From Mesorhizobium sp. DCY119 (GTDB lineage: Bacteria; Pseudomonadota; Alphaproteobacteria; Rhizobiales; Rhizobiaceae): a DNA stretch of 64,000 nucleotides. Positions 1 to 64,000 of this stretch are shown here, in pieces. Where the stretch lies: NCBI RefSeq assembly GCF_003590645.1, contig NZ_CP031834.1:1984501-2048500 (forward strand). The letters are read 5' to 3'. Numbering within the stretch: position 1 is the stretch's first letter; each line of letters opens with the position of its first letter. Both the position numbers and the translations under genes were made by a program. Below the pieces are notes generated by a model. That model was given only the letters and a program-made list of their open reading frames with translations, did not search any database and had not been told where the DNA came from.

Positions 1-151
1 GCCGCTGGCGCTTGTCACCAACGGCTCGCAGGATGCGCTTCTGACGGTTCGGCGTTTTCTCGATGGCGCGCGCGGCGGCATATATATGGAACCGAACGCG
101 GTCGATGCGGCTTTCCAGCCTTATGAAGAAACGGATGTCGTCTTCCGGTGA
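1..151 (+). CDS. C-terminal end of a RES-associated antitoxin (Xre/MbcA/ParS type), partial
   Basis: An open frame enters from the left edge and stops with TGA at 149-151, giving the last 49 residues. The segment begins PLALVTNGSQDALL and contains a second short block around VRRFLDGARGGIY. This resembles the toxin-binding tail (DUF2384/MbcA-type) of antitoxins paired with RES toxins. The stop overlaps the GTG start of the next gene by 4 bp (GTGA), the translational coupling usual for such pairs. The DNA-binding N-terminus lies outside the window, so the family assignment rests on the tail and the neighbour. Confidence 0.6.
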   Translation, partial: PLALVTNGSQDALLTVRRFLDGARGGIYMEPNAVDAAFQPYEETDVVFR

Positions 152-825
152 CGGAGCAGCTTTCGCCCGCGCCGCGCCCGGCGCATCGCCTCATCCCGTC
201 GCAGTTCCCGCCCATCGGCCTGTTCGATACCGTTGCGACGGCGGCGGACCTGACGGCTGTCATGGACCTCGTCGGCTGGACGAACGACCGGCTGGTGGCT
301 GAGCGCATCGGCCGCCTGCCGCAAAGCGAGTGGGTCTATGGTCGGTCGAACGCCAGTATCGTCATGGCGGCTTTCCTGCATGTCCCGCCCACCGGCGCGC
401 GGTTCAACGGGCCTGAGCTGGGCGCGTGGTATGCGGCCGCCGACCTGACCACGGCCGCCGCGGAAGTCGGCCACCATCTGCGCCGCGAGGCCGTCGCGCG
501 GGGCCTAGTGGAACTCAAGCGGAAGTACCGCGCCTATACGGCCAGGCTGGATGGCGAGTATGTCGATATAAGAGGGCTGCAAGCGTCGCTGCCCGCGCTT
601 TATGCGCCCGACAGCTACGCCGCATCCCAGCCATATGGCGAGGCGGTCAGGGTGTCGAAGAGCGACGGCGTCGTCTATGACTCAGTCAGATTGCACCGGG
701 GCATCTGCGCCGCAGCCTACAGGCCGTCGAAGATCGAAGATGTCGTGCAGGCCGACCATTTCGAGATCACGGTGTGGGCCGACCGGCGCACGATCGACGT
801 GAGGAAGCTGAAGTCCCGGAAATAG
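148..825 (+). CDS. RES-domain toxin
   Basis: 225 residues from a GTG that overlaps the upstream antitoxin stop. RES toxins deplete NAD+ through an ADP-ribosyltransferase-like fold and are held inactive by an Xre-type antitoxin. The diagnostic stretch is near residues 81-115: GARFNGPELGAWYAA followed by an Ala/Glu-rich helix (TTAAAEVGHHLRRE). It parallels the family pattern of a glycine-arginine segment, an ALYLA-like strand and a conserved Glu. The length is within the family range (about 150-230). No separate promoter is visible, so it is probably transcribed with the antitoxin. Activity of this copy is not shown. Confidence 0.75.
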   Translation: MTEQLSPAPRPAHRLIPSQFPPIGLFDTVATAADLTAVMDLVGWTNDRLVAERIGRLPQSEWVYGRSNASIVMAAFLHVPPTGARFNGPELGAWYAAADLTTAAAEVGHHLRREAVARGLVELKRKYRAYTARLDGEYVDIRGLQASLPALYAPDSYAASQPYGEAVRVSKSDGVVYDSVRLHRGICAAAYRPSKIEDVVQADHFEITVWADRRTIDVRKLKSRK

Positions 826-897
826 CGCCTGGAAGAGCAGGTTTCAGCCGACCGCAGAATTTTTGCGCCATTTCGGCCAAACTTGAAATTTTTTAAC

Positions 898-914
898 TCT
901 ACAATATTTGTAGA
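898..914. promoter_or_regulatory. TCTA-N9-TAGA operator candidate, perfect 17-bp palindrome
   Basis: TCTACAATATTTGTAGA is a perfect palindrome (arms TCTACAA/TTGTAGA). It lies in an AT-rich gap 43 nt before the ATG at 958. It is the most symmetrical of four TCTA-N9-TAGA sites in the first 15.3 kb. Its size and symmetry fit a dimeric winged-helix regulator such as an Rrf2 protein. The binding protein is inferred only from the neighbourhood. Confidence 0.6.
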
Positions 915-957
915 ATTAGCGAGGCTCGCCTTCTGAATGAGTATCAGGAGGCCTTCG

Positions 958-1149
958 ATGGCACATACAGACACTGTGATGTTTCGCGCTTTGGCCGATC
1001 TTTTGCGGGCCGGCAGGACCGATGCTTTATGCGGTCCTGTGGAAAAACGGAAAAGCCAAACCATTTCAAAGGATGAAGCGGAGAAGAACCGGCTTCCCGA
1101 GCGCGATGAAGGTTTTTATTGGGCCTGGCAGTATCCGGGGCTTTGGTAA
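958..1149 (+). CDS. Small hypothetical protein, 63 aa
   Basis: Begins MAHTDTVMFRALADLL and ends in an aromatic tail, FYWAWQYPGLW. The start was chosen at 958 because a perfect AGGAGG lies at 946-951, with six bases before the ATG; an upstream in-frame ATG at 937 has no such site. It has no signal peptide or membrane segment and a charged middle (KRKSQTISKDEAEKNR). I do not recognise the family. A strong ribosome binding site and the palindrome 43 nt upstream argue that it is expressed, possibly with the sulfur genes further on. Confidence 0.5.
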   Translation: MAHTDTVMFRALADLLRAGRTDALCGPVEKRKSQTISKDEAEKNRLPERDEGFYWAWQYPGLW

Positions 1150-1324
1150 AACCAAAAACTGGTGCTAGGATCGATGTCGATGCAGGCCGTGTGCGAGCCT
1201 GTGTCATTCAGCGCAACATCAGTGCCCGCGGGTTTCATGCCCGCCCGTGTCCACTCGCGTTCCCCAAAAGAGGATGAGTTCAGAAGAAGACTGTCGCAAC
1301 GACCGAAAAAGTGAGGAAACAGAT

Positions 1325-1648
1325 ATGCCGACTTTGCTGCCCCCGCTTCATGAAGGCCATGCCCCATTCATTCTTCATCAGGCTTTCCACGACGCGCTGG
1401 ATGCTTACGAGGACTGGGCGCTCGACGCAGCCGAGCCCTTTGTGGAATTCGACGGCAAAAACGTTGCCGTAAGCGCCGTTTTTGGCCGGATGCGAACCTG
1501 CACCGATATACTGCCCATCCGCACGCTGGACGCCGTTCGCGACGTCGTTGGCGCCGGTTCAGCTCACGAACTGGTCAGCGACCAGATCACCTATGCGCAT
1601 GCCGCACTGCTGCTCCGGGCTCTCTGCGTGGACAGACTCAGAAACTGA
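1325..1648 (+). CDS. Hypothetical protein, 107 aa
   Basis: Begins MPTLLPPLHEGHAPF. The ATG at 1325 follows a GAGGA at 1313-1317 with suitable spacing; longer in-frame versions lack a ribosome binding site. The protein is soluble, rich in Ala, Asp and Leu, and has no recognisable catalytic motif. It sits between two TCTA-N9-TAGA sites and is followed by an AT-rich regulatory gap. Function unknown. The normal codon usage and good start context are the reasons for calling it real. Confidence 0.55.
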   Translation: MPTLLPPLHEGHAPFILHQAFHDALDAYEDWALDAAEPFVEFDGKNVAVSAVFGRMRTCTDILPIRTLDAVRDVVGAGSAHELVSDQITYAHAALLLRALCVDRLRN

Positions 1649-1761
1649 CGGGCGATTCCGCCCGTTTCGCATTTCCCTGATTTTGTAGAATTTCGTTCGC
1701 GAAACTAATGTTTGATAGAAACATGTTCCTCGTTTCGGCGTAAATTTCGCACTCGACAATG

Positions 1762-1778
1762 TCTACAAAAATCATAGA
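1762..1778. promoter_or_regulatory. TCTA-N9-TAGA operator candidate upstream of a 50-aa membrane protein
   Basis: TCTACAAAAATCATAGA, spaced exactly like the palindrome at 898 but with imperfect inner bases. It ends 24 nt before the ATG at 1803. Two loose half-site-like strings (TTGTAGAA at 1684-1691 and TGATAGAA near 1713) lie in the same gap, so more than one dimer could bind. The regulatory role is inference. Confidence 0.5.
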
Positions 1779-1802
1779 CTATCTGTAATTACGGAGGTCG
1801 TG

Positions 1803-1955
1803 ATGTCCCTAATACAGCAATCCGGAACCAAGCGGCTTTCGCTTCGCGGCCCCGTGACGTCCCGCCCGGCCGGCATTCGTGTCGGTCTCGAGACGTTGAT
1901 CTTCGCGCTCGCATTCGGCTTCACCGTTGCCGTCGTGCTCGGGCTGATCCCCTGA
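1803..1955 (+). CDS. Small single-span membrane protein, 50 aa
   Basis: An ATG at 1803 preceded by a strong GGAGG (1793-1797) opens a 50-residue frame ending TGA at 1953-1955. The N-terminal half is basic (KRLSLRGPVTSRPAGIR). The C-terminal half is one hydrophobic helix (LIFALAFGFTVAVVLGLI), so a one-span protein with a cytoplasmic basic tail is likely. It lies directly before the flavin monooxygenase gene and behind a TCTA-N9-TAGA site, so it may be the first gene of that transcript. No family recognised. It is too short for usual gene-calling cut-offs. Confidence 0.6.
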   Translation: MSLIQQSGTKRLSLRGPVTSRPAGIRVGLETLIFALAFGFTVAVVLGLIP

Positions 1956-1972
1956 CGGGAACCAGACAAAAA

Positions 1973-2014
1973 GAGGCCACCCGCGCAAGGGGCGCGGGTT
2001 TAAGAACAGGCCTC
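1973..2014 (+). promoter_or_regulatory. Nested stem-loop in the leader of the LLM monooxygenase gene
   Basis: An outer 6-bp stem (GAGGCC 1973-1978 with GGCCTC 2009-2014) directly abuts an inner 8-bp stem (ACCCGCGC 1979-1986 with GCGCGGGT 1992-1999). The loop is AAGGG and a 9-nt bulge lies on the 3' side only. No uridine run follows, so it does not look like a rho-independent terminator. It starts 18 nt after the small membrane protein and ends 65 nt before the monooxygenase ATG. It could be a regulatory leader, a processing site or an mRNA stabiliser. Confidence 0.45.
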
Positions 2015-2079
2015 ACAGTTAAATCACAACCAGTTTTGCGCCGAAAGGTGCTGCAGGTAAGACGATGGAGGAGAGTGCC

Positions 2080-3042
2080 ATGCATGTCGAATTCACCAGC
2101 CGTACCGAAAGATGGACGGAAGCCGAGGCTGCCCGTTCATCCGATCTGCTCGCCCGCCAGAGCCAGGCGCATCGCCTTGCTCGCGCCGTAGAAGGTGCCG
2201 GGCTTGACCGGCTGCTCATCGCAGACAATCAGGGTCTTGCGGACAACGGCCAGCTTGCTTCTTTCGTTCTGCACAACACCTTCAACCTCGGCGTTGTCGT
2301 GTCCCACAGCGCTGGCGTTCTGGCCCCACAGGTAGCTGCCCAGCAATTCGCCACGCTCGACCAGCTGAGCGGCGGGCGGCTGTCCATCCGCATCGTTGCC
2401 GGCGACACCGGGCTCGATCATGAGGCAAGCCTTGCTCGTACCGACGAATATCTGGTGCTGCTCAAGCGGCTGTGGGCAAACGATAAGCCTTTCGATCACG
2501 AAGGGCCGCATTACAGCCTGAAGGATGCATTCGCCGGCTCCAAGCCGTTCGGCCGCGCGCAGATACCGTTCATCCTTGGCGGGCTTTCCGGCACGGCAAT
2601 CAAGATCGCGGCCAAGCATGCCGATCTGTTCGAACTGCCCGCCGGCACGGTCGCCGAGGCGCGGCAGACCATCTCGCGGGTGCGCGCCGCTGCCGCCTGC
2701 CATGGGCGGTCGGACAAGATCCGCTTCTCCGTGCCCGTCCGGCCGGTGATTGCCGGCACGCGGGCCGAAGCCTGGGCCAAGGCCGACAGGCTCGGCCATG
2801 ACGGCGAAGCGATCCGGCTTGTCGGAACCGCCGAGCAGGTCGCGCTGGCCCTGCTTTCCTATTGCGATCTCGGCGTGCGCGAGTTCGTGCTGCACGGCCT
2901 CGACCAGCCGCACGACCTTGCGACATTCGGCAGGGACGTGGCTGCAATCGTCAAGCGCTCGGTGGCGCGCCAGGAGTCCGAAGCGCCTCAGCCGGAATTC
3001 GGCGAGGCGATCTACCTCCCGTTCCGTAGCCGCGCTTCGTAA
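2080..3042 (+). CDS. LLM-class flavin-dependent monooxygenase (alkanesulfonate monooxygenase-like)
   Basis: 320 residues from the ATG at 2080, chosen because GGAGGAG (2067-2073) precedes it; an ATG at 2065 overlaps that site. The protein has the bacterial luciferase-like layout: an N-terminal EGAGLDRLLIADN segment, an APQVAAQQFATLDQLSGGR helix, then the strand RIVAGD. SsuD-type relatives use reduced FMN and O2 to release sulfite from organosulfonates. The sulfate importers and Rrf2 regulator nearby fit a sulfur-scavenging role, but no reductase or substrate is identifiable here. It is convergent with the DUF5996 gene. Confidence 0.75.
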   Translation: MHVEFTSRTERWTEAEAARSSDLLARQSQAHRLARAVEGAGLDRLLIADNQGLADNGQLASFVLHNTFNLGVVVSHSAGVLAPQVAAQQFATLDQLSGGRLSIRIVAGDTGLDHEASLARTDEYLVLLKRLWANDKPFDHEGPHYSLKDAFAGSKPFGRAQIPFILGGLSGTAIKIAAKHADLFELPAGTVAEARQTISRVRAAAACHGRSDKIRFSVPVRPVIAGTRAEAWAKADRLGHDGEAIRLVGTAEQVALALLSYCDLGVREFVLHGLDQPHDLATFGRDVAAIVKRSVARQESEAPQPEFGEAIYLPFRSRAS

Positions 3043-3068
3043 GCGAGGTCAGAAGCGAGGCTTCGGCC

Positions 3069-4004
3069 CTATAAGGGCCGGGGCCTGCGCGGCTCGCCGA
3101 TGGAACATTCGAGAGCAGCTACGTCCCATCCAGCCGACCCGGCCGCCGCGCGGTAAGTGCTTTCCAGGAAAGCCAGAAGTGCTGCCTCGGGGTCTGCTGC
3201 CTGGCGAACCGCATCGTAAGGCAGCAGGAATTCGCCGAGCGTTTTGTCGAAATAGGCGGCCTCGGGGGTCACCTGTGCATCGGCAAATCCTGCCGGCGCC
3301 GGATAGGCATAGGAATAGAACGCCGGAAAATCGACACTCCCGCCGCCCGGCCAGAAGCCCGCCGAAGAAACCTCGTGGCTGTAGGCTTCGCGGGTAACGT
3401 CGTCGGGCAATGCCGGTATGCCGCCGGGGTGCAGGGGCGCACGCCTGCCGGAAAAGCGCGTCACGGCGAGATCGAAACTTCCCCAGAAGAGATGAACCGG
3501 GCTGACCTTGCCGAGATAGGCGGTGCGAAATGTCTGGAACACGCCCGACACCGAGACCAGGGCCCTGAAAAAGCGGGTGACAGCTTCGGCATCGTAAGGA
3601 CGCTCCGCCCGGTCCTCAGCGAAGGGCAGGGCATTGGGGATTTCGTTCGGCGCGCCGTGCAGTTCGGGTGTTCCTCCGAGCGAGCGGACAAGCTCCAGGA
3701 ATTGCCCGTGGAAGGCTGCGACGGACATCGGCCCGAGCGCGAAACTCGCCTTGCGCCCGTCAGTGCAAGCTCCGACCAGCTGGTGGTCGATGAGATCGAA
3801 GCTCACCTCGATGCCGCCGGACAGGTCAGGCACCAGTCCGGTGGTGAGGCCGCGGGCATTCGGATAGAGCGTGGCGTGCCACGAATGGTTGACCCATGGT
3901 GTCCGGGCGAGCCGATATTTGCCGACGATCTGCGTGTAAAGATGAAGCGCGGCGCATGTGTCGCGCCACGGAAGGTAGGGTATTTCGGGCCAGCCTGCGT
4001 GCAT
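3069..4004 (-). CDS. DUF5996 family protein
   Basis: 311 residues beginning MHAGWPEIPYLPWRDTC. The LYTQIVGKYRLARTPWVNH block near residues 22-40 and the central GGIEVSFDLIDHQL are typical of the DUF5996 family, whose biochemical role is unknown. There are many aromatic and histidine residues but no nucleotide-binding loop, signal peptide or membrane helix. It ends 27 bp from the convergent monooxygenase gene. It lies about 90 bp downstream of the FAD-binding protein on the same strand and may be co-transcribed with it. Confidence 0.65.
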   Translation of the reverse strand: MHAGWPEIPYLPWRDTCAALHLYTQIVGKYRLARTPWVNHSWHATLYPNARGLTTGLVPDLSGGIEVSFDLIDHQLVGACTDGRKASFALGPMSVAAFHGQFLELVRSLGGTPELHGAPNEIPNALPFAEDRAERPYDAEAVTRFFRALVSVSGVFQTFRTAYLGKVSPVHLFWGSFDLAVTRFSGRRAPLHPGGIPALPDDVTREAYSHEVSSAGFWPGGGSVDFPAFYSYAYPAPAGFADAQVTPEAAYFDKTLGEFLLPYDAVRQAADPEAALLAFLESTYRAAAGSAGWDVAALECSIGEPRRPRPL

Positions 4005-4097
4005 GAGCCGGTCTCCTTCGCCGTTTCAAATCGAAACTGGACGGGATTGTCCGGCATGTCCATCCCAGCCCGGCTGAAGTGCGAGCGGATACGAGGT

Positions 4098-5459
4098 TCA
4101 GGCCACCTTCTCCGTCAGGCGCCTAGCAAGCGCCGAACACTGCGTGCGGATGTCGGGGATGGCCTCGATCTCGAAGAAGGTGCCGCGCGTCAGCGGGCCA
4201 ATGGCGAACAGGCGCGTGGAAGCGGCACCTTCCGCATTGACGATGGCGCAGCCCGGCGTGACATCGAGACCGATGCGCAGCGGGTCGGGCCGGGCGAGGC
4301 CACGCTCGATCAGCGAACGCACGATCGGATTTGATCCCGTCGACAGGTCGGTGGTGATGCCGGTGCAATCGTAGATCCGCGCTACGTTCAGCGTCACGGC
4401 TTCCTGCTTGTGGCGCGGGCGAATGGTGGCAGCAAAGCCGTTGCCGTCCTTGCGCACACTTTCCAGCTTGCCGGCGAGCAATTCCAGATCACCCGCCGCC
4501 AGCGCGCGCGAAACCCGCTCATGCAGGGCAGGCGGCATGCGGTGGCGATGAATATCCCACCAGGCGCGCGTGTGCTCGATGAAACGCCGCTTCGCGCCGG
4601 AAGGCCAGCTTTGCCAGATGCGCTGGTTGAATGGCCTGATGCCATCGACGACATCGCGCCAGTTGCCGCCGGCGTCTTCGGTTTCGCGCACGAGCTGGCG
4701 GAACCAGCGTATGAAATAGGAAAGGTCGGTGCCGAGCGGCACGTCGGCGGCGTCCAGCCTAATCGGTTTGCCGCGGCGATGGATGGCCGGCAGCAGCCCG
4801 CGCCGGGAGAGCGCGACGATCTTGCCGCTGTGTCCCCGGTTTTCCAGCGACAGCCAGAGATCGATCATGCTCAAGCCCGTTCCCAGAACCAGAACGGGTG
4901 CGTCGGCCGGCAGAGGCGTATCTTCTGAGGAGCCTGGCCGAATGGCGCCGCGATGGTCCGGCGGCGCCTGCTCCTCATGGCCGACGGCCAGCACGGCGAT
5001 GTGGCCGACAAGGCTCGTTCCATTGGCAAGCTTCACCTCGACGCCGGAAGGCGTCGTCGTCACCGACTGGCAGGCTTCGTTCAGCGTGTGCAGCCTTCCG
5101 GTGCCTTTTTCCTGCTCGGTGAGCCGGTCGAGAATCTCGCGAAGATATTCGCCGTAGAGGCTGCGCGGCACGTAGATCTGCGGATTGTCCGGCTCGGCCA
5201 GCCCGCGCTCGACCAGCCAGCGGAAGAAATGCTCGGGATCGTCGGCATAGGCGCTCATGCCGAACGCGCTCACGTTCAGCACATGGTCGGGCAGGTTGGT
5301 GGAATAGGCGACGCCTTGGCCGAAGGTGTTGCGTTTTTCGATCAGCGTGACGCGGATGTCGGCATCGGGATCGCGCAACAGATGCGCCGCGAGCACGACG
5401 CCGCTGGCGCCGCCGCCGATGATGAGGATGGATTGTCTGCCGGTTGCGCGCTCAGCCAT
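4098..5459 (-). CDS. FAD/NAD(P)-binding protein
   Basis: 453 residues. The N-terminal dinucleotide-binding fold shows GGGASGVVLAAHLL near residue 16. It is followed by RNTFGQGVAYST and the block LNVSAFGMSAYADDPEHFFRWL, characteristic of the NAD_binding_9 family of single-component flavoproteins. A second glycine-rich strand (VLVLGTGLSMIDLWLSL) near the middle is the likely NAD(P)H site. Substrates in this family are mostly unknown. The gene follows the Rrf2 regulator by 36 bp on the same strand, so the two probably form an operon in the sulfur block. An N-hydroxylating or sulfur-oxidising role is possible but not shown. Confidence 0.7.
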   Translation of the reverse strand: MAERATGRQSILIIGGGASGVVLAAHLLRDPDADIRVTLIEKRNTFGQGVAYSTNLPDHVLNVSAFGMSAYADDPEHFFRWLVERGLAEPDNPQIYVPRSLYGEYLREILDRLTEQEKGTGRLHTLNEACQSVTTTPSGVEVKLANGTSLVGHIAVLAVGHEEQAPPDHRGAIRPGSSEDTPLPADAPVLVLGTGLSMIDLWLSLENRGHSGKIVALSRRGLLPAIHRRGKPIRLDAADVPLGTDLSYFIRWFRQLVRETEDAGGNWRDVVDGIRPFNQRIWQSWPSGAKRRFIEHTRAWWDIHRHRMPPALHERVSRALAAGDLELLAGKLESVRKDGNGFAATIRPRHKQEAVTLNVARIYDCTGITTDLSTGSNPIVRSLIERGLARPDPLRIGLDVTPGCAIVNAEGAASTRLFAIGPLTRGTFFEIEAIPDIRTQCSALARRLTEKVA

Positions 5460-5495
5460 GAGATGGCCTCCGCCCCGTCAGAATATCAGGGCATG

Positions 5496-5945
5496 TCAGA
5501 TGTGGTACTTGATGTCCTGTAGCACGTCGTCGTTGTCGGCGTCGCGCATGGCAGCCAGGCTGCGATTGTCCAGCACGTCGGCGATCGCCTGACGCACTTC
5601 GAGCATCATGTGCCGGACTTGGCATGTCGCCTCGTCACAGTCTTCGCAGCGCTGATACTGGGTGCGGCTGGCGCATGGGATCGGGGCCAGCGGGCCGTCG
5701 AGAACGCGCACGACATGGCCGATCTTGATCTCGGCCGCCGGCCGGGCGAGGCGATAGCCACCATCCTTGCCCTTACGGCTCTGGACGAAACCGGCATTGC
5801 GCAATTCGCCGAGAATGGCGTCGAGGAATTTCTTCGGGATATTGTTGGCAACCGCGATGTCGTTGACGAACGCCAACTGGCCGACAGGCATGCCTGAAAG
5901 ATGCACGAGGGCCTTGAGGCCGTATTTGCCTTTTTTAGTGAGCAT
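5496..5945 (-). CDS. Rrf2 family transcriptional regulator with a four-cysteine loop
   Basis: 149 residues. The winged helix (MLTKKGKYGLKALVHL at the start; KGKDGGYRLARPAAEI as the wing near 58-73) is typical of Rrf2 proteins such as IscR, CymR, NsrR and RirA. The C-terminal half carries Cys91, Cys100, Cys103 and Cys108 (CASRTQYQRCEDCDEATC), a plausible site for an iron-sulfur cluster or thiol sensing. It is the only DNA-binding regulator in the 2-15 kb sulfur block, which makes it the first candidate to bind the TCTA-N9-TAGA sites. It is upstream of and probably co-transcribed with the FAD protein. Confidence 0.85.
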   Translation of the reverse strand: MLTKKGKYGLKALVHLSGMPVGQLAFVNDIAVANNIPKKFLDAILGELRNAGFVQSRKGKDGGYRLARPAAEIKIGHVVRVLDGPLAPIPCASRTQYQRCEDCDEATCQVRHMMLEVRQAIADVLDNRSLAAMRDADNDDVLQDIKYHI

Positions 5946-6096
5946 GCCCGCAACATTTCATCAGAAGTTCGCCTAAGCCTGTGGCGATCGTTTGTGTGCA
6001 AATCATGGCGGATAGCCCCCGCGTCGCTGCACCACCCAGACTTAAAATCGAGCGACATGATAAACAAGCTCAAACTCGTTGATTTTTGATGACTTT

Positions 6097-6249
6097 TCAG
6101 GCTGCTGTGGCCGATTTGATGCAATTTTCGCCGTGTTTAGCCCCGCTGGCACGCATTGCGGCCAAAAGATTGGCAAGTTGCCGGGCCGCGAGCTCGATCC
6201 CGACGAGCAAACCCGAATCGACCGAATGCGGGTAGAAAAGTTTCGTCAC
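6097..6249 (-). CDS. Small hypothetical protein, 50 aa, GTG start
   Basis: On the minus strand a GTG at 6249-6247 follows GAGGAG (complement of 6258-6263) by 8 nt and opens 50 codons to a TGA at 6097-6099. The protein begins MTKLFYPHSVDSGLLVG. It has an amphipathic Ala/Leu helix (IELAARQLANLLAAMRA) and a single Cys near the C-terminus. No family recognised. A TCTA-N9-TAGA site ends 23 nt before the start, matching the arrangement of the 50-residue protein at 1803. The stop is about 150 bp before the Rrf2 gene, which may lie on the same transcript. Confidence 0.55.
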   Translation of the reverse strand: MTKLFYPHSVDSGLLVGIELAARQLANLLAAMRASGAKHGENCIKSATAA

Positions 6250-6272
6250 GGCGGCCACTCCTCGAAGATAAT

Positions 6273-6289
6273 TCTACAAGAGTAGTAGA
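6273..6289. promoter_or_regulatory. TCTA-N9-TAGA operator candidate upstream of the 50-aa protein and the Rrf2 gene
   Basis: TCTACAAGAGTAGTAGA, inner arms partly symmetrical (TCTAC/GTAGA). It lies 23 nt before the GTG of the small gene on the minus strand and about 330 bp before the Rrf2 start. It is close enough to cover a promoter for both, which would make the regulator autoregulatory. Function inferred from spacing and recurrence. Confidence 0.5.
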
Positions 6290-6420
6290 CATTCGGCTGC
6301 TTGGCTTGGAACGACATTGCGCTCCGATCTTATCATCAGCATGAATATGCCAAGAGTGGCGGCAACTCGGGAATATTGACCGCCGATCGCACAAACCGCC
6401 GAAAGATGCGATCGCGGGCG

Positions 6421-7443
6421 TTACCCCGCAGCAAAAATGCGGCCGCGCCGGACTGTGACAAAGCCTTCATCGCCGGCCTTGGCCTGGATTTCGGGCGCAA
6501 CATCGAGTTCCAGCGTCTCGCCCTGGTCAGTCGCGGCCAGCAGACGCCGGCCGTCGGGGCGGTCGATGACGCGCAGGATTTTTGCCGGCACGCCGTCGCC
6601 ATTTTCCGTCCAGTCGAGATCGCTGGGGCGCACGAATATCTCCGCCTTGCCGTCTGCCACGCCGGGCGCGGGCAGGGCGGCATTTCCGACCACTGCGCGT
6701 CCGCCGGACACATTTGCCGGCAGGCGGTTGGTGTCGCCGAGAAAACCCATGACGAAGGGCGAATTGGGCTCGCGGCAGACTTCTTCCGGCGTGCCCTGCT
6801 GGACGATCTTGCCGTCCTTCAGGATGACGACGCGGTCGGCGAGGTCGAGCGCTTCTTCCTGATCGTGGGTGACGAACAGCGTGGTAATGGCGAGTTCCTC
6901 GTGGATTTCGCGCAGCCAGCGGCGCAGGTCGCGGCGCACATTGGCGTCGAGCGCGCCGAAGGGCTCGTCGAGCAGCAGAACTTTCGGATCGACGGCGAGC
7001 GCGCGGGCAAGCGCGACGCGCTGGCGCTGGCCGCCGGAAATCTGGCCGGGAAAGCGCTCGCCGAGGCCATCGAGCTTCACCAGCCGCAGGAGATCGGCGA
7101 CGCGGGCGGTGATCTCGGCCTTCGAGCGCTTCACCTTGGAAACCTTCATGCCGAAAGCGACGTTTTCGGCCACCGTCATATGCGGGAACAGCGCGTAGTG
7201 CTGGAAAACAAAACCGACGCCGCGGTCGCGAACCGGAATGTCGGTGGCGTCCTCGTCGCCGAAATAGATCTTGCCGCCATCGGCATATTCGAGGCCGGCG
7301 ACCATGCGCAGGATGGTGGTCTTGCCCGAGCCGGAGGGTCCGAGCAGCGCTACCAGTTCGCCGCTTTCGATTTCCAGCGAAACGCCATGCACGGCGCGGA
7401 AGGTGTCGAAAGTTTTTACGACGGTGTCGAGGCGGATTTTCAC
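6421..7443 (-). CDS. cysA: Sulfate/thiosulfate import ATP-binding protein CysA (copy 1)
   Basis: 340 residues from a GTG at 7443 that overlaps the cysW stop by 4 bp. The ATPase of a sulfate/thiosulfate importer, it powers CysT-CysW. Walker A is GPSGSGKTT (35-43), the signature is ISGGQRQR, and Walker B is [12 protein letters not shown] followed by [13 protein letters not shown]. The C-terminal third is a TOBE-like regulatory domain (AEIFVRPSDLDW). It is the last gene of the sbp-cysT-cysW-cysA operon. A longer in-frame reading into cysW has no start signal. The paralogue at 11283-12326 has the same domain order. Confidence 0.92.
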   Translation of the reverse strand: MKIRLDTVVKTFDTFRAVHGVSLEIESGELVALLGPSGSGKTTILRMVAGLEYADGGKIYFGDEDATDIPVRDRGVGFVFQHYALFPHMTVAENVAFGMKVSKVKRSKAEITARVADLLRLVKLDGLGERFPGQISGGQRQRVALARALAVDPKVLLLDEPFGALDANVRRDLRRWLREIHEELAITTLFVTHDQEEALDLADRVVILKDGKIVQQGTPEEVCREPNSPFVMGFLGDTNRLPANVSGGRAVVGNAALPAPGVADGKAEIFVRPSDLDWTENGDGVPAKILRVIDRPDGRRLLAATDQGETLELDVAPEIQAKAGDEGFVTVRRGRIFAAG

Positions 7444-8327
7444 GTCGTTGTCTCCGGAACGGTTTGGTTTGCGGCCAGTGTCGGGCGGCCGCCGCGGCCG
7501 GCTCCCCGGCGCTCCAGCAGCACTTTGGCAACCAAGGTCACCACGGCAAGCACGGCGAGGATGGAGGCGGCGGCGAAGGCGCCGGCGGTCTGGTAGTCGT
7601 GGTAGAGCAGTTCGATATGCAGCGGCAGCGTGTTGGTCTGGCCGCGGATGTTGCCCGAAACGACCGACACAGCGCCGAACTCGCCCATGACGCGGGCGTT
7701 GCACAGCACCACGCCGTAAAGCAGCGCCCATCGGATATTGGGCAGCGTCACGGAGAAGAAGGTGCGCCAGCCCGACGCACCGAGCGAGGTTGCGGCCTCT
7801 TCGAGATCGCGGCCCTGCGCCTGCATCAGCGGGATCAGCTCGCGGGCGACGAAGGGCGCGGTGACGAACATCGAGGCCAGGACGATGCCGGGCAGGGCAA
7901 ACAGGATCTTGATGTCGGCCGATTGCAGGGCCGGGCCGAACAGGCCCTGCAAGCCATAGACGAAGAGATAGGCGACACCGGCGACGATCGGCGAGATCGA
8001 GAAGGGTATCTCGATGACGACCAGCAGGAAGCGCCGGCCCCAGAAGTCGAATTTGGTGATCGCCCAGGCGGCTGCAACGCCGAAGGCGGTGTTGATCGGC
8101 ACGGCGATCAATGCCGTCGTCACGGTCAGGAGAATGGCGTGGAGCGTGTCGGGATCGGCAATCGCTGCCGCGTAGACCGCCCAGCCTTGCGAAAACGCCT
8201 GCACGCCGATGACGACCAGCGGCGCGACGATGAAGATGGCGGTTACCACCAGCACGGCGGCGATCAAGGCGCCGCGGAAGCCTGGCTGGTCGCCGACGCG
8301 TGGCGGTTTTCTGGTTTTGCTTGCCAT
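7440..8327 (-). CDS. cysW: Sulfate ABC transporter permease CysW (copy 1)
   Basis: 295 residues, six predicted membrane spans, first near residues 21-43 (IAAVLVVTAIFIVAPLVVIGV). The coupling loop EEAATSLGASGWRTFFSVTLPNIRWAL is the EAA motif that docks on CysA. GEFGAVSVVSGNIRGQTNTLPLHIELLY is characteristic of CysW. It lies 3 bp downstream of cysT and overlaps cysA by 4 bp, so translation is coupled. It forms the channel heterodimer with CysT. Confidence 0.93.
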   Translation of the reverse strand: MASKTRKPPRVGDQPGFRGALIAAVLVVTAIFIVAPLVVIGVQAFSQGWAVYAAAIADPDTLHAILLTVTTALIAVPINTAFGVAAAWAITKFDFWGRRFLLVVIEIPFSISPIVAGVAYLFVYGLQGLFGPALQSADIKILFALPGIVLASMFVTAPFVARELIPLMQAQGRDLEEAATSLGASGWRTFFSVTLPNIRWALLYGVVLCNARVMGEFGAVSVVSGNIRGQTNTLPLHIELLYHDYQTAGAFAAASILAVLAVVTLVAKVLLERRGAGRGGRPTLAANQTVPETTT

Positions 8328-8330
8328 CGC

Positions 8331-9152
8331 TCAGCCCCTCGCCGTGTAGCGCAGGGCGCGGGCCTGCAGGATGTTGGTGACGGCGAGCATCACGAAAGCG
8401 GTTATCAGCAACACCGAAGCGATCGCGGCGGCGGCCTGATAGTCGTATTCCTCGAGCCGGATGAAGGCCAGAAGCGCGGTGATCTCGGTCGAGAAGGGCT
8501 GGTTGCCGGCGATGAAGATGATGGCGCCGAATTCGCCGAGGCTGCGGGCGAAGGCAAGCGAGACGCCGGCAAGAATGGCTGGCGTCAGCAAGGGCAGGAT
8601 GACGCGTGCAAAGATCGAGGCGTCCGAGCCGCCGAGCGACTGGGCGGCTTCCTCAAGTGCCGGATCAAGGTCTTCAAGCACCGGCTGGATGGTGCGCACG
8701 ATGAAGGGCAGGCTGGTGAAGGCCATGGCGATCATGATGCCGAGCGGCGTGTAGGCGACCTTGATGCTGGCTTCGCCGAGGATCGAGCCGAACCAGCCGT
8801 TCGGCGCGAAAAGTGCGGTCAGCGCAATGCCGGCGACCGCGGTCGGCAGGGCGAAGGGCAGGTCGACCAGCGCGTCGATGAAGCGGCGGCCGGGAAAGCG
8901 GTAGCGCACCAGCACCCAGGCCAGCGCGAAACCGAAGACGAGATTGAAGGCAGTGGCGGCGAGGGCGGAAAGTGCCGTGACGCGGTAGCTCGCCAGCGCG
9001 CGGCCCGACGAGACGATGCGCCAATAGTCCTCGAAGCCGAGGCTCGCCGCCTTGTAGACCAGCGCGCCGAGCGGCAGCACGACGATGATCGAGACGTAGA
9101 CCAGGGTTATTCCGAGCGCCAGGGGCAAACCCGGCAGGACGCGACGAGCCAC
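8331..9152 (-). CDS. cysT: Sulfate ABC transporter permease CysT/CysU (copy 1)
   Basis: 273 residues from a GTG at 9152, preferred because GGAAGG (complement of 9161-9166) sits 8 nt upstream; a TTG two codons earlier is too close to that site. It has multiple membrane helices and the EAA coupling loop (EEAAQSLGGSDASIFARVILP). The block RRFIDALVDLPFALPTAVAGIAL is shared by CysT proteins. It pairs with CysW in the inner membrane. It is separated from the upstream sbp gene by a strong terminator-like hairpin, so its expression is probably lower than that of the binding protein. Confidence 0.92.
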   Translation of the reverse strand: MARRVLPGLPLALGITLVYVSIIVVLPLGALVYKAASLGFEDYWRIVSSGRALASYRVTALSALAATAFNLVFGFALAWVLVRYRFPGRRFIDALVDLPFALPTAVAGIALTALFAPNGWFGSILGEASIKVAYTPLGIMIAMAFTSLPFIVRTIQPVLEDLDPALEEAAQSLGGSDASIFARVILPLLTPAILAGVSLAFARSLGEFGAIIFIAGNQPFSTEITALLAFIRLEEYDYQAAAAIASVLLITAFVMLAVTNILQARALRYTARG

Positions 9153-9181
9153 GGACAAAGCCTTCCGGAAAATCGAAACTC

Positions 9182-9216
9182 AAAAAAGCGGGAAGCCGGC
9201 ATGACCGGCTTCCCGC
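9182..9216 (-). terminator. Intra-operon rho-independent terminator between sbp and cysT (copy 1)
   Basis: A perfect 12-bp stem (GCGGGAAGCCGG 9188-9199 with its complement 9205-9216) and a 5-nt loop. On the minus strand six Ts (complement of 9182-9187) follow. It lies 26 bp after the sbp stop and 29 bp before the cysT start. This is a textbook terminator inside an operon, expected to let abundant binding-protein mRNA accumulate while only part of the transcripts continue into cysTWA. Confidence 0.85.
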
Positions 9217-9242
9217 CCTTGAACAGCAATCGAGCTAAAGGG

Positions 9243-10229
9243 TCAACGCTCGCCGTAGATCTGGTCGAGCAGCGCGCCGGAAGCGAAATGCTCGGCCTGC
9301 ACCTTGTCCCAGCCGCCGAAGACGTCCTCGACGGTGACGAGGCGGACTTCGGGGAACTTGTCCTTGAACTCGCCGGCGACCTTCTCTTCGTGAACGCGGT
9401 TGCCGTTTTCGGCAAGAATGGTCTGGCCTTCCGGCGTGTAGAGGAAGTCGAGATAGTTCTTGGCGAGATCGCGCGAGCCGCGCTTGTCGACGACCTTGTC
9501 AACGATCGCCACCGGGAATTCGGCAAGCAGGCTGACCGACGGCACGACGGCCTCATATTTGTCTTCGCCGAATTCCTTACGGATGCCGGTCGTCTCGGAT
9601 TCGAAGGTGATCAGCACGTCGCCGATGCCGCGCTCGACGAAGGTGGTGGTGGCGGCGCGGCCGCCGGTGTCGAAGACGGGTACGTTGTCGAAGATCTTGG
9701 TGACGAACTCCTTCACCTTGGTCTCGTCGCCCTTGAAGGCTTCCTTCGCATAGGCGGTGGCGGCGAGATAGGTGTAGCGGGCGTTGCCCGAGGTCTTCGG
9801 GTTCGGGAAGATCACCTTTACATCGTCACGGACGAGATCGTTCCAGTCCTTGATGTTCTTCGGGTTGCCGGCGCGCACGAGGAAGGAAGGCAGCGAATAG
9901 AAGGGCGAAGACTGGTTGGGGAAATCGCTCTTCCAGTCGTCCGAGACGAAGCCGTTCTTGGCCAGGAAGTCGATGTCGGTAACCTGGTTGAAGGTCACCA
10001 CGTCAGCCTCCAGCCCTTCGACGATGGCGCGGGCCTGCTTGGAGGTGCCGGCATGCGACTGGTCGATGGTCACGCCGGGATGGGCGGTGACATAGGCCTT
10101 GTTGACGGCGACGAACAGTTCGCGCGCCACGTCATAGGAGGCGTTCAGCAGCTTGTCGGCGGCAAATGCCGATGCAGGGGCGGCGAGCAGGCCGGCAAGG
10201 GCCGCGCCAACGAGCAGGAAACGTCTCAT
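9243..10229 (-). CDS. sbp: Sulfate-binding periplasmic protein (copy 1)
   Basis: 328 residues. A Sec signal peptide (MRRFLLVGAALAGLLAAPASAFA) is followed by KLLNASYDVARELF, the ligand-loop start typical of Sbp/CysP proteins. Other family blocks are SHAGTSKQARAI, FPNPKTSGNARY and FDTGGRAATTTFVERG. It captures sulfate (or thiosulfate) for the CysTWA importer encoded downstream. GGAG precedes the ATG. The upstream 380-bp divergent gap holds two inverted repeats but no exact TCTA-N9-TAGA site, unlike the second copy. Confidence 0.93.
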   Translation of the reverse strand: MRRFLLVGAALAGLLAAPASAFAADKLLNASYDVARELFVAVNKAYVTAHPGVTIDQSHAGTSKQARAIVEGLEADVVTFNQVTDIDFLAKNGFVSDDWKSDFPNQSSPFYSLPSFLVRAGNPKNIKDWNDLVRDDVKVIFPNPKTSGNARYTYLAATAYAKEAFKGDETKVKEFVTKIFDNVPVFDTGGRAATTTFVERGIGDVLITFESETTGIRKEFGEDKYEAVVPSVSLLAEFPVAIVDKVVDKRGSRDLAKNYLDFLYTPEGQTILAENGNRVHEEKVAGEFKDKFPEVRLVTVEDVFGGWDKVQAEHFASGALLDQIYGER

Positions 10230-10315
10230 TCGGATAACTCCATGATCCCAAAGTTGTTTTGTCTTTGTGACTGAACCTATCCGAAGCCCCGGCTGTCCGG
10301 CGAGGAAGAGGCTGC

Positions 10316-10336
10316 CTCATGATCGCGGCTCATGAG
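10316..10336. promoter_or_regulatory. Inverted repeat upstream of sbp copy 1
   Basis: Perfect 7-bp arms CTCATGA/TCATGAG around TCGCGGC; the core TCATGA of each arm is itself palindromic. It lies 87 bp upstream of the sbp start in the divergent gap shared with the hydrolase gene. It could be an activator site for sulfur starvation control, for example of the CysB type, but no regulator is identified. Confidence 0.4.
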
Positions 10337-10342
10337 AACGGC

Positions 10343-10369
10343 ATTCTAATGATGATGTCACATTAGAAT
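10343..10369. promoter_or_regulatory. 27-bp inverted repeat with TCTA/TAGA ends upstream of sbp copy 1
   Basis: Perfect 9-bp arms ATTCTAATG/CATTAGAAT with a 9-bp spacer. The inner TCTA and TAGA are 15 bp apart instead of the 9 bp seen at four other sites in this block. It lies six bases beyond the CTCATGA repeat. The rest of the 10230-10610 gap shows no gene; it holds the promoters of sbp (minus) and the hydrolase (plus). Confidence 0.45.
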
Positions 10370-10610
10370 TTCATTTCAGCGAGACTGCATGTTCTTCTCT
10401 TGCTGCGAGGATTTTTGTCATTTCGGGAAAAATCTTCTCACCGAGAATCGAATTCCGGTGGTGGCCACGGCTTACCGGAATAGTGTTTTCGATGTCGGCG
10501 GAAATTCGCAAAACCCGATCCTCTGTCAGCAGGGCCAGACCTCTAAAATAGCAGCATGAATCGGCGGCGAGGCGTCGCAAATCCGGCTGGGGCTTCCAGA
10601 GGAGTGCAGC

Positions 10611-11168
10611 ATGACCACATTGATACTACCCGGCCTGAACGGTTCCGGCGAGGACCATTGGCAGCGCCACTGGCTGGCGGACCATGACGATGCGATCCTC
10701 GTCTCCCAGGAACATTGGGACAAGCCGGTGCTGGAAGACTGGCTGCATACGCTGGAAAGCGAACTCCTCGCCCATCCGGGTGCTGTTCTCGTTGCGCACA
10801 GCCTCGGCTGCATCTTGGCGGCAAAGCTCGCCGGCCGCCCGGCTGCCGAGCATGTCGCCGGCGCGGTGCTGGTCGCGCCCTGCGATATCGACGTGACCAA
10901 TGCCAAACATCCCGGCTTGATCCACTTCGGCGCGATGCCGCGCCGACGGCTGCCGTTTCCGTCGATCTTCGTTGCCAGCCGCAACGACAGCTACATGGAT
11001 TTCGATATCGCGCAGGAATATGCGGGCATCTGGGGCAGCGGACTGGTCGATATCGGCGATGCCGGGCACATCAACGTCGCCAGTGGCTTCGGCCGCTGGG
11101 AGGATGGCTACGCGCTGGCCTCGTGCTTCAATTTTGCCCGGGTTGAGGTGGCGTCGCGGGCGGCTTAA
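10611..11168 (+). CDS. RBBP9/YdeN family alpha/beta hydrolase
   Basis: 185 residues, the usual size of RBBP9/YdeN serine hydrolases. The N-terminal strand LILPGLNGSGEDHWQ is followed by the nucleophile elbow AHSLG (Ser64). The likely acid is Asp127 in SRNDSY and the likely base is His154 in DAGHIN, so the triad is intact. Substrate unknown; the family are small esterases. It is divergent from sbp copy 1 and separates the two sulfate importer operons. Nothing links it directly to sulfur. Confidence 0.85.
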   Translation: MTTLILPGLNGSGEDHWQRHWLADHDDAILVSQEHWDKPVLEDWLHTLESELLAHPGAVLVAHSLGCILAAKLAGRPAAEHVAGAVLVAPCDIDVTNAKHPGLIHFGAMPRRRLPFPSIFVASRNDSYMDFDIAQEYAGIWGSGLVDIGDAGHINVASGFGRWEDGYALASCFNFARVEVASRAA

Positions 11169-11200
11169 AGCTTTTCTGAATTCAGTTTGCGCTGCCTCTC

Positions 11201-11249
11201 ACGGGGCGAGACCCGTGGCTTGCCGCGGTCGGTGCCGGCAGGCGGATGA
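11201..11249. repeat. Fragment of the palindromic intergenic repeat
   Basis: Contains CGAGACCCGTGGCT (11206-11219), present in reverse at 15471-15484. It also contains the 19-mer GGTGCCGGCAGGCGGATGA (11231-11249), identical to the reverse complement of 17796-17814. It fills the convergent gap between the hydrolase and cysA copy 2 and looks like a decayed copy of the larger repeats. Confidence 0.6.
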
Positions 11250-11282
11250 AGGCAGCGCAACCTGCGACAAGAATGCCTGGCC

Positions 11283-12326
11283 TTATGTCTCCGACAGAAA
11301 CACCTTCCAGCGGCGCGGCCTGAAGGCGACGCGGCTTTTCTGCGCTGCCGGGTGCTCGATCGGCAGTTCGATCTCGACGCGCTGCCTCTCGCCGCCGATC
11401 TCCAGTTCGACACGCCGCGTGCCGGCAACGCGTCGGCTGGCCACCACCGTGCCGGCGATGCAGCCATTGCACTCCTCCAGCAATTCGACGTCGTGCGGAC
11501 GAAAATAGAGCTCTGCCTTGCCGTTCGGTGCGTCGGGCACGGAAAGCCCGATGGGGCGGTCGGCGACCCACAGCTGTCCGTCCTCGACCTTTACCGGCAA
11601 GGAACTGGATTCTCCGATGAAGCCGTAGACGAAGGGCGAGTTGGGCGTGTCGTAGACCTCGTCGGCGGTGCCGACCTGCTCGATGCGGCCCTGGCTCATG
11701 ACGACGACACGGTCGGCAAGCTCCAGCGCTTCCTCCTGGTCGTGCGTGACGAAGACCGTCGTATGGCCGGTGGCGTCGTGGATCTCGCGCAGCCAGCGGC
11801 GCAATTCGCGGCGCACCTGCGCATCGAGCGCGCCGAAGGGTTCATCGAGCAGCAGAACCTTTGGCTCGATCGCCATGGCGCGGGCCAGCGCCACGCGCTG
11901 GCGCTGGCCGCCGGAAAGCTGCGCCGGGTAGCGTTTTTCGAGGCCTGAGAGCTGGACGAGATCGAGCAGTTCGGAGGCGCGGCGGCGGATTTCGGCTGCG
12001 GCAGGCCGGGTTGCGCCCGGACGAACCTTCAGGCCGAAGCCGACATTGTCGGCCACCGTCATGTGCCGGAACAGCGCATAATGCTGGAAGACGAAGCCGA
12101 CATTGCGCTCCTGGATGGTGCGATGCGATGCGTCTTCATCGCCGAAATAGATCGCGCCCTTGGTCGGCTTCTCCAGCCCGGCGATAAGGCGCAGCAGCGT
12201 CGTCTTGCCCGAACCGGACGGACCCAGCAGCGCAATCAGTTCTCCGGACTTGATGTCGAGCGAGACGTCGTGAAGCGCCGGAAACCGGTCGAACTCCTTG
12301 CGCACATTGGCGACGCGAACTTCCAT
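11283..12326 (-). CDS. cysA: Sulfate/thiosulfate import ATP-binding protein CysA (copy 2)
   Basis: 347 residues. Walker [10 protein letters not shown] (35-43), signature LSGGQRQR, Walker [13 protein letters not shown], then [15 protein letters not shown]. The C-terminal TOBE-like domain includes [18 protein letters not shown]. It ends the second sbp-cysT-cysW-cysA operon, 30 bp after cysW. It is alignable over its whole length with the copy at 6421-7443 but clearly divergent, so the duplication is not recent. Confidence 0.92.
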
Positions 12327-12356
12327 TAATTTACCCTTGTTCCCGAATTCTTCTTG

Positions 12357-13241
12357 TCAGTGTCCGCGGCTGCCGGCGATGGCGTGGCCGTAGCGGATTT
12401 CCAGAATGGTCTTCAAAACGAGCGTGACCAGCGCCAAGCCTGCCAGCAGCGAGGCGACGGCAAAAGCACCGACGGCGTTGTACTCATTGTAGAGGATTTC
12501 GACATGCAGCGGCATGGTGTTGGTCAGGCCGCGGATGTGACCCGACACGACCGACACCGCGCCGAACTCGCCCATGGCGCGGGCGTTGCAAAGGAGCACG
12601 CCGTAAAGCAGGCCCCATTTGATGTTGGGCAGCGTTACATACCAGAAGGCCTGCCAGCCATTGGCGCCGAGCGAAAGGGCTGCTTCCTCGTCGCCGGTGC
12701 CCTGTTCCTGCATCAGCGGTATCAGTTCGCGCGCTACGAACGGGAACGTCACGAACACGGTTGCCAGTACGATGCCGGGCACGGCGAAGAGGATTTCGAT
12801 GCCGTAGCTTTTCAGCCATGGGCCGAGCACGCTGCTTGCGCCGAAAAGCAGCACGTAGACGAGCCCGGAAATCACCGGGGATACCGAGAAGGGCAGGTCG
12901 ATCAGGGTGATCAGGAACGCCTTGCCCTTGAACTCGAACTTGGCGATCGCCCAGGCAGCTGCCACGCCGAAGACGAGGTTGAGTGGCACGGAAATCGCCG
13001 CCACCAGCAAGGTCAGGCGGATCGCGGCGACCGTGTCGCGGTCGACCAGCGCTTCGGTGTAAGGCTCGATGCCGCGCTTGAACGCTTCGGCAAAGACTAG
13101 CACCAGCGGCGACAGCAGGAAGATCGCCAGGAAGCCGAAGGCCAGCGCCATCAGGATCCAGCGCGTCGTGCGGCTTTCGTTGATGGCCGACGCGCGGTTT
13201 TCGCGGGCGCGGCTTGAAGAGGTTTCGACAAGCTCAGCCAT
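12357..13241 (-). CDS. cysW: Sulfate ABC transporter permease CysW (copy 2)
   Basis: 294 residues from the ATG at 13241, which overlaps the cysT stop by 8 bp (ATGGCTGA); this fixes the start and couples translation. A basic N-terminal tail precedes the first span (ILMALAFGFLAIFLLSPLVLVF). The coupling loop is EEAALSLGANGWQAFWYVTLPNIKWGL, and GEFGAVSVVSGHIRGLTNTMPLHVEILY marks it as CysW. It forms the channel with the CysT of this operon. Confidence 0.93.
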   Translation of the reverse strand: MAELVETSSSRARENRASAINESRTTRWILMALAFGFLAIFLLSPLVLVFAEAFKRGIEPYTEALVDRDTVAAIRLTLLVAAISVPLNLVFGVAAAWAIAKFEFKGKAFLITLIDLPFSVSPVISGLVYVLLFGASSVLGPWLKSYGIEILFAVPGIVLATVFVTFPFVARELIPLMQEQGTGDEEAALSLGANGWQAFWYVTLPNIKWGLLYGVLLCNARAMGEFGAVSVVSGHIRGLTNTMPLHVEILYNEYNAVGAFAVASLLAGLALVTLVLKTILEIRYGHAIAGSRGH

Positions 13242-14085
13242 AGCGTTTGCGGCTCCACGACTGGAGAAGGTTGATGACCAGAAGCATGACGAAGGAGATG
13301 ACCAGCATGATCGTGGCGATCGCGGTGGCTGCAGCGTAGTTGTATTCCTCAAGCTTGATGACGATCAGCAGTGGCGCGATTTCCGAGACGTAAGGCATGT
13401 TGCCGGCGATGAAGATGACCGAGCCGTATTCGCCGACGCCGCGGGCGAAGGCCAGGGCGAAGCCGGTGACGATGGCCGGCGCGAGGCCGGGAAACAGGAT
13501 GCGCGTGATGGTCTGGAAGCGGCTGGCGCCGAGCGTGGCGGCTGCCTCCTCGACCTCCTTGTCGATCTCCTCGATGATCGGCTGCACCGTGCGCACGACG
13601 AAGGGCAGGCCGATGAAGATCAGGGCAATGACGATTCCGAGCGGCGTATAGGCGACCTTGACGCCGAGGGGCGCCAGAAGGCTGCCGATCCAGCCCTTGG
13701 ACGCGTAGAGCGTGGTCAGCGCGATGCCTGCCACTGCCGTCGGCAGGGCGAAAGGCAGGTCGACCATGGCGTCGATTACGCGGCGGCCGGGAAAGCGGTA
13801 GCGCACCAGAACCCAGGCGACGATGGTGCCGAAGACGACATTGACGGCAGCCGCGATCAGCGCCGTGCCGAAGCTTATCTCCAGCGCCTTGACCGTGCGG
13901 CGGTCGGTGGCGATTGCCCAGAAATCGGTCCAGCCAAGTGACGCCGAACGCCAGACGAGACCCGTCAGCGGGATGAGGATGATGAGCGTGAGGTAGGCAA
14001 GCGAGAAGCCGAGCGTCAATCCGAAACCCGGAATGACGCTCGGCGCCTTGAATCGCCACCCCGCCTGGGCGGGTTCTGTGGTCAT
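13234..14085 (-). CDS. cysT: Sulfate ABC transporter permease CysT/CysU (copy 2)
   Basis: 283 residues. The first span is near residues 21-43; VIDAMVDLPFALPTAVAGIAL and the coupling loop EEAAATLGASRFQTITRILFP are diagnostic. Sequence blocks match copy 1 closely (IVAWVLVRYRFPGRR against LAWVLVRYRFPGRR). It is separated from sbp copy 2 by a 120-bp gap containing a long hairpin, mirroring the terminator position in the first operon. Confidence 0.92.
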   Translation of the reverse strand: MTTEPAQAGWRFKAPSVIPGFGLTLGFSLAYLTLIILIPLTGLVWRSASLGWTDFWAIATDRRTVKALEISFGTALIAAAVNVVFGTIVAWVLVRYRFPGRRVIDAMVDLPFALPTAVAGIALTTLYASKGWIGSLLAPLGVKVAYTPLGIVIALIFIGLPFVVRTVQPIIEEIDKEVEEAAATLGASRFQTITRILFPGLAPAIVTGFALAFARGVGEYGSVIFIAGNMPYVSEIAPLLIVIKLEEYNYAAATAIATIMLVISFVMLLVINLLQSWSRKRYG

Positions 14086-14123
14086 GTCGTCCCTTATTCG
14101 CTGCGCGCAGCTAGTAGTAACAT

Positions 14124-14184
14124 GCTCTGCCGGGGCGAATGGCGTGGCTTTTTAGAAAAGTCGCGTCAAACGCCCCGGCAGAGC
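14124..14184. repeat. 61-bp extended hairpin between sbp and cysT (copy 2)
   Basis: Outer arms of 14 bp are perfect (GCTCTGCCGGGGCG 14124-14137 with its complement 14171-14184). They enclose a second stem, GGCGTGGCTTTT 14141-14152 against AAAAGTCGCGTC 14156-14167, with small internal loops. Read as plus-strand RNA the inner stem closes with three G-U pairs; in the operon (minus) transcript these become A-C mismatches. There is no T run on either side. Possible roles are 3'-end protection of sbp mRNA, partial termination, or an inserted palindromic repeat. Confidence 0.6.
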
Positions 14185-14205
14185 CAAGTCGGTAGATAGT
14201 CCGTA

Positions 14206-15237
14206 TTACTGGGCCGGCTTGTAAAGCTGGTCGAAAATGCCGCCATCGCCGAAATGCTCGGGCTGTGCCTTTTTCCAGCCGCCAAAGATCGGGTCGTCGA
14301 TGGTGACGAGCTTCAGTTCCGGCAGCTTCTGCAACTCGTCGGCCGGCACAAGCTCAGGCTTGGACGGGCGGTAATGATGCTTGGCGGCGATGCGCTGGCC
14401 TTCCTCGGAATAGAGATATTCGAGATAGGCCTGCGCGACCTTGCGGGTGCCCTTGGCATCGACATTGCCGTCCACCACCGCGACCGGCGGTTCGGCCAGG
14501 ATGGAGGAGGGCGGGAAGACGATGTCGAACTTGTCGGCGCCGAATTCGTCGAGCGCCAGATAGGCTTCGTTTTCCCATGCGAGCAGCACGTCGCCCTGGT
14601 CACGCTCGGCAAACGTCACCGTCGAGCCGCGCGCGCCGGTGTCCAGAACCGGAACGTGCTTGCTGAAGAGGGTGGCGATGTATTCCTTGATCTTGGCCTG
14701 GTCGCCGCCATACTCCTTGTCGGCCCAGGCCCATGCGGCCAGGTAATTCCAGCGCGCGCCGCCGGACGTCTTCGGGTTCGGCGTGATGACCTGCACGTCG
14801 TCCTTCACCAGGTCGCCCCAGTCGTTGATCGCCTTGGGATTGCCCTTGCGGACAAGGAAGATGATGGTCGAGGTGTAGGGCGAGGAGTTGTTCGGCAGCT
14901 TGCCGCGCCAGTCCGGCGCGATCTTCTTGGTCTTTTCGGCAATGGCGTTGATGTCGCTTTCGAGCGCCAGCGTCACGACATCGGCGTCGAGCCCGTCGAT
15001 TACCGCGCGGGCCTGCTTGCCCGAGCCGCCATGGGAGTTCTGGATGGTCACCGTCTCGCCGGTCTCGGCCTTCCAATGCTTGGCGAAGGCTTCGTTGTAG
15101 TCCTTGTAGAGTTCGCGCGTCGGATCGTAAGACACGTTGAGGATCGTCGTATCGGCCGCTGCCAAGCCGAGAGACCCGAGTTGCAGTGCTCCGGCGAGGA
15201 GGCCGGCAAGAAGGTAACGAGATCGATATTTGGTCAT
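14206..15237 (-). CDS. sbp: Sulfate-binding periplasmic protein (copy 2)
   Basis: 343 residues from the ATG at 15237, selected because GGAGG lies just upstream; a longer in-frame version would run through the operator at 15266-15282 and lacks a ribosome site. The signal peptide is [20 protein letters not shown] with cleavage near AAAD. Family blocks are [48 protein letters not shown] and [19 protein letters not shown]. First gene of the second importer operon. Confidence 0.93.
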
Positions 15238-15265
15238 GTCTGCCTCCGTTGAATTCGAAGGGTAC

Positions 15266-15282
15266 TCTATCGATTTGATAGA
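15266..15282. promoter_or_regulatory. TCTA-N9-TAGA operator candidate upstream of sbp copy 2
   Basis: TCTATCGATTTGATAGA, palindromic arms TCTATC/GATAGA. It ends 28 nt before the sbp ATG, a position that would block or overlap a promoter. It is the only one of the four motif sites in front of a gene with a recognised sulfur function, and so anchors the idea of a sulfur-linked regulon. Confidence 0.55.
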
Positions 15283-15441
15283 AATTAGACGCACCCAAAC
15301 ATGCTAATTTAGGGGAGCGTGAGCAATTTTCCTCACTTTGGAGGGGATGATGGAGGAAAATATTTTTCTAATGGGGGTTGGGCGTTCTGTCGCCTCCGGT
15401 ATTTCAAGCCAAAGGTATCAACCCGGCGCACAGTTGGAACA

Positions 15442-15629
15442 CCCCCTCCGGCCTGCCGGCCGCCCTGGCCCGAGCCACGGGTCTCGGCCCGTCCTTCGGA
15501 CCCCCCGCAAGGAGGGAGATTAGCTGTCATCAGCTTGGCCACCAGTTCTGCAACGTCGAAGATTGGCGAAAGCAGACATGAAGGCTGATCTCCCTCCTTG
15601 CGGGGGAGATGGCCGGCAGGCCAGAGGGG
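15442..15629. repeat. Paired inverted intergenic repeat
   Basis: Two inverted copies of one unit flank a short core. CCCCCCGCAAGGAGGGAGAT (15501-15520) is mirrored by ATCTCCCTCCTTGCGGGGG (15588-15606). Outer parts GGCCTGCCGGCCG (15450-15462) and GGCCGGCAGGCC (15611-15622) also match. It occupies the gap between sbp copy 2 and pbpC, in which I see no gene. It shares CGAGACCCGTGGCT with 11206-11219. Confidence 0.75.
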
Positions 15630-15689
15630 CGCGCGAAGGAACGCTGCCTTCGAGAGAAGCCGATTTCTGAAACTACCGCAGTTGTGCCG

Positions 15690-17786
15690 CTACTCCACAA
15701 ACACCTTCACGCTTGCCGCGCGGCCGGCGGCGTCGATGACGGTCAGCGTCGAATAGCCGGTGCCGTCGGGCTGCCATGTCGCGGTGCGGCGGCGGTCGAG
15801 TTCGGCCAGCGGCTTGCCGTTGGCGAGCCAGCGGAACGGCGCGCGGCCGCCCTGCAGTTTTAGCACCAGCGGCGAGGCGGCGCTTGAGACGGTTCCGAGG
15901 TCTACCCTTGCCCCGTCCGGCGGAAAGACGATCTGCGGTGGCGGTTCGGTCGGCGCGGCTATCGCGACCAGCCCGTCCGAGCCGGAGGTGAAACGCGCCT
16001 GCGTCACCGGCAGGTCGGCGCGTGCGGTGCGGAACGTCCCAGCCGGCGCGCGGGCAAGCGGCACCGCGGCAAGACCGGAGCGGGCGAAGCCCTCGAACAG
16101 GATGGGCGCAGCCGAGACATAGCCGGACAGGCCGGGCACCGAGCCGGAATCCGCGCGCCCGACCCACACGCCCAGCACATAGCGTCCGTCGAAGCCGACC
16201 GACCATGCGTCGCGGTAGCCGTAGGATGTGCCGGTCTTGTAGGCGATGCCGCGATGGCTGGCCCCTTCCGGCGGCTTCACGCCGGAAAGAATGTCGGCGA
16301 TCTGCCACGTCGCCTGCTCGTCGAGGATCGTGCCGCCACCCTGCACGGTTTCGACAATTTCGGTGCCGTCGCGGAGGATGCGGGCCTTTCCGTTGTTGGC
16401 GAGGCCGGTATAGAGCTGCACCAGATCACGCAGCGACAGCCCGACGCCGCCAAGGCCGATGGCGAGCCCCGGCGGCTCGTCCTTCGGCAAGGCAGGGGTG
16501 ACGCCGGCCTGCCGGAACCGCGCCGTCAGCCGCGCCGGGCCGACCGCGTCGAGCAGGCGCACGGCCGGCACGTTGAGCGACAGTTGCAGCGCCTGACGCA
16601 CGCTGACATCGCCCTGATAGCTCATGTCGAAATTGCGCGGGCGGTAGCCGGCGAAATCGGCGGGGCGGTCCTCGATCAGCGTTTCCTGCGCGACAAGACC
16701 CTGTTCCATCGCCAGCCCGTAGATGAAGGGTTTTAGGGTCGAGCCGGGCGAGCGCGAGACCTTCGTCATGTCGATCCAGCCCGAGCGGCTGGCATCGAAA
16801 TAGTTCGCTGAGCCAACCTCGCCGAGGATTTCGCCGGTGCGGGCATCGGCCAGGACCATCGCCACCGAAATGCGCGGGCCAAGCTTGGCCGCAGCACTTT
16901 TGGCGACGGCTTCCAGCCCTTCCTGAACGCGCTTGCGCAGCGTGACTTGATGCCGGCTCTGCGACGGTGCCTTGCGCAGTGCTGCATCGGCAACATGCGC
17001 TGCCAGCGCGGGCAGGGCGAAGCGCACCTCGGAAACCGCGTCGTTGCTCGCGCGGGCAGCCTCGCGCTCGCCCAGAATATCCGCCGTCACCATGCGTTCC
17101 AGCACGCGGTCGCGTGCGGCCTGCGCGGTCTTCAGGTTGCGGTCGGGGCGGCGGCGTTCGGGCAATTGCGGCAGGGCAACGAGCAGGGCCGCTTCCGAAA
17201 CGGTCAGCCGGCGCGGCTCCTTGCCGAAATAGGCGAGCGAAGCGGCGCGCACGCCTTCGAGATTGCCGCCATAAGGCGCCAGCGTCAGGTAGCGTTCGAG
17301 GATGTCGCGCTTGGAGAGCCGCCGCTCGATCTGGATGGCGCGCAGGATCTGCCGGAATTTCGAGCCGAAACTGCGGTTTTCGCGGGGCTCGATCAGCCGG
17401 GCCAGCTGCATCGACAGCGTCGAGCCGCCCGAAACGATGCGGCCGTTGCCGGCGAACTGCTTGGCTGCGCGGAGCAGTGCGAGCACATCGACGCCGTCAT
17501 GGTCGAAAAAGCGCTTGTCCTCATAGGCGATCAGCATTTTTACGAATTGCGGGTCGACCTGGTCGAGGGAGGTGCCGAGCCGCCAATAGCCGTCCGGCGT
17601 CGCGTAGGCGCGGAGAAGCGCGCCGTCGCGGTCGAGCACTTCCGAGGAGACGGTGAGTTGCGCGGGCAGGGGTGGAGGGTAGGCTCGGTCGAGGGTGTAG
17701 AGGGTGGTGATCGTTAGTGCGACGACTGCTGCACCGGCTGTGGCGTAAGCCGCCAGTTTTCGCAGCGCTCTTATTGGGACACGCAT
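15690..17786 (-). CDS. pbpC: Penicillin-binding protein 1C
   Basis: 698 residues, typical for PBP1C. An N-terminal membrane anchor (13-31) is followed by a GT51 transglycosylase with catalytic Glu89 in AYEDKRFF and the GGSTLSMQLARL block (120-131). The transpeptidase has S349-T-L-K352, S403-L-N405 and K517-T-G-T520, all intact. A C-terminal BiPBP_C-like domain (about 610-698) ends the protein. It polymerises and crosslinks periplasmic peptidoglycan. It is downstream of the alpha-2-macroglobulin gene on the same strand, the conserved yfhM-pbpC pairing. A palindromic repeat lies immediately upstream of its ATG. Confidence 0.93.
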   Translation of the reverse strand: MRVPIRALRKLAAYATAGAAVVALTITTLYTLDRAYPPPLPAQLTVSSEVLDRDGALLRAYATPDGYWRLGTSLDQVDPQFVKMLIAYEDKRFFDHDGVDVLALLRAAKQFAGNGRIVSGGSTLSMQLARLIEPRENRSFGSKFRQILRAIQIERRLSKRDILERYLTLAPYGGNLEGVRAASLAYFGKEPRRLTVSEAALLVALPQLPERRRPDRNLKTAQAARDRVLERMVTADILGEREAARASNDAVSEVRFALPALAAHVADAALRKAPSQSRHQVTLRKRVQEGLEAVAKSAAAKLGPRISVAMVLADARTGEILGEVGSANYFDASRSGWIDMTKVSRSPGSTLKPFIYGLAMEQGLVAQETLIEDRPADFAGYRPRNFDMSYQGDVSVRQALQLSLNVPAVRLLDAVGPARLTARFRQAGVTPALPKDEPPGLAIGLGGVGLSLRDLVQLYTGLANNGKARILRDGTEIVETVQGGGTILDEQATWQIADILSGVKPPEGASHRGIAYKTGTSYGYRDAWSVGFDGRYVLGVWVGRADSGSVPGLSGYVSAAPILFEGFARSGLAAVPLARAPAGTFRTARADLPVTQARFTSGSDGLVAIAAPTEPPPQIVFPPDGARVDLGTVSSAASPLVLKLQGGRAPFRWLANGKPLAELDRRRTATWQPDGTGYSTLTVIDAAGRAASVKVFVE

Positions 17787-17789
17787 AGC

Positions 17790-17992
17790 CGCCCCTCATC
17801 CGCCTGCCGGCACCTTCTCCCCGTATAGTGACGGGGAGAAGAAGGCTGGCCGCAACCCTACCGCTTCCTCCTTCGAGGAAAGAAGAAGGCTGGCTGCAAC
17901 GTCGATGCCCCCCTCTCCCCGTTTACGGGGGTCCGAAGGACGGGCAAGACCCGTGGCTCGCCCCGGAATGGGTAAGGGTGAGGGGCGGCGCG
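17790..17992. repeat. Palindromic intergenic repeat between yfhM and pbpC
   Basis: Ends are mutually inverted (CCGCCCCTCATC near 17790-17800; GTGAGGGGCGGCG near 17977-17990). Inside, AGAAGAAGGCTGGCCGCAAC near 17838-17857 recurs at 17881-17900 with one change and again near 46110. CAAGACCCGTGGCTCG (17945-17960) matches the 11.2- and 15.5-kb copies. The element reaches to within 4 bp of the pbpC start and so supplies its leader. Confidence 0.75.
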
Positions 17993-18043
17993 ACGTAGAT
18001 TTGTAAGCCGCTGTCGCCGACATGTGGCCAAGCGCGTTCATGA

Positions 18044-21000
18044 TTACGGCGCTCTCACCTCCATCATCCCGCTCGCCGTGCGGGCCGAATATTGCGGCCG
18101 GTACATGTCCTCGACGCTGGCGGCCGGATGCGCATAGATGCCGGGCGTCACGGCGCGCACCACATAGGCGAGCGTGATCTGGCCGTTGTCGCCCGAGGTG
18201 CGGTCGAAGGCGGCGACAAAACGGTCGTCGCGGAATTCGAGATGCGCGGCCTCGGTGCGGGCAAGCCAGGGGAAATTGCCGAGGTCGGCGCTGGACACCA
18301 GTCCCGGATTGTCGATCTCGAAGCCGGCCGGCAGCAGGTCTGTCACCAGCACGCGCGAGGGCCAGTTGTTGGACTCGTCGATCTTCAGCACCACCACGAA
18401 GCGCTCGTTCTGCGAGACGCTGGTGACATTGGCCTCGGAGCCGTCGAGGCCGTAATAGGTGCGCGCGATCTGAAAGCCGTCGCCGCCGGAAGGCAGCGGC
18501 TGTGCCGGTGCGGCAACCGCCGTCACCACCGCCTGCAGGGCATCCTTGCCGGTGTTGGCGATGACCAGCGGGTTGTCGGCAAGCTCGTTGCCGGACACCT
18601 GCTGCGAGAAGGCGCCGCCATGCTGTGCGCCGTTGACGGTGAGCTGGATGGCGTCGCTGTTGGCGCGCATTGCGCGTGCCGCCAGCAGCATCCAGGCCTG
18701 ATCCTGCGTGCTGGTGTAGTTGGCAGCCTTGCGCTCGGCGGTGACGAGACTGATCAGTTCGGGGATCACCTTGGGTGCCGGTCTGCTTTCGGCGGCAAGC
18801 GCCAGCATGGCGGCTCCATCACGCAGGCGCGAGCCATAGTCCGAGCGCGAATAGTCATGCTCGGTGTTGGTCTTGGCCAGCGTCAGTGCTGCCTGGAAGG
18901 TGTTTTCCGAGCGCTGCTGGTCGCCGTAGAGCGCGAGGCTGGCGGCAAGCTGCGCCACCGCCATCGGGCTCGAGAAAGCCTCAAGCTGCGTGTCGGAATA
19001 ATAGCGCAGGTCGCCGATCGATGCCTTCTTGTTGCGGGCCAGCACATAGAGCGCATAGGCGATCTCGCTGCCGCGATCCTGCAGGTCGATGTCGTAGGAA
19101 ATCGCGTTCTGCAGGTTCTGGAGCGCGGCAAGCATCGCCTCGCTCGGCACGTCGTAGTTCTTCTCGCGTGCCCGGGTCAGGAAGTCGGTGACATAGGCGT
19201 CGAGCCAGAGATCGCCCGAACCCGGTCCCCACAGGCCGAAACTGCCCGATGACGCCTGATAGTTCAGCACGCGGTAGATCGCCTGCTGGATGCGGTCGTG
19301 GAGCGAGGTGTCGTCGGCCATGCCGGCACTTGCCGCGAGTTCACTGACATAGAGCAGCGGCAGCGCGCGGCTGGTCGTCTGCTCGGCGCAACCATAGGGG
19401 TAGCGGTCGAGCGTCATCAGCAGCGAAGGCACGTCGAAGGCGGAGGCGCGCGAGACGCCGACGCTGACGGAGGCACCGTCGAGCAGGCTTGCCGCTAGCA
19501 GTTCCTTGTCGATGCGCAAGCTGGCATTGGGCTTGAGGTCGACCACGGTCCGCGTCGTCACCGGCAGTTCGGCCGGCCGCACCGGGATCGTCAGGTTCTG
19601 CTCGACGCTCAGGCCCTCGGCGTTGGCGAGCCGAATGGTCAGGCCGGCATCGCCGCTCGATTGTGCGGCGAGTGGCACGGTCAGCGTCTGGCGCTTGCCG
19701 GCGGTCAGCGTCACTTTCTCCGGAACCGTGCCGGTCGAAAGATCGCCTGATGTGTCGATGGCCAGCGAATAATCACCGTCCGGGGCGTCGGTGTTGGCGA
19801 TGTCGAGCCGCATTTCGGCGGCATCGCCCGGTGCCATGAAGCGCGGCAGGCCGGCGGTGATCACCACCGGGTCACGCACGATCACGTCGGAGCTCGCGTG
19901 GCCGACAGCCTCCTTGCTCCAGGCTACCGCCATGATGCGCACGGTGCCGTTGAACTGCGGAATGTCGAAGTCGACGGTCGCCTTTCCGTCGGCATCGAGC
20001 TTGACCGGGCCGGAGAAGAAGGCGACCAGCTTTTCGGTCGGCGGGCTGCCTTCGGAAGCCATGTTTGCGCCGTCGCCGCCGGTGCGCAGCTTGCCCGTCG
20101 TGCCGAGCGAGCCGTCGATCAGGCGGCCATAGAGGTCGCGCAGTTCGAGGCCGAGCTGACGCTGGCCGAAGAACCAGTTTTCCGGGTCGGGGGTCTTGAA
20201 CTGCGTCAGATTGAGGATGCCGACATCGACGGCTGCGACCATGACATAGGCGTCACTGGCCGGTGCCGCGCCCGTCACCGCAACTGGGATCGACAGGGTC
20301 TGGCGCGGTGCGGTCTTCTCAGGCGGGGAAAGCGTCACGCCGAGCTGTTTTGCGCCGGGATCGACTTTCAGCCATTTCACGCCGATGGCGCGGGCAGGCA
20401 TGCGCGATTCCTGCGCTTCGCCCGGGCGGTAAAGCGTGGCAGTGACATAGGCGCCTGCGCCCCAATTATCACCGACCGGTACGTCTACCGTCGCGCCGCC
20501 TTCCGGCACGCTTGCGGTGATCGTCTTCAGCAGCTTGTCTGCGCCGACGGTCACCAGAAGCTCGCCGGCAAAGCGCGGCGAGACCTGCAGCTTGGCGACT
20601 TCGCCGGCTGCATAATGGTCCTTGTCGAGGGCGATTTCGAGCCCGTCCGGCGTCTCGGTGGAGGTTGCAGCCACATACCAGCCGGCGTCGAATTCGAAGC
20701 TGGTGGCCGGGCCTGCCGGGTCGGCGGTCTCGACTTCGAGGCGATAGCGGCCCCAGTCGACGGGCGCGCTGATCGACGCCTCCTTGTCGGCGGCAAGATC
20801 AATCTGGCCGTTGGCGACAGCCTTGGTGAAGGTCACCGGCTCGTAGTTCCAGGCGTTGCCGCTGCGATACCATTGGTAATTGCGCTCGACCTTTACCAGC
20901 GACCATTGCACGCCTTGCAGCGCCTCGCGCTTTCCTTGCGGGTCGACGGCTATGAAGCCGAATTTGGCGGTCCCGCCTTGCGGCACCTCACCGCCGGAGA

Positions 21001-23518
21001 AATCCGGCCTGATGCCGATCATCCGGCCTTGCGGGCGGATACCGATGTCGAGTGCGCGCTCGACGGCGCGGCCGCCGCTTTCACGCATGCGCACCGTCAC
21101 GGCAGCGTTCAGCAGGCGGGTGGTCGAAGGCAGTTGCTCGATCGCCACCGGGAAGGTCGACTTGCCGTCGTCACCGACGACCGGCAGGTCGGCCAGCGGT
21201 ATGCGCGTCGCTTCGCCTTCCTGCTCATCGGCAAGGCCGAACGAGTAGCCGGGGAAGCTTTTCCATTCCTGCATGGTCGAAAGCGTCACTTCGCCTTCGA
21301 GGGCCAGACCCGCCGCCGGCGCGCCATAAAGGAAGCGGCCATCGACTGTGACGTTGGCCGCTTCGCCGGCGGCGATCTCGGGCTTGTCGCTGGTCAGGTC
21401 GAATTCGATGCGGTCGGGCACGAAATCCTCGACCAGGAACATCTGGCTGGCGACGGCTGCCTGCTTGGGGTCGGTGTAGATCGAAACCGTCCAGGTGCCG
21501 CGCATGGCGTTGTTGGCCAGCGTCAGGTCGACGGCGTGGCCGCCGGCATTGGCGCCGTCGGAAATGATGCGGCGATCCTCGACGCCGTCGGGTCGCGTGA
21601 AGATGAAGGTCAGCGGCAGGTTCTCGACCGCCTTGGCGGCGTCGTTGCGGGCAAGTGCTGCGACATGCACTTCCTCGCCGACGCGGTAGATGCCGCGCTC
21701 GGTCCAGGCATAGACGTCGAGTGCGCCGGGCGCGGTCCGTCCCGTCACGCCGCGGTCGGAGAGGTCGAAACCGGCCCGCGTCATGTCGAGGAAAACAAAA
21801 TCGCTGTCGCCCTGGCTTGCCATCAGCACAGCCGGCACCATGCTGCCGGTGCCGCGCGTCAGGCCGGGGGTGAAGGTGGCGCGGCCCTCGGCGTCGGTCT
21901 TTGCCGTGCCGAGAATCTCATTGTTGCGGGCCAGCAGCGTCAGCTCGATGTCGGCTATCGGCCTGGCCGAGCCAAGCGAGCGGGCGAAGACGTTGAGCCC
22001 GTCCTGGCCGGTATAGGTGGAGAGGCCGATATCCGAGACGACGAACCATTGCGTGGCGCGGGAGGAGTAGTCCTCGCTGCGGTCGTTGACCGGCTGAGCC
22101 GTCAATACATAGACGCCGGGCTTGCGCTGCGGCAACGCCTCGTCGACCGGGAAGCTGGTGGTCACTTCCTTGTTGAGCTCGTTGGCGATCTCGATCTGGC
22201 CTTCCCAGATCGGCTCTCCCATTTGGTCGGAGATGTTGGAAATGTCGTAGCTGTCGAGCTGACGGAGGAACTGGTAGCCGGTGAGAAGCTGGGCCAGCGA
22301 ACGGTCGCCGATGCGGAAAAGCTTCACGTCGGCTGCCGCCATGTTGACAGTGACGAGCGGAATGCCGCGCCTGGCAGTCGCCGGCAGCACGAAGCTGTCG
22401 CCGGTGAAACGCGCCGAGGCGGTGCGATCCTGTACATAGATGGAGAGTACGACCGGGGCTGCGATGACTTCGCCGACCGCCGCAGGCAAACCAGCGCGGA
22501 AGGTCACGTTGTAATGACGGCCATGCTCGAGGCCTTCGACGCAGATCTGCTTGTCCTTGGCTTCGATCGCCTTGGGCGCTGCGCCGTCGACGGTCACGAA
22601 GGGCGCGTAATCGACGCCGGTCTTGACGAGGTCTTCGGAGAATTGCGCGCAGATGCGCGGGGCGGCGCTGTCATTGTCGACGGAATGGTCGATGACGCGG
22701 AATCCCTTGCGGGCTTTCAGGTCTTCATACTCGGCGCGGATGGTTGCCGAATTGACCAGCGCGAGGCTCGCCTCATAGGCCTGCAGGGCAGGGCGGAACA
22801 TCTCGCGCTTGTCGAGCGCCACCGCCATCACGGCCATCACATCGGCTCGTGCCTGCGTGGTACGCAGAAGCTGGTAGGCGTTCCAGGCGGCCGAGGTTCC
22901 GTCACGTTGCAGTTTCGCGGTCTCTTCACCGTTGGCGGGAGCGACGCCGACGATGGCGCGTGCAAGGCCGAGCCAAAGTGTGCCGTCATTGGGTGAGGTC
23001 GCGACGGCGGTGGTAAATTTCTGCATCGCCGTGCGCGGGTCACCGTTCTGCAGCGCCTGACCGGCTGTTTCGGTCAGTGCGGCCAAGCCTTCCTGGCCGA
23101 TCGTCACCGAGCCGTCGGTCAGCTTCGTGCGGAACTGGCGGGCCTCGTCGATCATGCCGGCGGAGAAGAAAGCGAGTTCAGGCGGCGCGCCGATATCGGG
23201 GTCGCTGTTCAGCGTCACGACCTTGCCGGCAACCGCGCCCGGGAAAGACTTCAGCGTGGCGAAATCGGATTTGAGGAAACACCATTTGGCCTTGGTGTTG
23301 TAGGTGAAGGCGCGGCAGGAGGAATCGCCGAGGCAGGTCGACTTGCACTGATCGAGCGTGACGTTCTGCTCGGACCTCAGGTCGAAGCCGAAATAGTCGC
23401 CATTTTCGCTGGTGGCGATGGTTCGTGCGTCGACGGCGAGTGCAGTGCCGACACCGGTGAACAGCAGGGATAAAAGAAAGACGAAAACCGACAAACCACG
23501 TGCCGCGCGCATAGACAT
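18044..23518 (-). CDS. yfhM: Bacterial alpha-2-macroglobulin with N-terminal PAN domain
   Basis: 1824 residues from the ATG at 23518 (GGAGGAG just upstream). A signal peptide (about 1-30) lacks a lipobox cysteine, so the protein is probably soluble in the periplasm, unlike lipidated E. coli YfhM. Residues about 38-85 form a PAN/apple-like domain with several cysteines (DQCKSTC, SSCRAFTYNTKAKWC). Macroglobulin domains follow. The thioester motif C1377-A-E-Q1380 is present, in context YPYGCAEQTTSRALPL, within the alpha-helical TED domain. These proteins trap proteases covalently. Pairing with PBP1C suggests protection coupled to wall repair. Confidence 0.93.
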   Translation of the reverse strand: MSMRAARGLSVFVFLLSLLFTGVGTALAVDARTIATSENGDYFGFDLRSEQNVTLDQCKSTCLGDSSCRAFTYNTKAKWCFLKSDFATLKSFPGAVAGKVVTLNSDPDIGAPPELAFFSAGMIDEARQFRTKLTDGSVTIGQEGLAALTETAGQALQNGDPRTAMQKFTTAVATSPNDGTLWLGLARAIVGVAPANGEETAKLQRDGTSAAWNAYQLLRTTQARADVMAVMAVALDKREMFRPALQAYEASLALVNSATIRAEYEDLKARKGFRVIDHSVDNDSAAPRICAQFSEDLVKTGVDYAPFVTVDGAAPKAIEAKDKQICVEGLEHGRHYNVTFRAGLPAAVGEVIAAPVVLSIYVQDRTASARFTGDSFVLPATARRGIPLVTVNMAAADVKLFRIGDRSLAQLLTGYQFLRQLDSYDISNISDQMGEPIWEGQIEIANELNKEVTTSFPVDEALPQRKPGVYVLTAQPVNDRSEDYSSRATQWFVVSDIGLSTYTGQDGLNVFARSLGSARPIADIELTLLARNNEILGTAKTDAEGRATFTPGLTRGTGSMVPAVLMASQGDSDFVFLDMTRAGFDLSDRGVTGRTAPGALDVYAWTERGIYRVGEEVHVAALARNDAAKAVENLPLTFIFTRPDGVEDRRIISDGANAGGHAVDLTLANNAMRGTWTVSIYTDPKQAAVASQMFLVEDFVPDRIEFDLTSDKPEIAAGEAANVTVDGRFLYGAPAAGLALEGEVTLSTMQEWKSFPGYSFGLADEQEGEATRIPLADLPVVGDDGKSTFPVAIEQLPSTTRLLNAAVTVRMRESGGRAVERALDIGIRPQGRMIGIRPDFSGGEVPQGGTAKFGFIAVDPQGKREALQGVQWSLVKVERNYQWYRSGNAWNYEPVTFTKAVANGQIDLAADKEASISAPVDWGRYRLEVETADPAGPATSFEFDAGWYVAATSTETPDGLEIALDKDHYAAGEVAKLQVSPRFAGELLVTVGADKLLKTITASVPEGGATVDVPVGDNWGAGAYVTATLYRPGEAQESRMPARAIGVKWLKVDPGAKQLGVTLSPPEKTAPRQTLSIPVAVTGAAPASDAYVMVAAVDVGILNLTQFKTPDPENWFFGQRQLGLELRDLYGRLIDGSLGTTGKLRTGGDGANMASEGSPPTEKLVAFFSGPVKLDADGKATVDFDIPQFNGTVRIMAVAWSKEAVGHASSDVIVRDPVVITAGLPRFMAPGDAAEMRLDIANTDAPDGDYSLAIDTSGDLSTGTVPEKVTLTAGKRQTLTVPLAAQSSGDAGLTIRLANAEGLSVEQNLTIPVRPAELPVTTRTVVDLKPNASLRIDKELLAASLLDGASVSVGVSRASAFDVPSLLMTLDRYPYGCAEQTTSRALPLLYVSELAASAGMADDTSLHDRIQQAIYRVLNYQASSGSFGLWGPGSGDLWLDAYVTDFLTRAREKNYDVPSEAMLAALQNLQNAISYDIDLQDRGSEIAYALYVLARNKKASIGDLRYYSDTQLEAFSSPMAVAQLAASLALYGDQQRSENTFQAALTLAKTNTEHDYSRSDYGSRLRDGAAMLALAAESRPAPKVIPELISLVTAERKAANYTSTQDQAWMLLAARAMRANSDAIQLTVNGAQHGGAFSQQVSGNELADNPLVIANTGKDALQAVVTAVAAPAQPLPSGGDGFQIARTYYGLDGSEANVTSVSQNERFVVVLKIDESNNWPSRVLVTDLLPAGFEIDNPGLVSSADLGNFPWLARTEAAHLEFRDDRFVAAFDRTSGDNGQITLAYVVRAVTPGIYAHPAASVEDMYRPQYSARTASGMMEVRAP

Positions 23519-24012
23519 TGTCTCCTCCACACCGCTGTCGTTTCGGCGTCCATGAATCCGGCTTGGCCGGCGCTTGTCAACATGGATGCCCCGGCAGGCT
23601 TAACGTCTACCCATGTCTTTTGGATGTAGCCTGATCCGGAATTCGGTTAGGTGCTGAATATGGGACGGAGGCATCGACCAAAAGATATGCCTATACATGT
23701 TTCCACAATTTTTAGTGGCAGCCACACGTCAGGGCTGTGGCGGTGCCCCCGCGAGCCCTTGCCTGGCCTCAAGGAATGGCCCCTCTGGCGCTGGCCGGCA
23801 CGCTCCAAATGTATCAGTTTTATTGTCCGCAGAAGATTCCGCCGAATCCGCCCGCGCAATAGCAATTTTGCGCCAAGTTTGTCGTATTCGCGCGAACCGC
23901 CAGCCATTCAAAGTTGCACATTTACTCCCGAGTTCTGTGATCCGCTCCTTTTGACATCGAGGGCCGGATGCGGAATGCTAATCGGCGGAAAGCCAACAAT
24001 GGGAGTTCTAAG
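23519..24012. other. Intergenic region with divergent promoters, no gene seen
   Basis: 494 bp between the divergent alpha-2-macroglobulin and ABC binding-protein genes. Open frames on both strands here lack ribosome binding sites and recognisable motifs. A loose inverted pair AGGCAT/ATGCCT lies near 23669-23692. The only clear signal is GGGAG (24001-24005) serving the gene at 24013. Confidence 0.6.
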
Positions 24013-25668
24013 ATGACATTCTACAAGAACAACGGGGATCGCGTTCCAGACCATATCGTCGAAATGGCCAAGAGCGTGAAGGCTGGCGGCATGGATCGCC
24101 GCGAGTTCCTCGCACTGGCGAGCGTGTTCGGCGCTTCCACCGCAATGGCGTACGGCATGATCGGTCTTGCCGCGCCCACCCCTGCAATGGCGCAGGAAGA
24201 ACCCAAGAAGGGCGGCATCCTCAAGGTGGCGATGTCCATCAAGGATCCGAAGGATCCGCGCACCGCCGACTGGTCCGAAATCGCCAATGCCGAGCGCCAG
24301 ACGCTCGAACCACTGGTGAAATACAGCCGTGAATTCACCTTCGAGCCTTACCTTCTCGAAAGCTGGGAAGTAAATGACGACGCTACGGAATATGTCCTGA
24401 AGGTCCGTCAGGGCGCGACCTGGAACAATGGCGACGTCTTCAACGCCGACGACGTGATCTTCAATTTCACCCGCTGGTGCGACAAGACGGTGGAAGGCAA
24501 CTCCATGCCGGGCCGCATGGGCAGCCTGGTCGACGACGCTACGAAAAAGCTGCGCGAAGGCGCGATCACCAAGGTCGATGACAACACCGTCAAGCTGACG
24601 CTCAGCAAGTCCGACATCGCGCTCATCCCGAACCTGACCGACTATCCGGGTCTGGTCGTGCATCGCAGCTTCGACGAGAAGGGCGCGAATTTCGTCGCCA
24701 CCCCGATCGGCACCGGCCCGTTCGAGCTCGTTTCCTACGATGTCGGCAGCAAGGTCGTCTACAAGCGCCGTGAAGACGGCAAGTGGTGGAACGGCGAAGT
24801 CTATCTCGATGGCGTCGAATTCATCGACTACGGCACCGATCCGGCGGCCATGGTCAGCGCTTTCGAGGCTGGCGAAGTCCAGACCAATCACGAGACGACG
24901 GCCGACTACGTAACCATCCTCGACGGCCTCGATCTGGTGAAGTCCGAGGTGGTTACCGCCTCGACCATCGTTGCGCGCACCAACGTGGCAAACAAGCCTT
25001 ACGACGACCAGAAGGTGCGCAACGCGCTCCAGCTCGCCGTCGACAACGCTGTGGTGCTCCAGCTCGGCTACGGCAATGCCGGTGTGCCTGCTGAAAACCA
25101 TCACGTCTGCCAGATCCATCCGGAATATGCGGAGCTGCCGAAGGTGGCGCGCGATCCGGCCAAGGCAAAGGCGCTGATGGCGGAAGCCGGACAGGCCGAT
25201 TTCGAGCACGACCTGATCACGGTTGACGAGGACTGGCACAAGAACACGGGCGATGCGATCGCAGCCCAGCTTCGCGAGGCCGGCATCAAGGTCAAGCGTA
25301 CGGTTCTGCCGGGCTCGACCTTCTGGAACGACTGGACGAAGTATCCTTATTCCATGACCAACTGGAATATGCGTCCGCTCGGCATCCAGGTCATCGCCAT
25401 CGGCTACCGCAGCGGCGAGGCATGGAACGAATCCGCCTATGCGAACCCGGATTTCGACGCCAAGGTCAACGAGGCCCTGTCGATCGCCGACGCCGAAAAG
25501 CGCAAGACTGTGATGGCCGATATCGAGAAGATCCTCCAGGATTCCGGCATCATCATCCAGCCTTACTGGCGCAAGCTCTACAATCACTCGGCGCAGACCG
25601 TGAAGAACCACGGCATGCATCCGACCTTCGAACACGACTTCGGCAAGGTTTGGCTCGCCGAAGCATGA
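24013..25668 (+). CDS. ABC transporter substrate-binding protein, peptide/opine family, Tat-exported
   Basis: 551 residues from the ATG at 24013, preceded by GGGAG. A long n-region leads to a twin-arginine motif ([16 protein letters not shown], about residues 32-47) and a cleavage site near PAMAQ, so export is by the Tat pathway. The mature protein is an SBP_bac_5 (OppA/DppA-like) protein: [35 protein letters not shown], then a C-terminal lobe. It delivers substrate to the permeases encoded next. The substrate is not evident from sequence; the downstream methyltransferase and demethylase-type enzymes suggest a methylated amine or betaine derivative. Confidence 0.88.
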
Positions 25669-25763
25669 AACTGCTTCAACCGTCGGAGAGGGGCATCCGT
25701 GTCCCTCTCCCGATTCCAACGGGTTGACCGCATCTGACCCCAACCCAACGGCAGGGGCTGACC

Positions 25764-26798
25764 ATGTTTGCTTTCATTATACGCCGTCTCGGGACCATGG
25801 TTCTGACCATGCTGTGCCTGACGATGGTCGTCTTCTTCATGGTGAATCTGGAACCGAACCTGAAGAAGCTGGCGATCAGCCAGCTCGACATGCGCAGTCC
25901 GGCCGACCAGATCGAAAGCTGGCTGGTCAAGAACGGCTACCGGCAGAACTTCTTCGTGCGCTACGGCCAGTGGATCGGCGTGGTGAAGAAGCAGCCCAAT
26001 ATCGACGCCACTGGCAAAGCCATACCGCGGTTCTCATTCTGCAATGAGCCGTCAGAACCTTATTATGGCGGGGTGCTGGAAGGCGATTTTGGCTGCTCGA
26101 CCAAGTTCAAAACCAAGGTCGCCAACAAGCTTTTCCCGGCATTGGGTGCCACCGGCATATTGATGTTCTGGGTTATGGTGACGATGGTGCCGATCGCGCT
26201 GCTCATCGGCATATTGGCCGGCATGCGCGAAGGCACCCGAACCGATAGAACCCTCTCGGTCGCCTCGATCGCGACAACGGCGACGCCCGAATATGTTTCC
26301 GGCATCATCTTTACCGTCATCTTTGCCTCATGGCTCGGCTGGCTGAACGGCTCTGCCGCAACAGCGACGGCGCAAGGCATCACCTTCTACAATTTCACGC
26401 TGCCGGTGATGACCATGGCGATATATGGCATCGGCTACATTGCCCGCATGACCCGCGCCTCGATGGTCGAGGTAATGACGCAGCAATATATCCGCACAGC
26501 GCGGCTGAAGGGACTGAGCTTCTCCAGCGTCGTCATCAAGCATGCGCTGCGCAACGCGCTGATCGCGCCGTTCACCGTCATCATGCTGCAGTTTCCATGG
26601 CTGCTCACCGGCGTGGTCATTGTCGAGGTGATGTTCCGCTATCAGGGCTTTGGCTACACGCTGGTGGAAGCCGCAGGCAACAACGACATCGATCTCCTAC
26701 TCGGCTGTTCGCTGGTCTCGGTCTTCGTCGTTCTGTTCACCCAGCTCATCTCGGACCTGGGCTACGCCTACCTCAATCCACGCATCAGGGTGCAGTAA
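25764..26798 (+). CDS. ABC transporter permease, OppB/DppB family
   Basis: 344 residues. The N-terminal helix MFAFIIRRLGTMVLTMLCLTMVVFFMV is typical of DppB-type permeases and is followed by a periplasmic region of about 90 residues with a CNEPSEP segment. The coupling motif is near RTARLKGLSFSSVVIKHALRNALI, and the C-terminus GCSLVSVFVVLFTQLISDLGYAYLNPRIR is the usual ending. It lies 95 bp after the binding protein gene and 1 bp before the next permease, clearly one operon. Confidence 0.9.
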   Translation: MFAFIIRRLGTMVLTMLCLTMVVFFMVNLEPNLKKLAISQLDMRSPADQIESWLVKNGYRQNFFVRYGQWIGVVKKQPNIDATGKAIPRFSFCNEPSEPYYGGVLEGDFGCSTKFKTKVANKLFPALGATGILMFWVMVTMVPIALLIGILAGMREGTRTDRTLSVASIATTATPEYVSGIIFTVIFASWLGWLNGSAATATAQGITFYNFTLPVMTMAIYGIGYIARMTRASMVEVMTQQYIRTARLKGLSFSSVVIKHALRNALIAPFTVIMLQFPWLLTGVVIVEVMFRYQGFGYTLVEAAGNNDIDLLLGCSLVSVFVVLFTQLISDLGYAYLNPRIRVQ

Positions 26799-26799
26799 G

Positions 26800-27960
26800 A
26801 TGGGTACGATGGAATTCCTGTCCGCAACCCAGATCGTGCTTGCGGTGCTTGCGCGCTTCTGGCCCGTCTGGGTGGCGATGGCGATCGTGCTGGGCGCCAG
26901 CTTCTGGTTCAAGAAGAAGCTCGGCCTCTACGGCCAGCTCTTCGACAGCGGCGTCGGCATCGCCGGCGTGGTCATCTGCCTGTTCTGGCTGTTCACCGCG
27001 ATCTTCGCCAACAGGGTCGCACCGTTCGATCCGCTCGGGCAGATACCGGTCATGAAGGACGCGCTGCCCGGCGCCATCGACGCCAATTCGGGCCTTGCCT
27101 ATCTGTTCGGCGGCGACAAGCTCGCCCGTGACGTCTTCAGCCGCATGATCTATGGCAGTCGCATCGTTCTGGCGATTGCACCGTTGGCGACCGGCTTCGC
27201 GCTGATGGTGGGCATCACGCTCGGCCTGCCGGCAGGCTATTACGGCGGAAGGATCGACTCGTTCCTGTCTTTCCTCGCCAATCTGGTGCTGGCCTTCCCT
27301 GTCATCCTGCTGTTCTACCTGCTGGTGACGCCGGGCATCATGGACACGCCAATCCCCTTTGCGATGGCCGGGTTGTTCTTCCTGTTCCCGATCATCTTCT
27401 TCTGCACGCTCTTCTACACGCGCTTCAAGAACCGGCCGGAGCGCCTCTATCTGCTTCTCGGCCTCACCCTCCTGTTCGGAGGCTGGGTCTATATCGGGCT
27501 CGTCTTCAACGCCGACCCGTTCGGCATCGTCAAGATGGACCCGAACGAGCTGAACATCTTCGTGGCGGTGGTGTTCGCATCGAGCCCCGGCGTGTTCCGC
27601 ATCGTTCGCGGCCTGGTGATGGACATCAAGACACGCGACTATGTGGCGGCGGCGCAAACGCGCGGAGAAAGCCCATGGTACATCATGCTTTGGGAAATCC
27701 TGCCCAATGCGCGCGGCCCGCTGATCGTCGATGCCTGCCTGCGCATCGGCTACACCACCATCCTGCTCGGCACGCTCGGCTATTTCGGCCTTGGTCTCGC
27801 GCCGGAAAGCCCCGATTGGGGCACGGCAATCAAGGATGCCAGCCGGTTGCTGCGCTCCTTCATTCACCCGGCACTGCCGCCGACAATCGCGCTGATGACC
27901 TTCGTGCTCGGCCTCAATCTTCTGGCCGATGCGCTGCGCGAACAATCGATGAAAGACTGA
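26800..27960 (+). CDS. ABC transporter permease, OppC/DppC family, enlarged
   Basis: 386 residues from the ATG at 26800, immediately after the upstream stop. Typical DppC permeases have about 300. The extra length is an additional N-terminal helix (VWVAMAIVLGASFWF) and a mid-protein insertion of about 60 residues with two hydrophobic helices (AMAGLFFLFPIIFFCTLFY and LYLLLGLTLLFGGWVYIGLV). Conserved parts are present: GGDKLARDVFSRMIYGSRI and the coupling loop KTRDYVAAAQTRGESPWYIMLWEILPN. It forms the channel with the OppB-like protein. Confidence 0.9.
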   Translation: MGTMEFLSATQIVLAVLARFWPVWVAMAIVLGASFWFKKKLGLYGQLFDSGVGIAGVVICLFWLFTAIFANRVAPFDPLGQIPVMKDALPGAIDANSGLAYLFGGDKLARDVFSRMIYGSRIVLAIAPLATGFALMVGITLGLPAGYYGGRIDSFLSFLANLVLAFPVILLFYLLVTPGIMDTPIPFAMAGLFFLFPIIFFCTLFYTRFKNRPERLYLLLGLTLLFGGWVYIGLVFNADPFGIVKMDPNELNIFVAVVFASSPGVFRIVRGLVMDIKTRDYVAAAQTRGESPWYIMLWEILPNARGPLIVDACLRIGYTTILLGTLGYFGLGLAPESPDWGTAIKDASRLLRSFIHPALPPTIALMTFVLGLNLLADALREQSMKD

Positions 27961-27972
27961 CGGAGAGAGACG

Positions 27973-30786
27973 ATGAACGAGGCTGTAAGGAATCCCGCCA
28001 AGCCGATCCTCGAAATCGAGAACCTCTCCATCTCCTTCTTCACCCGGCGAGGTGAAATCCCTGCGGTGATGGACTTCTCCTGCACGGTCATGCCGGGGGA
28101 GGCGATGGGCATCGTCGGCGAGTCCGGCTGCGGCAAGTCCACCGTGTCGCTCGGCATCATGCGCGACCTCTCCAATGTCGGAAAGATCGTCGGTGGCCGC
28201 ATCAAGTTCCAGGGCAAGGACATGGGCGACATGTCCGACGAGGAACTACGCGCCATTCGCGGCAACAAGATCGCCATGATCTACCAGGAGCCGATGGCGA
28301 GCCTTAACCCGGCGATGAAGGTCGGCCAGCAATTGATGGAAGTGCCGCTCATCCACGACAAGGTGTCGAAGGAGGAGGCCTACAGCCGCTCGCTCGCCAT
28401 GCTGAAGTCGGTGCGCCTGCCGGACCCCGAGCGGATGATGAAATCCTACCCGCACCAGCTTTCGGGCGGCCAGCAACAGCGCATCGTCATCGCCATGGCG
28501 CTTTTGTCGAAGCCGGCGCTGCTGTTGCTCGACGAGCCGACGACCGCGCTCGACGTGACGGTCGAGGCCGGCATCGTCGAACTGGTGAAGGGGCTCGGCA
28601 AGGAGTTCGGCACGTCGATGATCTTCGTGTCGCACAATCTCGGCCTGATCCTGGAAACCTGCGACCGCATCACCGTCATGTATTCGGGCGAGGCGGTGGA
28701 GACCGGCAAGGTCGAAGACGTGTTCGACCGTATGCGTCATCCCTATACGCAAGGGCTGTTCCGCTCCATCCCGCTGCCAGGTGCCGACAAGAATTCGCGG
28801 CCGCTGATTGCCATTCCCGGCCAGCTGCCACTGCCGCACGAACGGCCGACAGGCTGCAATTTCGGTCCGCGCTGCCAGCATTTCGTCGAAGGCGTCTGCA
28901 ACGCCGCCGAAATCCCAATGATCCCGGTCGAGGGCCACGACAACCACCACAGCCGCTGCGTGCGCTTCGACGAGATCGACTGGACGGCGCTGCCCGAGGG
29001 CGCCAAGACCAGCAAGCCGCCGATCACCCCCGGCGCGCCCGTGCTGAAGATCGACAACCTCAAGAAATACTACAAGGTTTCGGCCAACGAAGTGTTCGGC
29101 GGCAGCGAGGGCCGCGTCGTCAAGGCCAATGAAAGCATCAGCTTCGAGGCGCGCGAATCCGAGACGGTGGCCATCGTCGGCGAATCCGGCTGCGGGAAGT
29201 CGACGCTCGCCAAGGTTCTGCTTGGGCTGGAGACGGCAAGCTCCGGAACGATTTCGCTTGGCAACCGCGATATTCAGTCCATCGCCATCGAAAACCGTGA
29301 CGTTGAGACTGTCTCGTCGATCCAGATGGTGTTCCAGAACCCGTTCGACACGCTCAATCCGAGCCATTCGGTCGGCTCGCAGATCATCCGCACGCTGGAA
29401 AAGTTCAAGATCGGCAACAATGCCGGCGAGCGCCGCAAGAAGATGCTGGAACTGCTCGACCTCGTGAAGCTGCCACGCGCTTTCGCCGAGCGCATGCCGC
29501 GCCAGCTTTCGGGCGGCCAGAAGCAGCGCATCGGTGTTGCCCGCGCCTTCGCCGGCCGAGCCCGCGTGGTGGTCGCCGACGAGCCCGTTTCGGCGCTGGA
29601 CGTGTCGGTGCAGGCGGCGGTGACCGAGCTTTTGATGGATATCCAGCGCGAGTCGAAAACCACGATGCTGTTCATCAGCCACGACCTTTCGGTGGTGCGC
29701 TATATCGCCGACCGCGTTGTGGTTATGTATCTCGGCCATATCGTCGAGCAGGGCACGACGGACCAGATATTCTCGCCGCCCTATCACCCCTATACGGAGG
29801 CGCTGCTATCCGCGATCCCGATCGCCGACACCAGCGTCATCAAGAAGCACATCGTGCTCGAGGGCGACATTCCCTCGGCGATGAACCCTCCTTCGGGTTG
29901 TCCATTCCAGACGCGCTGCCGCTACAAGAGCCTGGTGCCTGACAATCTGTGCGAGACAAGGGTGCCGCCGCTCAAGGATCTTGGCGACGGACACAAGAGC
30001 CTGTGCTGGTTGCCCGATGACGTTCTGGCCGGCATGGAGCCGGTGATCAGTTTCGCCAAGGACGAGAAAAAACCGGACCCCGCCGTCGCTCCTCCATCGG
30101 CTGAATCGCCAAGGCGGACGATGGCTACGCCGCCGGTCTCGCCGCTGGCCGATATGGAGGCGCCGAGCACGCCCAATGAGGCTGTTAGGGCGAAGGCGCA
30201 GCCCAAAGTGGCGTCTTCAAAGGCGATTTCCGCTCGGCCCGGTGAATCGGCTCCGGAAAAGTCCCTGACTGAAACAGGTGAGGGACGTCAGGCTGTCAGC
30301 GGCGAGGTCAAGCCTGCAACGGCTGCTACCGCAAAAGAGGCAGCACGCGCCGAAGGCAAGGTTGGGCAGAAGCCTCGCGTGGTGAAGACGGCGTCGTCTC
30401 CGGCTGCCGCTCGTGCCGCCATCGGTGCAAAACCTGCCAAGGCACCGGCGCGCGCGAAGGCCGTCGCGCCAGCGCAGACGAAGATGGCCAAGCCTTCCGC
30501 GCCTGTCGAAAAAGGCAGACCGCAAGGCATTGCGCGCCCGTCTGCTCCTGATGACCTGAAGATGATTTCCGGGGTCGGCCCAAAGATCGAGGGCATCCTG
30601 CATGAACTCGGCGTTTACACATTCGCGCAGGTTGCCGCCTGGAAAAAGGCGGAACGCGAATGGGTCGACGACCATCTGAGCTTCCACGGCCGCATCGAGC
30701 GCGAGGATTGGGTCAGGCAGGCCAAGGCGCTCGCCAAGGGCGGTGAGGCCGAATACATCAAGGTCTTCGGCAAGAAGCCGAGATAG
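27973..30786 (+). CDS. Fused double ABC ATPase (OppD-OppF type) with C-terminal helix-hairpin-helix extension
   Basis: 937 residues. NBD1 has Walker A GESGCGKST (49-57), signature LSGGQQQR and Walker B LLLLDEPTTALDVT. NBD2 has Walker A GESGCGKST (403-411), signature LSGGQKQR and Walker B VVVADEPVSALDVS. Both end in oligopeptide/dipeptide C-terminal segments with cysteines (CNFGPRCQHF; CPFQTRCRYKS). An Ala/Pro/Lys-rich linker runs from about 697 to 858. A compact domain at 859-937 (PDDLKMISGVGPKIEGILHE, then FHGRIEREDW) resembles the extension seen on rhizobial NuoE and ribosomal L21. It energises the importer encoded upstream. Confidence 0.92.
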   Translation: MNEAVRNPAKPILEIENLSISFFTRRGEIPAVMDFSCTVMPGEAMGIVGESGCGKSTVSLGIMRDLSNVGKIVGGRIKFQGKDMGDMSDEELRAIRGNKIAMIYQEPMASLNPAMKVGQQLMEVPLIHDKVSKEEAYSRSLAMLKSVRLPDPERMMKSYPHQLSGGQQQRIVIAMALLSKPALLLLDEPTTALDVTVEAGIVELVKGLGKEFGTSMIFVSHNLGLILETCDRITVMYSGEAVETGKVEDVFDRMRHPYTQGLFRSIPLPGADKNSRPLIAIPGQLPLPHERPTGCNFGPRCQHFVEGVCNAAEIPMIPVEGHDNHHSRCVRFDEIDWTALPEGAKTSKPPITPGAPVLKIDNLKKYYKVSANEVFGGSEGRVVKANESISFEARESETVAIVGESGCGKSTLAKVLLGLETASSGTISLGNRDIQSIAIENRDVETVSSIQMVFQNPFDTLNPSHSVGSQIIRTLEKFKIGNNAGERRKKMLELLDLVKLPRAFAERMPRQLSGGQKQRIGVARAFAGRARVVVADEPVSALDVSVQAAVTELLMDIQRESKTTMLFISHDLSVVRYIADRVVVMYLGHIVEQGTTDQIFSPPYHPYTEALLSAIPIADTSVIKKHIVLEGDIPSAMNPPSGCPFQTRCRYKSLVPDNLCETRVPPLKDLGDGHKSLCWLPDDVLAGMEPVISFAKDEKKPDPAVAPPSAESPRRTMATPPVSPLADMEAPSTPNEAVRAKAQPKVASSKAISARPGESAPEKSLTETGEGRQAVSGEVKPATAATAKEAARAEGKVGQKPRVVKTASSPAAARAAIGAKPAKAPARAKAVAPAQTKMAKPSAPVEKGRPQGIARPSAPDDLKMISGVGPKIEGILHELGVYTFAQVAAWKKAEREWVDDHLSFHGRIEREDWVRQAKALAKGGEAEYIKVFGKKPR

Positions 30787-30812
30787 GCGGAAGCCTTACC
30801 CGGCGTTATCTA

Positions 30813-30844
30813 AAAATAGCGGCATAGGATGCCGCTATTTTCTT
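30813..30844 (+). terminator. Rho-independent terminator after the ABC operon
   Basis: A perfect 12-bp stem, AAAATAGCGGCA with its complement, around the loop TAGGA (30825-30829). The 3' arm ends in TTTT followed by CTT. It lies 26 bp after the ATPase stop and separates the importer operon from the methyltransferase gene. Confidence 0.75.
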
Positions 30845-30940
30845 AGGAGAAAGTCCGAAGTGACGCCCCGGCTAAAATCGCGCCTGCCGGTGCCGCTTTT
30901 CTGACAGAACTGCCTGGCTGGCGGCCTATTCAATGGGTGC

Positions 30941-32479
30941 ATGAGCACGGACAGACGCCGACGCAGCAGCGAACGATCCCAGGGCAGGGGAACTGCGGCC
31001 ATCCCGCAACTGCCGCTTCGCCGGGTGCAAAATCCCTATCCGCCGATGGCGCTTCTGTCGGCCGACCAGATCGAGGCCATCCACGAAGCCTCCATGCACA
31101 TCCTCGAAAATTTCGGCATCGAGGTGATGAGCCCGCGCGCGCTGTCGCTGTTCGAAAAGGCCGGCGCCAAGGTCGACCATGCCACGCAAACCGTCTGGCT
31201 TGACCGTGGCATGGTGACTGAGGCGCTTAAGACAACGCCTTCCAGCTACACGTTGACGCCGCGCAATCCGGCGCGGAAAATCCGGCTCGGCGGCAATGAT
31301 ATCAGTTTCACGCTCGTCGCCGGTCCGCCCAATGTCCACGACATGGAGCGTGGCCGCCGCGCCGGCAATTACACCGACTATTGCGATCTCGTGCGGCTGG
31401 CGCAGCATTTCAACTGCATCCACATGATCGGCAATCAGGTCTGTGCGCCTGTGGAGATGCCGGCCAATTCCCGCCACCTCGACACCTATTTCGCCAACGC
31501 TACGCTGACAGACAAGAGCTTTCACGTCTCTGCCATCGGCCGGGGCAGGGCGCTGGACGGCATTTCCATGATGGCGATTTCGCGCGGGTTGACGCTCGAC
31601 CAGATGCGCGACGATCCCGGCGTCACCACGATCATCTCGGTCAACTCGCCGCGCCGCTTCGACGACATGATGGCCGAGGGGCTGATGACCATGGCCGAGT
31701 TCGGCCAGTCGGTGGCCGTAACGCCGTTTACATTGATGGGCGCGATGAGCCCGGTGACGCTGGCCGGTGCGCTTGCCCAGCAGAACGCCGAGGCGCTATT
31801 CGGCGTGGTGCTGACGCAGCTTGTCCGCCCCGGCGCGCCGGTCATGTATGGGGCCTTCACCTCCAATGTCGACATGCGCTCCGGTGCGCCCGCCTTCGGA
31901 ACGCCCGAAAACACCAAGGCCAACATCGCCTCTGGTCAGCTCGCGCGGCGATACTCGCTGCCCTACCGCACCACACCTGGTTCGGCTTCCAACGCCGCCG
32001 ACGCGCAAGGCACATACGAGACGATGATGGCGCTGTGGGGCGCGGTGCTCGGCCACGGCAACCTCGTCTACCACGCCGCCGGCTGGCAGGAAGGCGGGCT
32101 GACGGCGAGTTTCGAGAAGCTGATCATCGATGTCGAGATGATCCAGCACATGATGGAGTTCCTTACGCCCATCGCGGTGAACGAAGGCGAACTGGCGCTT
32201 GATGCGCTCGGCCGCGTCCCGACCGGCGGCCATTTCTTCGGCGAGCCGCACACGCTGGAGCGCTATTCGACGGCATTTTACCAGCCGATGCTGTCCAACT
32301 GGCAGAACTATGAAGCCTGGCAGGAAGGCGGCGGGCTGGATGCTACGGCGCGCGCGACGCGGCTGTGGAAGAAGGCGCTGGAGGAATATGTCGAGCCGGA
32401 AATGGATGTTTCGGTGCGCGAGGCGCTGGAGGCCTATGTGGCTCGGCGGAAAGAAGAGATCGGGGTGGAGGAGCCGTGA
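30941..32479 (+). CDS. MttB-family (trimethylamine methyltransferase-like) protein, non-pyrrolysine
   Basis: 512 residues with no in-frame amber codon, so it belongs to the non-pyrrolysine MttB superfamily rather than true trimethylamine methyltransferases. Landmarks are ASMHILENFGIEVMSPRAL (near 50), LVAGPPNVHDMERGRRAGNY and the C-terminal TGGHFFGEPHTLERYSTAFY. Characterised relatives move a methyl group from glycine betaine, proline betaine or carnitine to a corrinoid protein. No corrinoid partner is encoded in the window. The position between an importer and a dimethylglycine dehydrogenase-like gene supports methylated-amine catabolism. The start codon has only a weak ribosome site. Confidence 0.85.
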   Translation: MSTDRRRRSSERSQGRGTAAIPQLPLRRVQNPYPPMALLSADQIEAIHEASMHILENFGIEVMSPRALSLFEKAGAKVDHATQTVWLDRGMVTEALKTTPSSYTLTPRNPARKIRLGGNDISFTLVAGPPNVHDMERGRRAGNYTDYCDLVRLAQHFNCIHMIGNQVCAPVEMPANSRHLDTYFANATLTDKSFHVSAIGRGRALDGISMMAISRGLTLDQMRDDPGVTTIISVNSPRRFDDMMAEGLMTMAEFGQSVAVTPFTLMGAMSPVTLAGALAQQNAEALFGVVLTQLVRPGAPVMYGAFTSNVDMRSGAPAFGTPENTKANIASGQLARRYSLPYRTTPGSASNAADAQGTYETMMALWGAVLGHGNLVYHAAGWQEGGLTASFEKLIIDVEMIQHMMEFLTPIAVNEGELALDALGRVPTGGHFFGEPHTLERYSTAFYQPMLSNWQNYEAWQEGGGLDATARATRLWKKALEEYVEPEMDVSVREALEAYVARRKEEIGVEEP

Positions 32480-32490
32480 GCGCCGTCTGG

Positions 32491-32672
32491 TCGACCCCCA
32501 CTCCGTCTCGCTTCGCTCGACACCTCTCCCCCGATCGACGGGGAGAGGAAAGGCGCCAAGATCGCAGCTGCCCTGCAGGGAGACCGAAGTCAACGTTGAT
32601 GGAAACGCGCTGACTTCCTCTCCCCCGTCGATCGGGGGAGAGGTGTCCGCAAAGCGGACGGAGTGGGGGTCG
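32491..32672. repeat. Long inverted intergenic repeat between mttB-like and DMGDH-like genes
   Basis: About 60-bp arms are near-complementary: the left arm runs from TCGACCCCCACTCCGTC to CGACGGGGAGAGGAA (32491-32550). The right arm runs from TTCCTCTCCCCCGTCGATCG to GGAGTGGGGGTCGA (32614-32672). They flank a core of about 63 bp. The transcript could fold into a very long hairpin. No gene seen here. It separates two genes that probably act together. Confidence 0.8.
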
Positions 32673-32753
32673 ATAGCACTTCATCGCTTGATTCAACCAC
32701 TTCCCATCCAGAATCTTCAAACTCATCCAACTCACTGAAAACAGAGCAAAATC

Positions 32754-35180
32754 ATGAAATCGCATGCGCAGGTCGTGGTCATTGGCGGAGGTGTCGTTGG
32801 ATGCTCCGTGCTGTTTCATCTGGCAAGGCACGGCTGGACCGATGTCGTGCTTCTGGAGCGCGACGAGCTGACCTCCGGTTCGACATGGCATGCGGCTGGC
32901 GGCATGCACACGATCAATGGCGATCCGAACGTCGCCAAGCTGCAAAAATACACGATCAGCCTCTACAAGGAGATCGAGGAGCTTTCCGGCCAGGCGACCG
33001 GCGTGCATGTCACCGGCGGTGTGCTGCTTGCCGCGACCGAGGCGCGCATGGACTGGCTGCGTGGCGTCGTTGCCAAGGGCCGCTATCTCGGCCTCGACCT
33101 TGAAGAGATATCGGCAAAGGAAGCGGCGGAGCTTATGCCGCTGCTCGACCCCAAGCAGTTCGTCGGCGCAGTGCGCAATTCGGAGGACGGGCATCTCGAT
33201 CCTTCGGGCGTCACCCATGCCTATGCCAAGGCGGCGCGCAAGCTCGGTGCCGAGGTAGAGCGCTTCACCAAGGTCGAGGACATCGTGCGCCGCGAGGATG
33301 GCCTATGGCGCGTCATCACCAACAAGGGCGAGATCGTCACCGAACATGTCGTCAATGCCGGCGGGCTATGGGCGCGCGAAGTGGGCCGCATGGTTGGGCT
33401 GGAACTGCCGGTGCTGGCCATGGAGCACATGTACCTCATCACCGAGGATATGCCCGAGGTGAAGGCATGGAACGACAGGACCGGCACCGAGATCATCCAC
33501 GCCGTCGATTTCGACGGCGAGCTTTACCTGCGCCAGGAGCGCGGCGGCATGCTCATGGGCACCTATGAGAAGGCCAACAAGCCGTGGTCGGAGTTTCAGA
33601 CGCCGTGGAACTTCGGCCATGAGCTGCTGGAGCCGGACATCGACCGCATCGCGCCGTCGCTCGAGGTCGGATTCCGCCATTTCCCCGCTTTCCAGAACAC
33701 CGGCATCAAGCAGATCATCAACGGCCCCTTCACCTTCGCGCCGGACGGCAACCCGCTGGTCGGGCCGGTGTGCGGCCTGCGGGGCTTCTGGTCGGCCTGT
33801 GGTGTCATGGCCGGGTTCTCGCAGGGCGGCGGCGTCGGGCTGGCGCTGGCCAACTGGATGATCCACGGCGATCCGGGCGCCGACATCTGGGCCATGGATA
33901 TTTCGCGCTACGGCGACTGGGCCTCGATGCGCTACACCAACGCCAAGGTGCGCGAAAACTATTCGCGGCGGTTCTCCATCCGCTTCCCCAACGAAGAATT
34001 GCCGGCTGGCCGGGGGCTGAAGACCACGCCAATCTACGACCTGCTTTCGGCCAAGGGCGCGCAATGGGGCGTGGCCTATGGGCTGGAAGTGCCGCTGTGG
34101 TATGCGCCGGAAGGCGTGAAGGATGAGTTCTCGTGGCGGCGCTCGACCGATTTCGCGCATGTCGCCAACGAGGTAAGGACGGTGCGCGAGGGCGTCGGCC
34201 TGTCGGAGATTTCCAGCTTCGCCAAATTTCGCGTGAAAGGGCAGGGTGCTGAAGTCTGGCTTGACCACATGCTGGCCTGCAAATTGCCGAAAGCCGGCCG
34301 CATGACGCTTGCCCCGATGCTGAAGGAAGACGGCAAGCTGATCGGCGACTTTTCGCTGGCCAATCTCGGCAATGGCGAATGGTTCATCGCCGGCTCGGGC
34401 ATTGCCGAGCAGTATCATATGCGCTGGTTCGAACAGCATCTGCCGGCAGATGGATCTGTGAGCCTCGAGGCCGTCGGCCAGAAACTCACCGGCCTTTCCA
34501 TCGCCGGACCGAAGGCGCGCGATTTACTGAGCAAAGTCACGCATGCCGATGTTTCGGCGGATGCTTTCAAGTTCATGGATATCAGAAAGCTCGACATCGG
34601 TATGGCGCCATGTCTGGTCGGGCGCGTCAGCTATACCGGCGATCTCGGCTACGAGATCTGGATCGAGCCGGAATATCAGCGCCATGTCTTTCAAGTGCTG
34701 TTGGATGCCGGCGAGAAGTTCTCGCTCGGGCTGTTTGGGTCGCGGGCGCTGAACGCGCTGCGGCTGGAAAAGAACTACGGCTCCTGGGCGCGCGAATACC
34801 GGCCGATCTACGGGCCGCTGGAAGCCGGGCTCGACCGCTTCGTCGCCTACGCCAAGGATGCGGATTTCATCGGCAAGGCGGCAGCACTTTCCGAGCGCAA
34901 GGATGGCGGCAAGCTGCGCCTGCGCGCCTTCGTGATGGACGCAGTGGATGCCGATGTCATCGGCGACGAACCGATCTGGTTCAAGGATGAGGTGAGGGGC
35001 TGGGTAACCTCCGGCGGCTATGCGCATGGTGCGAAAGTTTCCATCGCCATGGGCTATGTGCCGAAGGAGATTGCCGAAGAGACGGACGGCTTCGAGATCG
35101 AGCTGCTCGGCAAGCGGCATTCAGCACGGATGCAGGCAGCGCCGCTGTTCGATGCCAATCAGGGCCGGATGCGGGGGTAA
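32754..35180 (+). CDS. FAD-dependent dimethylglycine/sarcosine dehydrogenase-like protein with GcvT domain
   Basis: 808 residues, the size of DMGDH-type enzymes. An N-terminal FAD fold has GGGVVG (11-16). TSGSTWHAAGGM (40-51) contains His46, at the place where DMGDH and sarcosine dehydrogenase attach FAD covalently. The C-terminal half is a folate-binding aminomethyltransferase domain (from about 420; blocks VGLSEISSFAKFRVKG, GRVSYTGDLGYEIWIEPEYQ, NALRLEKNYGSWAREY). Such enzymes oxidatively N-demethylate an amine and pass the one-carbon unit to tetrahydrofolate. The preceding MttB-like gene and importer suggest dimethylglycine, sarcosine or a related betaine breakdown product as substrate. 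Confidence 0.88.
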   Translation: MKSHAQVVVIGGGVVGCSVLFHLARHGWTDVVLLERDELTSGSTWHAAGGMHTINGDPNVAKLQKYTISLYKEIEELSGQATGVHVTGGVLLAATEARMDWLRGVVAKGRYLGLDLEEISAKEAAELMPLLDPKQFVGAVRNSEDGHLDPSGVTHAYAKAARKLGAEVERFTKVEDIVRREDGLWRVITNKGEIVTEHVVNAGGLWAREVGRMVGLELPVLAMEHMYLITEDMPEVKAWNDRTGTEIIHAVDFDGELYLRQERGGMLMGTYEKANKPWSEFQTPWNFGHELLEPDIDRIAPSLEVGFRHFPAFQNTGIKQIINGPFTFAPDGNPLVGPVCGLRGFWSACGVMAGFSQGGGVGLALANWMIHGDPGADIWAMDISRYGDWASMRYTNAKVRENYSRRFSIRFPNEELPAGRGLKTTPIYDLLSAKGAQWGVAYGLEVPLWYAPEGVKDEFSWRRSTDFAHVANEVRTVREGVGLSEISSFAKFRVKGQGAEVWLDHMLACKLPKAGRMTLAPMLKEDGKLIGDFSLANLGNGEWFIAGSGIAEQYHMRWFEQHLPADGSVSLEAVGQKLTGLSIAGPKARDLLSKVTHADVSADAFKFMDIRKLDIGMAPCLVGRVSYTGDLGYEIWIEPEYQRHVFQVLLDAGEKFSLGLFGSRALNALRLEKNYGSWAREYRPIYGPLEAGLDRFVAYAKDADFIGKAAALSERKDGGKLRLRAFVMDAVDADVIGDEPIWFKDEVRGWVTSGGYAHGAKVSIAMGYVPKEIAEETDGFEIELLGKRHSARMQAAPLFDANQGRMRG

Positions 35181-35284
35181 ATGGTATTCACATTTGCGCG
35201 TGCAGAACAGATTCATCATGGAATCGAGGCGATAACGCCCTACATTCAGGTGAAATGGTTCCAAACTCGATGAAGGCGACGGTC

Positions 35285-35599
35285 ATGCGTTCGTATTCCG
35301 CGATAAAATCGACGCTCGGCGTTCTCACGATAGCGATGGCGCTTGGCGCGGGCATTCCCGGTGCATCTGCCCAGACTGCTTCCGAGCAGGCCGCGGCGCA
35401 GGCAAGGGCGGCCCAGATCACCATTCAGAATCAGGCTATCCAGCAAGGCATCCAGCAGCGCGAGATCTTCCAGTTGCAGCAGCAGTTCAATCGCGAGCAG
35501 GATCGGCGGATCGTGCCACAACAGCAACCGCAGGTGCCGGTCATGAAACCGGGGTGTCCGCCAATCGGGTCAGGGTCCTATTCCGGCTCGTGCCGCTGA
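35285..35599 (+). CDS. Small exported protein, Gln-rich
   Basis: 104 residues from 35285, chosen because it gives a good Sec signal peptide (MRSYSAIKSTLGVLTIAMAL, cleavage near ASAQ); in-frame ATGs at 35255 and 35270 are alternatives. The mature part has a Gln/Ala-rich helix (QAIQQGIQQREIFQLQQQFN), probably a coiled coil. A short C-terminus has two cysteines (PGCPPIGSGSYSGSC) that may form a disulfide. No family recognised. It stands alone between the DMGDH-like gene and the ParDE module. Confidence 0.6.
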   Translation: MRSYSAIKSTLGVLTIAMALGAGIPGASAQTASEQAAAQARAAQITIQNQAIQQGIQQREIFQLQQQFNREQDRRIVPQQQPQVPVMKPGCPPIGSGSYSGSCR

Positions 35600-35631
35600 G
35601 CAGGGCGTTCATTCCCTAAGCAATGGGTGCT

Positions 35632-35934
35632 TTAGGTAAACTCCGACTCCCAGTCCTGCCCGCCATGAAACAACCGCAAGATCGTCACTTGCTCGCTTGT
35701 AACAGTGAAGGCGATCGTCATCCGGCGCTCGAAGCCGGTGACGCGTAGACCCGGTCGTATATCGTCGCGTTTGCGGCCACGTTCCCCAGCAAGATCAAAG
35801 GCAAAACACCACGATTCGATGCGTTGGACGTAGTCGAGTGCCACGATGGGACTGGCGGCAACGGCAACCCATTCGTAGATTTGAAAAAGATCATCTCGCG
35901 CTTCGGGTGCGAAAATGACGTTTCGGCGCCTCAC
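35632..35934 (-). CDS. parE: ParE/RelE-superfamily toxin
   Basis: 100 residues, standard ParE size. The start RNVIFAPEARDDLFQIYEWVA and the C-terminal strands RRMTIAFTVTSEQVTILRLFHGGQDWESE match the ParE fold; family members poison DNA gyrase. It overlaps the antitoxin gene by 4 bp (ATGA) with the antitoxin first, the normal order. The module has its own operator and no mobile element beside it. Confidence 0.88.
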   Translation of the reverse strand: MRRRNVIFAPEARDDLFQIYEWVAVAASPIVALDYVQRIESWCFAFDLAGERGRKRDDIRPGLRVTGFERRMTIAFTVTSEQVTILRLFHGGQDWESEFT

Positions 35935-36212
35935 GTCTTGCCTTTCAGCTTCGCTGCATGATGGGCGCGAACTTCATCGAAAACCGTTTTCGCTTCGATG
36001 CCGCGCTGAGGGTCGGCTTGCATGGCATCGTAAGCCTGCGCGACGTCTTCTTGCAGCCAGCGTTCTACAGCCGCGTCCCGTTCTTGCAGCGCTCTCAATC
36101 CAGCGCGCACGACCTCGCTTACCGAGGCATAGTCGCCGGCCGCCACCTTGGCGTCGACAAAGGCGGCGTGCTCCGCGGGAAGGCTGATCGTGCGTTTTTC
36201 AATACTGGACAT
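35931..36212 (-). CDS. parD: ParD-family antitoxin
   Basis: 93 residues from the ATG at 36212, which follows GGAG with good spacing; a longer frame lacks a ribosome site. The N-terminal ribbon-helix-helix is clear: KRTISLPAEHAAFVDAKVAAG, then DYASVSEVVRAGLRAL. The C-terminal tail (RWLQEDVAQAYDAMQADPQRG) would bind and neutralise ParE. It probably represses its own promoter through the palindrome at 36242-36264. Confidence 0.88.
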   Translation of the reverse strand: MSSIEKRTISLPAEHAAFVDAKVAAGDYASVSEVVRAGLRALQERDAAVERWLQEDVAQAYDAMQADPQRGIEAKTVFDEVRAHHAAKLKGKT

Positions 36213-36241
36213 GTGGCGCTCCTTTCGGCGCAATCTAGCAT

Positions 36242-36264
36242 GCGGTATGAAAATATCATACCGC
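36242..36264. promoter_or_regulatory. ParD operator palindrome
   Basis: Perfect 8-bp arms GCGGTATG/CATACCGC around AAAATAT, ending 29 bp upstream of the parD ATG. The symmetry and position fit the ribbon-helix-helix autorepression usual in ParDE modules. Confidence 0.7.
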
Positions 36265-36326
36265 TCGAAAACATGACTAACTTAATCATGTTTTTATCCT
36301 GCCAATTCAATTGCTTATCCAGAAAA

Positions 36327-36342
36327 TTGACCAATTGATAAA
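36327..36342. promoter_or_regulatory. RutR-like box upstream of preT
   Basis: TTGACCAATTGATAAA matches the RutR consensus TTGACCA-NN-TGGTCAA at all seven left-arm bases and five of seven right-arm bases. It ends 51 bp before the preT ATG, so it overlaps the expected promoter. The rutR gene is at 41405-42046. Confidence 0.6.
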
Positions 36343-36393
36343 AAAATAAAACGTGCTAGCCTCTCCTCAAAACCACAATAATGGGGAACTGGA

Positions 36394-37758
36394 ATGGCCG
36401 AAGGTCAATTCAAGGAAGGCATAGCCGGAGGGCGTCTCGCGCCGGCGCAGTATGCCGAGAATTTTTCGGATCTGCATCCGCCGCTCGATCATCACGAGGC
36501 GCTGGTCGAATCCGATCGCTGCTATTTCTGCTACGATGCGCCCTGCATGCAGGCGTGCCCGACGTCGATCGATATCCCGATGTTCATCCGCCAGATTTCG
36601 ACCGGCAATCCGGTCGGCTCGGCCAAGACGATCTTCGACCAGAACATCCTCGGCGGCATGTGCGCCCGCGTCTGCCCGACCGAAACGCTGTGCGAAGAGG
36701 TCTGCGTTCGTGAGGTGGCGGAAGGCAAGCCGGTGCAGATCGGCCGGCTCCAGCGCTATGCCACCGACATCGCGATGGAGCAGAACAAGCAGTTCTATGA
36801 GCGTGCGCTGCCGACCAACAAGAAGATCGCCGTCGTTGGGGCTGGCCCTTCCGGGCTTGCCGCCGCGCACCGCCTTGCGCGCCATGGTCATGAGGTGACG
36901 GTTCTTGAAGCCAAGCCCAAGGCTGGCGGTCTCAACGAATATGGCATCGCCGCCTACAAGAGCACCGACGACTTTGCACAGGCCGAAGTCGATTATGTCA
37001 CCGCCATCGGCGGCATCGCCATTGAGAACGGCAAGGCGCTGGGCCGCGATTATTCGCTGTCCGAACTCACCAAGAGCTATGATGCGGTGTTCCTTGGCCT
37101 CGGCCTTGGCGGCATCAACGCATTGCGCGCTGAAGGCGAGGATGCGGCGGGCGTTGAGAACGCCGTCGAGTTCATCGCAGGCCTTCGCCAGTCCAGCGAT
37201 CTCGGCATGCTGCCGGTCGGGCGGCGCGTCGTCGTCATCGGCGGCGGCATGACGGCAATCGATGCGGCCGTGCAGTCCAAGCTGCTCGGCGCCGAAGAAG
37301 TGACGATCTGCTACCGGCGCGGGCAGGAGCACATGAACGCTTCGGAGTTCGAGCAGGATCTTGCCACCGCAAACGGCGTCATCATCCGTCACTGGCTGCA
37401 GCCGAAACAGGTCATCGCCGAGAACGGCAAGGTCTCGGCCATCGAACTCGAATACACGGCGCTGAAAGGTGATAAGCTTTCGGGCACCGGCGAGACGGTC
37501 CGGCTGGTTGCCGACCAGGTGTTCAAGGCAATCGGCCAGGCTTTCGAGCCGGCGGCACTCAATGGCAGCGGCGCTTCGATCACCATGGAAGGCGGCAGGA
37601 TCGTCGTCGATGCCGAAGGCCGTACCTCGCTTCCCAAGGTCTGGGCTGGCGGCGACTGCATTCTGGGTGGCGACGATTTGACGGTTTCGGCGGTCGCGCA
37701 GGGGCGTGACGCAGCAGAGAGCATCCACCGGGCACTCACCTCTAACGGGAGGGCATGA
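36394..37758 (+). CDS. preT: NAD-dependent dihydropyrimidine dehydrogenase subunit PreT
   Basis: 454 residues. The N-terminal third carries cysteines for [4Fe-4S] clusters (CYFCYDAPCMQACP, then CARVCPTETLCEEVC). An FAD fold (VVGAGPSGLAAAHRLA) and an NAD(P)H fold (VVIGGGMTAIDAAVQ) follow, as in the glutamate synthase small subunit. PreT takes electrons from NADH and passes them to PreA for reduction of uracil and thymine to dihydropyrimidines. It overlaps preA by 4 bp. A RutR-like box lies upstream. In rhizobial annotations it is also called PydX. Confidence 0.92.
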   Translation: MAEGQFKEGIAGGRLAPAQYAENFSDLHPPLDHHEALVESDRCYFCYDAPCMQACPTSIDIPMFIRQISTGNPVGSAKTIFDQNILGGMCARVCPTETLCEEVCVREVAEGKPVQIGRLQRYATDIAMEQNKQFYERALPTNKKIAVVGAGPSGLAAAHRLARHGHEVTVLEAKPKAGGLNEYGIAAYKSTDDFAQAEVDYVTAIGGIAIENGKALGRDYSLSELTKSYDAVFLGLGLGGINALRAEGEDAAGVENAVEFIAGLRQSSDLGMLPVGRRVVVIGGGMTAIDAAVQSKLLGAEEVTICYRRGQEHMNASEFEQDLATANGVIIRHWLQPKQVIAENGKVSAIELEYTALKGDKLSGTGETVRLVADQVFKAIGQAFEPAALNGSGASITMEGGRIVVDAEGRTSLPKVWAGGDCILGGDDLTVSAVAQGRDAAESIHRALTSNGRA

Positions 37759-39074
37759 GCATGGCAGACATCCGCAACAATTTCGTCGGCATCAAGTCGC
37801 CGAACCCGTTCTGGCTGGCGTCTGCGCCGCCGACCGACAAGGCCTACAACGTCATTCGCGCCTTTCAGGCCGGCTGGGGCGGTGTGGTCTGGAAAACGCT
37901 GGGCGAGGAAGGCCCGCCGGTCGTCAATGTCAACGGCCCGCGCTATGGCGCGATCTGGGGTGCTGATCGTCGGTTGCTCGGCCTCAACAACATCGAACTG
38001 ATTACCGATCGCCAGCTTCAGATCAATCTGCAGGAGATGAAGCAGGTCAAGCGCGACTGGCCCGACCGGGCGCTGATCGCCTCGATCATGGTGCCTTGCG
38101 AGGAGAATGCCTGGAAGGCGATCCTGCCGGCGGTCGAGGAAACCGGCGCTGACGGCATCGAGCTCAATTTCGGCTGCCCGCATGGCATGTCGGAGCGCGG
38201 CATGGGTGCCGCCGTCGGCCAGGTGCCGGAATATATCGAAATGGTCGTGCGCTGGTGCAAGCAGTACACGCGCATGCCCGTCATCACCAAGCTGACGCCC
38301 AACATCACCGACATCCGCAAGCCGGCGCGCGCTGCGCATTCAGGCGGCACGGATGCCGTGTCGCTGATCAACACGATCAACTCCATCACGGCGGTCAATC
38401 TCGATACGTTCTCGCCCGAGCCTTCCATCGACGGCAAGGGCAGCCATGGCGGCTATTGCGGCCCGGCGGTAAAGCCGATCGCGCTCAACATGGTGGCCGA
38501 GATCGCGCGCGATCCGGAGACGCGCGGCCTGCCGATCTCCGGCATTGGCGGCATTACCACCTGGCGCGATGCGGCCGAGTTCATGGCGCTGGGCGCCGGC
38601 AATGTGCAGGTCTGCACCGCGGCGATGACCTATGGCTTCAAGATCGTCCAGGAGATGATCGAGGGGCTGAAGAACTGGATGGACGAAAAGGGCCATGCCT
38701 CGCTCGACGACGTCATCGGGCGTGCGACGCCCAATGTCACCGACTGGCAGTATCTGAACCTCAACTATGTCGCCAAGGCGCATATCGACCAGGACGCCTG
38801 CATCAAGTGCGGCCGTTGCCACATCGCCTGCGAGGACACCTCGCATCAGGCGATCACCAACATGGTCGATGGCGTACGCCACTTCGAGGTGATCGAGGCG
38901 GAATGCGTCGGCTGCAATCTCTGCGTCAATGTCTGCCCGGTCGAGAACTGCATCACCATGGAGCCGCTGGCTGCCGGCGTGATGGACCAGCGCACTGGCC
39001 AGCCGGTCTCGCCGGTCTATGCGAACTGGACGCAGCATCCGAACAACCCGATGGCGAAGGTGGCGGCCGAGTAG
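37755..39074 (+). CDS. preA: NAD-dependent dihydropyrimidine dehydrogenase subunit PreA
   Basis: 439 residues beginning MSMADIRNNFVGIKSPNPF; the first ATG overlaps the preT stop, and a second ATG two codons later is possible. It has an FMN-binding TIM barrel of the dihydroorotate dehydrogenase type with the active-site loop LNFGCPHGMSERGMGAAVGQ, containing the catalytic Cys. The C-terminus is a two-cluster ferredoxin domain (CIKCGRCHIACEDTSH and CVGCNLCVNVCPVENC). With PreT it performs the first step of reductive pyrimidine degradation. Confidence 0.93.
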   Translation: MSMADIRNNFVGIKSPNPFWLASAPPTDKAYNVIRAFQAGWGGVVWKTLGEEGPPVVNVNGPRYGAIWGADRRLLGLNNIELITDRQLQINLQEMKQVKRDWPDRALIASIMVPCEENAWKAILPAVEETGADGIELNFGCPHGMSERGMGAAVGQVPEYIEMVVRWCKQYTRMPVITKLTPNITDIRKPARAAHSGGTDAVSLINTINSITAVNLDTFSPEPSIDGKGSHGGYCGPAVKPIALNMVAEIARDPETRGLPISGIGGITTWRDAAEFMALGAGNVQVCTAAMTYGFKIVQEMIEGLKNWMDEKGHASLDDVIGRATPNVTDWQYLNLNYVAKAHIDQDACIKCGRCHIACEDTSHQAITNMVDGVRHFEVIEAECVGCNLCVNVCPVENCITMEPLAAGVMDQRTGQPVSPVYANWTQHPNNPMAKVAAE

Positions 39075-39080
39075 CGCCGC

Positions 39081-39479
39081 GTGCTGGAAACCGGACAGAA
39101 AGTACTTGCCGCACAACCCTTCAGCGCCTTGCTGGGAACCGAGCTTCTGGTTTTCGAGCAAGGCGTTGCTGAGCTTGCGCTGGACCTGAAGCGGGAGCAC
39201 CTGCAGCAGAACGGTTTCGCTCATGGCGGCATCCTCAGCTACCTGGCCGACAACGCGCTCACCTTCGCCGGCGGCTCCGTTCTCGGCATCAAGGTGCTGA
39301 CGCTGGAGTTCAAGATAAACTACCTGCGCCCCGCCAAGGGCGCTCGGTTGATCGCGCGTGCCAGGGTGATCGGCAGTGGCGCCAACCAGGCAGTCTGTGC
39401 CTGCGATATCTTCTCCATCGACAATGGCGAAGAAAAGCTCTGCGCCGCCGCGCAAGGGACAATCTGGAAGATCGGATAG
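39081..39479 (+). CDS. PaaI-type hotdog-fold thioesterase
   Basis: 132 residues from a GTG 6 bp after preA. The hotdog landmarks are LQQNGFAHGGILSYLADNALTFAGG (the HGG region that binds the substrate thioester) followed by LTLEFKINYLRPAKGARLIARARVI. Such proteins hydrolyse acyl- or aryl-CoA esters. The tight spacing suggests co-transcription with preTA. A role in removing CoA esters arising downstream of beta-alanine or aminoisobutyrate is conceivable but unproven. Confidence 0.8.
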   Translation: MLETGQKVLAAQPFSALLGTELLVFEQGVAELALDLKREHLQQNGFAHGGILSYLADNALTFAGGSVLGIKVLTLEFKINYLRPAKGARLIARARVIGSGANQAVCACDIFSIDNGEEKLCAAAQGTIWKIG

Positions 39480-39533
39480 CAAATCGCTGCATGTTCGTGC
39501 TGCGGTTTTCGTTTTTCATATTGTCGATAAAAA

Positions 39534-39546
39534 ATATCCATGATAT
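39534..39546. promoter_or_regulatory. AT-rich dyad upstream of the Rrf2-ahpD-doxX operon
   Basis: ATATCCATGATAT (5-bp arms, 3-bp spacer) sits within a wider symmetric stretch from GATAA (39526-39530) to TTATC (39550-39554). It ends 26 bp before the Rrf2 start. It is a plausible autoregulatory Rrf2 site. Confidence 0.45.
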
Positions 39547-39572
39547 AAGTTATCCATAATAGGAGATGAGCG

Positions 39573-40070
39573 ATGAAACTCGGTGACGGCGTAGAGGCGG
39601 CAATCCATTGCGCGAATATGCTGGCAGGCCTCGAAGAGGGGCGTACGCTGCCGGCGAGTGCGCTGGCCGAGTATCATGGCGTGTCGCCGAGCTATCTGCT
39701 CAAGCATCTGAAGGAACTGGTGGCGGCGAAGGTTTTCGAATCCGTGTCCGGGCCGCATGGCGGCTATCGCCTTGCGCGCACGCCCGACCGCATCAGCCTT
39801 CTCGATATCGTGCTGGCGGTGGAGGGCAGGGAGCCTGCATTCCGCTGCGCCGAAATCCGCCAGCGTGGCCCGGGTAAGCTGGAGCCGGCGGCATACACAA
39901 AACCCTGTGGTATCAATGCCGCCATGTTGCGGGCCGAGCGGGCTTACCGCGCTGTTCTGGCAGAAACCAAGCTGTCGGACATCATCGCCGGTTACCAGGA
40001 AGATGCCGATCCGCGCGCCATCACATTCGCGTGCGGATATCTCGCCCGCAACCAGCGGCCACAGGCCTGA
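39573..40070 (+). CDS. Rrf2 family transcriptional regulator
   Basis: 165 residues, preceded by AGGAG. The winged helix includes ALAEYHGVSPSYLLKHLKEL (recognition helix) and SGPHGGYRLARTPDRIS (wing). Single cysteines occur in FRCAEIRQ, KPCGIN and FACGYL, but not in the clustered pattern of IscR; thiol-based sensing is possible. It is 32 bp upstream of an AhpD-like gene and a DoxX gene, a common redox-stress arrangement in which the regulator represses the operon. Confidence 0.85.
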   Translation: MKLGDGVEAAIHCANMLAGLEEGRTLPASALAEYHGVSPSYLLKHLKELVAAKVFESVSGPHGGYRLARTPDRISLLDIVLAVEGREPAFRCAEIRQRGPGKLEPAAYTKPCGINAAMLRAERAYRAVLAETKLSDIIAGYQEDADPRAITFACGYLARNQRPQA

Positions 40071-40102
40071 GCCCATCAATCACCCAAGGAAAGGAAAAGA
40101 CC

Positions 40103-40561
40103 ATGAAACCACGTCTCGAGTTCTTCAAAGCCGATCCGGAACTGCTGAAAGCGGTGCAAACCCTGAACGCGAAGGTTGATCAGTGCGGCCTCGAAAAGAG
40201 CCTGCTGCATCTGATCAAGCTGCGGGCATCGCAGATCAACGGCTGCTCATTCTGTGTCGACATGCATACGCGCGAAGCGCGTGCCGATGGAGAGAGCGAG
40301 CAACGCGTCTATCTCGTCTCGGCCTGGCGGGAATCGCCGCTCTATTCCGACCGCGAGCGCGCCGCACTCGAATGGACCGAAACGCTGACGCGGCTCGCCG
40401 ACAAGCCGGTGACGGACAGCCTCTATGCGGAGACGCTGGAGCATTTCAGCGAGCAAGAACTGGTCAAGCTCTCCGTCGCGGTCGGCATGATCAACGTCTG
40501 GAACCGTCTGTGCGTACCCTTCCACGCCATTCATCCGGTCGAGAGAGCCAAGGCAGCCTGA
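40103..40561 (+). CDS. Carboxymuconolactone decarboxylase/AhpD-family protein
   Basis: 152 residues from the ATG at 40103 (AAGGAAAGG upstream). The family motif C48-S-F-C51-V-D-M-H55 supplies the redox-active cysteines and general base of AhpD-like alkylhydroperoxidases. The preceding helix ends LRASQING as expected. It probably acts in peroxide or electrophile defence. It lies between the Rrf2 regulator and a DoxX protein. Confidence 0.88.
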   Translation: MKPRLEFFKADPELLKAVQTLNAKVDQCGLEKSLLHLIKLRASQINGCSFCVDMHTREARADGESEQRVYLVSAWRESPLYSDRERAALEWTETLTRLADKPVTDSLYAETLEHFSEQELVKLSVAVGMINVWNRLCVPFHAIHPVERAKAA

Positions 40562-40615
40562 CCTTCAACTCGTCAGAAGGGCGGCCATCCGGCCGTCCTC
40601 GCAAGGGAGATAATC

Positions 40616-40993
40616 ATGTTCGAAGACGCGCTTCCCGCACTCGCCTTTGCCGGCCGCCTCCTGCTCGGCGGTGCATTCATTTTCGCCGGCATCCGCAACA
40701 TTGCAAACAGGCCTTTGCTGACGAGCATCATGACGGCGCGGGGCGTGCCGCAGGCCGGCCTGCTGCTATGGGCCGGCATTGTTGTGCAGATCGTTGCCGG
40801 CGCGTTGCTGATCGCTGGTCTTTGGACGGCACTTGCAGCGGCAGCGCTGATCGGCTTCCTGATCGTCGCCACCCTCATGTTCCACAATTTCTGGGACCAT
40901 CAGGGCGCCGAGCGCGCCGCCCGCATCAATGGCGTCGTTGCCAATATCGCGCTGACCGGCGGTTTCATCCTTGCTATGGCGGCTTCGGCGTAG
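40616..40993 (+). CDS. DoxX family membrane protein
   Basis: 125 residues, four hydrophobic segments. The N-terminal FAGRLLLGGAFIFAGIRNI and the central ALIGFLIVATLMFHNFWDH are typical of DoxX/YphA proteins, which associate with redox enzymes in the inner membrane. A good ribosome site (AAGGGAGA) precedes the ATG. It is the third gene of the Rrf2-AhpD-DoxX operon and ends 10 bp from the convergent EthD gene. Confidence 0.85.
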   Translation: MFEDALPALAFAGRLLLGGAFIFAGIRNIANRPLLTSIMTARGVPQAGLLLWAGIVVQIVAGALLIAGLWTALAAAALIGFLIVATLMFHNFWDHQGAERAARINGVVANIALTGGFILAMAASA

Positions 40994-41003
40994 AGTCGTC
41001 CGG

Positions 41004-41312
41004 CTACACGTCCTTCGTGTCGAAGAAGAACAGATCCGCACCGCCATCGGCGAAATTGGGAATATCGCCGGCCGCCGCCTGTCCCTCAGGCGAACCAAGC
41101 GCCGTCTTTATGGCTGCAAGCGAATCGAACTGAAGCGTCGCTATGAGATGATAGCCGGCTGCGCCGCCGGGCGTCTCGACCGTGCCGGTGCTGACGTCAT
41201 ATTTGCGCAAGCCGGGTATCTTCTTGGCGAGCGGCACATGGGTGGCGAAATAGTAGCGGTCGAAAGCGGCCGCGTCCTTCGGTGTCTTGTACATTGCAAT
41301 GAGCTTTGCCAT
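41004..41312 (-). CDS. EthD family protein
   Basis: 102 residues from the ATG at 41312, which follows GGAGGAG; a longer frame has no ribosome site. The fold is a ferredoxin-like alpha+beta dimer: KLIAMYKTPKDAAAFDRYYFATHVPLAKKIPGL, with the conserved HVPL. EthD proteins were first found with ether-degrading P450s, but most copies have unknown roles. It is convergent with doxX and about 90 bp downstream of rutR on the same strand. Confidence 0.8.
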   Translation of the reverse strand: MAKLIAMYKTPKDAAAFDRYYFATHVPLAKKIPGLRKYDVSTGTVETPGGAAGYHLIATLQFDSLAAIKTALGSPEGQAAAGDIPNFADGGADLFFFDTKDV

Positions 41313-41404
41313 CGACGTCTCCTCCGCTGAAAGCGAGGGCACGATGGACTATCGCCGGTACCTTGAGAACCCGGACCAAAGTCCCCCATTCGCGCGTCGG
41401 CGGA

Positions 41405-42046
41405 TCAGTCGCGCTTCGGCAGCAGGCCCTGGATGAACAGGTTTTCGAGGAAGCGCGCGGCATCCTCGAAGCGGCCTTCGCCGCCGCGGTCGGGGCCGAG
41501 CACGGCGCGCACCTGCACGTCGAAATCGGCATAATGCTGCGTCGTCGCCCAGATCGAGAAGATCAGGTGATAGGGGTCGGTCTTGGCGATCTTGCCGGCG
41601 CGCATCCAGCCGCGGATCACGGTGGCCTTCTCGTCCACCAGCGTTTTCAGCTCGCCTTCCAGCAGCGGCATGATGCGCGGCGCACCCTGGATGATCTCAT
41701 TGGCGAACAGCCGGCTTTCGCGTGGAAAGTCGCGCGCCATTTCCAGCTTGCGGCGAATGTAGCTTCTAAGCTCCGTCATCGGATCGCCGATGTCGTCCAG
41801 TTCGCGTAGCGGCGCCAGCCAGGTTTCCAGAAGGCGCTCCATCAGCGTTTCGTGGATGTCTTCCTTGCGGCGGAAGTAATAGAGCAGGTTCGGCTTCGAC
41901 ATGCCGGCGGCTTCGGCGATCTGGTCGATGGTCGAGCCGCGAAAACCGTTGGCGGAAAACACCTCGAGCGCTGCTTCCAGAATGAGCTCGCGTTTCTCCT
42001 GCTGGATGCGGGTGCGGCGCGGAGCGGTGGAGCCTTCCATGGTCAT
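41405..42046 (-). CDS. rutR: TetR-family regulator RutR
   Basis: 213 residues from the ATG at 42046 (GAGG five bases upstream). The DNA-binding helix-turn-helix is ANGFRGSTIDQIAEAAGMSKPNLLYYF. The C-terminal domain (RDFPRESRLFANEIIQGAPRI, WMRAGKIAKTDPYHLIFSIWATTQHYADF) matches RutR, which binds uracil or thymine and releases DNA. It is divergent from the beta-alanine aminotransferase gene, with a RutR-like box between them. Local targets would be preTA and the downstream catabolic genes. Confidence 0.85.
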   Translation of the reverse strand: MTMEGSTAPRRTRIQQEKRELILEAALEVFSANGFRGSTIDQIAEAAGMSKPNLLYYFRRKEDIHETLMERLLETWLAPLRELDDIGDPMTELRSYIRRKLEMARDFPRESRLFANEIIQGAPRIMPLLEGELKTLVDEKATVIRGWMRAGKIAKTDPYHLIFSIWATTQHYADFDVQVRAVLGPDRGGEGRFEDAARFLENLFIQGLLPKRD

Positions 42047-42185
42047 TACGGCCTCTTCGCGAAGCCGGGAGAGTACCGGCTGTGGCCCAATACGCTGGAC
42101 CAGTTTCTCTCGTTGTGTGGAACGCGATTTTGCCCGCGCATCTGGGCTACTATTCCCTTGACCGCCCATCTGGCGGTGCTAACGT

Positions 42186-42201
42186 TTGTCCAATCGGTCA
42201 A
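42186..42201. promoter_or_regulatory. RutR-like box between rutR and the aminotransferase gene
   Basis: TTGTCCAATCGGTCAA differs from the consensus TTGACCA-NN-TGGTCAA at two positions (fourth and tenth). It is 139 bp upstream of rutR and 80 bp upstream of the aminotransferase ATG, so it could serve both divergent promoters. Confidence 0.6.
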
Positions 42202-42281
42202 AATTTGCGTAGCACAGAAGCGAAGCAAAGACCAAGCGTTGGCCGTATCGAAACAGGGGACCGCAAAGGAAAAGCTTGGTC

Positions 42282-43610
42282 ATGTCGAACAGAAAAAATA
42301 TCGCGCCGAACGATCTCAGCGCATTCTGGATGCCGTTCACCTCGAACCGGCAATTCAAGCACGCGCCGCGTATGCTCGTCGCGGCCAAGGACATGCATTA
42401 CACCGCAAGCGACGGCCGCAAGATCCTTGACGGCACCGCCGGCCTCTGGTGCGTGAATGCCGGCCACTGCCGTCCGAAAATCACCGAAGCGATCCAGAAC
42501 CAGGCCGCCGTGCTCGACTATGCGCCGGCCTTCCAGATGGGCCACCCGATTGTGTTCGAGCTGGCGAACCGCCTGGTCGACATCGCGCCCAAGGGCATGG
42601 ACCATGTGTTCTTCACCAATTCCGGCTCGGAATCGGTCGATACGGCGCTGAAGATCGCGCTCGCCTATCAGCGTGTTAAGGGCCAGGGCTCGCGCACGCG
42701 CCTCATCGGTCGCGAGCGCGGCTATCATGGCGTCAATTTCGGCGGCATCTCCGTCGGCGGTATCGTCTCCAACCGCAAGATGTTCGGCACGCTGCTGACC
42801 GGCGTCGACCACATGCCGCACACGCATCTGCCGGAAAAGAACGCCTTCAGCCGCGGCGAGCCGGAGCATGGCGCCGATATCGCCAGCGAACTTGAGCGGA
42901 TCGTGGCGCTGCATGACGCTTCGACCATCGCCGCCGTCATCGTCGAGCCGGTAGCCGGTTCCACCGGCGTTCTCATCCCGCCGAAGGGCTATCTGCAGAA
43001 GCTGCGCGACATCTGCACCAAGCACGGCATCCTGTTGATCTTTGACGAAGTCATTACCGGTTTCGGCCGTCTCGGCACGCCGTTCGCTGCGGATTATTTC
43101 GGCGTCACGCCGGATATCATCACCACCGCAAAGGGCGTCTCCAATGGCGTCATTCCGATGGGCGCGGTGTTCGTCACGAAGGAAATCCACGATGCCTTCA
43201 TGACCGGCCCGGAACACATGATTGAGTTCTTCCACGGCTACACCTATTCGGGAAATCCGATCGCTTCGGCAGCCGCCCTCGGCACGCTCGACACCTACAA
43301 GGAAGAGGGGCTTCTGACACGCGGCGCCGAGCTTGCTCCCTACTGGGAAGAAGCGCTGCACTCGCTCAAGGGCGAGCCGAACGTCATCGACATCCGCAAC
43401 ATCGGCCTGATCGGCGCGATCGAGCTTCAGCCGATTGCCGGCGAGCCGACCAAGCGCGCCTTCTCCGCCTTCGTGAAAGCCTTCGAACGCGGCGCGCTGA
43501 TCCGCACCACTGGCGACATCATCGCGCTGTCGCCGCCGCTGATCATCACCAAGGGCCAAATCGACGAGCTGATCGATCATGTCCGTGAAGTGTTGAATCT
43601 GATCGACTAA
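42282..43610 (+). CDS. Beta-alanine (omega-amino acid):pyruvate aminotransferase
   Basis: 442 residues, class III PLP aminotransferase. Landmarks are FWMPFTSNRQF at the start, FTNSGSESVDTALKIALAYQRV (phosphate-binding region), ILLIFDEVITGFGR and the PLP lysine in TTAKGVSNGVIPMG. The sequence is close to omega-amino acid:pyruvate aminotransferases. These convert beta-alanine and pyruvate to malonate semialdehyde and alanine, the step after beta-ureidopropionase in reductive pyrimidine degradation. The ATG at 42282 was chosen over a TTG two codons upstream. It is divergent from rutR and followed by a terminator-like hairpin. Confidence 0.88.
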   Translation: MSNRKNIAPNDLSAFWMPFTSNRQFKHAPRMLVAAKDMHYTASDGRKILDGTAGLWCVNAGHCRPKITEAIQNQAAVLDYAPAFQMGHPIVFELANRLVDIAPKGMDHVFFTNSGSESVDTALKIALAYQRVKGQGSRTRLIGRERGYHGVNFGGISVGGIVSNRKMFGTLLTGVDHMPHTHLPEKNAFSRGEPEHGADIASELERIVALHDASTIAAVIVEPVAGSTGVLIPPKGYLQKLRDICTKHGILLIFDEVITGFGRLGTPFAADYFGVTPDIITTAKGVSNGVIPMGAVFVTKEIHDAFMTGPEHMIEFFHGYTYSGNPIASAAALGTLDTYKEEGLLTRGAELAPYWEEALHSLKGEPNVIDIRNIGLIGAIELQPIAGEPTKRAFSAFVKAFERGALIRTTGDIIALSPPLIITKGQIDELIDHVREVLNLID

Positions 43611-43616
43611 CACAGT

Positions 43617-43649
43617 AACGCCGGGATGCCGAAAGGCTTCCCGGCGTTT
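43617..43649 (+). terminator. Hairpin after the aminotransferase gene
   Basis: AACGCCGGG pairs with CCCGGCGTT, with an inner GCC/GGC stem around GAAA. Only three Ts follow, so termination may be partial and the amidohydrolase gene 34 bp on may still be read through. Confidence 0.6.
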
Positions 43650-43682
43650 CATATTGCAAGAGTTTTTTAGAGTAGGACGAGC

Positions 43683-44933
43683 ATGGCCGCCCCCGGCGAA
43701 AATTTGCGAATCAATTCAGATCGTTTGTGGGATTCGCTGATGGAGATGGCGAAGATCGGCCCCGGCATCGCTGGCGGCAACAATCGCCAGACGCTGACCG
43801 ACTTCGATGGCGAGGGGCGTAACCTCTTCAAGAAGTGGTGCGACGAGGCCGGGCTCGAAATGGGCGTCGACCAGATGGGCACGATGTTTGCCCGCCGCGA
43901 AGGCACCGACCCGGATGCGCTGCCGGTCTATGTCGGCTCCCATCTCGATACCCAGCCGACCGGCGGCAAGTTTGACGGCGTGCTGGGCGTGCTCGGCGGG
44001 CTCGAAGTCATCCGCTCGCTCAACGATCTCGGCATCAAGACCAAGCACCCGATCGTCGTTACCAACTGGACGAACGAGGAAGGCACCCGCTTTGCGCCTG
44101 CCATGCTCGCTTCCGGCGTCTTCGCCGGCGTGCTCGAGCAGGACTGGGCCTATGGCCGCAAGGACGCCGAGGGCAAGCTTTTCGGTGACGAGCTGGAGCG
44201 CATCGGTTGGAAGGGCGAGGAGAAGGTCGGTGCGCGCAAGATGAAGGCGTTCTTCGAGCTTCACATCGAGCAGGGGCCGATCCTCGAGGACGAGCTGATC
44301 GATATCGGCGTCGTCACCCACGGCCAGGGCCTGAAATGGCTTCAGGTGACGCTGACCGGCAAGGAAGCGCATACCGGCTCGACGCCGATGCCCAAGCGGC
44401 GCAATGCCGGGCTCGGCATGGCGCGCGTGACCGAACTGGTCCACGAGATCGCCATGGACTACCAGCCCGACGCTGTCGGCGCGGTTGGCCATATGGAAGT
44501 CTATCCGAACTCGCGCAACATCATCGCCGGCCGCACCGTCTTCACCATCGACATCCGCTCGCCCAACAAGGAAGTGCTGGACGAGATGGACGAGCGCATC
44601 CGCGAGGGCATTTCGACCATCTGCGAGGCGCTAGATATCTCCTTCGAGATCGAACAGGTCGGCCATTTCGACCCGGTGACTTTCGACGATGGCTGCGTCA
44701 AAGCGATCCGCGATGCGGCTGTTCGCCTTGGCTACTCGCACCGCGACATCGTTTCAGGCGCCGGCCATGACGCCTGCTGGATCAACCGCGTCGCGCCGAC
44801 GGCCATGGTCTTCTGCCCCTGCGTCGATGGGCTCAGCCACAATGAGGCCGAGGAAATCTTTCCGGAATGGGCGGCCGCCGGCTGCGACGTGCTGTTCCAC
44901 GCAGTTGTCGAGACGGCGGTGATCGTGGAGTAA
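43683..44933 (+). CDS. Zn-dependent amidohydrolase, beta-ureidopropionase/N-carbamoyl amino acid hydrolase type
   Basis: 416 residues of the M20 hydantoinase/carbamoylase family. Metal-binding blocks are YVGSHLDTQPTGGKFDGVLGV and TNWTNEEGTRFAP. The dimerisation domain begins near LKWLQVTLTGKEAHTGSTPMPKRRNAG, and GAGHDACW supplies a late ligand. The beta-ureidopropionase reaction releases beta-alanine, CO2 and ammonia from N-carbamoyl-beta-alanine. The neighbours (preTA, rutR, beta-alanine aminotransferase) favour that activity over allantoate or L-carbamoyl amino acid hydrolysis, which cannot be excluded from sequence alone. Confidence 0.85.
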   Translation: MAAPGENLRINSDRLWDSLMEMAKIGPGIAGGNNRQTLTDFDGEGRNLFKKWCDEAGLEMGVDQMGTMFARREGTDPDALPVYVGSHLDTQPTGGKFDGVLGVLGGLEVIRSLNDLGIKTKHPIVVTNWTNEEGTRFAPAMLASGVFAGVLEQDWAYGRKDAEGKLFGDELERIGWKGEEKVGARKMKAFFELHIEQGPILEDELIDIGVVTHGQGLKWLQVTLTGKEAHTGSTPMPKRRNAGLGMARVTELVHEIAMDYQPDAVGAVGHMEVYPNSRNIIAGRTVFTIDIRSPNKEVLDEMDERIREGISTICEALDISFEIEQVGHFDPVTFDDGCVKAIRDAAVRLGYSHRDIVSGAGHDACWINRVAPTAMVFCPCVDGLSHNEAEEIFPEWAAAGCDVLFHAVVETAVIVE

Positions 44934-45242
44934 CTGCCTGCATTTTTTGACCGGACCGACGCGCTCGCAAAGAAGCGCGCGGTTCAAAAAGGGGAACTGG
45001 GAGCATGATCGGAAAAATCGAGAATGGCGCGCCATGACCGTCTGCATCTTCGTGCAGCGCGGGATTTTTGGCGTGGGAGCCGCAACGTTACCGGACGTTG
45101 GCGGACGGCAATTGCCGTGTTTTGATGACAGCAGGCAGCCTGATTCAAACTGAATCAAGGTCTGCGCTTATCCTGTTGTTTTCGCGAATCTTCCTTTCAT
45201 CAGCCAGTGTCCCCATCGTTGGAAAACTGCTCTAATAGAGCG
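44934..45242. other. Gap where a dihydropyrimidinase gene might be expected
   Basis: 309 bp without a convincing gene. A long imperfect hairpin lies at about 44945-44990, from TTTTTTGACCG to CGGTTCAAAAA. The remainder shows no family motif in any frame. A clean dyad sits at 45141-45157 (listed separately). In several rhizobia, as I recall, a dihydropyrimidinase gene lies between the amidohydrolase and the transporter. Confidence 0.6.
45141..45157. promoter_or_regulatory. 17-bp palindrome upstream of the NMT1-type ABC operon
   Basis: TGATTCAAACTGAATCA has perfect 7-bp arms and a 3-bp spacer. It ends 85 bp before the ATPase start. It is a different sequence from the RutR-like boxes, so the transporter may answer to another regulator. 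None is identified. Confidence 0.5.
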
Positions 45243-46055
45243 ATGGAATTTTTGGAAAGAGCCAGCTTGCAGCCAGCACAACAAACCGTCGTCGAAGCCA
45301 GGAAACTCGGTCTCACCTTCCAGACCGGAGACGGCCCCGTGCAGGCGCTGTCCGATGTCGACCTGACCATCAACAAGGGCGAGTTCGTTTCCTTCATCGG
45401 CCCTTCCGGTTGCGGCAAGACGACGTTCCTGCGCGTTATCGCCGATCTCGAAAAGCCGACCTCCGGCACCATCTCGATCAACGGCATGAGCCCGGAGCAG
45501 GCGCGGCAGGCACGCGCCTATGGCTATGTCTTCCAGGCCGCCGCGCTTTATCCATGGCGCACCATCGAGCGCAACATTGCGCTGCCGCTGGAAATCATGG
45601 GCATTTCCGGCGCCGACCAGAAAGCCCGCATCAAGCGCACCATGGAACTGGTCAACCTGTCGGGCTTCGAAAAGAAGTTTCCCTGGCAGCTGTCCGGCGG
45701 CATGCAGCAGCGCGCCTCGATTGCCCGCGCACTGGCCTTCGATGCCGACCTTCTGCTGATGGACGAGCCCTTCGGCGCGCTCGACGAGATCGTGCGCGAC
45801 CACCTCAACGAGCAGCTTCTCGAACTCTGGAAGCGCACCAACAAGACGATCTGCTTCGTCACGCATTCGATTCCGGAAGCGGTCTATCTGTCGACACGCA
45901 TCGTCGTCATGTCGCCGCGCCCCGGCCGCGTCACCGACGTCATCGAATCGACGCTGCCGCATGAGCGACCGCTGGATATTCGCGAGTCGCCGGAATTTCT
46001 GGCGATTGCTGCTCGGGTGCGCGATGGGCTGCGGGCGGGGCATAGTTATGATTGA
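45243..46055 (+). CDS. ABC transporter ATP-binding protein, NitT/TauT (SsuB) family
   Basis: 270 residues from the ATG at 45243 (MEFLERASL); an upstream in-frame GTG at 45207 is possible, as neither has a clear ribosome site. Walker A is GPSGCGKTT, the signature LSGGMQQRASIARAL, Walker [17 protein letters not shown], and the switch FVTHSIPEAVYLSTR. It energises the two permeases encoded after the repeat at 46061-46198. Its place in the pyrimidine cluster suggests uptake of pyrimidines or related N-heterocycles. Confidence 0.88.
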   Translation: MEFLERASLQPAQQTVVEARKLGLTFQTGDGPVQALSDVDLTINKGEFVSFIGPSGCGKTTFLRVIADLEKPTSGTISINGMSPEQARQARAYGYVFQAAALYPWRTIERNIALPLEIMGISGADQKARIKRTMELVNLSGFEKKFPWQLSGGMQQRASIARALAFDADLLLMDEPFGALDEIVRDHLNEQLLELWKRTNKTICFVTHSIPEAVYLSTRIVVMSPRPGRVTDVIESTLPHERPLDIRESPEFLAIAARVRDGLRAGHSYD

Positions 46056-46060
46056 GATGT

Positions 46061-46198
46061 CGCGCCGCCCCTCATCCCCCTGCCGGGACCTTCTCCCCGT
46101 AAACGGGGAGAAGAAGGCTGGCCGCAACTTTGCCGCTTCTTCCTTCTCCCCGTTTACGGGGAGAAGGTGGCCCGAAGGGTCGGATGAGGGGCAGCGCG
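46061..46198. repeat. Palindromic intergenic repeat inside the ABC transporter operon
   Basis: Inverted arms CCTTCTCCCCGTAAACGGGG near 46089-46108 and CCTTCTCCCCGTTTACGGGG near 46142-46161 each contain a smaller palindrome. Outer ends GCCGCCCCTCATCC and GGATGAGGGGCAGCG are also inverted. AGAAGAAGGCTGGCCGCAAC (about 46110-46129) also occurs in the 17.9-kb copy. It lies between the ATPase and the first permease and could uncouple their expression. Confidence 0.8.
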
Positions 46199-46220
46199 AA
46201 CTTTCACGAGGGCGCAGCTG

Positions 46221-47144
46221 ATGGCCAGCATCGTCGCAACTCAACCTCCCGCCAAAAGCTTCTTCTCCCGAATCGCCGCCGGCAGCGTGTTTCCAGTCGT
46301 CTCCATCCTCTTGGGCCTGGTCATCGTCTGGTACGTCTTCGCCGTCATCCTCAATGGGCCGTTCCAGCGCGATCTCGACCGGCGGGCAGGCGAAACGCCG
46401 GGCTTTGTCGAATTCGTCGGCAAGACGTGGTCGCAGCCCAAGCCGACGCTGCCGGCGCCGCATCAAGTGGCGGCGAATTTCTTCGAAAACACGTTCCTGC
46501 GCAAAGTCACCAGCAACCGCAGCCTTGTCTACCATGCCTGGGTGACGCTTTCGTCGACGCTGCTCGGCTTTGCTTTCGGCACCGCGCTCGGCATCCTGAT
46601 TGCCGTCGGCATCGTGCATTTTACCTCGCTCGACCGCAGCCTGATGCCATGGATTATCGCCTCGCAGACCATTCCCATCCTGGCGATCGCGCCGATGGTG
46701 GTGGTCGTTTTCGCCGCGATCGGCATCACCGGGGTCATCCCCAAGGCGCTGATCTCGACCTATCTGTCGTTCTTCCCTGTCGCGGTCGGCATGGTGAAGG
46801 GCCTGCGCTCGCCCGAACTCATGCATCTCGACCTGATGCATACCTATAATGCCAGCGCCTCGCAGACCTTCTGGAAGCTGCGCGTGCCGGCCTCCGTGCC
46901 GTTCCTGTTCGCTTCGATGAAGGTGGCGGTGGCGGCAAGCCTCGTCGGCGCGATCGTTGCCGAACTGCCGACAGGTGCCATTGCCGGCATCGGCGCAAAG
47001 CTGCTCTCCGGCTCCTATTACAGCCAGACCATAGATATATGGGCGGCCCTCGTCGCCGGTTCGGTCGTGGCGATCCTGCTGGTCACAGTTGTCGGCATCG
47101 TCGGCAACATAGTCGAGCGCTCCATGGGCGGGAGGCCGGCATGA
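46221..47144 (+). CDS. ABC transporter permease, NitT/TauT family (first)
   Basis: 307 residues, about six membrane spans. The N-terminal span is SVFPVVSILLGLVIVWYVF. The permease core has GTALGILIAVGIVHF and SQTIPILAIAPMVVVVFAAIG, the usual ssuC/tauC-like strand. The coupling segment is MHTYNASASQTFWKLRVPASVPFLFASMKVAVAAS. It overlaps the next permease by 4 bp (ATGA), so the two form a translationally coupled heterodimer. Confidence 0.88.
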   Translation: MASIVATQPPAKSFFSRIAAGSVFPVVSILLGLVIVWYVFAVILNGPFQRDLDRRAGETPGFVEFVGKTWSQPKPTLPAPHQVAANFFENTFLRKVTSNRSLVYHAWVTLSSTLLGFAFGTALGILIAVGIVHFTSLDRSLMPWIIASQTIPILAIAPMVVVVFAAIGITGVIPKALISTYLSFFPVAVGMVKGLRSPELMHLDLMHTYNASASQTFWKLRVPASVPFLFASMKVAVAASLVGAIVAELPTGAIAGIGAKLLSGSYYSQTIDIWAALVAGSVVAILLVTVVGIVGNIVERSMGGRPA

Positions 47145-48262
47145 GCGGGCTGAAGCTTTCATGGCAGGCGGGACTGGCGCTGCTTTTCTGCGTCGCCGCA
47201 GCCATCATGCTGCCGCTCGCCGGCGCGGCTGCTCCCTATAGCGGCGGCACGACCGCGCTTATCTTCGTCTTTGTCGCTGGTGCGGCATTGGCTTCCGCTC
47301 TTCCCCTGCCGAACTTGATTTCCGCCGCCATCCTGTTCGTCGGCGCGCATGGCGCGGCCTGGCTGCTCATTGCCGGAATCACGGGCAATGAGGGGACGGC
47401 GCGAACCTCGTTCTTCCTGCTGATTACGGCGGGATGGCTGCTGGCCTGGCGCTGCGTGACAGTGCTGTCGGTGCTGCGCCCGGTCGACCGCCTGGCGAAT
47501 ACACTGCTGCGCCTGCTTATCCCGGTCATCTTCGGTGCGTGGATCCTGATCCTGTGGGAAGCGATCACGCGCGGCGCCGGCATTCCCTTCGTGCTTTTGC
47601 CGCCGCCCAGCGCCATCGGCGTGCGGCTTGCGAATTCCCTGCCGATCCTGTGGGCGGATGTGAACCAGACGATCTTCAAGTCGGTGGTTGCCGGTTACGT
47701 CCTCGGCTGCGGCGCGGGTTTCGCCACCGCCATCCTTGCCGACCGCGTGCCTTTCCTGCGGCGCGGGCTGCTGCCCATCGGCAACATGGTGTCGGCGCTG
47801 CCGATCATCGGCGTCGCGCCGATCCTGGTGATGTGGTTCGGTTTCGACTGGCCTTCCAAGGCTGCCGTCGTGGTCGTCATGACCTTCTTCCCGATGCTGG
47901 TGAACACGGTGGCGGGCCTTGCCGCCTCCGGGCACATGGAACGCGACCTGATGCGCACCTACGCCTCCAGCTACTGGCAGACGCTGTTCAAGCTCAGGCT
48001 GCCGGCTGCTGCTCCTTTCATCTTCAACGCGCTGAAGATCAATTCCACGCTGGCCCTCATCGGCGCCATCGTAGCGGAGTTCTTCGGCACCCCCGTCGTC
48101 GGTATGGGCTTCCGCATTTCGACGGAGGTCGGCCGCATGAATATCGATATGGTCTGGGCCGAAATCGCAGTTGCAGCACTTGCGGGTTCGGTCTTCTATG
48201 GCGCGATAGCCCTTGTCGAAAGGGCCGTTACGTTTTGGCATCCGTCTGTCCGTGGTGGGTAG
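47141..48262 (+). CDS. ABC transporter permease, NitT/TauT family (second, enlarged)
   Basis: 373 residues from the ATG that overlaps the previous stop. An extra N-terminal block of about 120 residues contains four hydrophobic helices (such as LALLFCVAAAIMLPLAGAAA and LISAAILFVGAHGAAWLLIAG). The normal core follows: LLPPPSAIGVRLANSLP, LPIIGVAPILVMWFGFDWPSKAAVVVVMTFFP and the coupling loop MRTYASSYWQTLFKLRLPAAAPFIFNALK. The extension is unusual for the family. Confidence 0.88.
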   Translation: MSGLKLSWQAGLALLFCVAAAIMLPLAGAAAPYSGGTTALIFVFVAGAALASALPLPNLISAAILFVGAHGAAWLLIAGITGNEGTARTSFFLLITAGWLLAWRCVTVLSVLRPVDRLANTLLRLLIPVIFGAWILILWEAITRGAGIPFVLLPPPSAIGVRLANSLPILWADVNQTIFKSVVAGYVLGCGAGFATAILADRVPFLRRGLLPIGNMVSALPIIGVAPILVMWFGFDWPSKAAVVVVMTFFPMLVNTVAGLAASGHMERDLMRTYASSYWQTLFKLRLPAAAPFIFNALKINSTLALIGAIVAEFFGTPVVGMGFRISTEVGRMNIDMVWAEIAVAALAGSVFYGAIALVERAVTFWHPSVRGG

Positions 48263-48285
48263 GCGCACTTCAGAGGGTGAAAAAA

Positions 48286-49257
48286 ATGAAAAAACTGATG
48301 GTTTCCATGCTGGCCGGCGCGATGTCGCTGGCGGCTGTCCAGGCTTGGGCCGCCGACAAGGTGACGCTGCAGCTCAAATGGGTGACGCAGTCGCAGTTTG
48401 CCGGCTACTACGTCGCCAAGGACAAGGGCTTTTATGAAGAGGAAGGCCTCGACGTCGACATCAAGCCGGGCGGCCCCGATATCGCGCCTGAACAGGTGAT
48501 CGCCGGCGGCGGCGCCGACGTGATCGTCGACTGGATGGGCGGCGCGCTGGCTGCCCGCGAAAAGGGTGTGCCGCTGGTCAACATCGCCCAGCCGTTCAAG
48601 AAGGCCGGCATGGAACTGGTCTGCCCGAAGGACGGCCCGATCAAGACCGAAGCCGACTTCAAGGGCCACACGCTCGGCGTCTGGTTCTTCGGCAATGAAT
48701 ATCCGTTCTATGCCTGGATGAACAAGCTCGGCCTGCCGACCGAAGGCGGCAAGGACGGCGTGACCGTTCTCAAGCAGAGCTTCGACGTGCAGCCGCTGAT
48801 CCAGAAGCAGGCCGACTGCATCTCGGTCATGACCTACAACGAATACTGGCAGCTGATCGATGCCGGCTTCAAGCCGGAAGACCTGACCGTCTTCAACTAC
48901 ACCGAGATGGGTAACGACCTTCTGGAAGACGGCCTCTATGCGCTTGGCGACAAGCTCAAGGACCCGGCCTTCGAGGAAAAAATGGTCAAGTTCGTGCGCG
49001 CCTCGATGAAGGGCTGGAAGTACGCCACGGAGAATCCTGACGAAGCTGCCGGCATCGTCGTGGAAAACGGCGGCCAGGACGAGAACCACCAGAAGCGCAT
49101 GATGGGTGAAGTCGCCAAGCTGATCGACAATGCCGACGGCAAGCTGATCCCGGCCGCTTACGAGCGCACGGCAGCAGCCCTGCTGGCACAGAAGATCATC
49201 ACCAAGGAGCCGGAAGGCGCCTTCACGACGGTGATCACCGACAAGGCGATCAAGTAA
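48286..49257 (+). CDS. ABC transporter substrate-binding protein, NMT1/THI5-like
   Basis: 323 residues from the ATG at 48286 (GAGGG upstream). A Sec signal peptide (MKKLMVSMLAGAMSLAAVQA) is followed by KVTLQLKWVTQSQFAGYYVAKDKGFYEEEGLDVDIKP in two overlapping blocks. This is the hallmark of NMT1/THI5-like proteins that bind pyrimidines such as hydroxymethylpyrimidine or other heterocycles. It lies last in the four-gene importer operon and is followed by a strong terminator. The exact ligand is unknown; uracil/thymine or a thiamine precursor are the main candidates. Confidence 0.85.
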   Translation: MKKLMVSMLAGAMSLAAVQAWAADKVTLQLKWVTQSQFAGYYVAKDKGFYEEEGLDVDIKPGGPDIAPEQVIAGGGADVIVDWMGGALAAREKGVPLVNIAQPFKKAGMELVCPKDGPIKTEADFKGHTLGVWFFGNEYPFYAWMNKLGLPTEGGKDGVTVLKQSFDVQPLIQKQADCISVMTYNEYWQLIDAGFKPEDLTVFNYTEMGNDLLEDGLYALGDKLKDPAFEEKMVKFVRASMKGWKYATENPDEAAGIVVENGGQDENHQKRMMGEVAKLIDNADGKLIPAAYERTAAALLAQKIITKEPEGAFTTVITDKAIK

Positions 49258-49284
49258 AATCGTTTTGCCTTTTCGCAAGACAGT

Positions 49285-49310
49285 AAAGGGGCGGGCAACC
49301 GCCCCTTTTT
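49285..49310 (+). terminator. Rho-independent terminator after the NMT1-type ABC operon
   Basis: GGGGCGG (49288-49294) pairs with CCGCCCC (49299-49305) around GCAA, followed by five Ts and preceded by AAA. It is 28 bp after the binding-protein stop. Confidence 0.9.
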
Positions 49311-49380
49311 GGTGTCATGACACCGTAAACCGACCGTGAGACGATTGGCGCTCCTGCATTCTTGCCTGAGGGACCAAGCC

Positions 49381-50493
49381 ATGCGGATCGCAAGCTACAA
49401 TGTCGAAAACCTGTTCGATCGCGCCAAGGCGATGAACCTCGACAGCTGGGAGGAGGGCCGTCCGGTTCTGGAGGCCTTCGCCGCGCTCAACGCGCTTCTC
49501 GGCGAAATCAATTACACGCCGGCGATGAAGACAAAGATGGTCGAGCTGATGATCAAGCTTGGCCTCGAAAAGTCAGACACCGGCCCCTTCGTCATCCTGC
49601 GCCGCAACCGTGGCGGATTGCTGAAGCGGCCGACTGCCGGGGGTATCGAAATCCTGGCTGATGGCCGCGCCGACTGGGTCGGCTCGCTGGAACTGCGCGA
49701 CGAGCCGGTGAACGAACATTCCATGCGCAACACCGCCCGTGTCATGATCGACATCGAGGCCGATATCCTGGCGGTGGTGGAGGCCGAGAGCCGCCCGGTG
49801 CTGGCAGCTTTCAACGACACGATCCTGCCGGCAATAGGCGGCACGCCGTTCCGGCAGGTCATGGTCATCGACGGCAATGACGAGCGCGGCATCGATGTCG
49901 GGCTGGTGACCAAGCCGGACCATGTCATCGGTCTGATGCGCAGCCATGTCGACGATCTCGCCCCCAATGGCGAGCGCATCTTTTCACGCGACTGCCCCGA
50001 ATTCCACGTGACGCTGCCGTCCGGCAAGACGCTCATCGTCATGGTCAACCATTTCAAGAGCAAGGGTTTCGGCTCGCCCGCGTCATCCAATGCCAAGCGG
50101 CGTTCGCAGGCAGAGCGCGTCAAGGCGATCTATGAGGGGCTGGTGGCGGCAGGCAACGAGCTGATCGTCGTGCTGGGCGACCTCAACGATACGCCGGGCA
50201 GCGCCCCGCTGAAGCCGCTGATCGACGGCACCAACCTAAAGGATGTTTTCACGCATCCGGGCTTCGACAATGGCGGCTTTCCCGGCACGTTCGGCCTGTG
50301 CAACGCTGGCAACAAGATCGACTATATCCTGCTGTCGCCGAAGCTGTTCGAGAAGGTTGAGGCCGGTGGGGTGTTCCGGACCGGCATGTGGCCCGGCTCG
50401 CGGCCACGGCGTTGGGATTGCTATGCTGAGCTCACCAAGCCGCATGATGCGGGGTCGGATCATGCGGCGGTTTGGGTGGATATCGATGTTTGA
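49381..50493 (+). CDS. Endonuclease/exonuclease/phosphatase family protein
   Basis: 370 residues from 49381, start supported by GAGGG upstream. The DNase I-like core is complete: MRIASYNVENLF at the start (Asn), VVEAESRPVL (metal-binding Glu), MVNHFKSKGFGS, VLGDLNDTPGS (Asp/Asn) and the closing DHAAVWVDI (His). No signal peptide. Members cleave phosphodiesters or phosphomonoesters in nucleic acids or inositol lipids; the substrate here is unknown. Solitary gene. Confidence 0.85.
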   Translation: MRIASYNVENLFDRAKAMNLDSWEEGRPVLEAFAALNALLGEINYTPAMKTKMVELMIKLGLEKSDTGPFVILRRNRGGLLKRPTAGGIEILADGRADWVGSLELRDEPVNEHSMRNTARVMIDIEADILAVVEAESRPVLAAFNDTILPAIGGTPFRQVMVIDGNDERGIDVGLVTKPDHVIGLMRSHVDDLAPNGERIFSRDCPEFHVTLPSGKTLIVMVNHFKSKGFGSPASSNAKRRSQAERVKAIYEGLVAAGNELIVVLGDLNDTPGSAPLKPLIDGTNLKDVFTHPGFDNGGFPGTFGLCNAGNKIDYILLSPKLFEKVEAGGVFRTGMWPGSRPRRWDCYAELTKPHDAGSDHAAVWVDIDV

Positions 50494-50516
50494 TCTGGAC
50501 GGGACGCTGGGTCGGA

Positions 50517-50672
50517 AAAGCCCCTCTCCGTCGCGCTGCGCGCGCCACCTCTCCCCGCAAGCGGGGCGAGGAACCCAAGCCCTTGAAGCGTTGCGCCCTC
50601 GCAGAATCTAGGTTCCTCGCCCCTGCGAAGCGGGGGAGAGGTGGCGCGCGAAGCGCGACGGAGAGGGGGCTC
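50517..50672. repeat. Long inverted intergenic repeat
   Basis: The left arm runs from AGCCCCTCTCCGTCGCG to GGGGCGAGGAACC (50517-50575). The right arm runs from GGTTCCTCGCCCC to CGCGACGGAGAGGGGGCT (50610-50672). The core between them is about 35 bp. It fills the convergent gap between the EEP-family gene and the ThDP enzyme and could act as a bidirectional terminator. It is similar in layout to the 32.5-kb copy. Confidence 0.8.
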
Positions 50673-50698
50673 TTGCTGAGGGCTCCTGCAGCTAAACC

Positions 50699-52348
50699 CT
50701 ACCGCTTCTCGCGAATATCCGTCAGCGTCCGCGCCGGCGTGATCGCCTCCGGGTCGAGCTTTATCTCGATGATAGCCGGCCTGCCGCTCGCCCTTGCGCG
50801 CTCGAAGGCCGCAGCAAAGTCGGCGGTCTTTTCAACTGTTTCGCCATGGCCGCCATAGGCGCGGGCGAGTGCGGCGAAATCCGGGTTCTTCAGGTCCGTC
50901 GCTTCGACGCGGCCGGGATATTCGCGCTCCTGATGCATGCGGATCGTGCCGTAGATGCCGTTGTTGACGACGATGACGATGATCGGCAGATCATATTGCA
51001 CGGCGGTGGCGAATTCCTGCCCGTTCATCAGGAAGCAGCCGTCGCCGGCAAAGCAGACCACCTCGCGGTCGGGAAACAGCCCCTTGGCTGCGACCGCAGC
51101 CGGTGTGCCGTAGCCCATCGAGCCAGACGTCGGTGCGCCCTGCGTGGCGAAGCGGCGGAAGCGGTGGAAACGATGCACCCAGGTGGCGTAGTTGCCCGCG
51201 CCGTTGGTCAGGATGGCGTCTTCCGGCAGAACCTTTTCCAGATAGGTCATGATCGGCCCCATCTGCACCGTGCCGGGTCCGGTTTCGGGCGGCGTCGACC
51301 ATGAGAGATAGTCTGCATGGGCCGTAGCCGTTGCCTCTGCCCATCCTGGCGACGACGGCCCTTTTTTCTTGGCGAAAGCCTGCGTGAATGCGGTCGGCGA
51401 GGCATTGATGGCGAGCGTTGGGCGGTAGACGCGGCCAAGTTCGCTCGTGTCGGGGTGGACATGCACCAGGGTCTGGTCCGGGTAGGGGCTTTTCATCAGC
51501 GTGTAGTCGGACGAGGGCATCTCGCCGAAGCGCCCGCCGACCAGCAGGATCAGGTCGGCTTCCTTGATGCGGGCAGCAAGCTTCGGGTTGATGCCGATGC
51601 CGACATCGCCGGCATAGTTCGGATGCAGGTGGTCGAACAGCATCTGGCGGCGGAAGGAAACGCCGACCGGCAGCGACCAGGATTCGGAAATCTCCTGGAA
51701 GCCGGCGACGGCCCCCTCGTTCCAGCCCGAGCCGCCGAGGATTGCGAAGGGGCGTTTGGCGCCGGCGAGCAGCCGCTCCAGTTCGGCCAGTTCCGCCTCT
51801 CCGGGCCGCGTTTCGACCGGCGTGAAGGGCAGGGCGGCAGGCGCTTCCACCTCGCTCGTCAGCATGTCTTCCGGCAGTGCGATCACCACCGGGCCGGGGC
51901 GGCCGGATGTGGCGATGGAGAAGGCGCGCGTCAGGATTTCGGGGATGCGCGCGGCGTCGTTGATCTCGGTGGCCCATTTGGCGATCGGGCCGAAGAAGGC
52001 GCGGTAGTCGACTTCCTGAAAGGCTTCGCGTTCGCGGGCGTGGCTCGCAACCTGGCCGATGAACATGATGAGCGGGATGGAATCCTGCATGGCGATGTGA
52101 ATGCCGGCCGAGGCATTGGTCGCGCCGGGACCGCGCGTGACGAAGCAGATACCCGGCTTGCCCGTCAGCCTGCCGTGGCAATCGGCCATCATTGTGGCAC
52201 CGCCTTCCTGGCGGCAGACGATGCTCTTGATGGAGGAATCGTAGAGCGCGTCGAGCACTGCGAGATAGGATTCGCCGGGCACGCAATACATGCGGTCGAC
52301 GCCGTTGGCTTCGAGCGCTTCGACGATCAGTTTTCCGCCAGTCTTCAT
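50699..52348 (-). CDS. Thiamine diphosphate-dependent enzyme, acetolactate synthase-like
   Basis: 549 residues. The N-terminal PYR domain has CRQEGGATMMADCHGR, with the activating Glu48, then RGPGATNASAGIH. The C-terminal PP domain has GDGCFLMNGQEFATAV and, after the usual gap, VVNNGIYG; together these bind ThDP and Mg2+. Candidates are acetolactate synthase, oxalyl-CoA decarboxylase, glyoxylate carboligase or an aldehyde lyase; sequence reading alone does not separate them. Its start overlaps the stop of the upstream class III CoA-transferase by 4 bp, which would fit a CoA-ester substrate. Confidence 0.8.
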   Translation of the reverse strand: MKTGGKLIVEALEANGVDRMYCVPGESYLAVLDALYDSSIKSIVCRQEGGATMMADCHGRLTGKPGICFVTRGPGATNASAGIHIAMQDSIPLIMFIGQVASHAREREAFQEVDYRAFFGPIAKWATEINDAARIPEILTRAFSIATSGRPGPVVIALPEDMLTSEVEAPAALPFTPVETRPGEAELAELERLLAGAKRPFAILGGSGWNEGAVAGFQEISESWSLPVGVSFRRQMLFDHLHPNYAGDVGIGINPKLAARIKEADLILLVGGRFGEMPSSDYTLMKSPYPDQTLVHVHPDTSELGRVYRPTLAINASPTAFTQAFAKKKGPSSPGWAEATATAHADYLSWSTPPETGPGTVQMGPIMTYLEKVLPEDAILTNGAGNYATWVHRFHRFRRFATQGAPTSGSMGYGTPAAVAAKGLFPDREVVCFAGDGCFLMNGQEFATAVQYDLPIIVIVVNNGIYGTIRMHQEREYPGRVEATDLKNPDFAALARAYGGHGETVEKTADFAAAFERARASGRPAIIEIKLDPEAITPARTLTDIREKR

Positions 52349-53520
52349 CCGCCTGCCTTCTCCAGTTCCGCCAGAATTTCCGCCGTATGCTCGCCAAGGC
52401 GCGGCGAGGGCCGCTCATAGACCAGCGGCGTCGCGCTCATAACCATCGGCGCGCGCACCGACGGCAGCTTGTTGCCATGTCCATCGTCGAGATCGAGCCG
52501 TATGCCGCGTGCGATGGCTTGCGGGTCGGCGAATGCCTCGCCGATGGTGTTGATCGGGCTTGCCGGCACGCCAGCCCTTTCCAGTTCGGCCAGCAGCGCC
52601 TCGCGCTCGAATTTTGCCAGGGCGGCAATCATGGCTTCGCGCAGGGTGACGCGGTTGGCGACGCGCGCGGCATTGGTCGCATAGAGCGGGTCGGTACCCA
52701 TGGCGTCCAGCCCGACGACGGCGCAGAATTTGCGGAACTGTCCGTCATTGCCGACGGCGAGAATGAAATGCCCGTCCTTCACCGGCAGCACTTCATAAGG
52801 CGCGATGTTGGGATGGGCATTGCCCATCTGTTTCGGCGGAACGCCCGAGACGAGATAGTTCAGGTTCTGGTTGGCAAGCACGGACATCTGCGCGTCGAGC
52901 AGCGCCATGTCGATTTGCTGGCCCTGGCCGGTCGCCTCGGCATGGCGCAATGCGGCCTGGATGGCGACGACAGAGTAGAGGCCGGTGAAGATGTCAGTAA
53001 CGGCCACGCCCACCTTCTGCGGTTCGCCGCCGGCCGGCCCGGTGATCGACATCAGCCCCGACATGCCCTGGACGATGAAGTCGTAACCGGCGCGAGGCGC
53101 GTAGGGGCCATCCTGGCCGAAGCCGGTGATCGAGCAATAGACGAGGCACGGGTTGACCGCCTTCAGGCTCTCATAGTCGAGTCCGTATTTCTTCAATCCG
53201 CCGAGCTTGAAATTCTCGATCAGCACGTCCGCCGTGGCGACGAGCTTTTTGACCGTCTCGGCCCCTTCCGGCGTCGAGAAATCCACCGCGATCGAGCGCT
53301 TGCCGCGATTGCAGGAGTGGTAGTAAGCGGCCGACAGGTTCTCGCCGTCATGGCCTTCGACGAAGGGCGGGCCCCATTTGCGCGTGTCGTCGCCGCCGTC
53401 CGGGCTCTCGACCTTGATGACGTCAGCGCCGAGATCGGCCAGCAACTGGCCCGCCCAGGGGCCGGCAAGGATGCGGGCAAGTTCGATGACGCGGATGCCG
53501 TGAAGGGGAGGTTGAGCCAT
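52345..53520 (-). CDS. CaiB/BaiF (class III) CoA-transferase
   Basis: 391 residues from the ATG at 53520. The N-terminal block GIRVIELARILAGPWAGQLLADLGADVIKVESPDGGDDTR (read in pieces) and the later GFGQDGPYAPRAGYDFIVQGMSG are diagnostic. The catalytic Asp is expected in the segment DMALLDAQMSVLANQNLNY. These enzymes exchange CoA between carboxylic acids such as formate and oxalate, or carnitine derivatives. The coupled ThDP enzyme recalls the frc-oxc (oxalate) pair, but neither member is close enough by eye to assign that substrate. Confidence 0.88.
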   Translation of the reverse strand: MAQPPLHGIRVIELARILAGPWAGQLLADLGADVIKVESPDGGDDTRKWGPPFVEGHDGENLSAAYYHSCNRGKRSIAVDFSTPEGAETVKKLVATADVLIENFKLGGLKKYGLDYESLKAVNPCLVYCSITGFGQDGPYAPRAGYDFIVQGMSGLMSITGPAGGEPQKVGVAVTDIFTGLYSVVAIQAALRHAEATGQGQQIDMALLDAQMSVLANQNLNYLVSGVPPKQMGNAHPNIAPYEVLPVKDGHFILAVGNDGQFRKFCAVVGLDAMGTDPLYATNAARVANRVTLREAMIAALAKFEREALLAELERAGVPASPINTIGEAFADPQAIARGIRLDLDDGHGNKLPSVRAPMVMSATPLVYERPSPRLGEHTAEILAELEKAGG

Positions 53521-53610
53521 GAAGGACCTGACGGTTGCGATGCTGGCACGCTGTAACAATCTTGCGCCGGCCTGTCACCGCCGATGCGCTGTGCCAGCCT
53601 TGTGCCGGCG

Positions 53611-54543
53611 CTATTTTCTCACCACCTGCTCGGCCCAGGCGGCGAACTCTTCCATGACGAGATCGCGGTTCACCTCGTTCAGGCTTTCGTGGCGGGTTTG
53701 TCCGTAAACCTTTGAAAGAAGATTCGAAAAACCCTGCCGCTCCATACGGCCGGCAAGGTCGGTTATGGCCTTGCCGCCATCGGTCGCCGGGTCCTTTTCG
53801 CCGCCGACGATGTTGAACGGCAAGTCCTTCGGCACGTTCGCAAAATTGGCGTCATCGGCGCCATGGAAGACGAAGCCGAACAGATCCTGCCATAGCGACA
53901 CGCTGGCATCCCAGCCGCAGAGCGGGTCGGCGACATATTTGTCGACCTCCAGCGGGTCGCGCGACAGCCAGTCGAACCCGGTGCGGTGGTTGGGGATTTT
54001 CTTCGCCCAGGCCTGAAAGGTCAGCCTCGGCAATATCCGCGACGGCACGTCGGAGCCAAGCCGAAAACGCTCATAGGCAAGGATCGCCTGTGCCAGCCGG
54101 CCAAGCAGCCCGGCCGAGAAGCTGGCGTTCCAGATGGCCGCGCCGCGCAGCCCCTCGGGATGGCGCATGACGTAGTTGAGCGTGATCATGCCGCCCATCG
54201 AATGGCCGAAGATGATCACCGGCAGCCATGGCTGCTCCTTGCGGATCAGTTCATGGATCGAAGCGATGTCCGCGATCACTTTGTCGCCGCCGTCGGGCGT
54301 GCCGAAGATGCCCTGCGGCGCATCCGGCGCCTTGGTATAGCCGTGGCCGCGATGGTCATGCGCATAGGTGTGAAAGCCGCGCGCAGCCATGAAGTCGGCG
54401 AAGCGCGCGTAGCGGGCGGCATGCTCGGCCAGGCCATGGTTGATCTGGATCACGCCGCGCGGCGCACCCTTGGCGCGCTTCATATAAAGGTTGAGCTTTG
54501 CGCCGGTTGGCGACTCATGAAGCCTTTGGCTGTCGAATGGCAT
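53611..54543 (-). CDS. Alpha/beta hydrolase, lysophospholipase/monoacylglycerol lipase-like
   Basis: 310 residues of the Hydrolase_4 (S33) family. The oxyanion region is INHGLAEHAARYARFADFMAARGF, and DHRGHG follows. The nucleophile elbow is GHSMGG (Ser115), the acid probably in VGGEKDPATDGG, and the base His in GQTRHESLNEVNRD. There is no signal peptide, so a cytoplasmic lipase or lysophospholipase role is likely. It is upstream of the CoA-transferase on the same strand, with a 90-bp gap. Confidence 0.85.
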   Translation of the reverse strand: MPFDSQRLHESPTGAKLNLYMKRAKGAPRGVIQINHGLAEHAARYARFADFMAARGFHTYAHDHRGHGYTKAPDAPQGIFGTPDGGDKVIADIASIHELIRKEQPWLPVIIFGHSMGGMITLNYVMRHPEGLRGAAIWNASFSAGLLGRLAQAILAYERFRLGSDVPSRILPRLTFQAWAKKIPNHRTGFDWLSRDPLEVDKYVADPLCGWDASVSLWQDLFGFVFHGADDANFANVPKDLPFNIVGGEKDPATDGGKAITDLAGRMERQGFSNLLSKVYGQTRHESLNEVNRDLVMEEFAAWAEQVVRK

Positions 54544-54800
54544 GATTTCTCCCTCGATTGCGGACTGTTGGCCACGGCGATGGGCGCGTCAAGGGAGCGT
54601 GCGCTGCCATCCACCGACCTTGGATTTCATGACTGAACTTTGGATGTTTTTTCTTCGCCAATGATGTCAGGAGGCCTTCGGTTTGCCCTTGTGCATCGAA
54701 ATGCGAACCATATATTCCATTCGCTTCCCAAGTCGGCCCCCGGACTTCTCCGCCACATTCTCCAAAGCACCCGCGAATGCGGCCATCAACAGGCACCGTC

Positions 54801-55730
54801 ATGCAGCCGATCATTTCCGTTTCCCATCTCTCCAAGACCTACGCCACAGGCTTCAAGGCGCTGAAGGACATCAATCTCGAAATCCGCAAGGGCGAGATTT
54901 TTGCGCTGCTCGGCCCCAACGGGGCGGGCAAGACGACGCTGATCAGCATCATCTGCGGCATCGTCAATCCGAGCGAAGGGTCGGTGGTGGCCGACGGCCA
55001 CGATATCATCAAGGATTATCGCGCCGCGCGCTCGCGGATCGGGCTGGTGCCGCAGGAACTGACGACCGACGCCTTCGAGACGGTGTGGGCGACGGTGAGC
55101 TTCAGCCGCGGCCTGTTCGGCAAGCCGAAGAACCCGGCCCATATCGAGAAGGTGCTGCGCGAGCTTTCGCTGTGGGACAAGAAGGACAGCAAGATCATCA
55201 CCCTTTCCGGCGGCATGAAGCGCCGCGTGATGATCGCCAAGGCGCTGTCGCACGAGCCGCAGATCCTGTTCCTCGACGAACCGACCGCCGGCGTCGATGT
55301 CGAGCTTCGGCGTGACATGTGGGAAGTCGTGCGCTCGCTGCGCGATACCGGCGTCACCATCATCCTCACCACCCACTACATCGAGGAGGCCGAGCAGATG
55401 GCCGACCGCGTCGGTGTCATCAGTCATGGCGAGATCATTCTGGTCGAAGAAAAGGCCGAGCTGATGCGCAAGCTCGGCAAGAAGCAGCTGACGCTTCAGT
55501 TGCAGGGCAGACTGGAAACCATTCCCACAGCGCTTGAAAAGCACGGGCTGGAACTGTCGCCGGACGGCGACGAGCTCACCTACACCTACGACACCCAGCA
55601 GGAACGCACCGGCATAACCACGCTGCTGCGCGACCTCAACGAAGCAGGCATCCGCTTCCGGGACCTGCAGACCAAGCAGAATTCGCTGGAAGAAATCTTT
55701 GTCAGCCTGGTGCGGGAGCAGCGGTCATGA
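54801..55730 (+). CDS. ABC-2 exporter ATP-binding protein (YadG-like)
   Basis: 309 residues from the ATG at 54801. Walker A is GPNGAGKTT, the signature [15 protein letters not shown], and Walker [18 protein letters not shown], followed by [14 protein letters not shown]. The C-terminal region ([16 protein letters not shown] onward) is the small regulatory domain of drug/polysaccharide-type exporters. It overlaps the permease gene by 4 bp. Substrate unknown. The 257-bp gap upstream shows no gene. Confidence 0.9.
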
Positions 55731-56488
55731 ATTTTTACGCCATCCGCTCGATCTATCTGTTCGAAATGGCCCGCACGTGGCGCACGCTGCTGCAGAGCAT
55801 AGTCTCGCCGGTCATCTCGACATCGCTCTATTTCGTCGTCTTCGGCTCGGCCATCGGCTCGCATATGAAGGAAATCGGCGGCGTCAGCTATGGCTCGTTC
55901 ATCGTGCCGGGGCTGATCATGCTGTCGCTTTTGACGCAGAGCATCTCCAACGCCTCCTTCGGCATCTATTTTCCAAAGTTCGTGGGCACGATCTATGAGC
56001 TTCTATCCGCGCCGGTCTCCTCGCTGGAAATCGTCGTCAGCTATGTCGGTGCTGCCGCGACAAAATCCATCATCCTCGGGCTGATCATCCTTGCGACCGC
56101 AGCGCTTTTCGTGCCACTGCACATCGAGCATCCGCTGTGGATGATGCTGTTCCTCGTGCTGACGGCGGTGACGTTCAGCCTGTTCGGCTTCCTTATCGGC
56201 ATCTGGGCCGACGGTTTCGAAAAGCTGCAACTGGTGCCGCTGCTGATCGTGACGCCGCTGACCTTCCTCGGCGGCAGCTTCTATTCCATCGATATGCTGC
56301 CGCCCTTCTGGCAGAAGGTGACGTTGTTCAACCCGGTGCTCTATCTGATCAGCGGCTTCCGCTGGAGCTTCTACGGCGTGGCCGACGTGAATATCGGCGT
56401 CAGCCTCGGCATGACGCTGGCGTTTCTTGCGGCGTGTCTGGTTGCCGTGTGGTGGATATTCAAGACGGGGTGGCGGATCAAGGTTTGA
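55727..56488 (+). CDS. ABC-2 type transporter permease (YadH-like)
   Basis: 253 residues, six spans. Blocks [56 protein letters not shown] and [20 protein letters not shown] are typical of YadH and related exporters. It works as a homodimer with the upstream ATPase. Start fixed by the ATGA overlap. Confidence 0.9.
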
Positions 56489-56599
56489 GGGGGAAGCGCG
56501 CTGTAGATGGCTTCGGCTCCCCCAAAAGCATTTGCCGTTTCGGCCGGCATCGCCTACATAGCGCGCAACCTCCGCAAACAGATCAGGGATTAGCCAAGC

Positions 56600-58249
<1,650 letters not shown>

Positions 58250-58262
58250 CGGAATTCTACCC

Positions 58263-58291
58263 AGCGCCCCGTCTTACAGCGGGGCGCTTTT
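58263..58291 (+). terminator. Rho-independent terminator after ettA
   Basis: AGCGCCCCG (58263-58271) pairs with CGGGGCGCT (58280-58288) across an 8-nt loop, and the T of the arm runs into further Ts (TTTT at 58288-58291). It is 13 bp after the ettA stop. Confidence 0.85.
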
Positions 58292-58321
58292 GCATTCGAC
58301 CTCCATTCAGGAGTACGCGCT

Positions 58322-59086
58322 ATGAAAGACTGGTCCGCATCCCAATATCTCAAATTCGAGGATGAGCGCACCCGTCCGGCGCGCGATCTGCTGGCGCAGG
58401 TGCCGATCGAAATCCCGCGCCGTGTCGTGGATATCGGCTGCGGGCCGGGCAATTCGACGGAACTGCTGGCGGCGCGCTGGCCGAATGCGAAAGTCAGCGG
58501 TGTCGACTCTTCGCCGGCGATGATCGAGGAGGCGAAGCGTCGGCTGCCGGCACTGGAATTCACGCTCGCCGATGCGGACAGCTGGACGCCGGACGGGCCG
58601 GTGGATGTAATCTTCGCCAATGCCGTCTTCCAGTGGCTGCCCAACCACAGGGCCGTTCTGGCCCGGTTGCTCGGCCTGCTTGCGCCGGGCGGCGTGCTTG
58701 CCGTGCAGATGCCGGACAATATCGGCGAGCAGTCGCATGTGCAGATGCGTGAGACGGCCGCCGCCATGCCCTTTGCCGCAAAGATCGCCAAGGCGCGCGC
58801 GCCGCTGCCGCCTGTCGCGTCCTATTACGATCTTCTGACGCCGCAGTCCGCCCGGCTCGACATCTGGCACACGATCTACAACCATCCGCTGGCGAATGCC
58901 GAGGCGATTGTCGAATGGGTGAAATCGACCGGGCTGAGGCCTTTCATCGATCCCCTCGACGAGGACGAGAAGCACCAATTCCTGAAGGAATACACGACGC
59001 GCATCGCGGCTGCCTACCCACCAGCTGCCGACGGCAAGGTGCTTCTTCGCTTTCCACGGCTTTTCATCGTGGCGCAACGGGTGTAA
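58322..59086 (+). CDS. tam: Trans-aconitate 2-methyltransferase
   Basis: 254 residues, the normal Tam length. It begins [24 protein letters not shown] in two typical blocks. The SAM-binding loop is [20 protein letters not shown], followed by [19 protein letters not shown] and [12 protein letters not shown]. It methylates trans-aconitate, a spontaneous inhibitor of aconitase, in the cytoplasm. It is an independent gene between the ettA terminator and the KAS III-like gene. Confidence 0.92.
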
Positions 59087-59217
59087 AGCGCCTGCCTTTG
59101 CCACGCAGGTTAAGCTGACGTAAACTGCCGCCCTGCGACACTATCCCCGGGAGACCGCGTTTCTGCAAAGCGTGCGCGAGCAGATCGTGAGAAGCGAGCG
59201 CACCGGACAGGCATAGC

Positions 59218-60339
59218 ATGCATCGCGTCATCATCAGCGGCATCGGCATCAAAATCCCCGAAGCCTCGATCTCCAATGAAGAACTGGTCGCAAGCTTCAA
59301 CACCTGGGTCGATACCGAAAATCCGCGCCGCGCTGCGCAGGGGCTCGATCCGCTGCAGAAGTCCGATTCCGATTTCATCGTCTATGCCTCGGGCGTGAAG
59401 AAGCGCCACGTCATCGAGCGTGAGGGCATTCTCGATCCGGCCCGCATGGCACCGCGCATTCCGGCGCGTCCGGACGATGCGCTGTCGCTGGAAGCCGAAT
59501 TCGGCATCGCTTCAGCCGAGCGCGCGCTGGAGCATGCTGGTTTGCGGCCGTCCGATATCGACATGATCATCTGCTCGGCCTCGCATCACCAGCGGCCTTA
59601 TCCCGCCATCGCCATCGAGATGCAGCACGCCATGGGCACGCAAGGGGCGGGCTTCGACATGGGGCTCGGCTGCTCGTCGGCTGCCGCGGGGCTGCATGTC
59701 GCCGTCAATCTGGTGCGGTCCGGCGCGCAGAAGCGCGTTCTGGTGACGACGCCGGAAATCATCACCGGTCACCTCAATTTCCGCGACCGCCAGACGCATT
59801 TCATCTTCGGCGACGCATCGGCCTCGATGATCGTCGAGGCCATCGGCGAGGGCGAGACGCGGCCGGGGCGCTTTGAGGTGCTCGACACGCGCACCTGGAC
59901 GCAGCTTTCGAGCAACATCCGCACCAATCTCGGCTATCTCACCCGCACCGCGCAGGAAGACCCCTACATGATCAACATGGAGGGCAACATGATCAAGCAG
60001 GTCGGCAACAAGGTGTTCAAGGAAGTCACCGTTGCCGGCCACCGTTTCATCGTCAATTTCCTGGCCGAGCATGGGCAGACGCCGGACGATATCCGCCGCT
60101 TCTGGCTGCATCAGGCCAATGCGCGCATGAATGCGATGATCCTGAAGCTCTCCTTCGGCCATGAGGTCGGCCATGATCGCGCGCCGATGGTGCTGGAACG
60201 CCTCGGCAATACAGCCGGTGCCGGCGCCGTCATCGCGCTTCAGGAAAACCATGCCGATATGAAAGCAGGCGAATATGGCCTGCTTTGCGCCTTCGGTGCC
60301 GGCTATTCCATCGGCGGCGCGCTGCTCAGGATGATGTGA
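59218..60339 (+). CDS. Beta-ketoacyl-ACP synthase III-like protein
   Basis: 373 residues, about 50 longer than housekeeping FabH. The thiolase-fold catalytic triad is present: Cys152 in DMGLGCSSAAAGLHVA, His298 in WLHQANARMN and Asn331 in RLGNTAGAG. The extra length lies in the N-terminal half (residues about 28-85, including RKRHVIEREGILDPARM-like material) and around TGHLNFRDRQTHFIFGD. The enzyme probably condenses an acyl-CoA with malonyl-ACP. It is unlikely to be the primary FabH because no plsX, acp or other fatty-acid genes adjoin it. Confidence 0.82.
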   Translation: MHRVIISGIGIKIPEASISNEELVASFNTWVDTENPRRAAQGLDPLQKSDSDFIVYASGVKKRHVIEREGILDPARMAPRIPARPDDALSLEAEFGIASAERALEHAGLRPSDIDMIICSASHHQRPYPAIAIEMQHAMGTQGAGFDMGLGCSSAAAGLHVAVNLVRSGAQKRVLVTTPEIITGHLNFRDRQTHFIFGDASASMIVEAIGEGETRPGRFEVLDTRTWTQLSSNIRTNLGYLTRTAQEDPYMINMEGNMIKQVGNKVFKEVTVAGHRFIVNFLAEHGQTPDDIRRFWLHQANARMNAMILKLSFGHEVGHDRAPMVLERLGNTAGAGAVIALQENHADMKAGEYGLLCAFGAGYSIGGALLRMM

Positions 60340-60359
60340 GGCACGATTGTCGCCTGTGA

Positions 60360-60926
60360 TCAGCGCGGCATGAAGGGCACCAGCATCGGAACGCGTCGGG
60401 CGTAGTCGTCATAGGCGGAGCCCAATTCCTCGCGCAGGAACCTTTCCTCGAGCCGGGCCTTCAGCCAGATGCCGAGGGTCAAGGCGATTGTACCGGCGAC
60501 CACCCAAAAAGTGCCTCGGGCGGCCATGGTGGCGTAAATCGAGAGCAACAAGCCCGTATAGATGGGGTGCCTGACCAGGGCATAAGGGCCCGACTCCACG
60601 ACATGATGACCAGCCTTGCGCGTCACTTCACCGGACCACAGCCGACCCAGATGCAGCCGTGCCCACCAGCAAAACGCAATGCCTGCAGCCACCAGCGCGA
60701 CACAGGCCCAGCTTTCCGCGGAGGTCGGAGCCCAGAAGCGTGGAACTGCGGCGTGGCCGCGTGAGGGAATGAAGACGAGGATTGTGCCGAGGACGAGTGG
60801 CATCCTGTAACGAATTTCGGCCCGAACACCCACCCGTTTCTCGGTCCTGTCGGCCCAGGCGGACGCCGCCACCCATGAGGCTAGCCACGCCAGCCATAGA
60901 AGCCCGATTGCAGTCATCGGATGCAT
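60360..60926 (-). CDS. Isoprenylcysteine carboxyl methyltransferase (ICMT) family membrane protein
   Basis: 188 residues from the ATG at 60926, chosen because it precedes the first hydrophobic helix (MTAIGLLWLAWLASWVAASAW) closely; starts at 60917 and 60956 are possible. Four to five spans. The C-terminal family motif is VESGPYALVRHPIYTGLLLSI, then LKARLEERFLREELGSAYDDYARRVP, which forms the SAM-binding site in ICMT-like proteins. Bacterial members have mostly unknown methyl acceptors. It converges with the KAS III-like gene (20 bp apart). Confidence 0.82.
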   Translation of the reverse strand: MHPMTAIGLLWLAWLASWVAASAWADRTEKRVGVRAEIRYRMPLVLGTILVFIPSRGHAAVPRFWAPTSAESWACVALVAAGIAFCWWARLHLGRLWSGEVTRKAGHHVVESGPYALVRHPIYTGLLLSIYATMAARGTFWVVAGTIALTLGIWLKARLEERFLREELGSAYDDYARRVPMLVPFMPR

Positions 60927-61112
60927 ATCGATACCCAAGCCGTGTCTGTTGGACATGTCATGAAAGTGCGGCAGCAGGGCAGGATTGTGGCGGATTCCTT
61001 CACGCAACCGCGATCGTTTATCAGCCGTCTTCATGGTCCGATCATCGCTTTGAACTGGACCCGGTGCGGCAAGTCCGGCAAATTCTACTGACTTCAAGCA
61101 AGGAACGAGTAC

Positions 61113-61730
61113 ATGTTGGATCTCCTGCCCAACACCGAAAACCTGCCCGAAATCCTCCCCGCAAGGAAGCTGTCGGCTCGTGTCGCAGGCATTTACGTTG
61201 CGCAGGGCGACGATTTCGAGACGCAGGCGACGGACAGCCTGCAGCTCGAGTTCCAGGGTATTCCGCGGGATTTCCATGGCGGCTACACGCGCCGCTCGGG
61301 CGGCCGCGAGCCGTGGTATCCGCGCGGCACCGAAATGCGCAACGAGCGTCAGGTGTCGATCGTGGCGCCCGACGAACTGGCATTGGTCGCCGAGCGCATG
61401 GACATCGCCGAACTCAGGCCGGAATGGATCGGCGCCAATCTGCTGCTCGAGGGTGTGCCGCATCTTTCCATGCTGCCTTCAGGCACGATGCTGTTCTTCA
61501 AGGGCGGTGTGACGCTGAAGATCGATGCCCAGAACGGCCCATGCCGCATCGCCGGACGCCGCGTGGCCGAACGCGCCGGCATGGCCGACCACAACGCCGG
61601 CTCGCTGCTGTTTCCGAAGGTGGCTAAGCGGTTCCGCGGGCTGGTTGCCTGGGTCGAGAAGCCGGGCCGGATCGAGGCGGGCGAAGATGTCTCGGTGCGC
61701 GTGCCGGAGCAGTGGATCTACCGGGCTTAG
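61113..61730 (+). CDS. MOSC domain protein
   Basis: 205 residues. The MOSC core includes GYTRRSGGREPWYPRGTEMRNERQVSIVAPDEL (read in pieces), WIGANLLLEGV and NGPCRIAGRR, with the conserved Cys144 expected to handle sulfur or bind the molybdenum cofactor. Family members (YiiM and the MOCOS C-terminus) act on molybdenum cofactor or N-hydroxylated compounds. Solitary gene with ordinary codon usage. It is not linked physically to the sulfur block. Confidence 0.85.
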   Translation: MLDLLPNTENLPEILPARKLSARVAGIYVAQGDDFETQATDSLQLEFQGIPRDFHGGYTRRSGGREPWYPRGTEMRNERQVSIVAPDELALVAERMDIAELRPEWIGANLLLEGVPHLSMLPSGTMLFFKGGVTLKIDAQNGPCRIAGRRVAERAGMADHNAGSLLFPKVAKRFRGLVAWVEKPGRIEAGEDVSVRVPEQWIYRA

Positions 61731-61745
61731 CCAAGCGCCCGGTGA

Positions 61746-61988
61746 CTACCGGGCAGCTTGCGCCGACGCGGGCTTGGGCTTGATCGTGGTGACCTTGTAG
61801 ACCGTCCCGGCCTTATCGTAGGTCGTCCACTCGCCGATCTGAACGCCGCCCCTGAAATGGCCGGAGCGGAGTTTCGTGCCGTCCTTGCGAAACCATTCCC
61901 AATAGCCTTCGGGCTGGCCGTCGCTGAGCTGTCCGACAGCCCACAGGCTACCGTCCTTGTGGTAGTGGCGATAAGGCTCCGCCGCCAT
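61746..61988 (-). CDS. MORN-repeat/YwqK-type small protein
   Basis: 80 residues from the ATG at 61988, which follows GGAGG by 7 nt; longer frames have no such site. It contains two to three MORN-like units: HYHKDGSLWAVGQLSDGQPEGYW, then WFRKDGTKLRSGHFRGGVQIGEW, then YDKAGTVYKV. Proteins of this form are often annotated as YwqK-family antitoxins, but no toxin gene adjoins this one. Role unknown. Confidence 0.7.
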   Translation of the reverse strand: MAAEPYRHYHKDGSLWAVGQLSDGQPEGYWEWFRKDGTKLRSGHFRGGVQIGEWTTYDKAGTVYKVTTIKPKPASAQAAR

Positions 61989-62085
61989 TCGTGTGCCTCC
62001 GCTTTTGCTAACCCCATGAGCCGCAAGAAAACCAGAAATCACCTGGGCCGACAAGCGCGTGTCCGGTCGCCCGACGGCTTGCGGG

Positions 62086-62400
62086 TCAGGCGTCCTCATC
62101 ATCCGGGTCGAGCAGCCGCGTCGCGCGCCAGCCGGTGAGCACCTTGTTGGTCTGGTCGACCACGAAGAAGCGCGCCGAATCCCGGTCGTAGCCTTCATCG
62201 AGCAGCTTTTCGTAGTCGGTATGCTGGTGGCGCACATGAGCGACGGTTGCCAGCCAGACGGCGATTGCCGGCGGCAGTGTTTTCATATGCACGGCCCCGG
62301 CATCGGCCCTGATCTGCTCGGTGTCGGCGTAAGGCGCCATCGGCAGCAGGGCGGTAAGCGCCTTGGCGATGGCGCGGCGGCGGCCGGTCGAGCCTTTCAT
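62086..62400 (-). CDS. DUF2293 family protein
   Basis: 104 residues. MKGSTGRRRAIAKALTALLPMAPYADTEQIRADA opens the protein and VAHVRHQHTDYEKLLDEGYDRDSARFFV is the recognisable DUF2293 segment. The function is unknown. It overlaps the end of trmO by 4 bp and is presumably co-translated with it. Confidence 0.75.
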   Translation of the reverse strand: MKGSTGRRRAIAKALTALLPMAPYADTEQIRADAGAVHMKTLPPAIAVWLATVAHVRHQHTDYEKLLDEGYDRDSARFFVVDQTNKVLTGWRATRLLDPDDEDA

Positions 62401-62912
62401 TTCGCATCCTTGCTGCTGGCAAAGACCGCATCGGCAATGAGATCGACAGTCGGAATATAGGGTTTCAGGTCGATTACCGGCGTGCCGTCGAGCACGTCGA
62501 TGGCGTCAAGCGTCAGCGTGCCTGTCTCGATATCGAGCGAAAGCAGCCTGGCGATGTGCAGACCGACCGGGTTTGGCCGGGCAGGGGAGCGCAGCGCGAA
62601 AACGCCTTTGGCGTCAGTGGCATGGCGCGGATTCTGCACAATCAGATTCCGCGGCGCGTGATGCAGCCAGGTCAGGACGATGACATGACTTGCGTTGGCG
62701 AGCCCTTCCAGGCCTCGCCTGTAAGACTCGTCAATCTCGATCGTTGCGCCTTCGCCGGTCTCGCGGGCTGTGCGCATGTTCTTCGGACAGGTTTCGCGCG
62801 TCGTCCAGGGCGAGCGGATGCGGCCGATGAACACGATGCTGCCGTCTGCCGGCATGGCCGCCGGATCGTCGGCCAGGAGTTGCTCGCCGTCGCGCTTTTC
62901 GAACATGTTCAT
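62397..62912 (-). CDS. trmO: tRNA (N6-threonylcarbamoyladenosine37-N6)-methyltransferase TrmO
   Basis: 171 residues from the ATG at 62912; starts at 62984 (GTG) or 62906 are possible because no position has a strong ribosome site. The TsaA/YaeB fold is shown by GSIVFIGRIRSPW at the start, HVIVLTWLHHA and the invariant FALRSPARPNPVGLHIARL. TrmO uses SAM to methylate t6A at position 37 of threonine tRNAs. The 62984 start would overlap the palindrome at 62983-63002, which argues for the shorter form. Confidence 0.82.
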   Translation of the reverse strand: MNMFEKRDGEQLLADDPAAMPADGSIVFIGRIRSPWTTRETCPKNMRTARETGEGATIEIDESYRRGLEGLANASHVIVLTWLHHAPRNLIVQNPRHATDAKGVFALRSPARPNPVGLHIARLLSLDIETGTLTLDAIDVLDGTPVIDLKPYIPTVDLIADAVFASSKDAK

Positions 62913-62982
62913 TCGGCCCAAGAGAGAAACGTCATTTTCTTGCCTGCCAGCGACATTAGTGATTGCAAAAGTCGCTGTCGTC

Positions 62983-63002
62983 ACATAAAGATATGTTTAT
63001 GT
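62983..63002. promoter_or_regulatory. Operator candidate upstream of the ArsR-methyltransferase gene
   Basis: ACATAAAGATATGTTTATGT has perfect 7-bp arms (ACATAAA/TTTATGT) and a GATATG centre. It ends 22 bp before the ATG at 63025. As I recall, SahR regulators recognise similar ATAAAGATAT-type palindromes; the match is from memory. It could also cover the trmO promoter on the other strand. Confidence 0.6.
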
Positions 63003-63024
63003 CTTTTTTTGAGAGATGTCACCC

Positions 63025-64000
63025 ATGCGGGTAACTTTAGATTCCCTGGTAGATACATTGAAGGCCGCTGCCGAATCCAGCCGGCTGCGCATTCTTGCGC
63101 TGCTTTCGCGCGGCGACCTCACCGTGTCGGACCTAACCGAAATCCTCAACCAGTCGCAGCCGCGCGTTTCGCGGCACTTGAAGCTGCTGCTCGAAGCCGG
63201 GTTGATCGGCCGTTATCAGGAAGGGTCGTGGGCCTTCTTCCGCGTTTCGGATTCGGATGTCGCGCGCGATTTCGTGCATGGCCTGGTGGCTCGCGTCCAT
63301 GACGGCGACCCGCAGATCGAGCGCGATCTGGAGCGGCTGGTGTCGGTGAAGCGCAAGCGGCAGGAGCGGGCGACCGAATATTTCAGCGAAAACGCTGCAA
63401 GCTGGGACGAAATTCGCTCGCTGCATGTGCCCGACCGCGCCGTCGAGACCGCACTTCTCAAGCTGGTCGGCAAGCGCCCGTTCCAGTCGATGCTCGATCT
63501 CGGCACCGGCACCGGCCGGTTGCTGGAAATCTTCGCGCCGCTCTATCGCCGCGGCATCGGCATCGATATGTCGCGCGAGATGCTGACGGTGGCGCGGGCC
63601 AATCTCGACAAGGCCGGCGTTTCCAACGCGCAGGTGCGGCAGGGCGATATTTTTGCGCCGCCGGTCGAGCGCGATTCCTTCGATCTCGTCACCATGCATC
63701 AGGTTCTGCATTATCTCGATGATCCCGCGTCGGCCATTCGCGAGGCCGCCCGGCTGTTGCGCCCGGCCGGCCGGCTGGTGATCGTCGATTTCGCGCCGCA
63801 TACGCTGGAGTTCCTGCGCGAGGAGCATGCGCATATGCGTCTCGGCTTCTCCGATCGTCAGATCGAGGAGTGGTTCGCCGAGGCCGGCCTTGATCTCGAA
63901 GAAACGCAGGATTTCGAGCCACGCGGCGGCTCCGAAGCCAAGCTCACCGTCAAACTCTGGCTCGGTCGTGACCGTCGCCTGCTGATTGCCGACCCCATAC
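63025..64000 (+). CDS. ArsR-type regulator fused to a SAM-dependent methyltransferase domain (SahR-like), partial
   Basis: An open frame of 325 codons runs off the right edge. Residues about 1-85 are an ArsR winged helix: SSRLRILALLSRGDLTVSDL, then EILNQSQPRVSRHLKLLLEAGLI as recognition helix. From about 145 a class I methyltransferase follows: MLDLGTGTGRLLEIFAP (SAM loop), GIGIDMSREMLTVARANL and FDLVTMHQVLHYLDDP. This fusion is typical of the regulator next to metF/metH in rhizobia and of SahR, which senses S-adenosylhomocysteine and controls the methionine cycle. The next gene (metF?) is outside the window. Confidence 0.85.
   Translation, partial: MRVTLDSLVDTLKAAAESSRLRILALLSRGDLTVSDLTEILNQSQPRVSRHLKLLLEAGLIGRYQEGSWAFFRVSDSDVARDFVHGLVARVHDGDPQIERDLERLVSVKRKRQERATEYFSENAASWDEIRSLHVPDRAVETALLKLVGKRPFQSMLDLGTGTGRLLEIFAPLYRRGIGIDMSREMLTVARANLDKAGVSNAQVRQGDIFAPPVERDSFDLVTMHQVLHYLDDPASAIREAARLLRPAGRLVIVDFAPHTLEFLREEHAHMRLGFSDRQIEEWFAEAGLDLEETQDFEPRGGSEAKLTVKLWLGRDRRLLIADPI

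Follow-up and report, generated by a model that had tools for sequence, protein, structure and literature searches.

A nested stem-loop between a putative small membrane protein gene and an LLM monooxygenase gene of Mesorhizobium sp. DCY119, a probable case of operon fine-tuning

A nested stem-loop (H1) was characterized in a stretch of 64,000 nucleotides of the Mesorhizobium sp. DCY119 genome, referred to here as the window, where it separates a gene for a 50-amino-acid hydrophobic protein from a gene for a luciferase-like (LLM) flavin monooxygenase. We give a probability of about 0.5 to the reading that H1 is an ordinary intercistronic stem-loop of the pufBA type, which sets the ratio of the upstream to the downstream message; in these terms it is a plain example of what is probably operon fine-tuning. 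The original prediction had placed the structure in a leader before the LLM gene. Its true position is intercistronic, since the open reading frame (ORF) at 1803-1955 stops 17 nt before H1 starts, and the most likely LLM start, at 2080, lies 65 nt beyond its end. The features of the operon and of its surroundings are listed in Table 1.

Table 1. Coordinates of the features discussed, numbered from the first nucleotide of the window.
Feature	Position	Strand	Basis or remark
Near-perfect second palindrome, TCTACAATATTTGTAGA	898..914		just upstream of the 63-aa ORF
BRA0787-family protein gene	1325..1648	+	NF052508, E 4e-42, above cut-off
Promoter-like TCGACA-N16-TAGACT	1753..1780	+	9/12 consensus positions; block seen again in related operons
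Palindrome TCTACAAAAATCATAGA, starting between the hexamers and reaching into the -10	1762..1778		consensus search of the window
Small protein gene, 50 aa, unannotated, hydrophobic C-terminal segment (upstream cistron)	1803..1955	+	codon changes vs M. zhangyense; profile matches
H1 outer stem, 5' arm, GAGGCC	1973..1978	+	predicted fold; M. zhangyense keeps 5/6 pairs, the sixth being C-A
H1 inner stem, 5' arm, ACCCGCGC	1979..1986	+	8/8 pairs kept in M. zhangyense
H1 loop	1987..1991	+	predicted fold
H1 inner stem, 3' arm, GCGCGGGT	1992..1999	+	predicted fold and M. zhangyense comparison
H1 one-sided bulge, 3' side, 9 nt	2000..2008	+	10 nt in the M. zhangyense predicted fold
H1 outer stem, 3' arm, GGCCTC	2009..2014	+	predicted fold and M. 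zhangyense comparison
Linker behind H1, 23 nt, A/T-rich (70%), mostly unpaired	2015..2037	+	mean unpaired probability 0.75
Second small hairpin H2, GCGCC-GAAA-GGTGC	2038..2051	+	predicted fold; M. zhangyense has one double-sided change, C-G to T-A
LLM gene Shine-Dalgarno, GGAGGAG	2067..2073	+	window sequence; also in M. zhangyense
LLM flavin monooxygenase gene (downstream cistron)	2080..3042	+	PF00296, E 1e-41
Rrf2-family regulator gene	5496..5945	-	PF02082, E 9e-35; Cys 91, 100, 103 and 108
Palindrome-like site upstream of the Rrf2 gene	6273..6289		3 mismatches
Palindrome-like site near the start of the sulfate ABC transporter operon	15266..15282		3 mismatches

Both stems of H1 are perfect in the window sequence (outer 6 bp, inner 8 bp), and no T run follows position 2014 on the plus strand; the sequence and the predicted fold thus confirmed the stacked stems, the one-sided bulge and the missing T run that had originally been described. 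The region 1956-2064 folds with -38.7 kcal/mol (z = -3.26), and one of 200 dinucleotide shuffles was as stable. GC-rich stems of 8 bp are by themselves no rarity here: the window has 18 placements with 8 or more pairs, where some hairpins count twice, against 5.2 in shuffles. A nested hairpin like H1, defined as a stem of at least 8 pairs with at least 7 G/C that is enclosed within 12 nt by another of 6 pairs or more, was found once in the window, with 0.05 expected (1 in 20 shuffles). The outstanding trait of H1 is its nesting and not the 8-bp stem itself. An origin as a mobile repeat was rejected, the 421-base region matching its own genome once. From its predicted accessibility, the linker behind H1 is a plausible candidate site for an endonuclease.

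A comparison of the upstream ORF with M. zhangyense (L012) gave 12 synonymous and two non-synonymous changed codons, with 11 of the 14 base changes at third positions, an excess of synonymous and third-position changes indicating that 1803-1955 is a real gene. Its product is a putative small membrane protein, judging by the hydrophobic segment read from the sequence; it fell into no Pfam family and had no credible NCBIfam assignment (one chance-level NCBIfam match, in 1 of 12 members). The LLM gene likely starts at ATG 2080 rather than at 2065, with GGAGGAG at 2067-2073, and the protein scored 99.6 bits against the NCBIfam alkanesulfonate monooxygenase, far below the cut-off of 518. According to the predicted fold, the LLM ribosome-binding site in the window is mostly unpaired with H1 formed (0.59 in longer context) and the start codon is partly paired, as are the first bases of the ribosome-binding site in M. 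zhangyense. A direct pairing of H1 with this site was considered and discarded, since, read from the sequence, it comprises just CCUC/GAGG in the window and is lost in M. zhangyense. Beyond the LLM gene, a DUF5996 protein gene (3069-4004, minus strand, E 2e-134) precedes a gene for an FAD/NAD-binding protein.

The small-protein profile matched 101 of 394 genomes of the family (E <= 0.01; weak matches at the low end may be false); by genus, matches were obtained in 10/10 genomes of g52 and in 92/99 of g74, which was taken as Mesorhizobium because the match in G470 has the coordinates of the match on the Mesorhizobium sp. L-2-11 plasmid. An LLM gene was detected behind the small ORF in 26 of the 69 distinct loci read, which represent part of the profile-positive genomes. 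The extension to Mesorhizobium and g52 covered 98 loci, four of them with no LLM gene in reach, and yielded 94 distinct spacers (85 from g74 and 9 from g52). At E < 1e-5, loci with the LLM gene had an operator-like site in 22/24 cases and those without it in 12/36, and a terminator-like hairpin followed the small gene in 1/24 with versus 11/36 without a detected LLM gene; the terminator filter missed two loci judged to be terminators by eye (L076 and L082), and a few loci counted as lacking LLM may have the gene beyond tblastn reach (L067 resembles L065). The recurrent gene order and the operator-like site in front of the small gene suggest that both genes may share one transcript. A DNA search with 1780-2400 in 151 genomes matched ten, namely the genome itself, its sister and eight with short stretches inside the LLM gene. 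A scan of named genomes with the LLM protein gave 15 loci, of which two were used (L012 and L018), and the plasmid searches added one useful Mesorhizobium plasmid.

The comparison within the window's genus comprises two sequences. The inner stem of M. zhangyense retains its pairing through double-sided changes (A-T to G-C and C-G to T-A) and two changes to G-U, and all six substitutions are transitions. When three plus three random substitutions were introduced, all eight inner pairs were kept in 0.3% of the cases with any substitution and in 9% with transitions only; as the observed changes fall under the 9% case, stem retention in M. zhangyense is on its own suggestive but not conclusive. 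A second case was observed in two near-identical Mesorhizobium spacers (L150 and L148), whose sole two substitutions in the first 100 bases make up one H1 pair, G-C in one and A-T in the other; past these 100 bases they differ by a few indels and about one substitution. The claim of a structured RNA, which had been made to depend on compensatory changes in relatives, is supported by such changes for the inner stem, whereas one pair of the outer stem is a C-A mismatch in the sister species.

In a loop-anchored count of 21 Mesorhizobium sequences, selected for a best hairpin with the chosen loops, A-T replaced G-C in 1/14 at one pair and in 3/7 at another; a 21-sequence alignment with two hairpin registers one base apart was left out of the counting. 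Double-sided pairs in the g52 set (six of nine spacers) were not above column shuffles, of which 122/500 reached the observed value. Aligned together, 75 of 85 Mesorhizobium spacers showed almost no consensus structure, since both the place and the sequence of H1 vary between clades. No core sequence common to the genera was seen by eye, the hairpin sequences being lineage-specific and the hairpin weak or absent in many operons. For H2, a column-wise covariation count over 36 Mesorhizobium sequences (from 50 extracts) revealed no double-sided pairs, and H2 is therefore not claimed to be conserved.

In 41 of 108 homologous spacers, against 5.4 expected, the best stem within the first 60 nt had p <= 0.05 (100 shuffles each), these spacers being related by descent and the counts not independent. 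The first spacer set, with Watson-Crick pairs only, had a significant hairpin in 9/26, and the mean fold z of the first 60 nt over the first 26 regions was -0.58, with three regions below -2. Five of the 12 genera contained significant first-60-nt hairpins (g1, 2/2; g52, 6/9; g74, 29/85; g81, 2/2; g155, 2/2), and seven had none (g164, two spacers; g71, g36, g75, g60, g68 and g8, one each). The stretch before the LLM gene also carried a hairpin with p <= 0.05 in 24/97 spacers (100 shuffles each), indicating that the place of H1 is not special in hairpin occurrence. A palindromic GCAATTCC...GGAATTGC element, seemingly inserted in homologous spacers, was noticed in Mesorhizobium L137, L140 and L151, where it falls by eye between the apparent H1 arms, and also in L189.

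As in pufBA-type elements, H1 is a stable hairpin between two co-oriented genes, without a U-tract, and its stem is kept by compensatory change (in the two sequences of this genus and in Mesorhizobium L150/L148). A stem that is kept while its sequence turns over, located right after the stop codon and replaced by a terminator at some loci with no LLM gene, fits a mechanical role. Under the proposed mechanism, a two-gene transcript would carry the small membrane protein, H1 and the LLM monooxygenase, with RNA polymerase reading through H1 for want of a U-tract. The message would then be cleaved endonucleolytically in the A/U-rich linker, or its LLM part would decay from the 3' end, and H1 would block the 3'-to-5' exonucleases. 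The small-protein message would thereby outlive the LLM message, and this protection of the upstream part would lead to two products in unequal amounts.

The closest known counterpart is the hairpin behind pufBA in the pufBALMX transcript of Rhodobacter, which is also alphaproteobacterial and, like H1, ends a short membrane-protein segment of a polycistronic transcript. PMC10253847 describes that deletion of this 3'-end stabilising hairpin altered the ratio of reaction centre to light-harvesting complex I; that effect was measured, whereas for H1 we infer it, and the gene products and their regulation are unrelated. In E. coli, differential decay with protective structures is given for about 12% of polycistronic mRNAs in PMC5927463. 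The 3' structures of the maltose-operon type treated there resemble H1 in standing after the first cistron, at a presumed boundary of stable and unstable message, but they are often within the next coding region, whereas H1 is wholly intergenic and differs in sequence between genera. Terminator-like hairpins of other Rhizobiaceae loci (such as L041, L075 and L084) lie at a similar distance from the small-gene stop (about 20-26 nt, compared with 17 nt for H1); unlike H1, they have stems of 12-13 pairs followed by T runs, and these loci have no detected LLM gene downstream.

The main rival of the stabilising stem-loop is partial termination, with H1 as a weak or partial terminator, a pause or a Rho-linked site that passes a share of the polymerases into the LLM gene. 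The terminator-like hairpins at 11 of the 36 loci without LLM would make H1 a possible terminator derivative, and in the window the inner stem is followed by TTTAAG. This reading is nonetheless doubtful: a plus-strand U-tract is absent in the window and in M. zhangyense (GTAAAA after the inner stem), at least five T in an 8-base window after H1 were found in just 4/108 spacers (L198, L210, L131 and L077), and no plus-strand intrinsic terminator was called for this genome (L001) or its sister (L003). The original statement that H1 is not a terminator therefore holds for the plus strand, the terminator-like listing being restricted to the minus strand. On that strand H1 is followed by a T run, GGCCTCTTTTT in the window and GGCCTCTTTT in M. 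zhangyense, and could act as an intrinsic terminator that halts antisense transcription from within the LLM gene. We regard this as quite unlikely, because such a T run accompanies H1 in just 4/108 spacers, both sequences of the window's genus among them, and the sole long minus-strand ORF behind H1 (2137-2913, GTG start) lies antisense within the LLM gene and is taken as spurious. It is also unlikely that H1 has no function at all. On this reading GC-rich hairpins would arise often in such spacers, and the window does have an excess of 8-bp GC-rich stems over shuffles (18 placements vs 5.2); 67 of the 108 related spacers have no significant hairpin at this place, and some homologous spacers contain palindromic elements. 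The compensatory changes in the window's genus and in Mesorhizobium, and the uniqueness of the nested form in the window, argue for a function.

The original prediction further raised a metabolite-sensing or processed RNA in a sulfur-related transcript. Sulfate-transport genes do lie nearby, and a processed RNA agrees with the stabilising role favoured here; metabolite sensing found no such backing. A ligand- or protein-responsive RNA made of H1 together with H2, tying LLM expression to sulfur status, would suit the probable Rrf2/sulfate gene neighbourhood, the two intergenic hairpins and their double-sided changes in M. zhangyense, and the predicted partial pairing of the LLM start codon and of the first bases of the M. 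zhangyense ribosome-binding site. The Rfam search suggested with that prediction returned no family at H1 at the gathering threshold over the whole window; with E relaxed to 10, the stretch 1640-2120 gave five sub-threshold matches, all on the minus strand. In addition, the ribosome-binding site of the window is mostly unpaired with H1 formed, the promoter already has a probable operator, and the sequence-conserved core that an aptamer should display across relatives was not seen by eye, the H1 sequence differing by lineage. Since the sequence turns over with the stem retained, a ligand-binding aptamer is unlikely, and the responsive RNA as a whole seems very improbable. Just as little weight is given to a regulated switch in which sulfur status would alter the processing of H1 and H2 and thus the supply of LLM monooxygenase. 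The signal might pass through an RNA-binding protein, or through the small protein as it is translated or inserted into the membrane; such a switch would add a second level of control beneath the Rrf2-type repressor, and the stem would be conserved as structure alone.

The promoter-like match ahead of the small gene is weak alone, given that one such pattern was present in the region and 0.8 were expected in shuffles. The palindrome overlapping it resembles an Rrf2-type operator and is a probable repressor operator. With up to three mismatches, the consensus TCTAYAAAATTTRTAGA gave six matches (four sites) in the window versus 0.01 expected; on both strands of the whole genome it gave 16 versus 8 for the reversed control, so the three-mismatch pattern is weak at genome scale and just its clustering near this locus is telling. 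The Rrf2-family protein is a candidate repressor that may bind the palindromes. Some of the relatives likewise have its gene next to the operon, and in some the BRA0787-family gene again adjoins the small ORF. Two sulfate/thiosulfate ABC transporter clusters are located downstream in the neighbourhood. The 63-aa ORF that precedes the BRA0787-family gene (958-1149, plus strand) is 92% identical in M. zhangyense.

Other features were recorded elsewhere in the window. Rfam RF02647 (Cis52_sRNA) matched 26373-26553 on the minus strand with 79.6 bits (gathering score 56). Repeated CTTCTCCCCG...CGGGGAGAAG palindromes, which resemble dispersed intergenic repeats of rhizobia, were located at 17814-17841, 32523-32643 and 46090-46167. 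A RES-domain protein gene (148-825, plus strand, PF08808) may encode the toxin of a RES-Xre type pair, in which case the window edge would truncate the partner gene upstream of it.

A description of the small-protein/operator/LLM unit was not found in the literature searched. Searches for articles on Rrf2 with sulfonate, LLM, CymR or sulfate turned up nothing recognised as describing a small-protein/LLM operon, and a term search of the main text of the S. meliloti small-proteome paper found Rrf2, LLM, monooxygenase and sulfur all absent. For BRA0787, one published table gives the name as an oligopeptide import component, a misfit with the NCBIfam protein. We consider this operon a better find than the hairpin and deserving of a separate look: a rhizobial unit of a conserved 50-aa hydrophobic protein, a shared, probable palindromic operator and an LLM monooxygenase, often accompanied by a BRA0787-family protein and an Rrf2 regulator, which makes testable both the role of the small protein and whether its amount differs from that of the enzyme.
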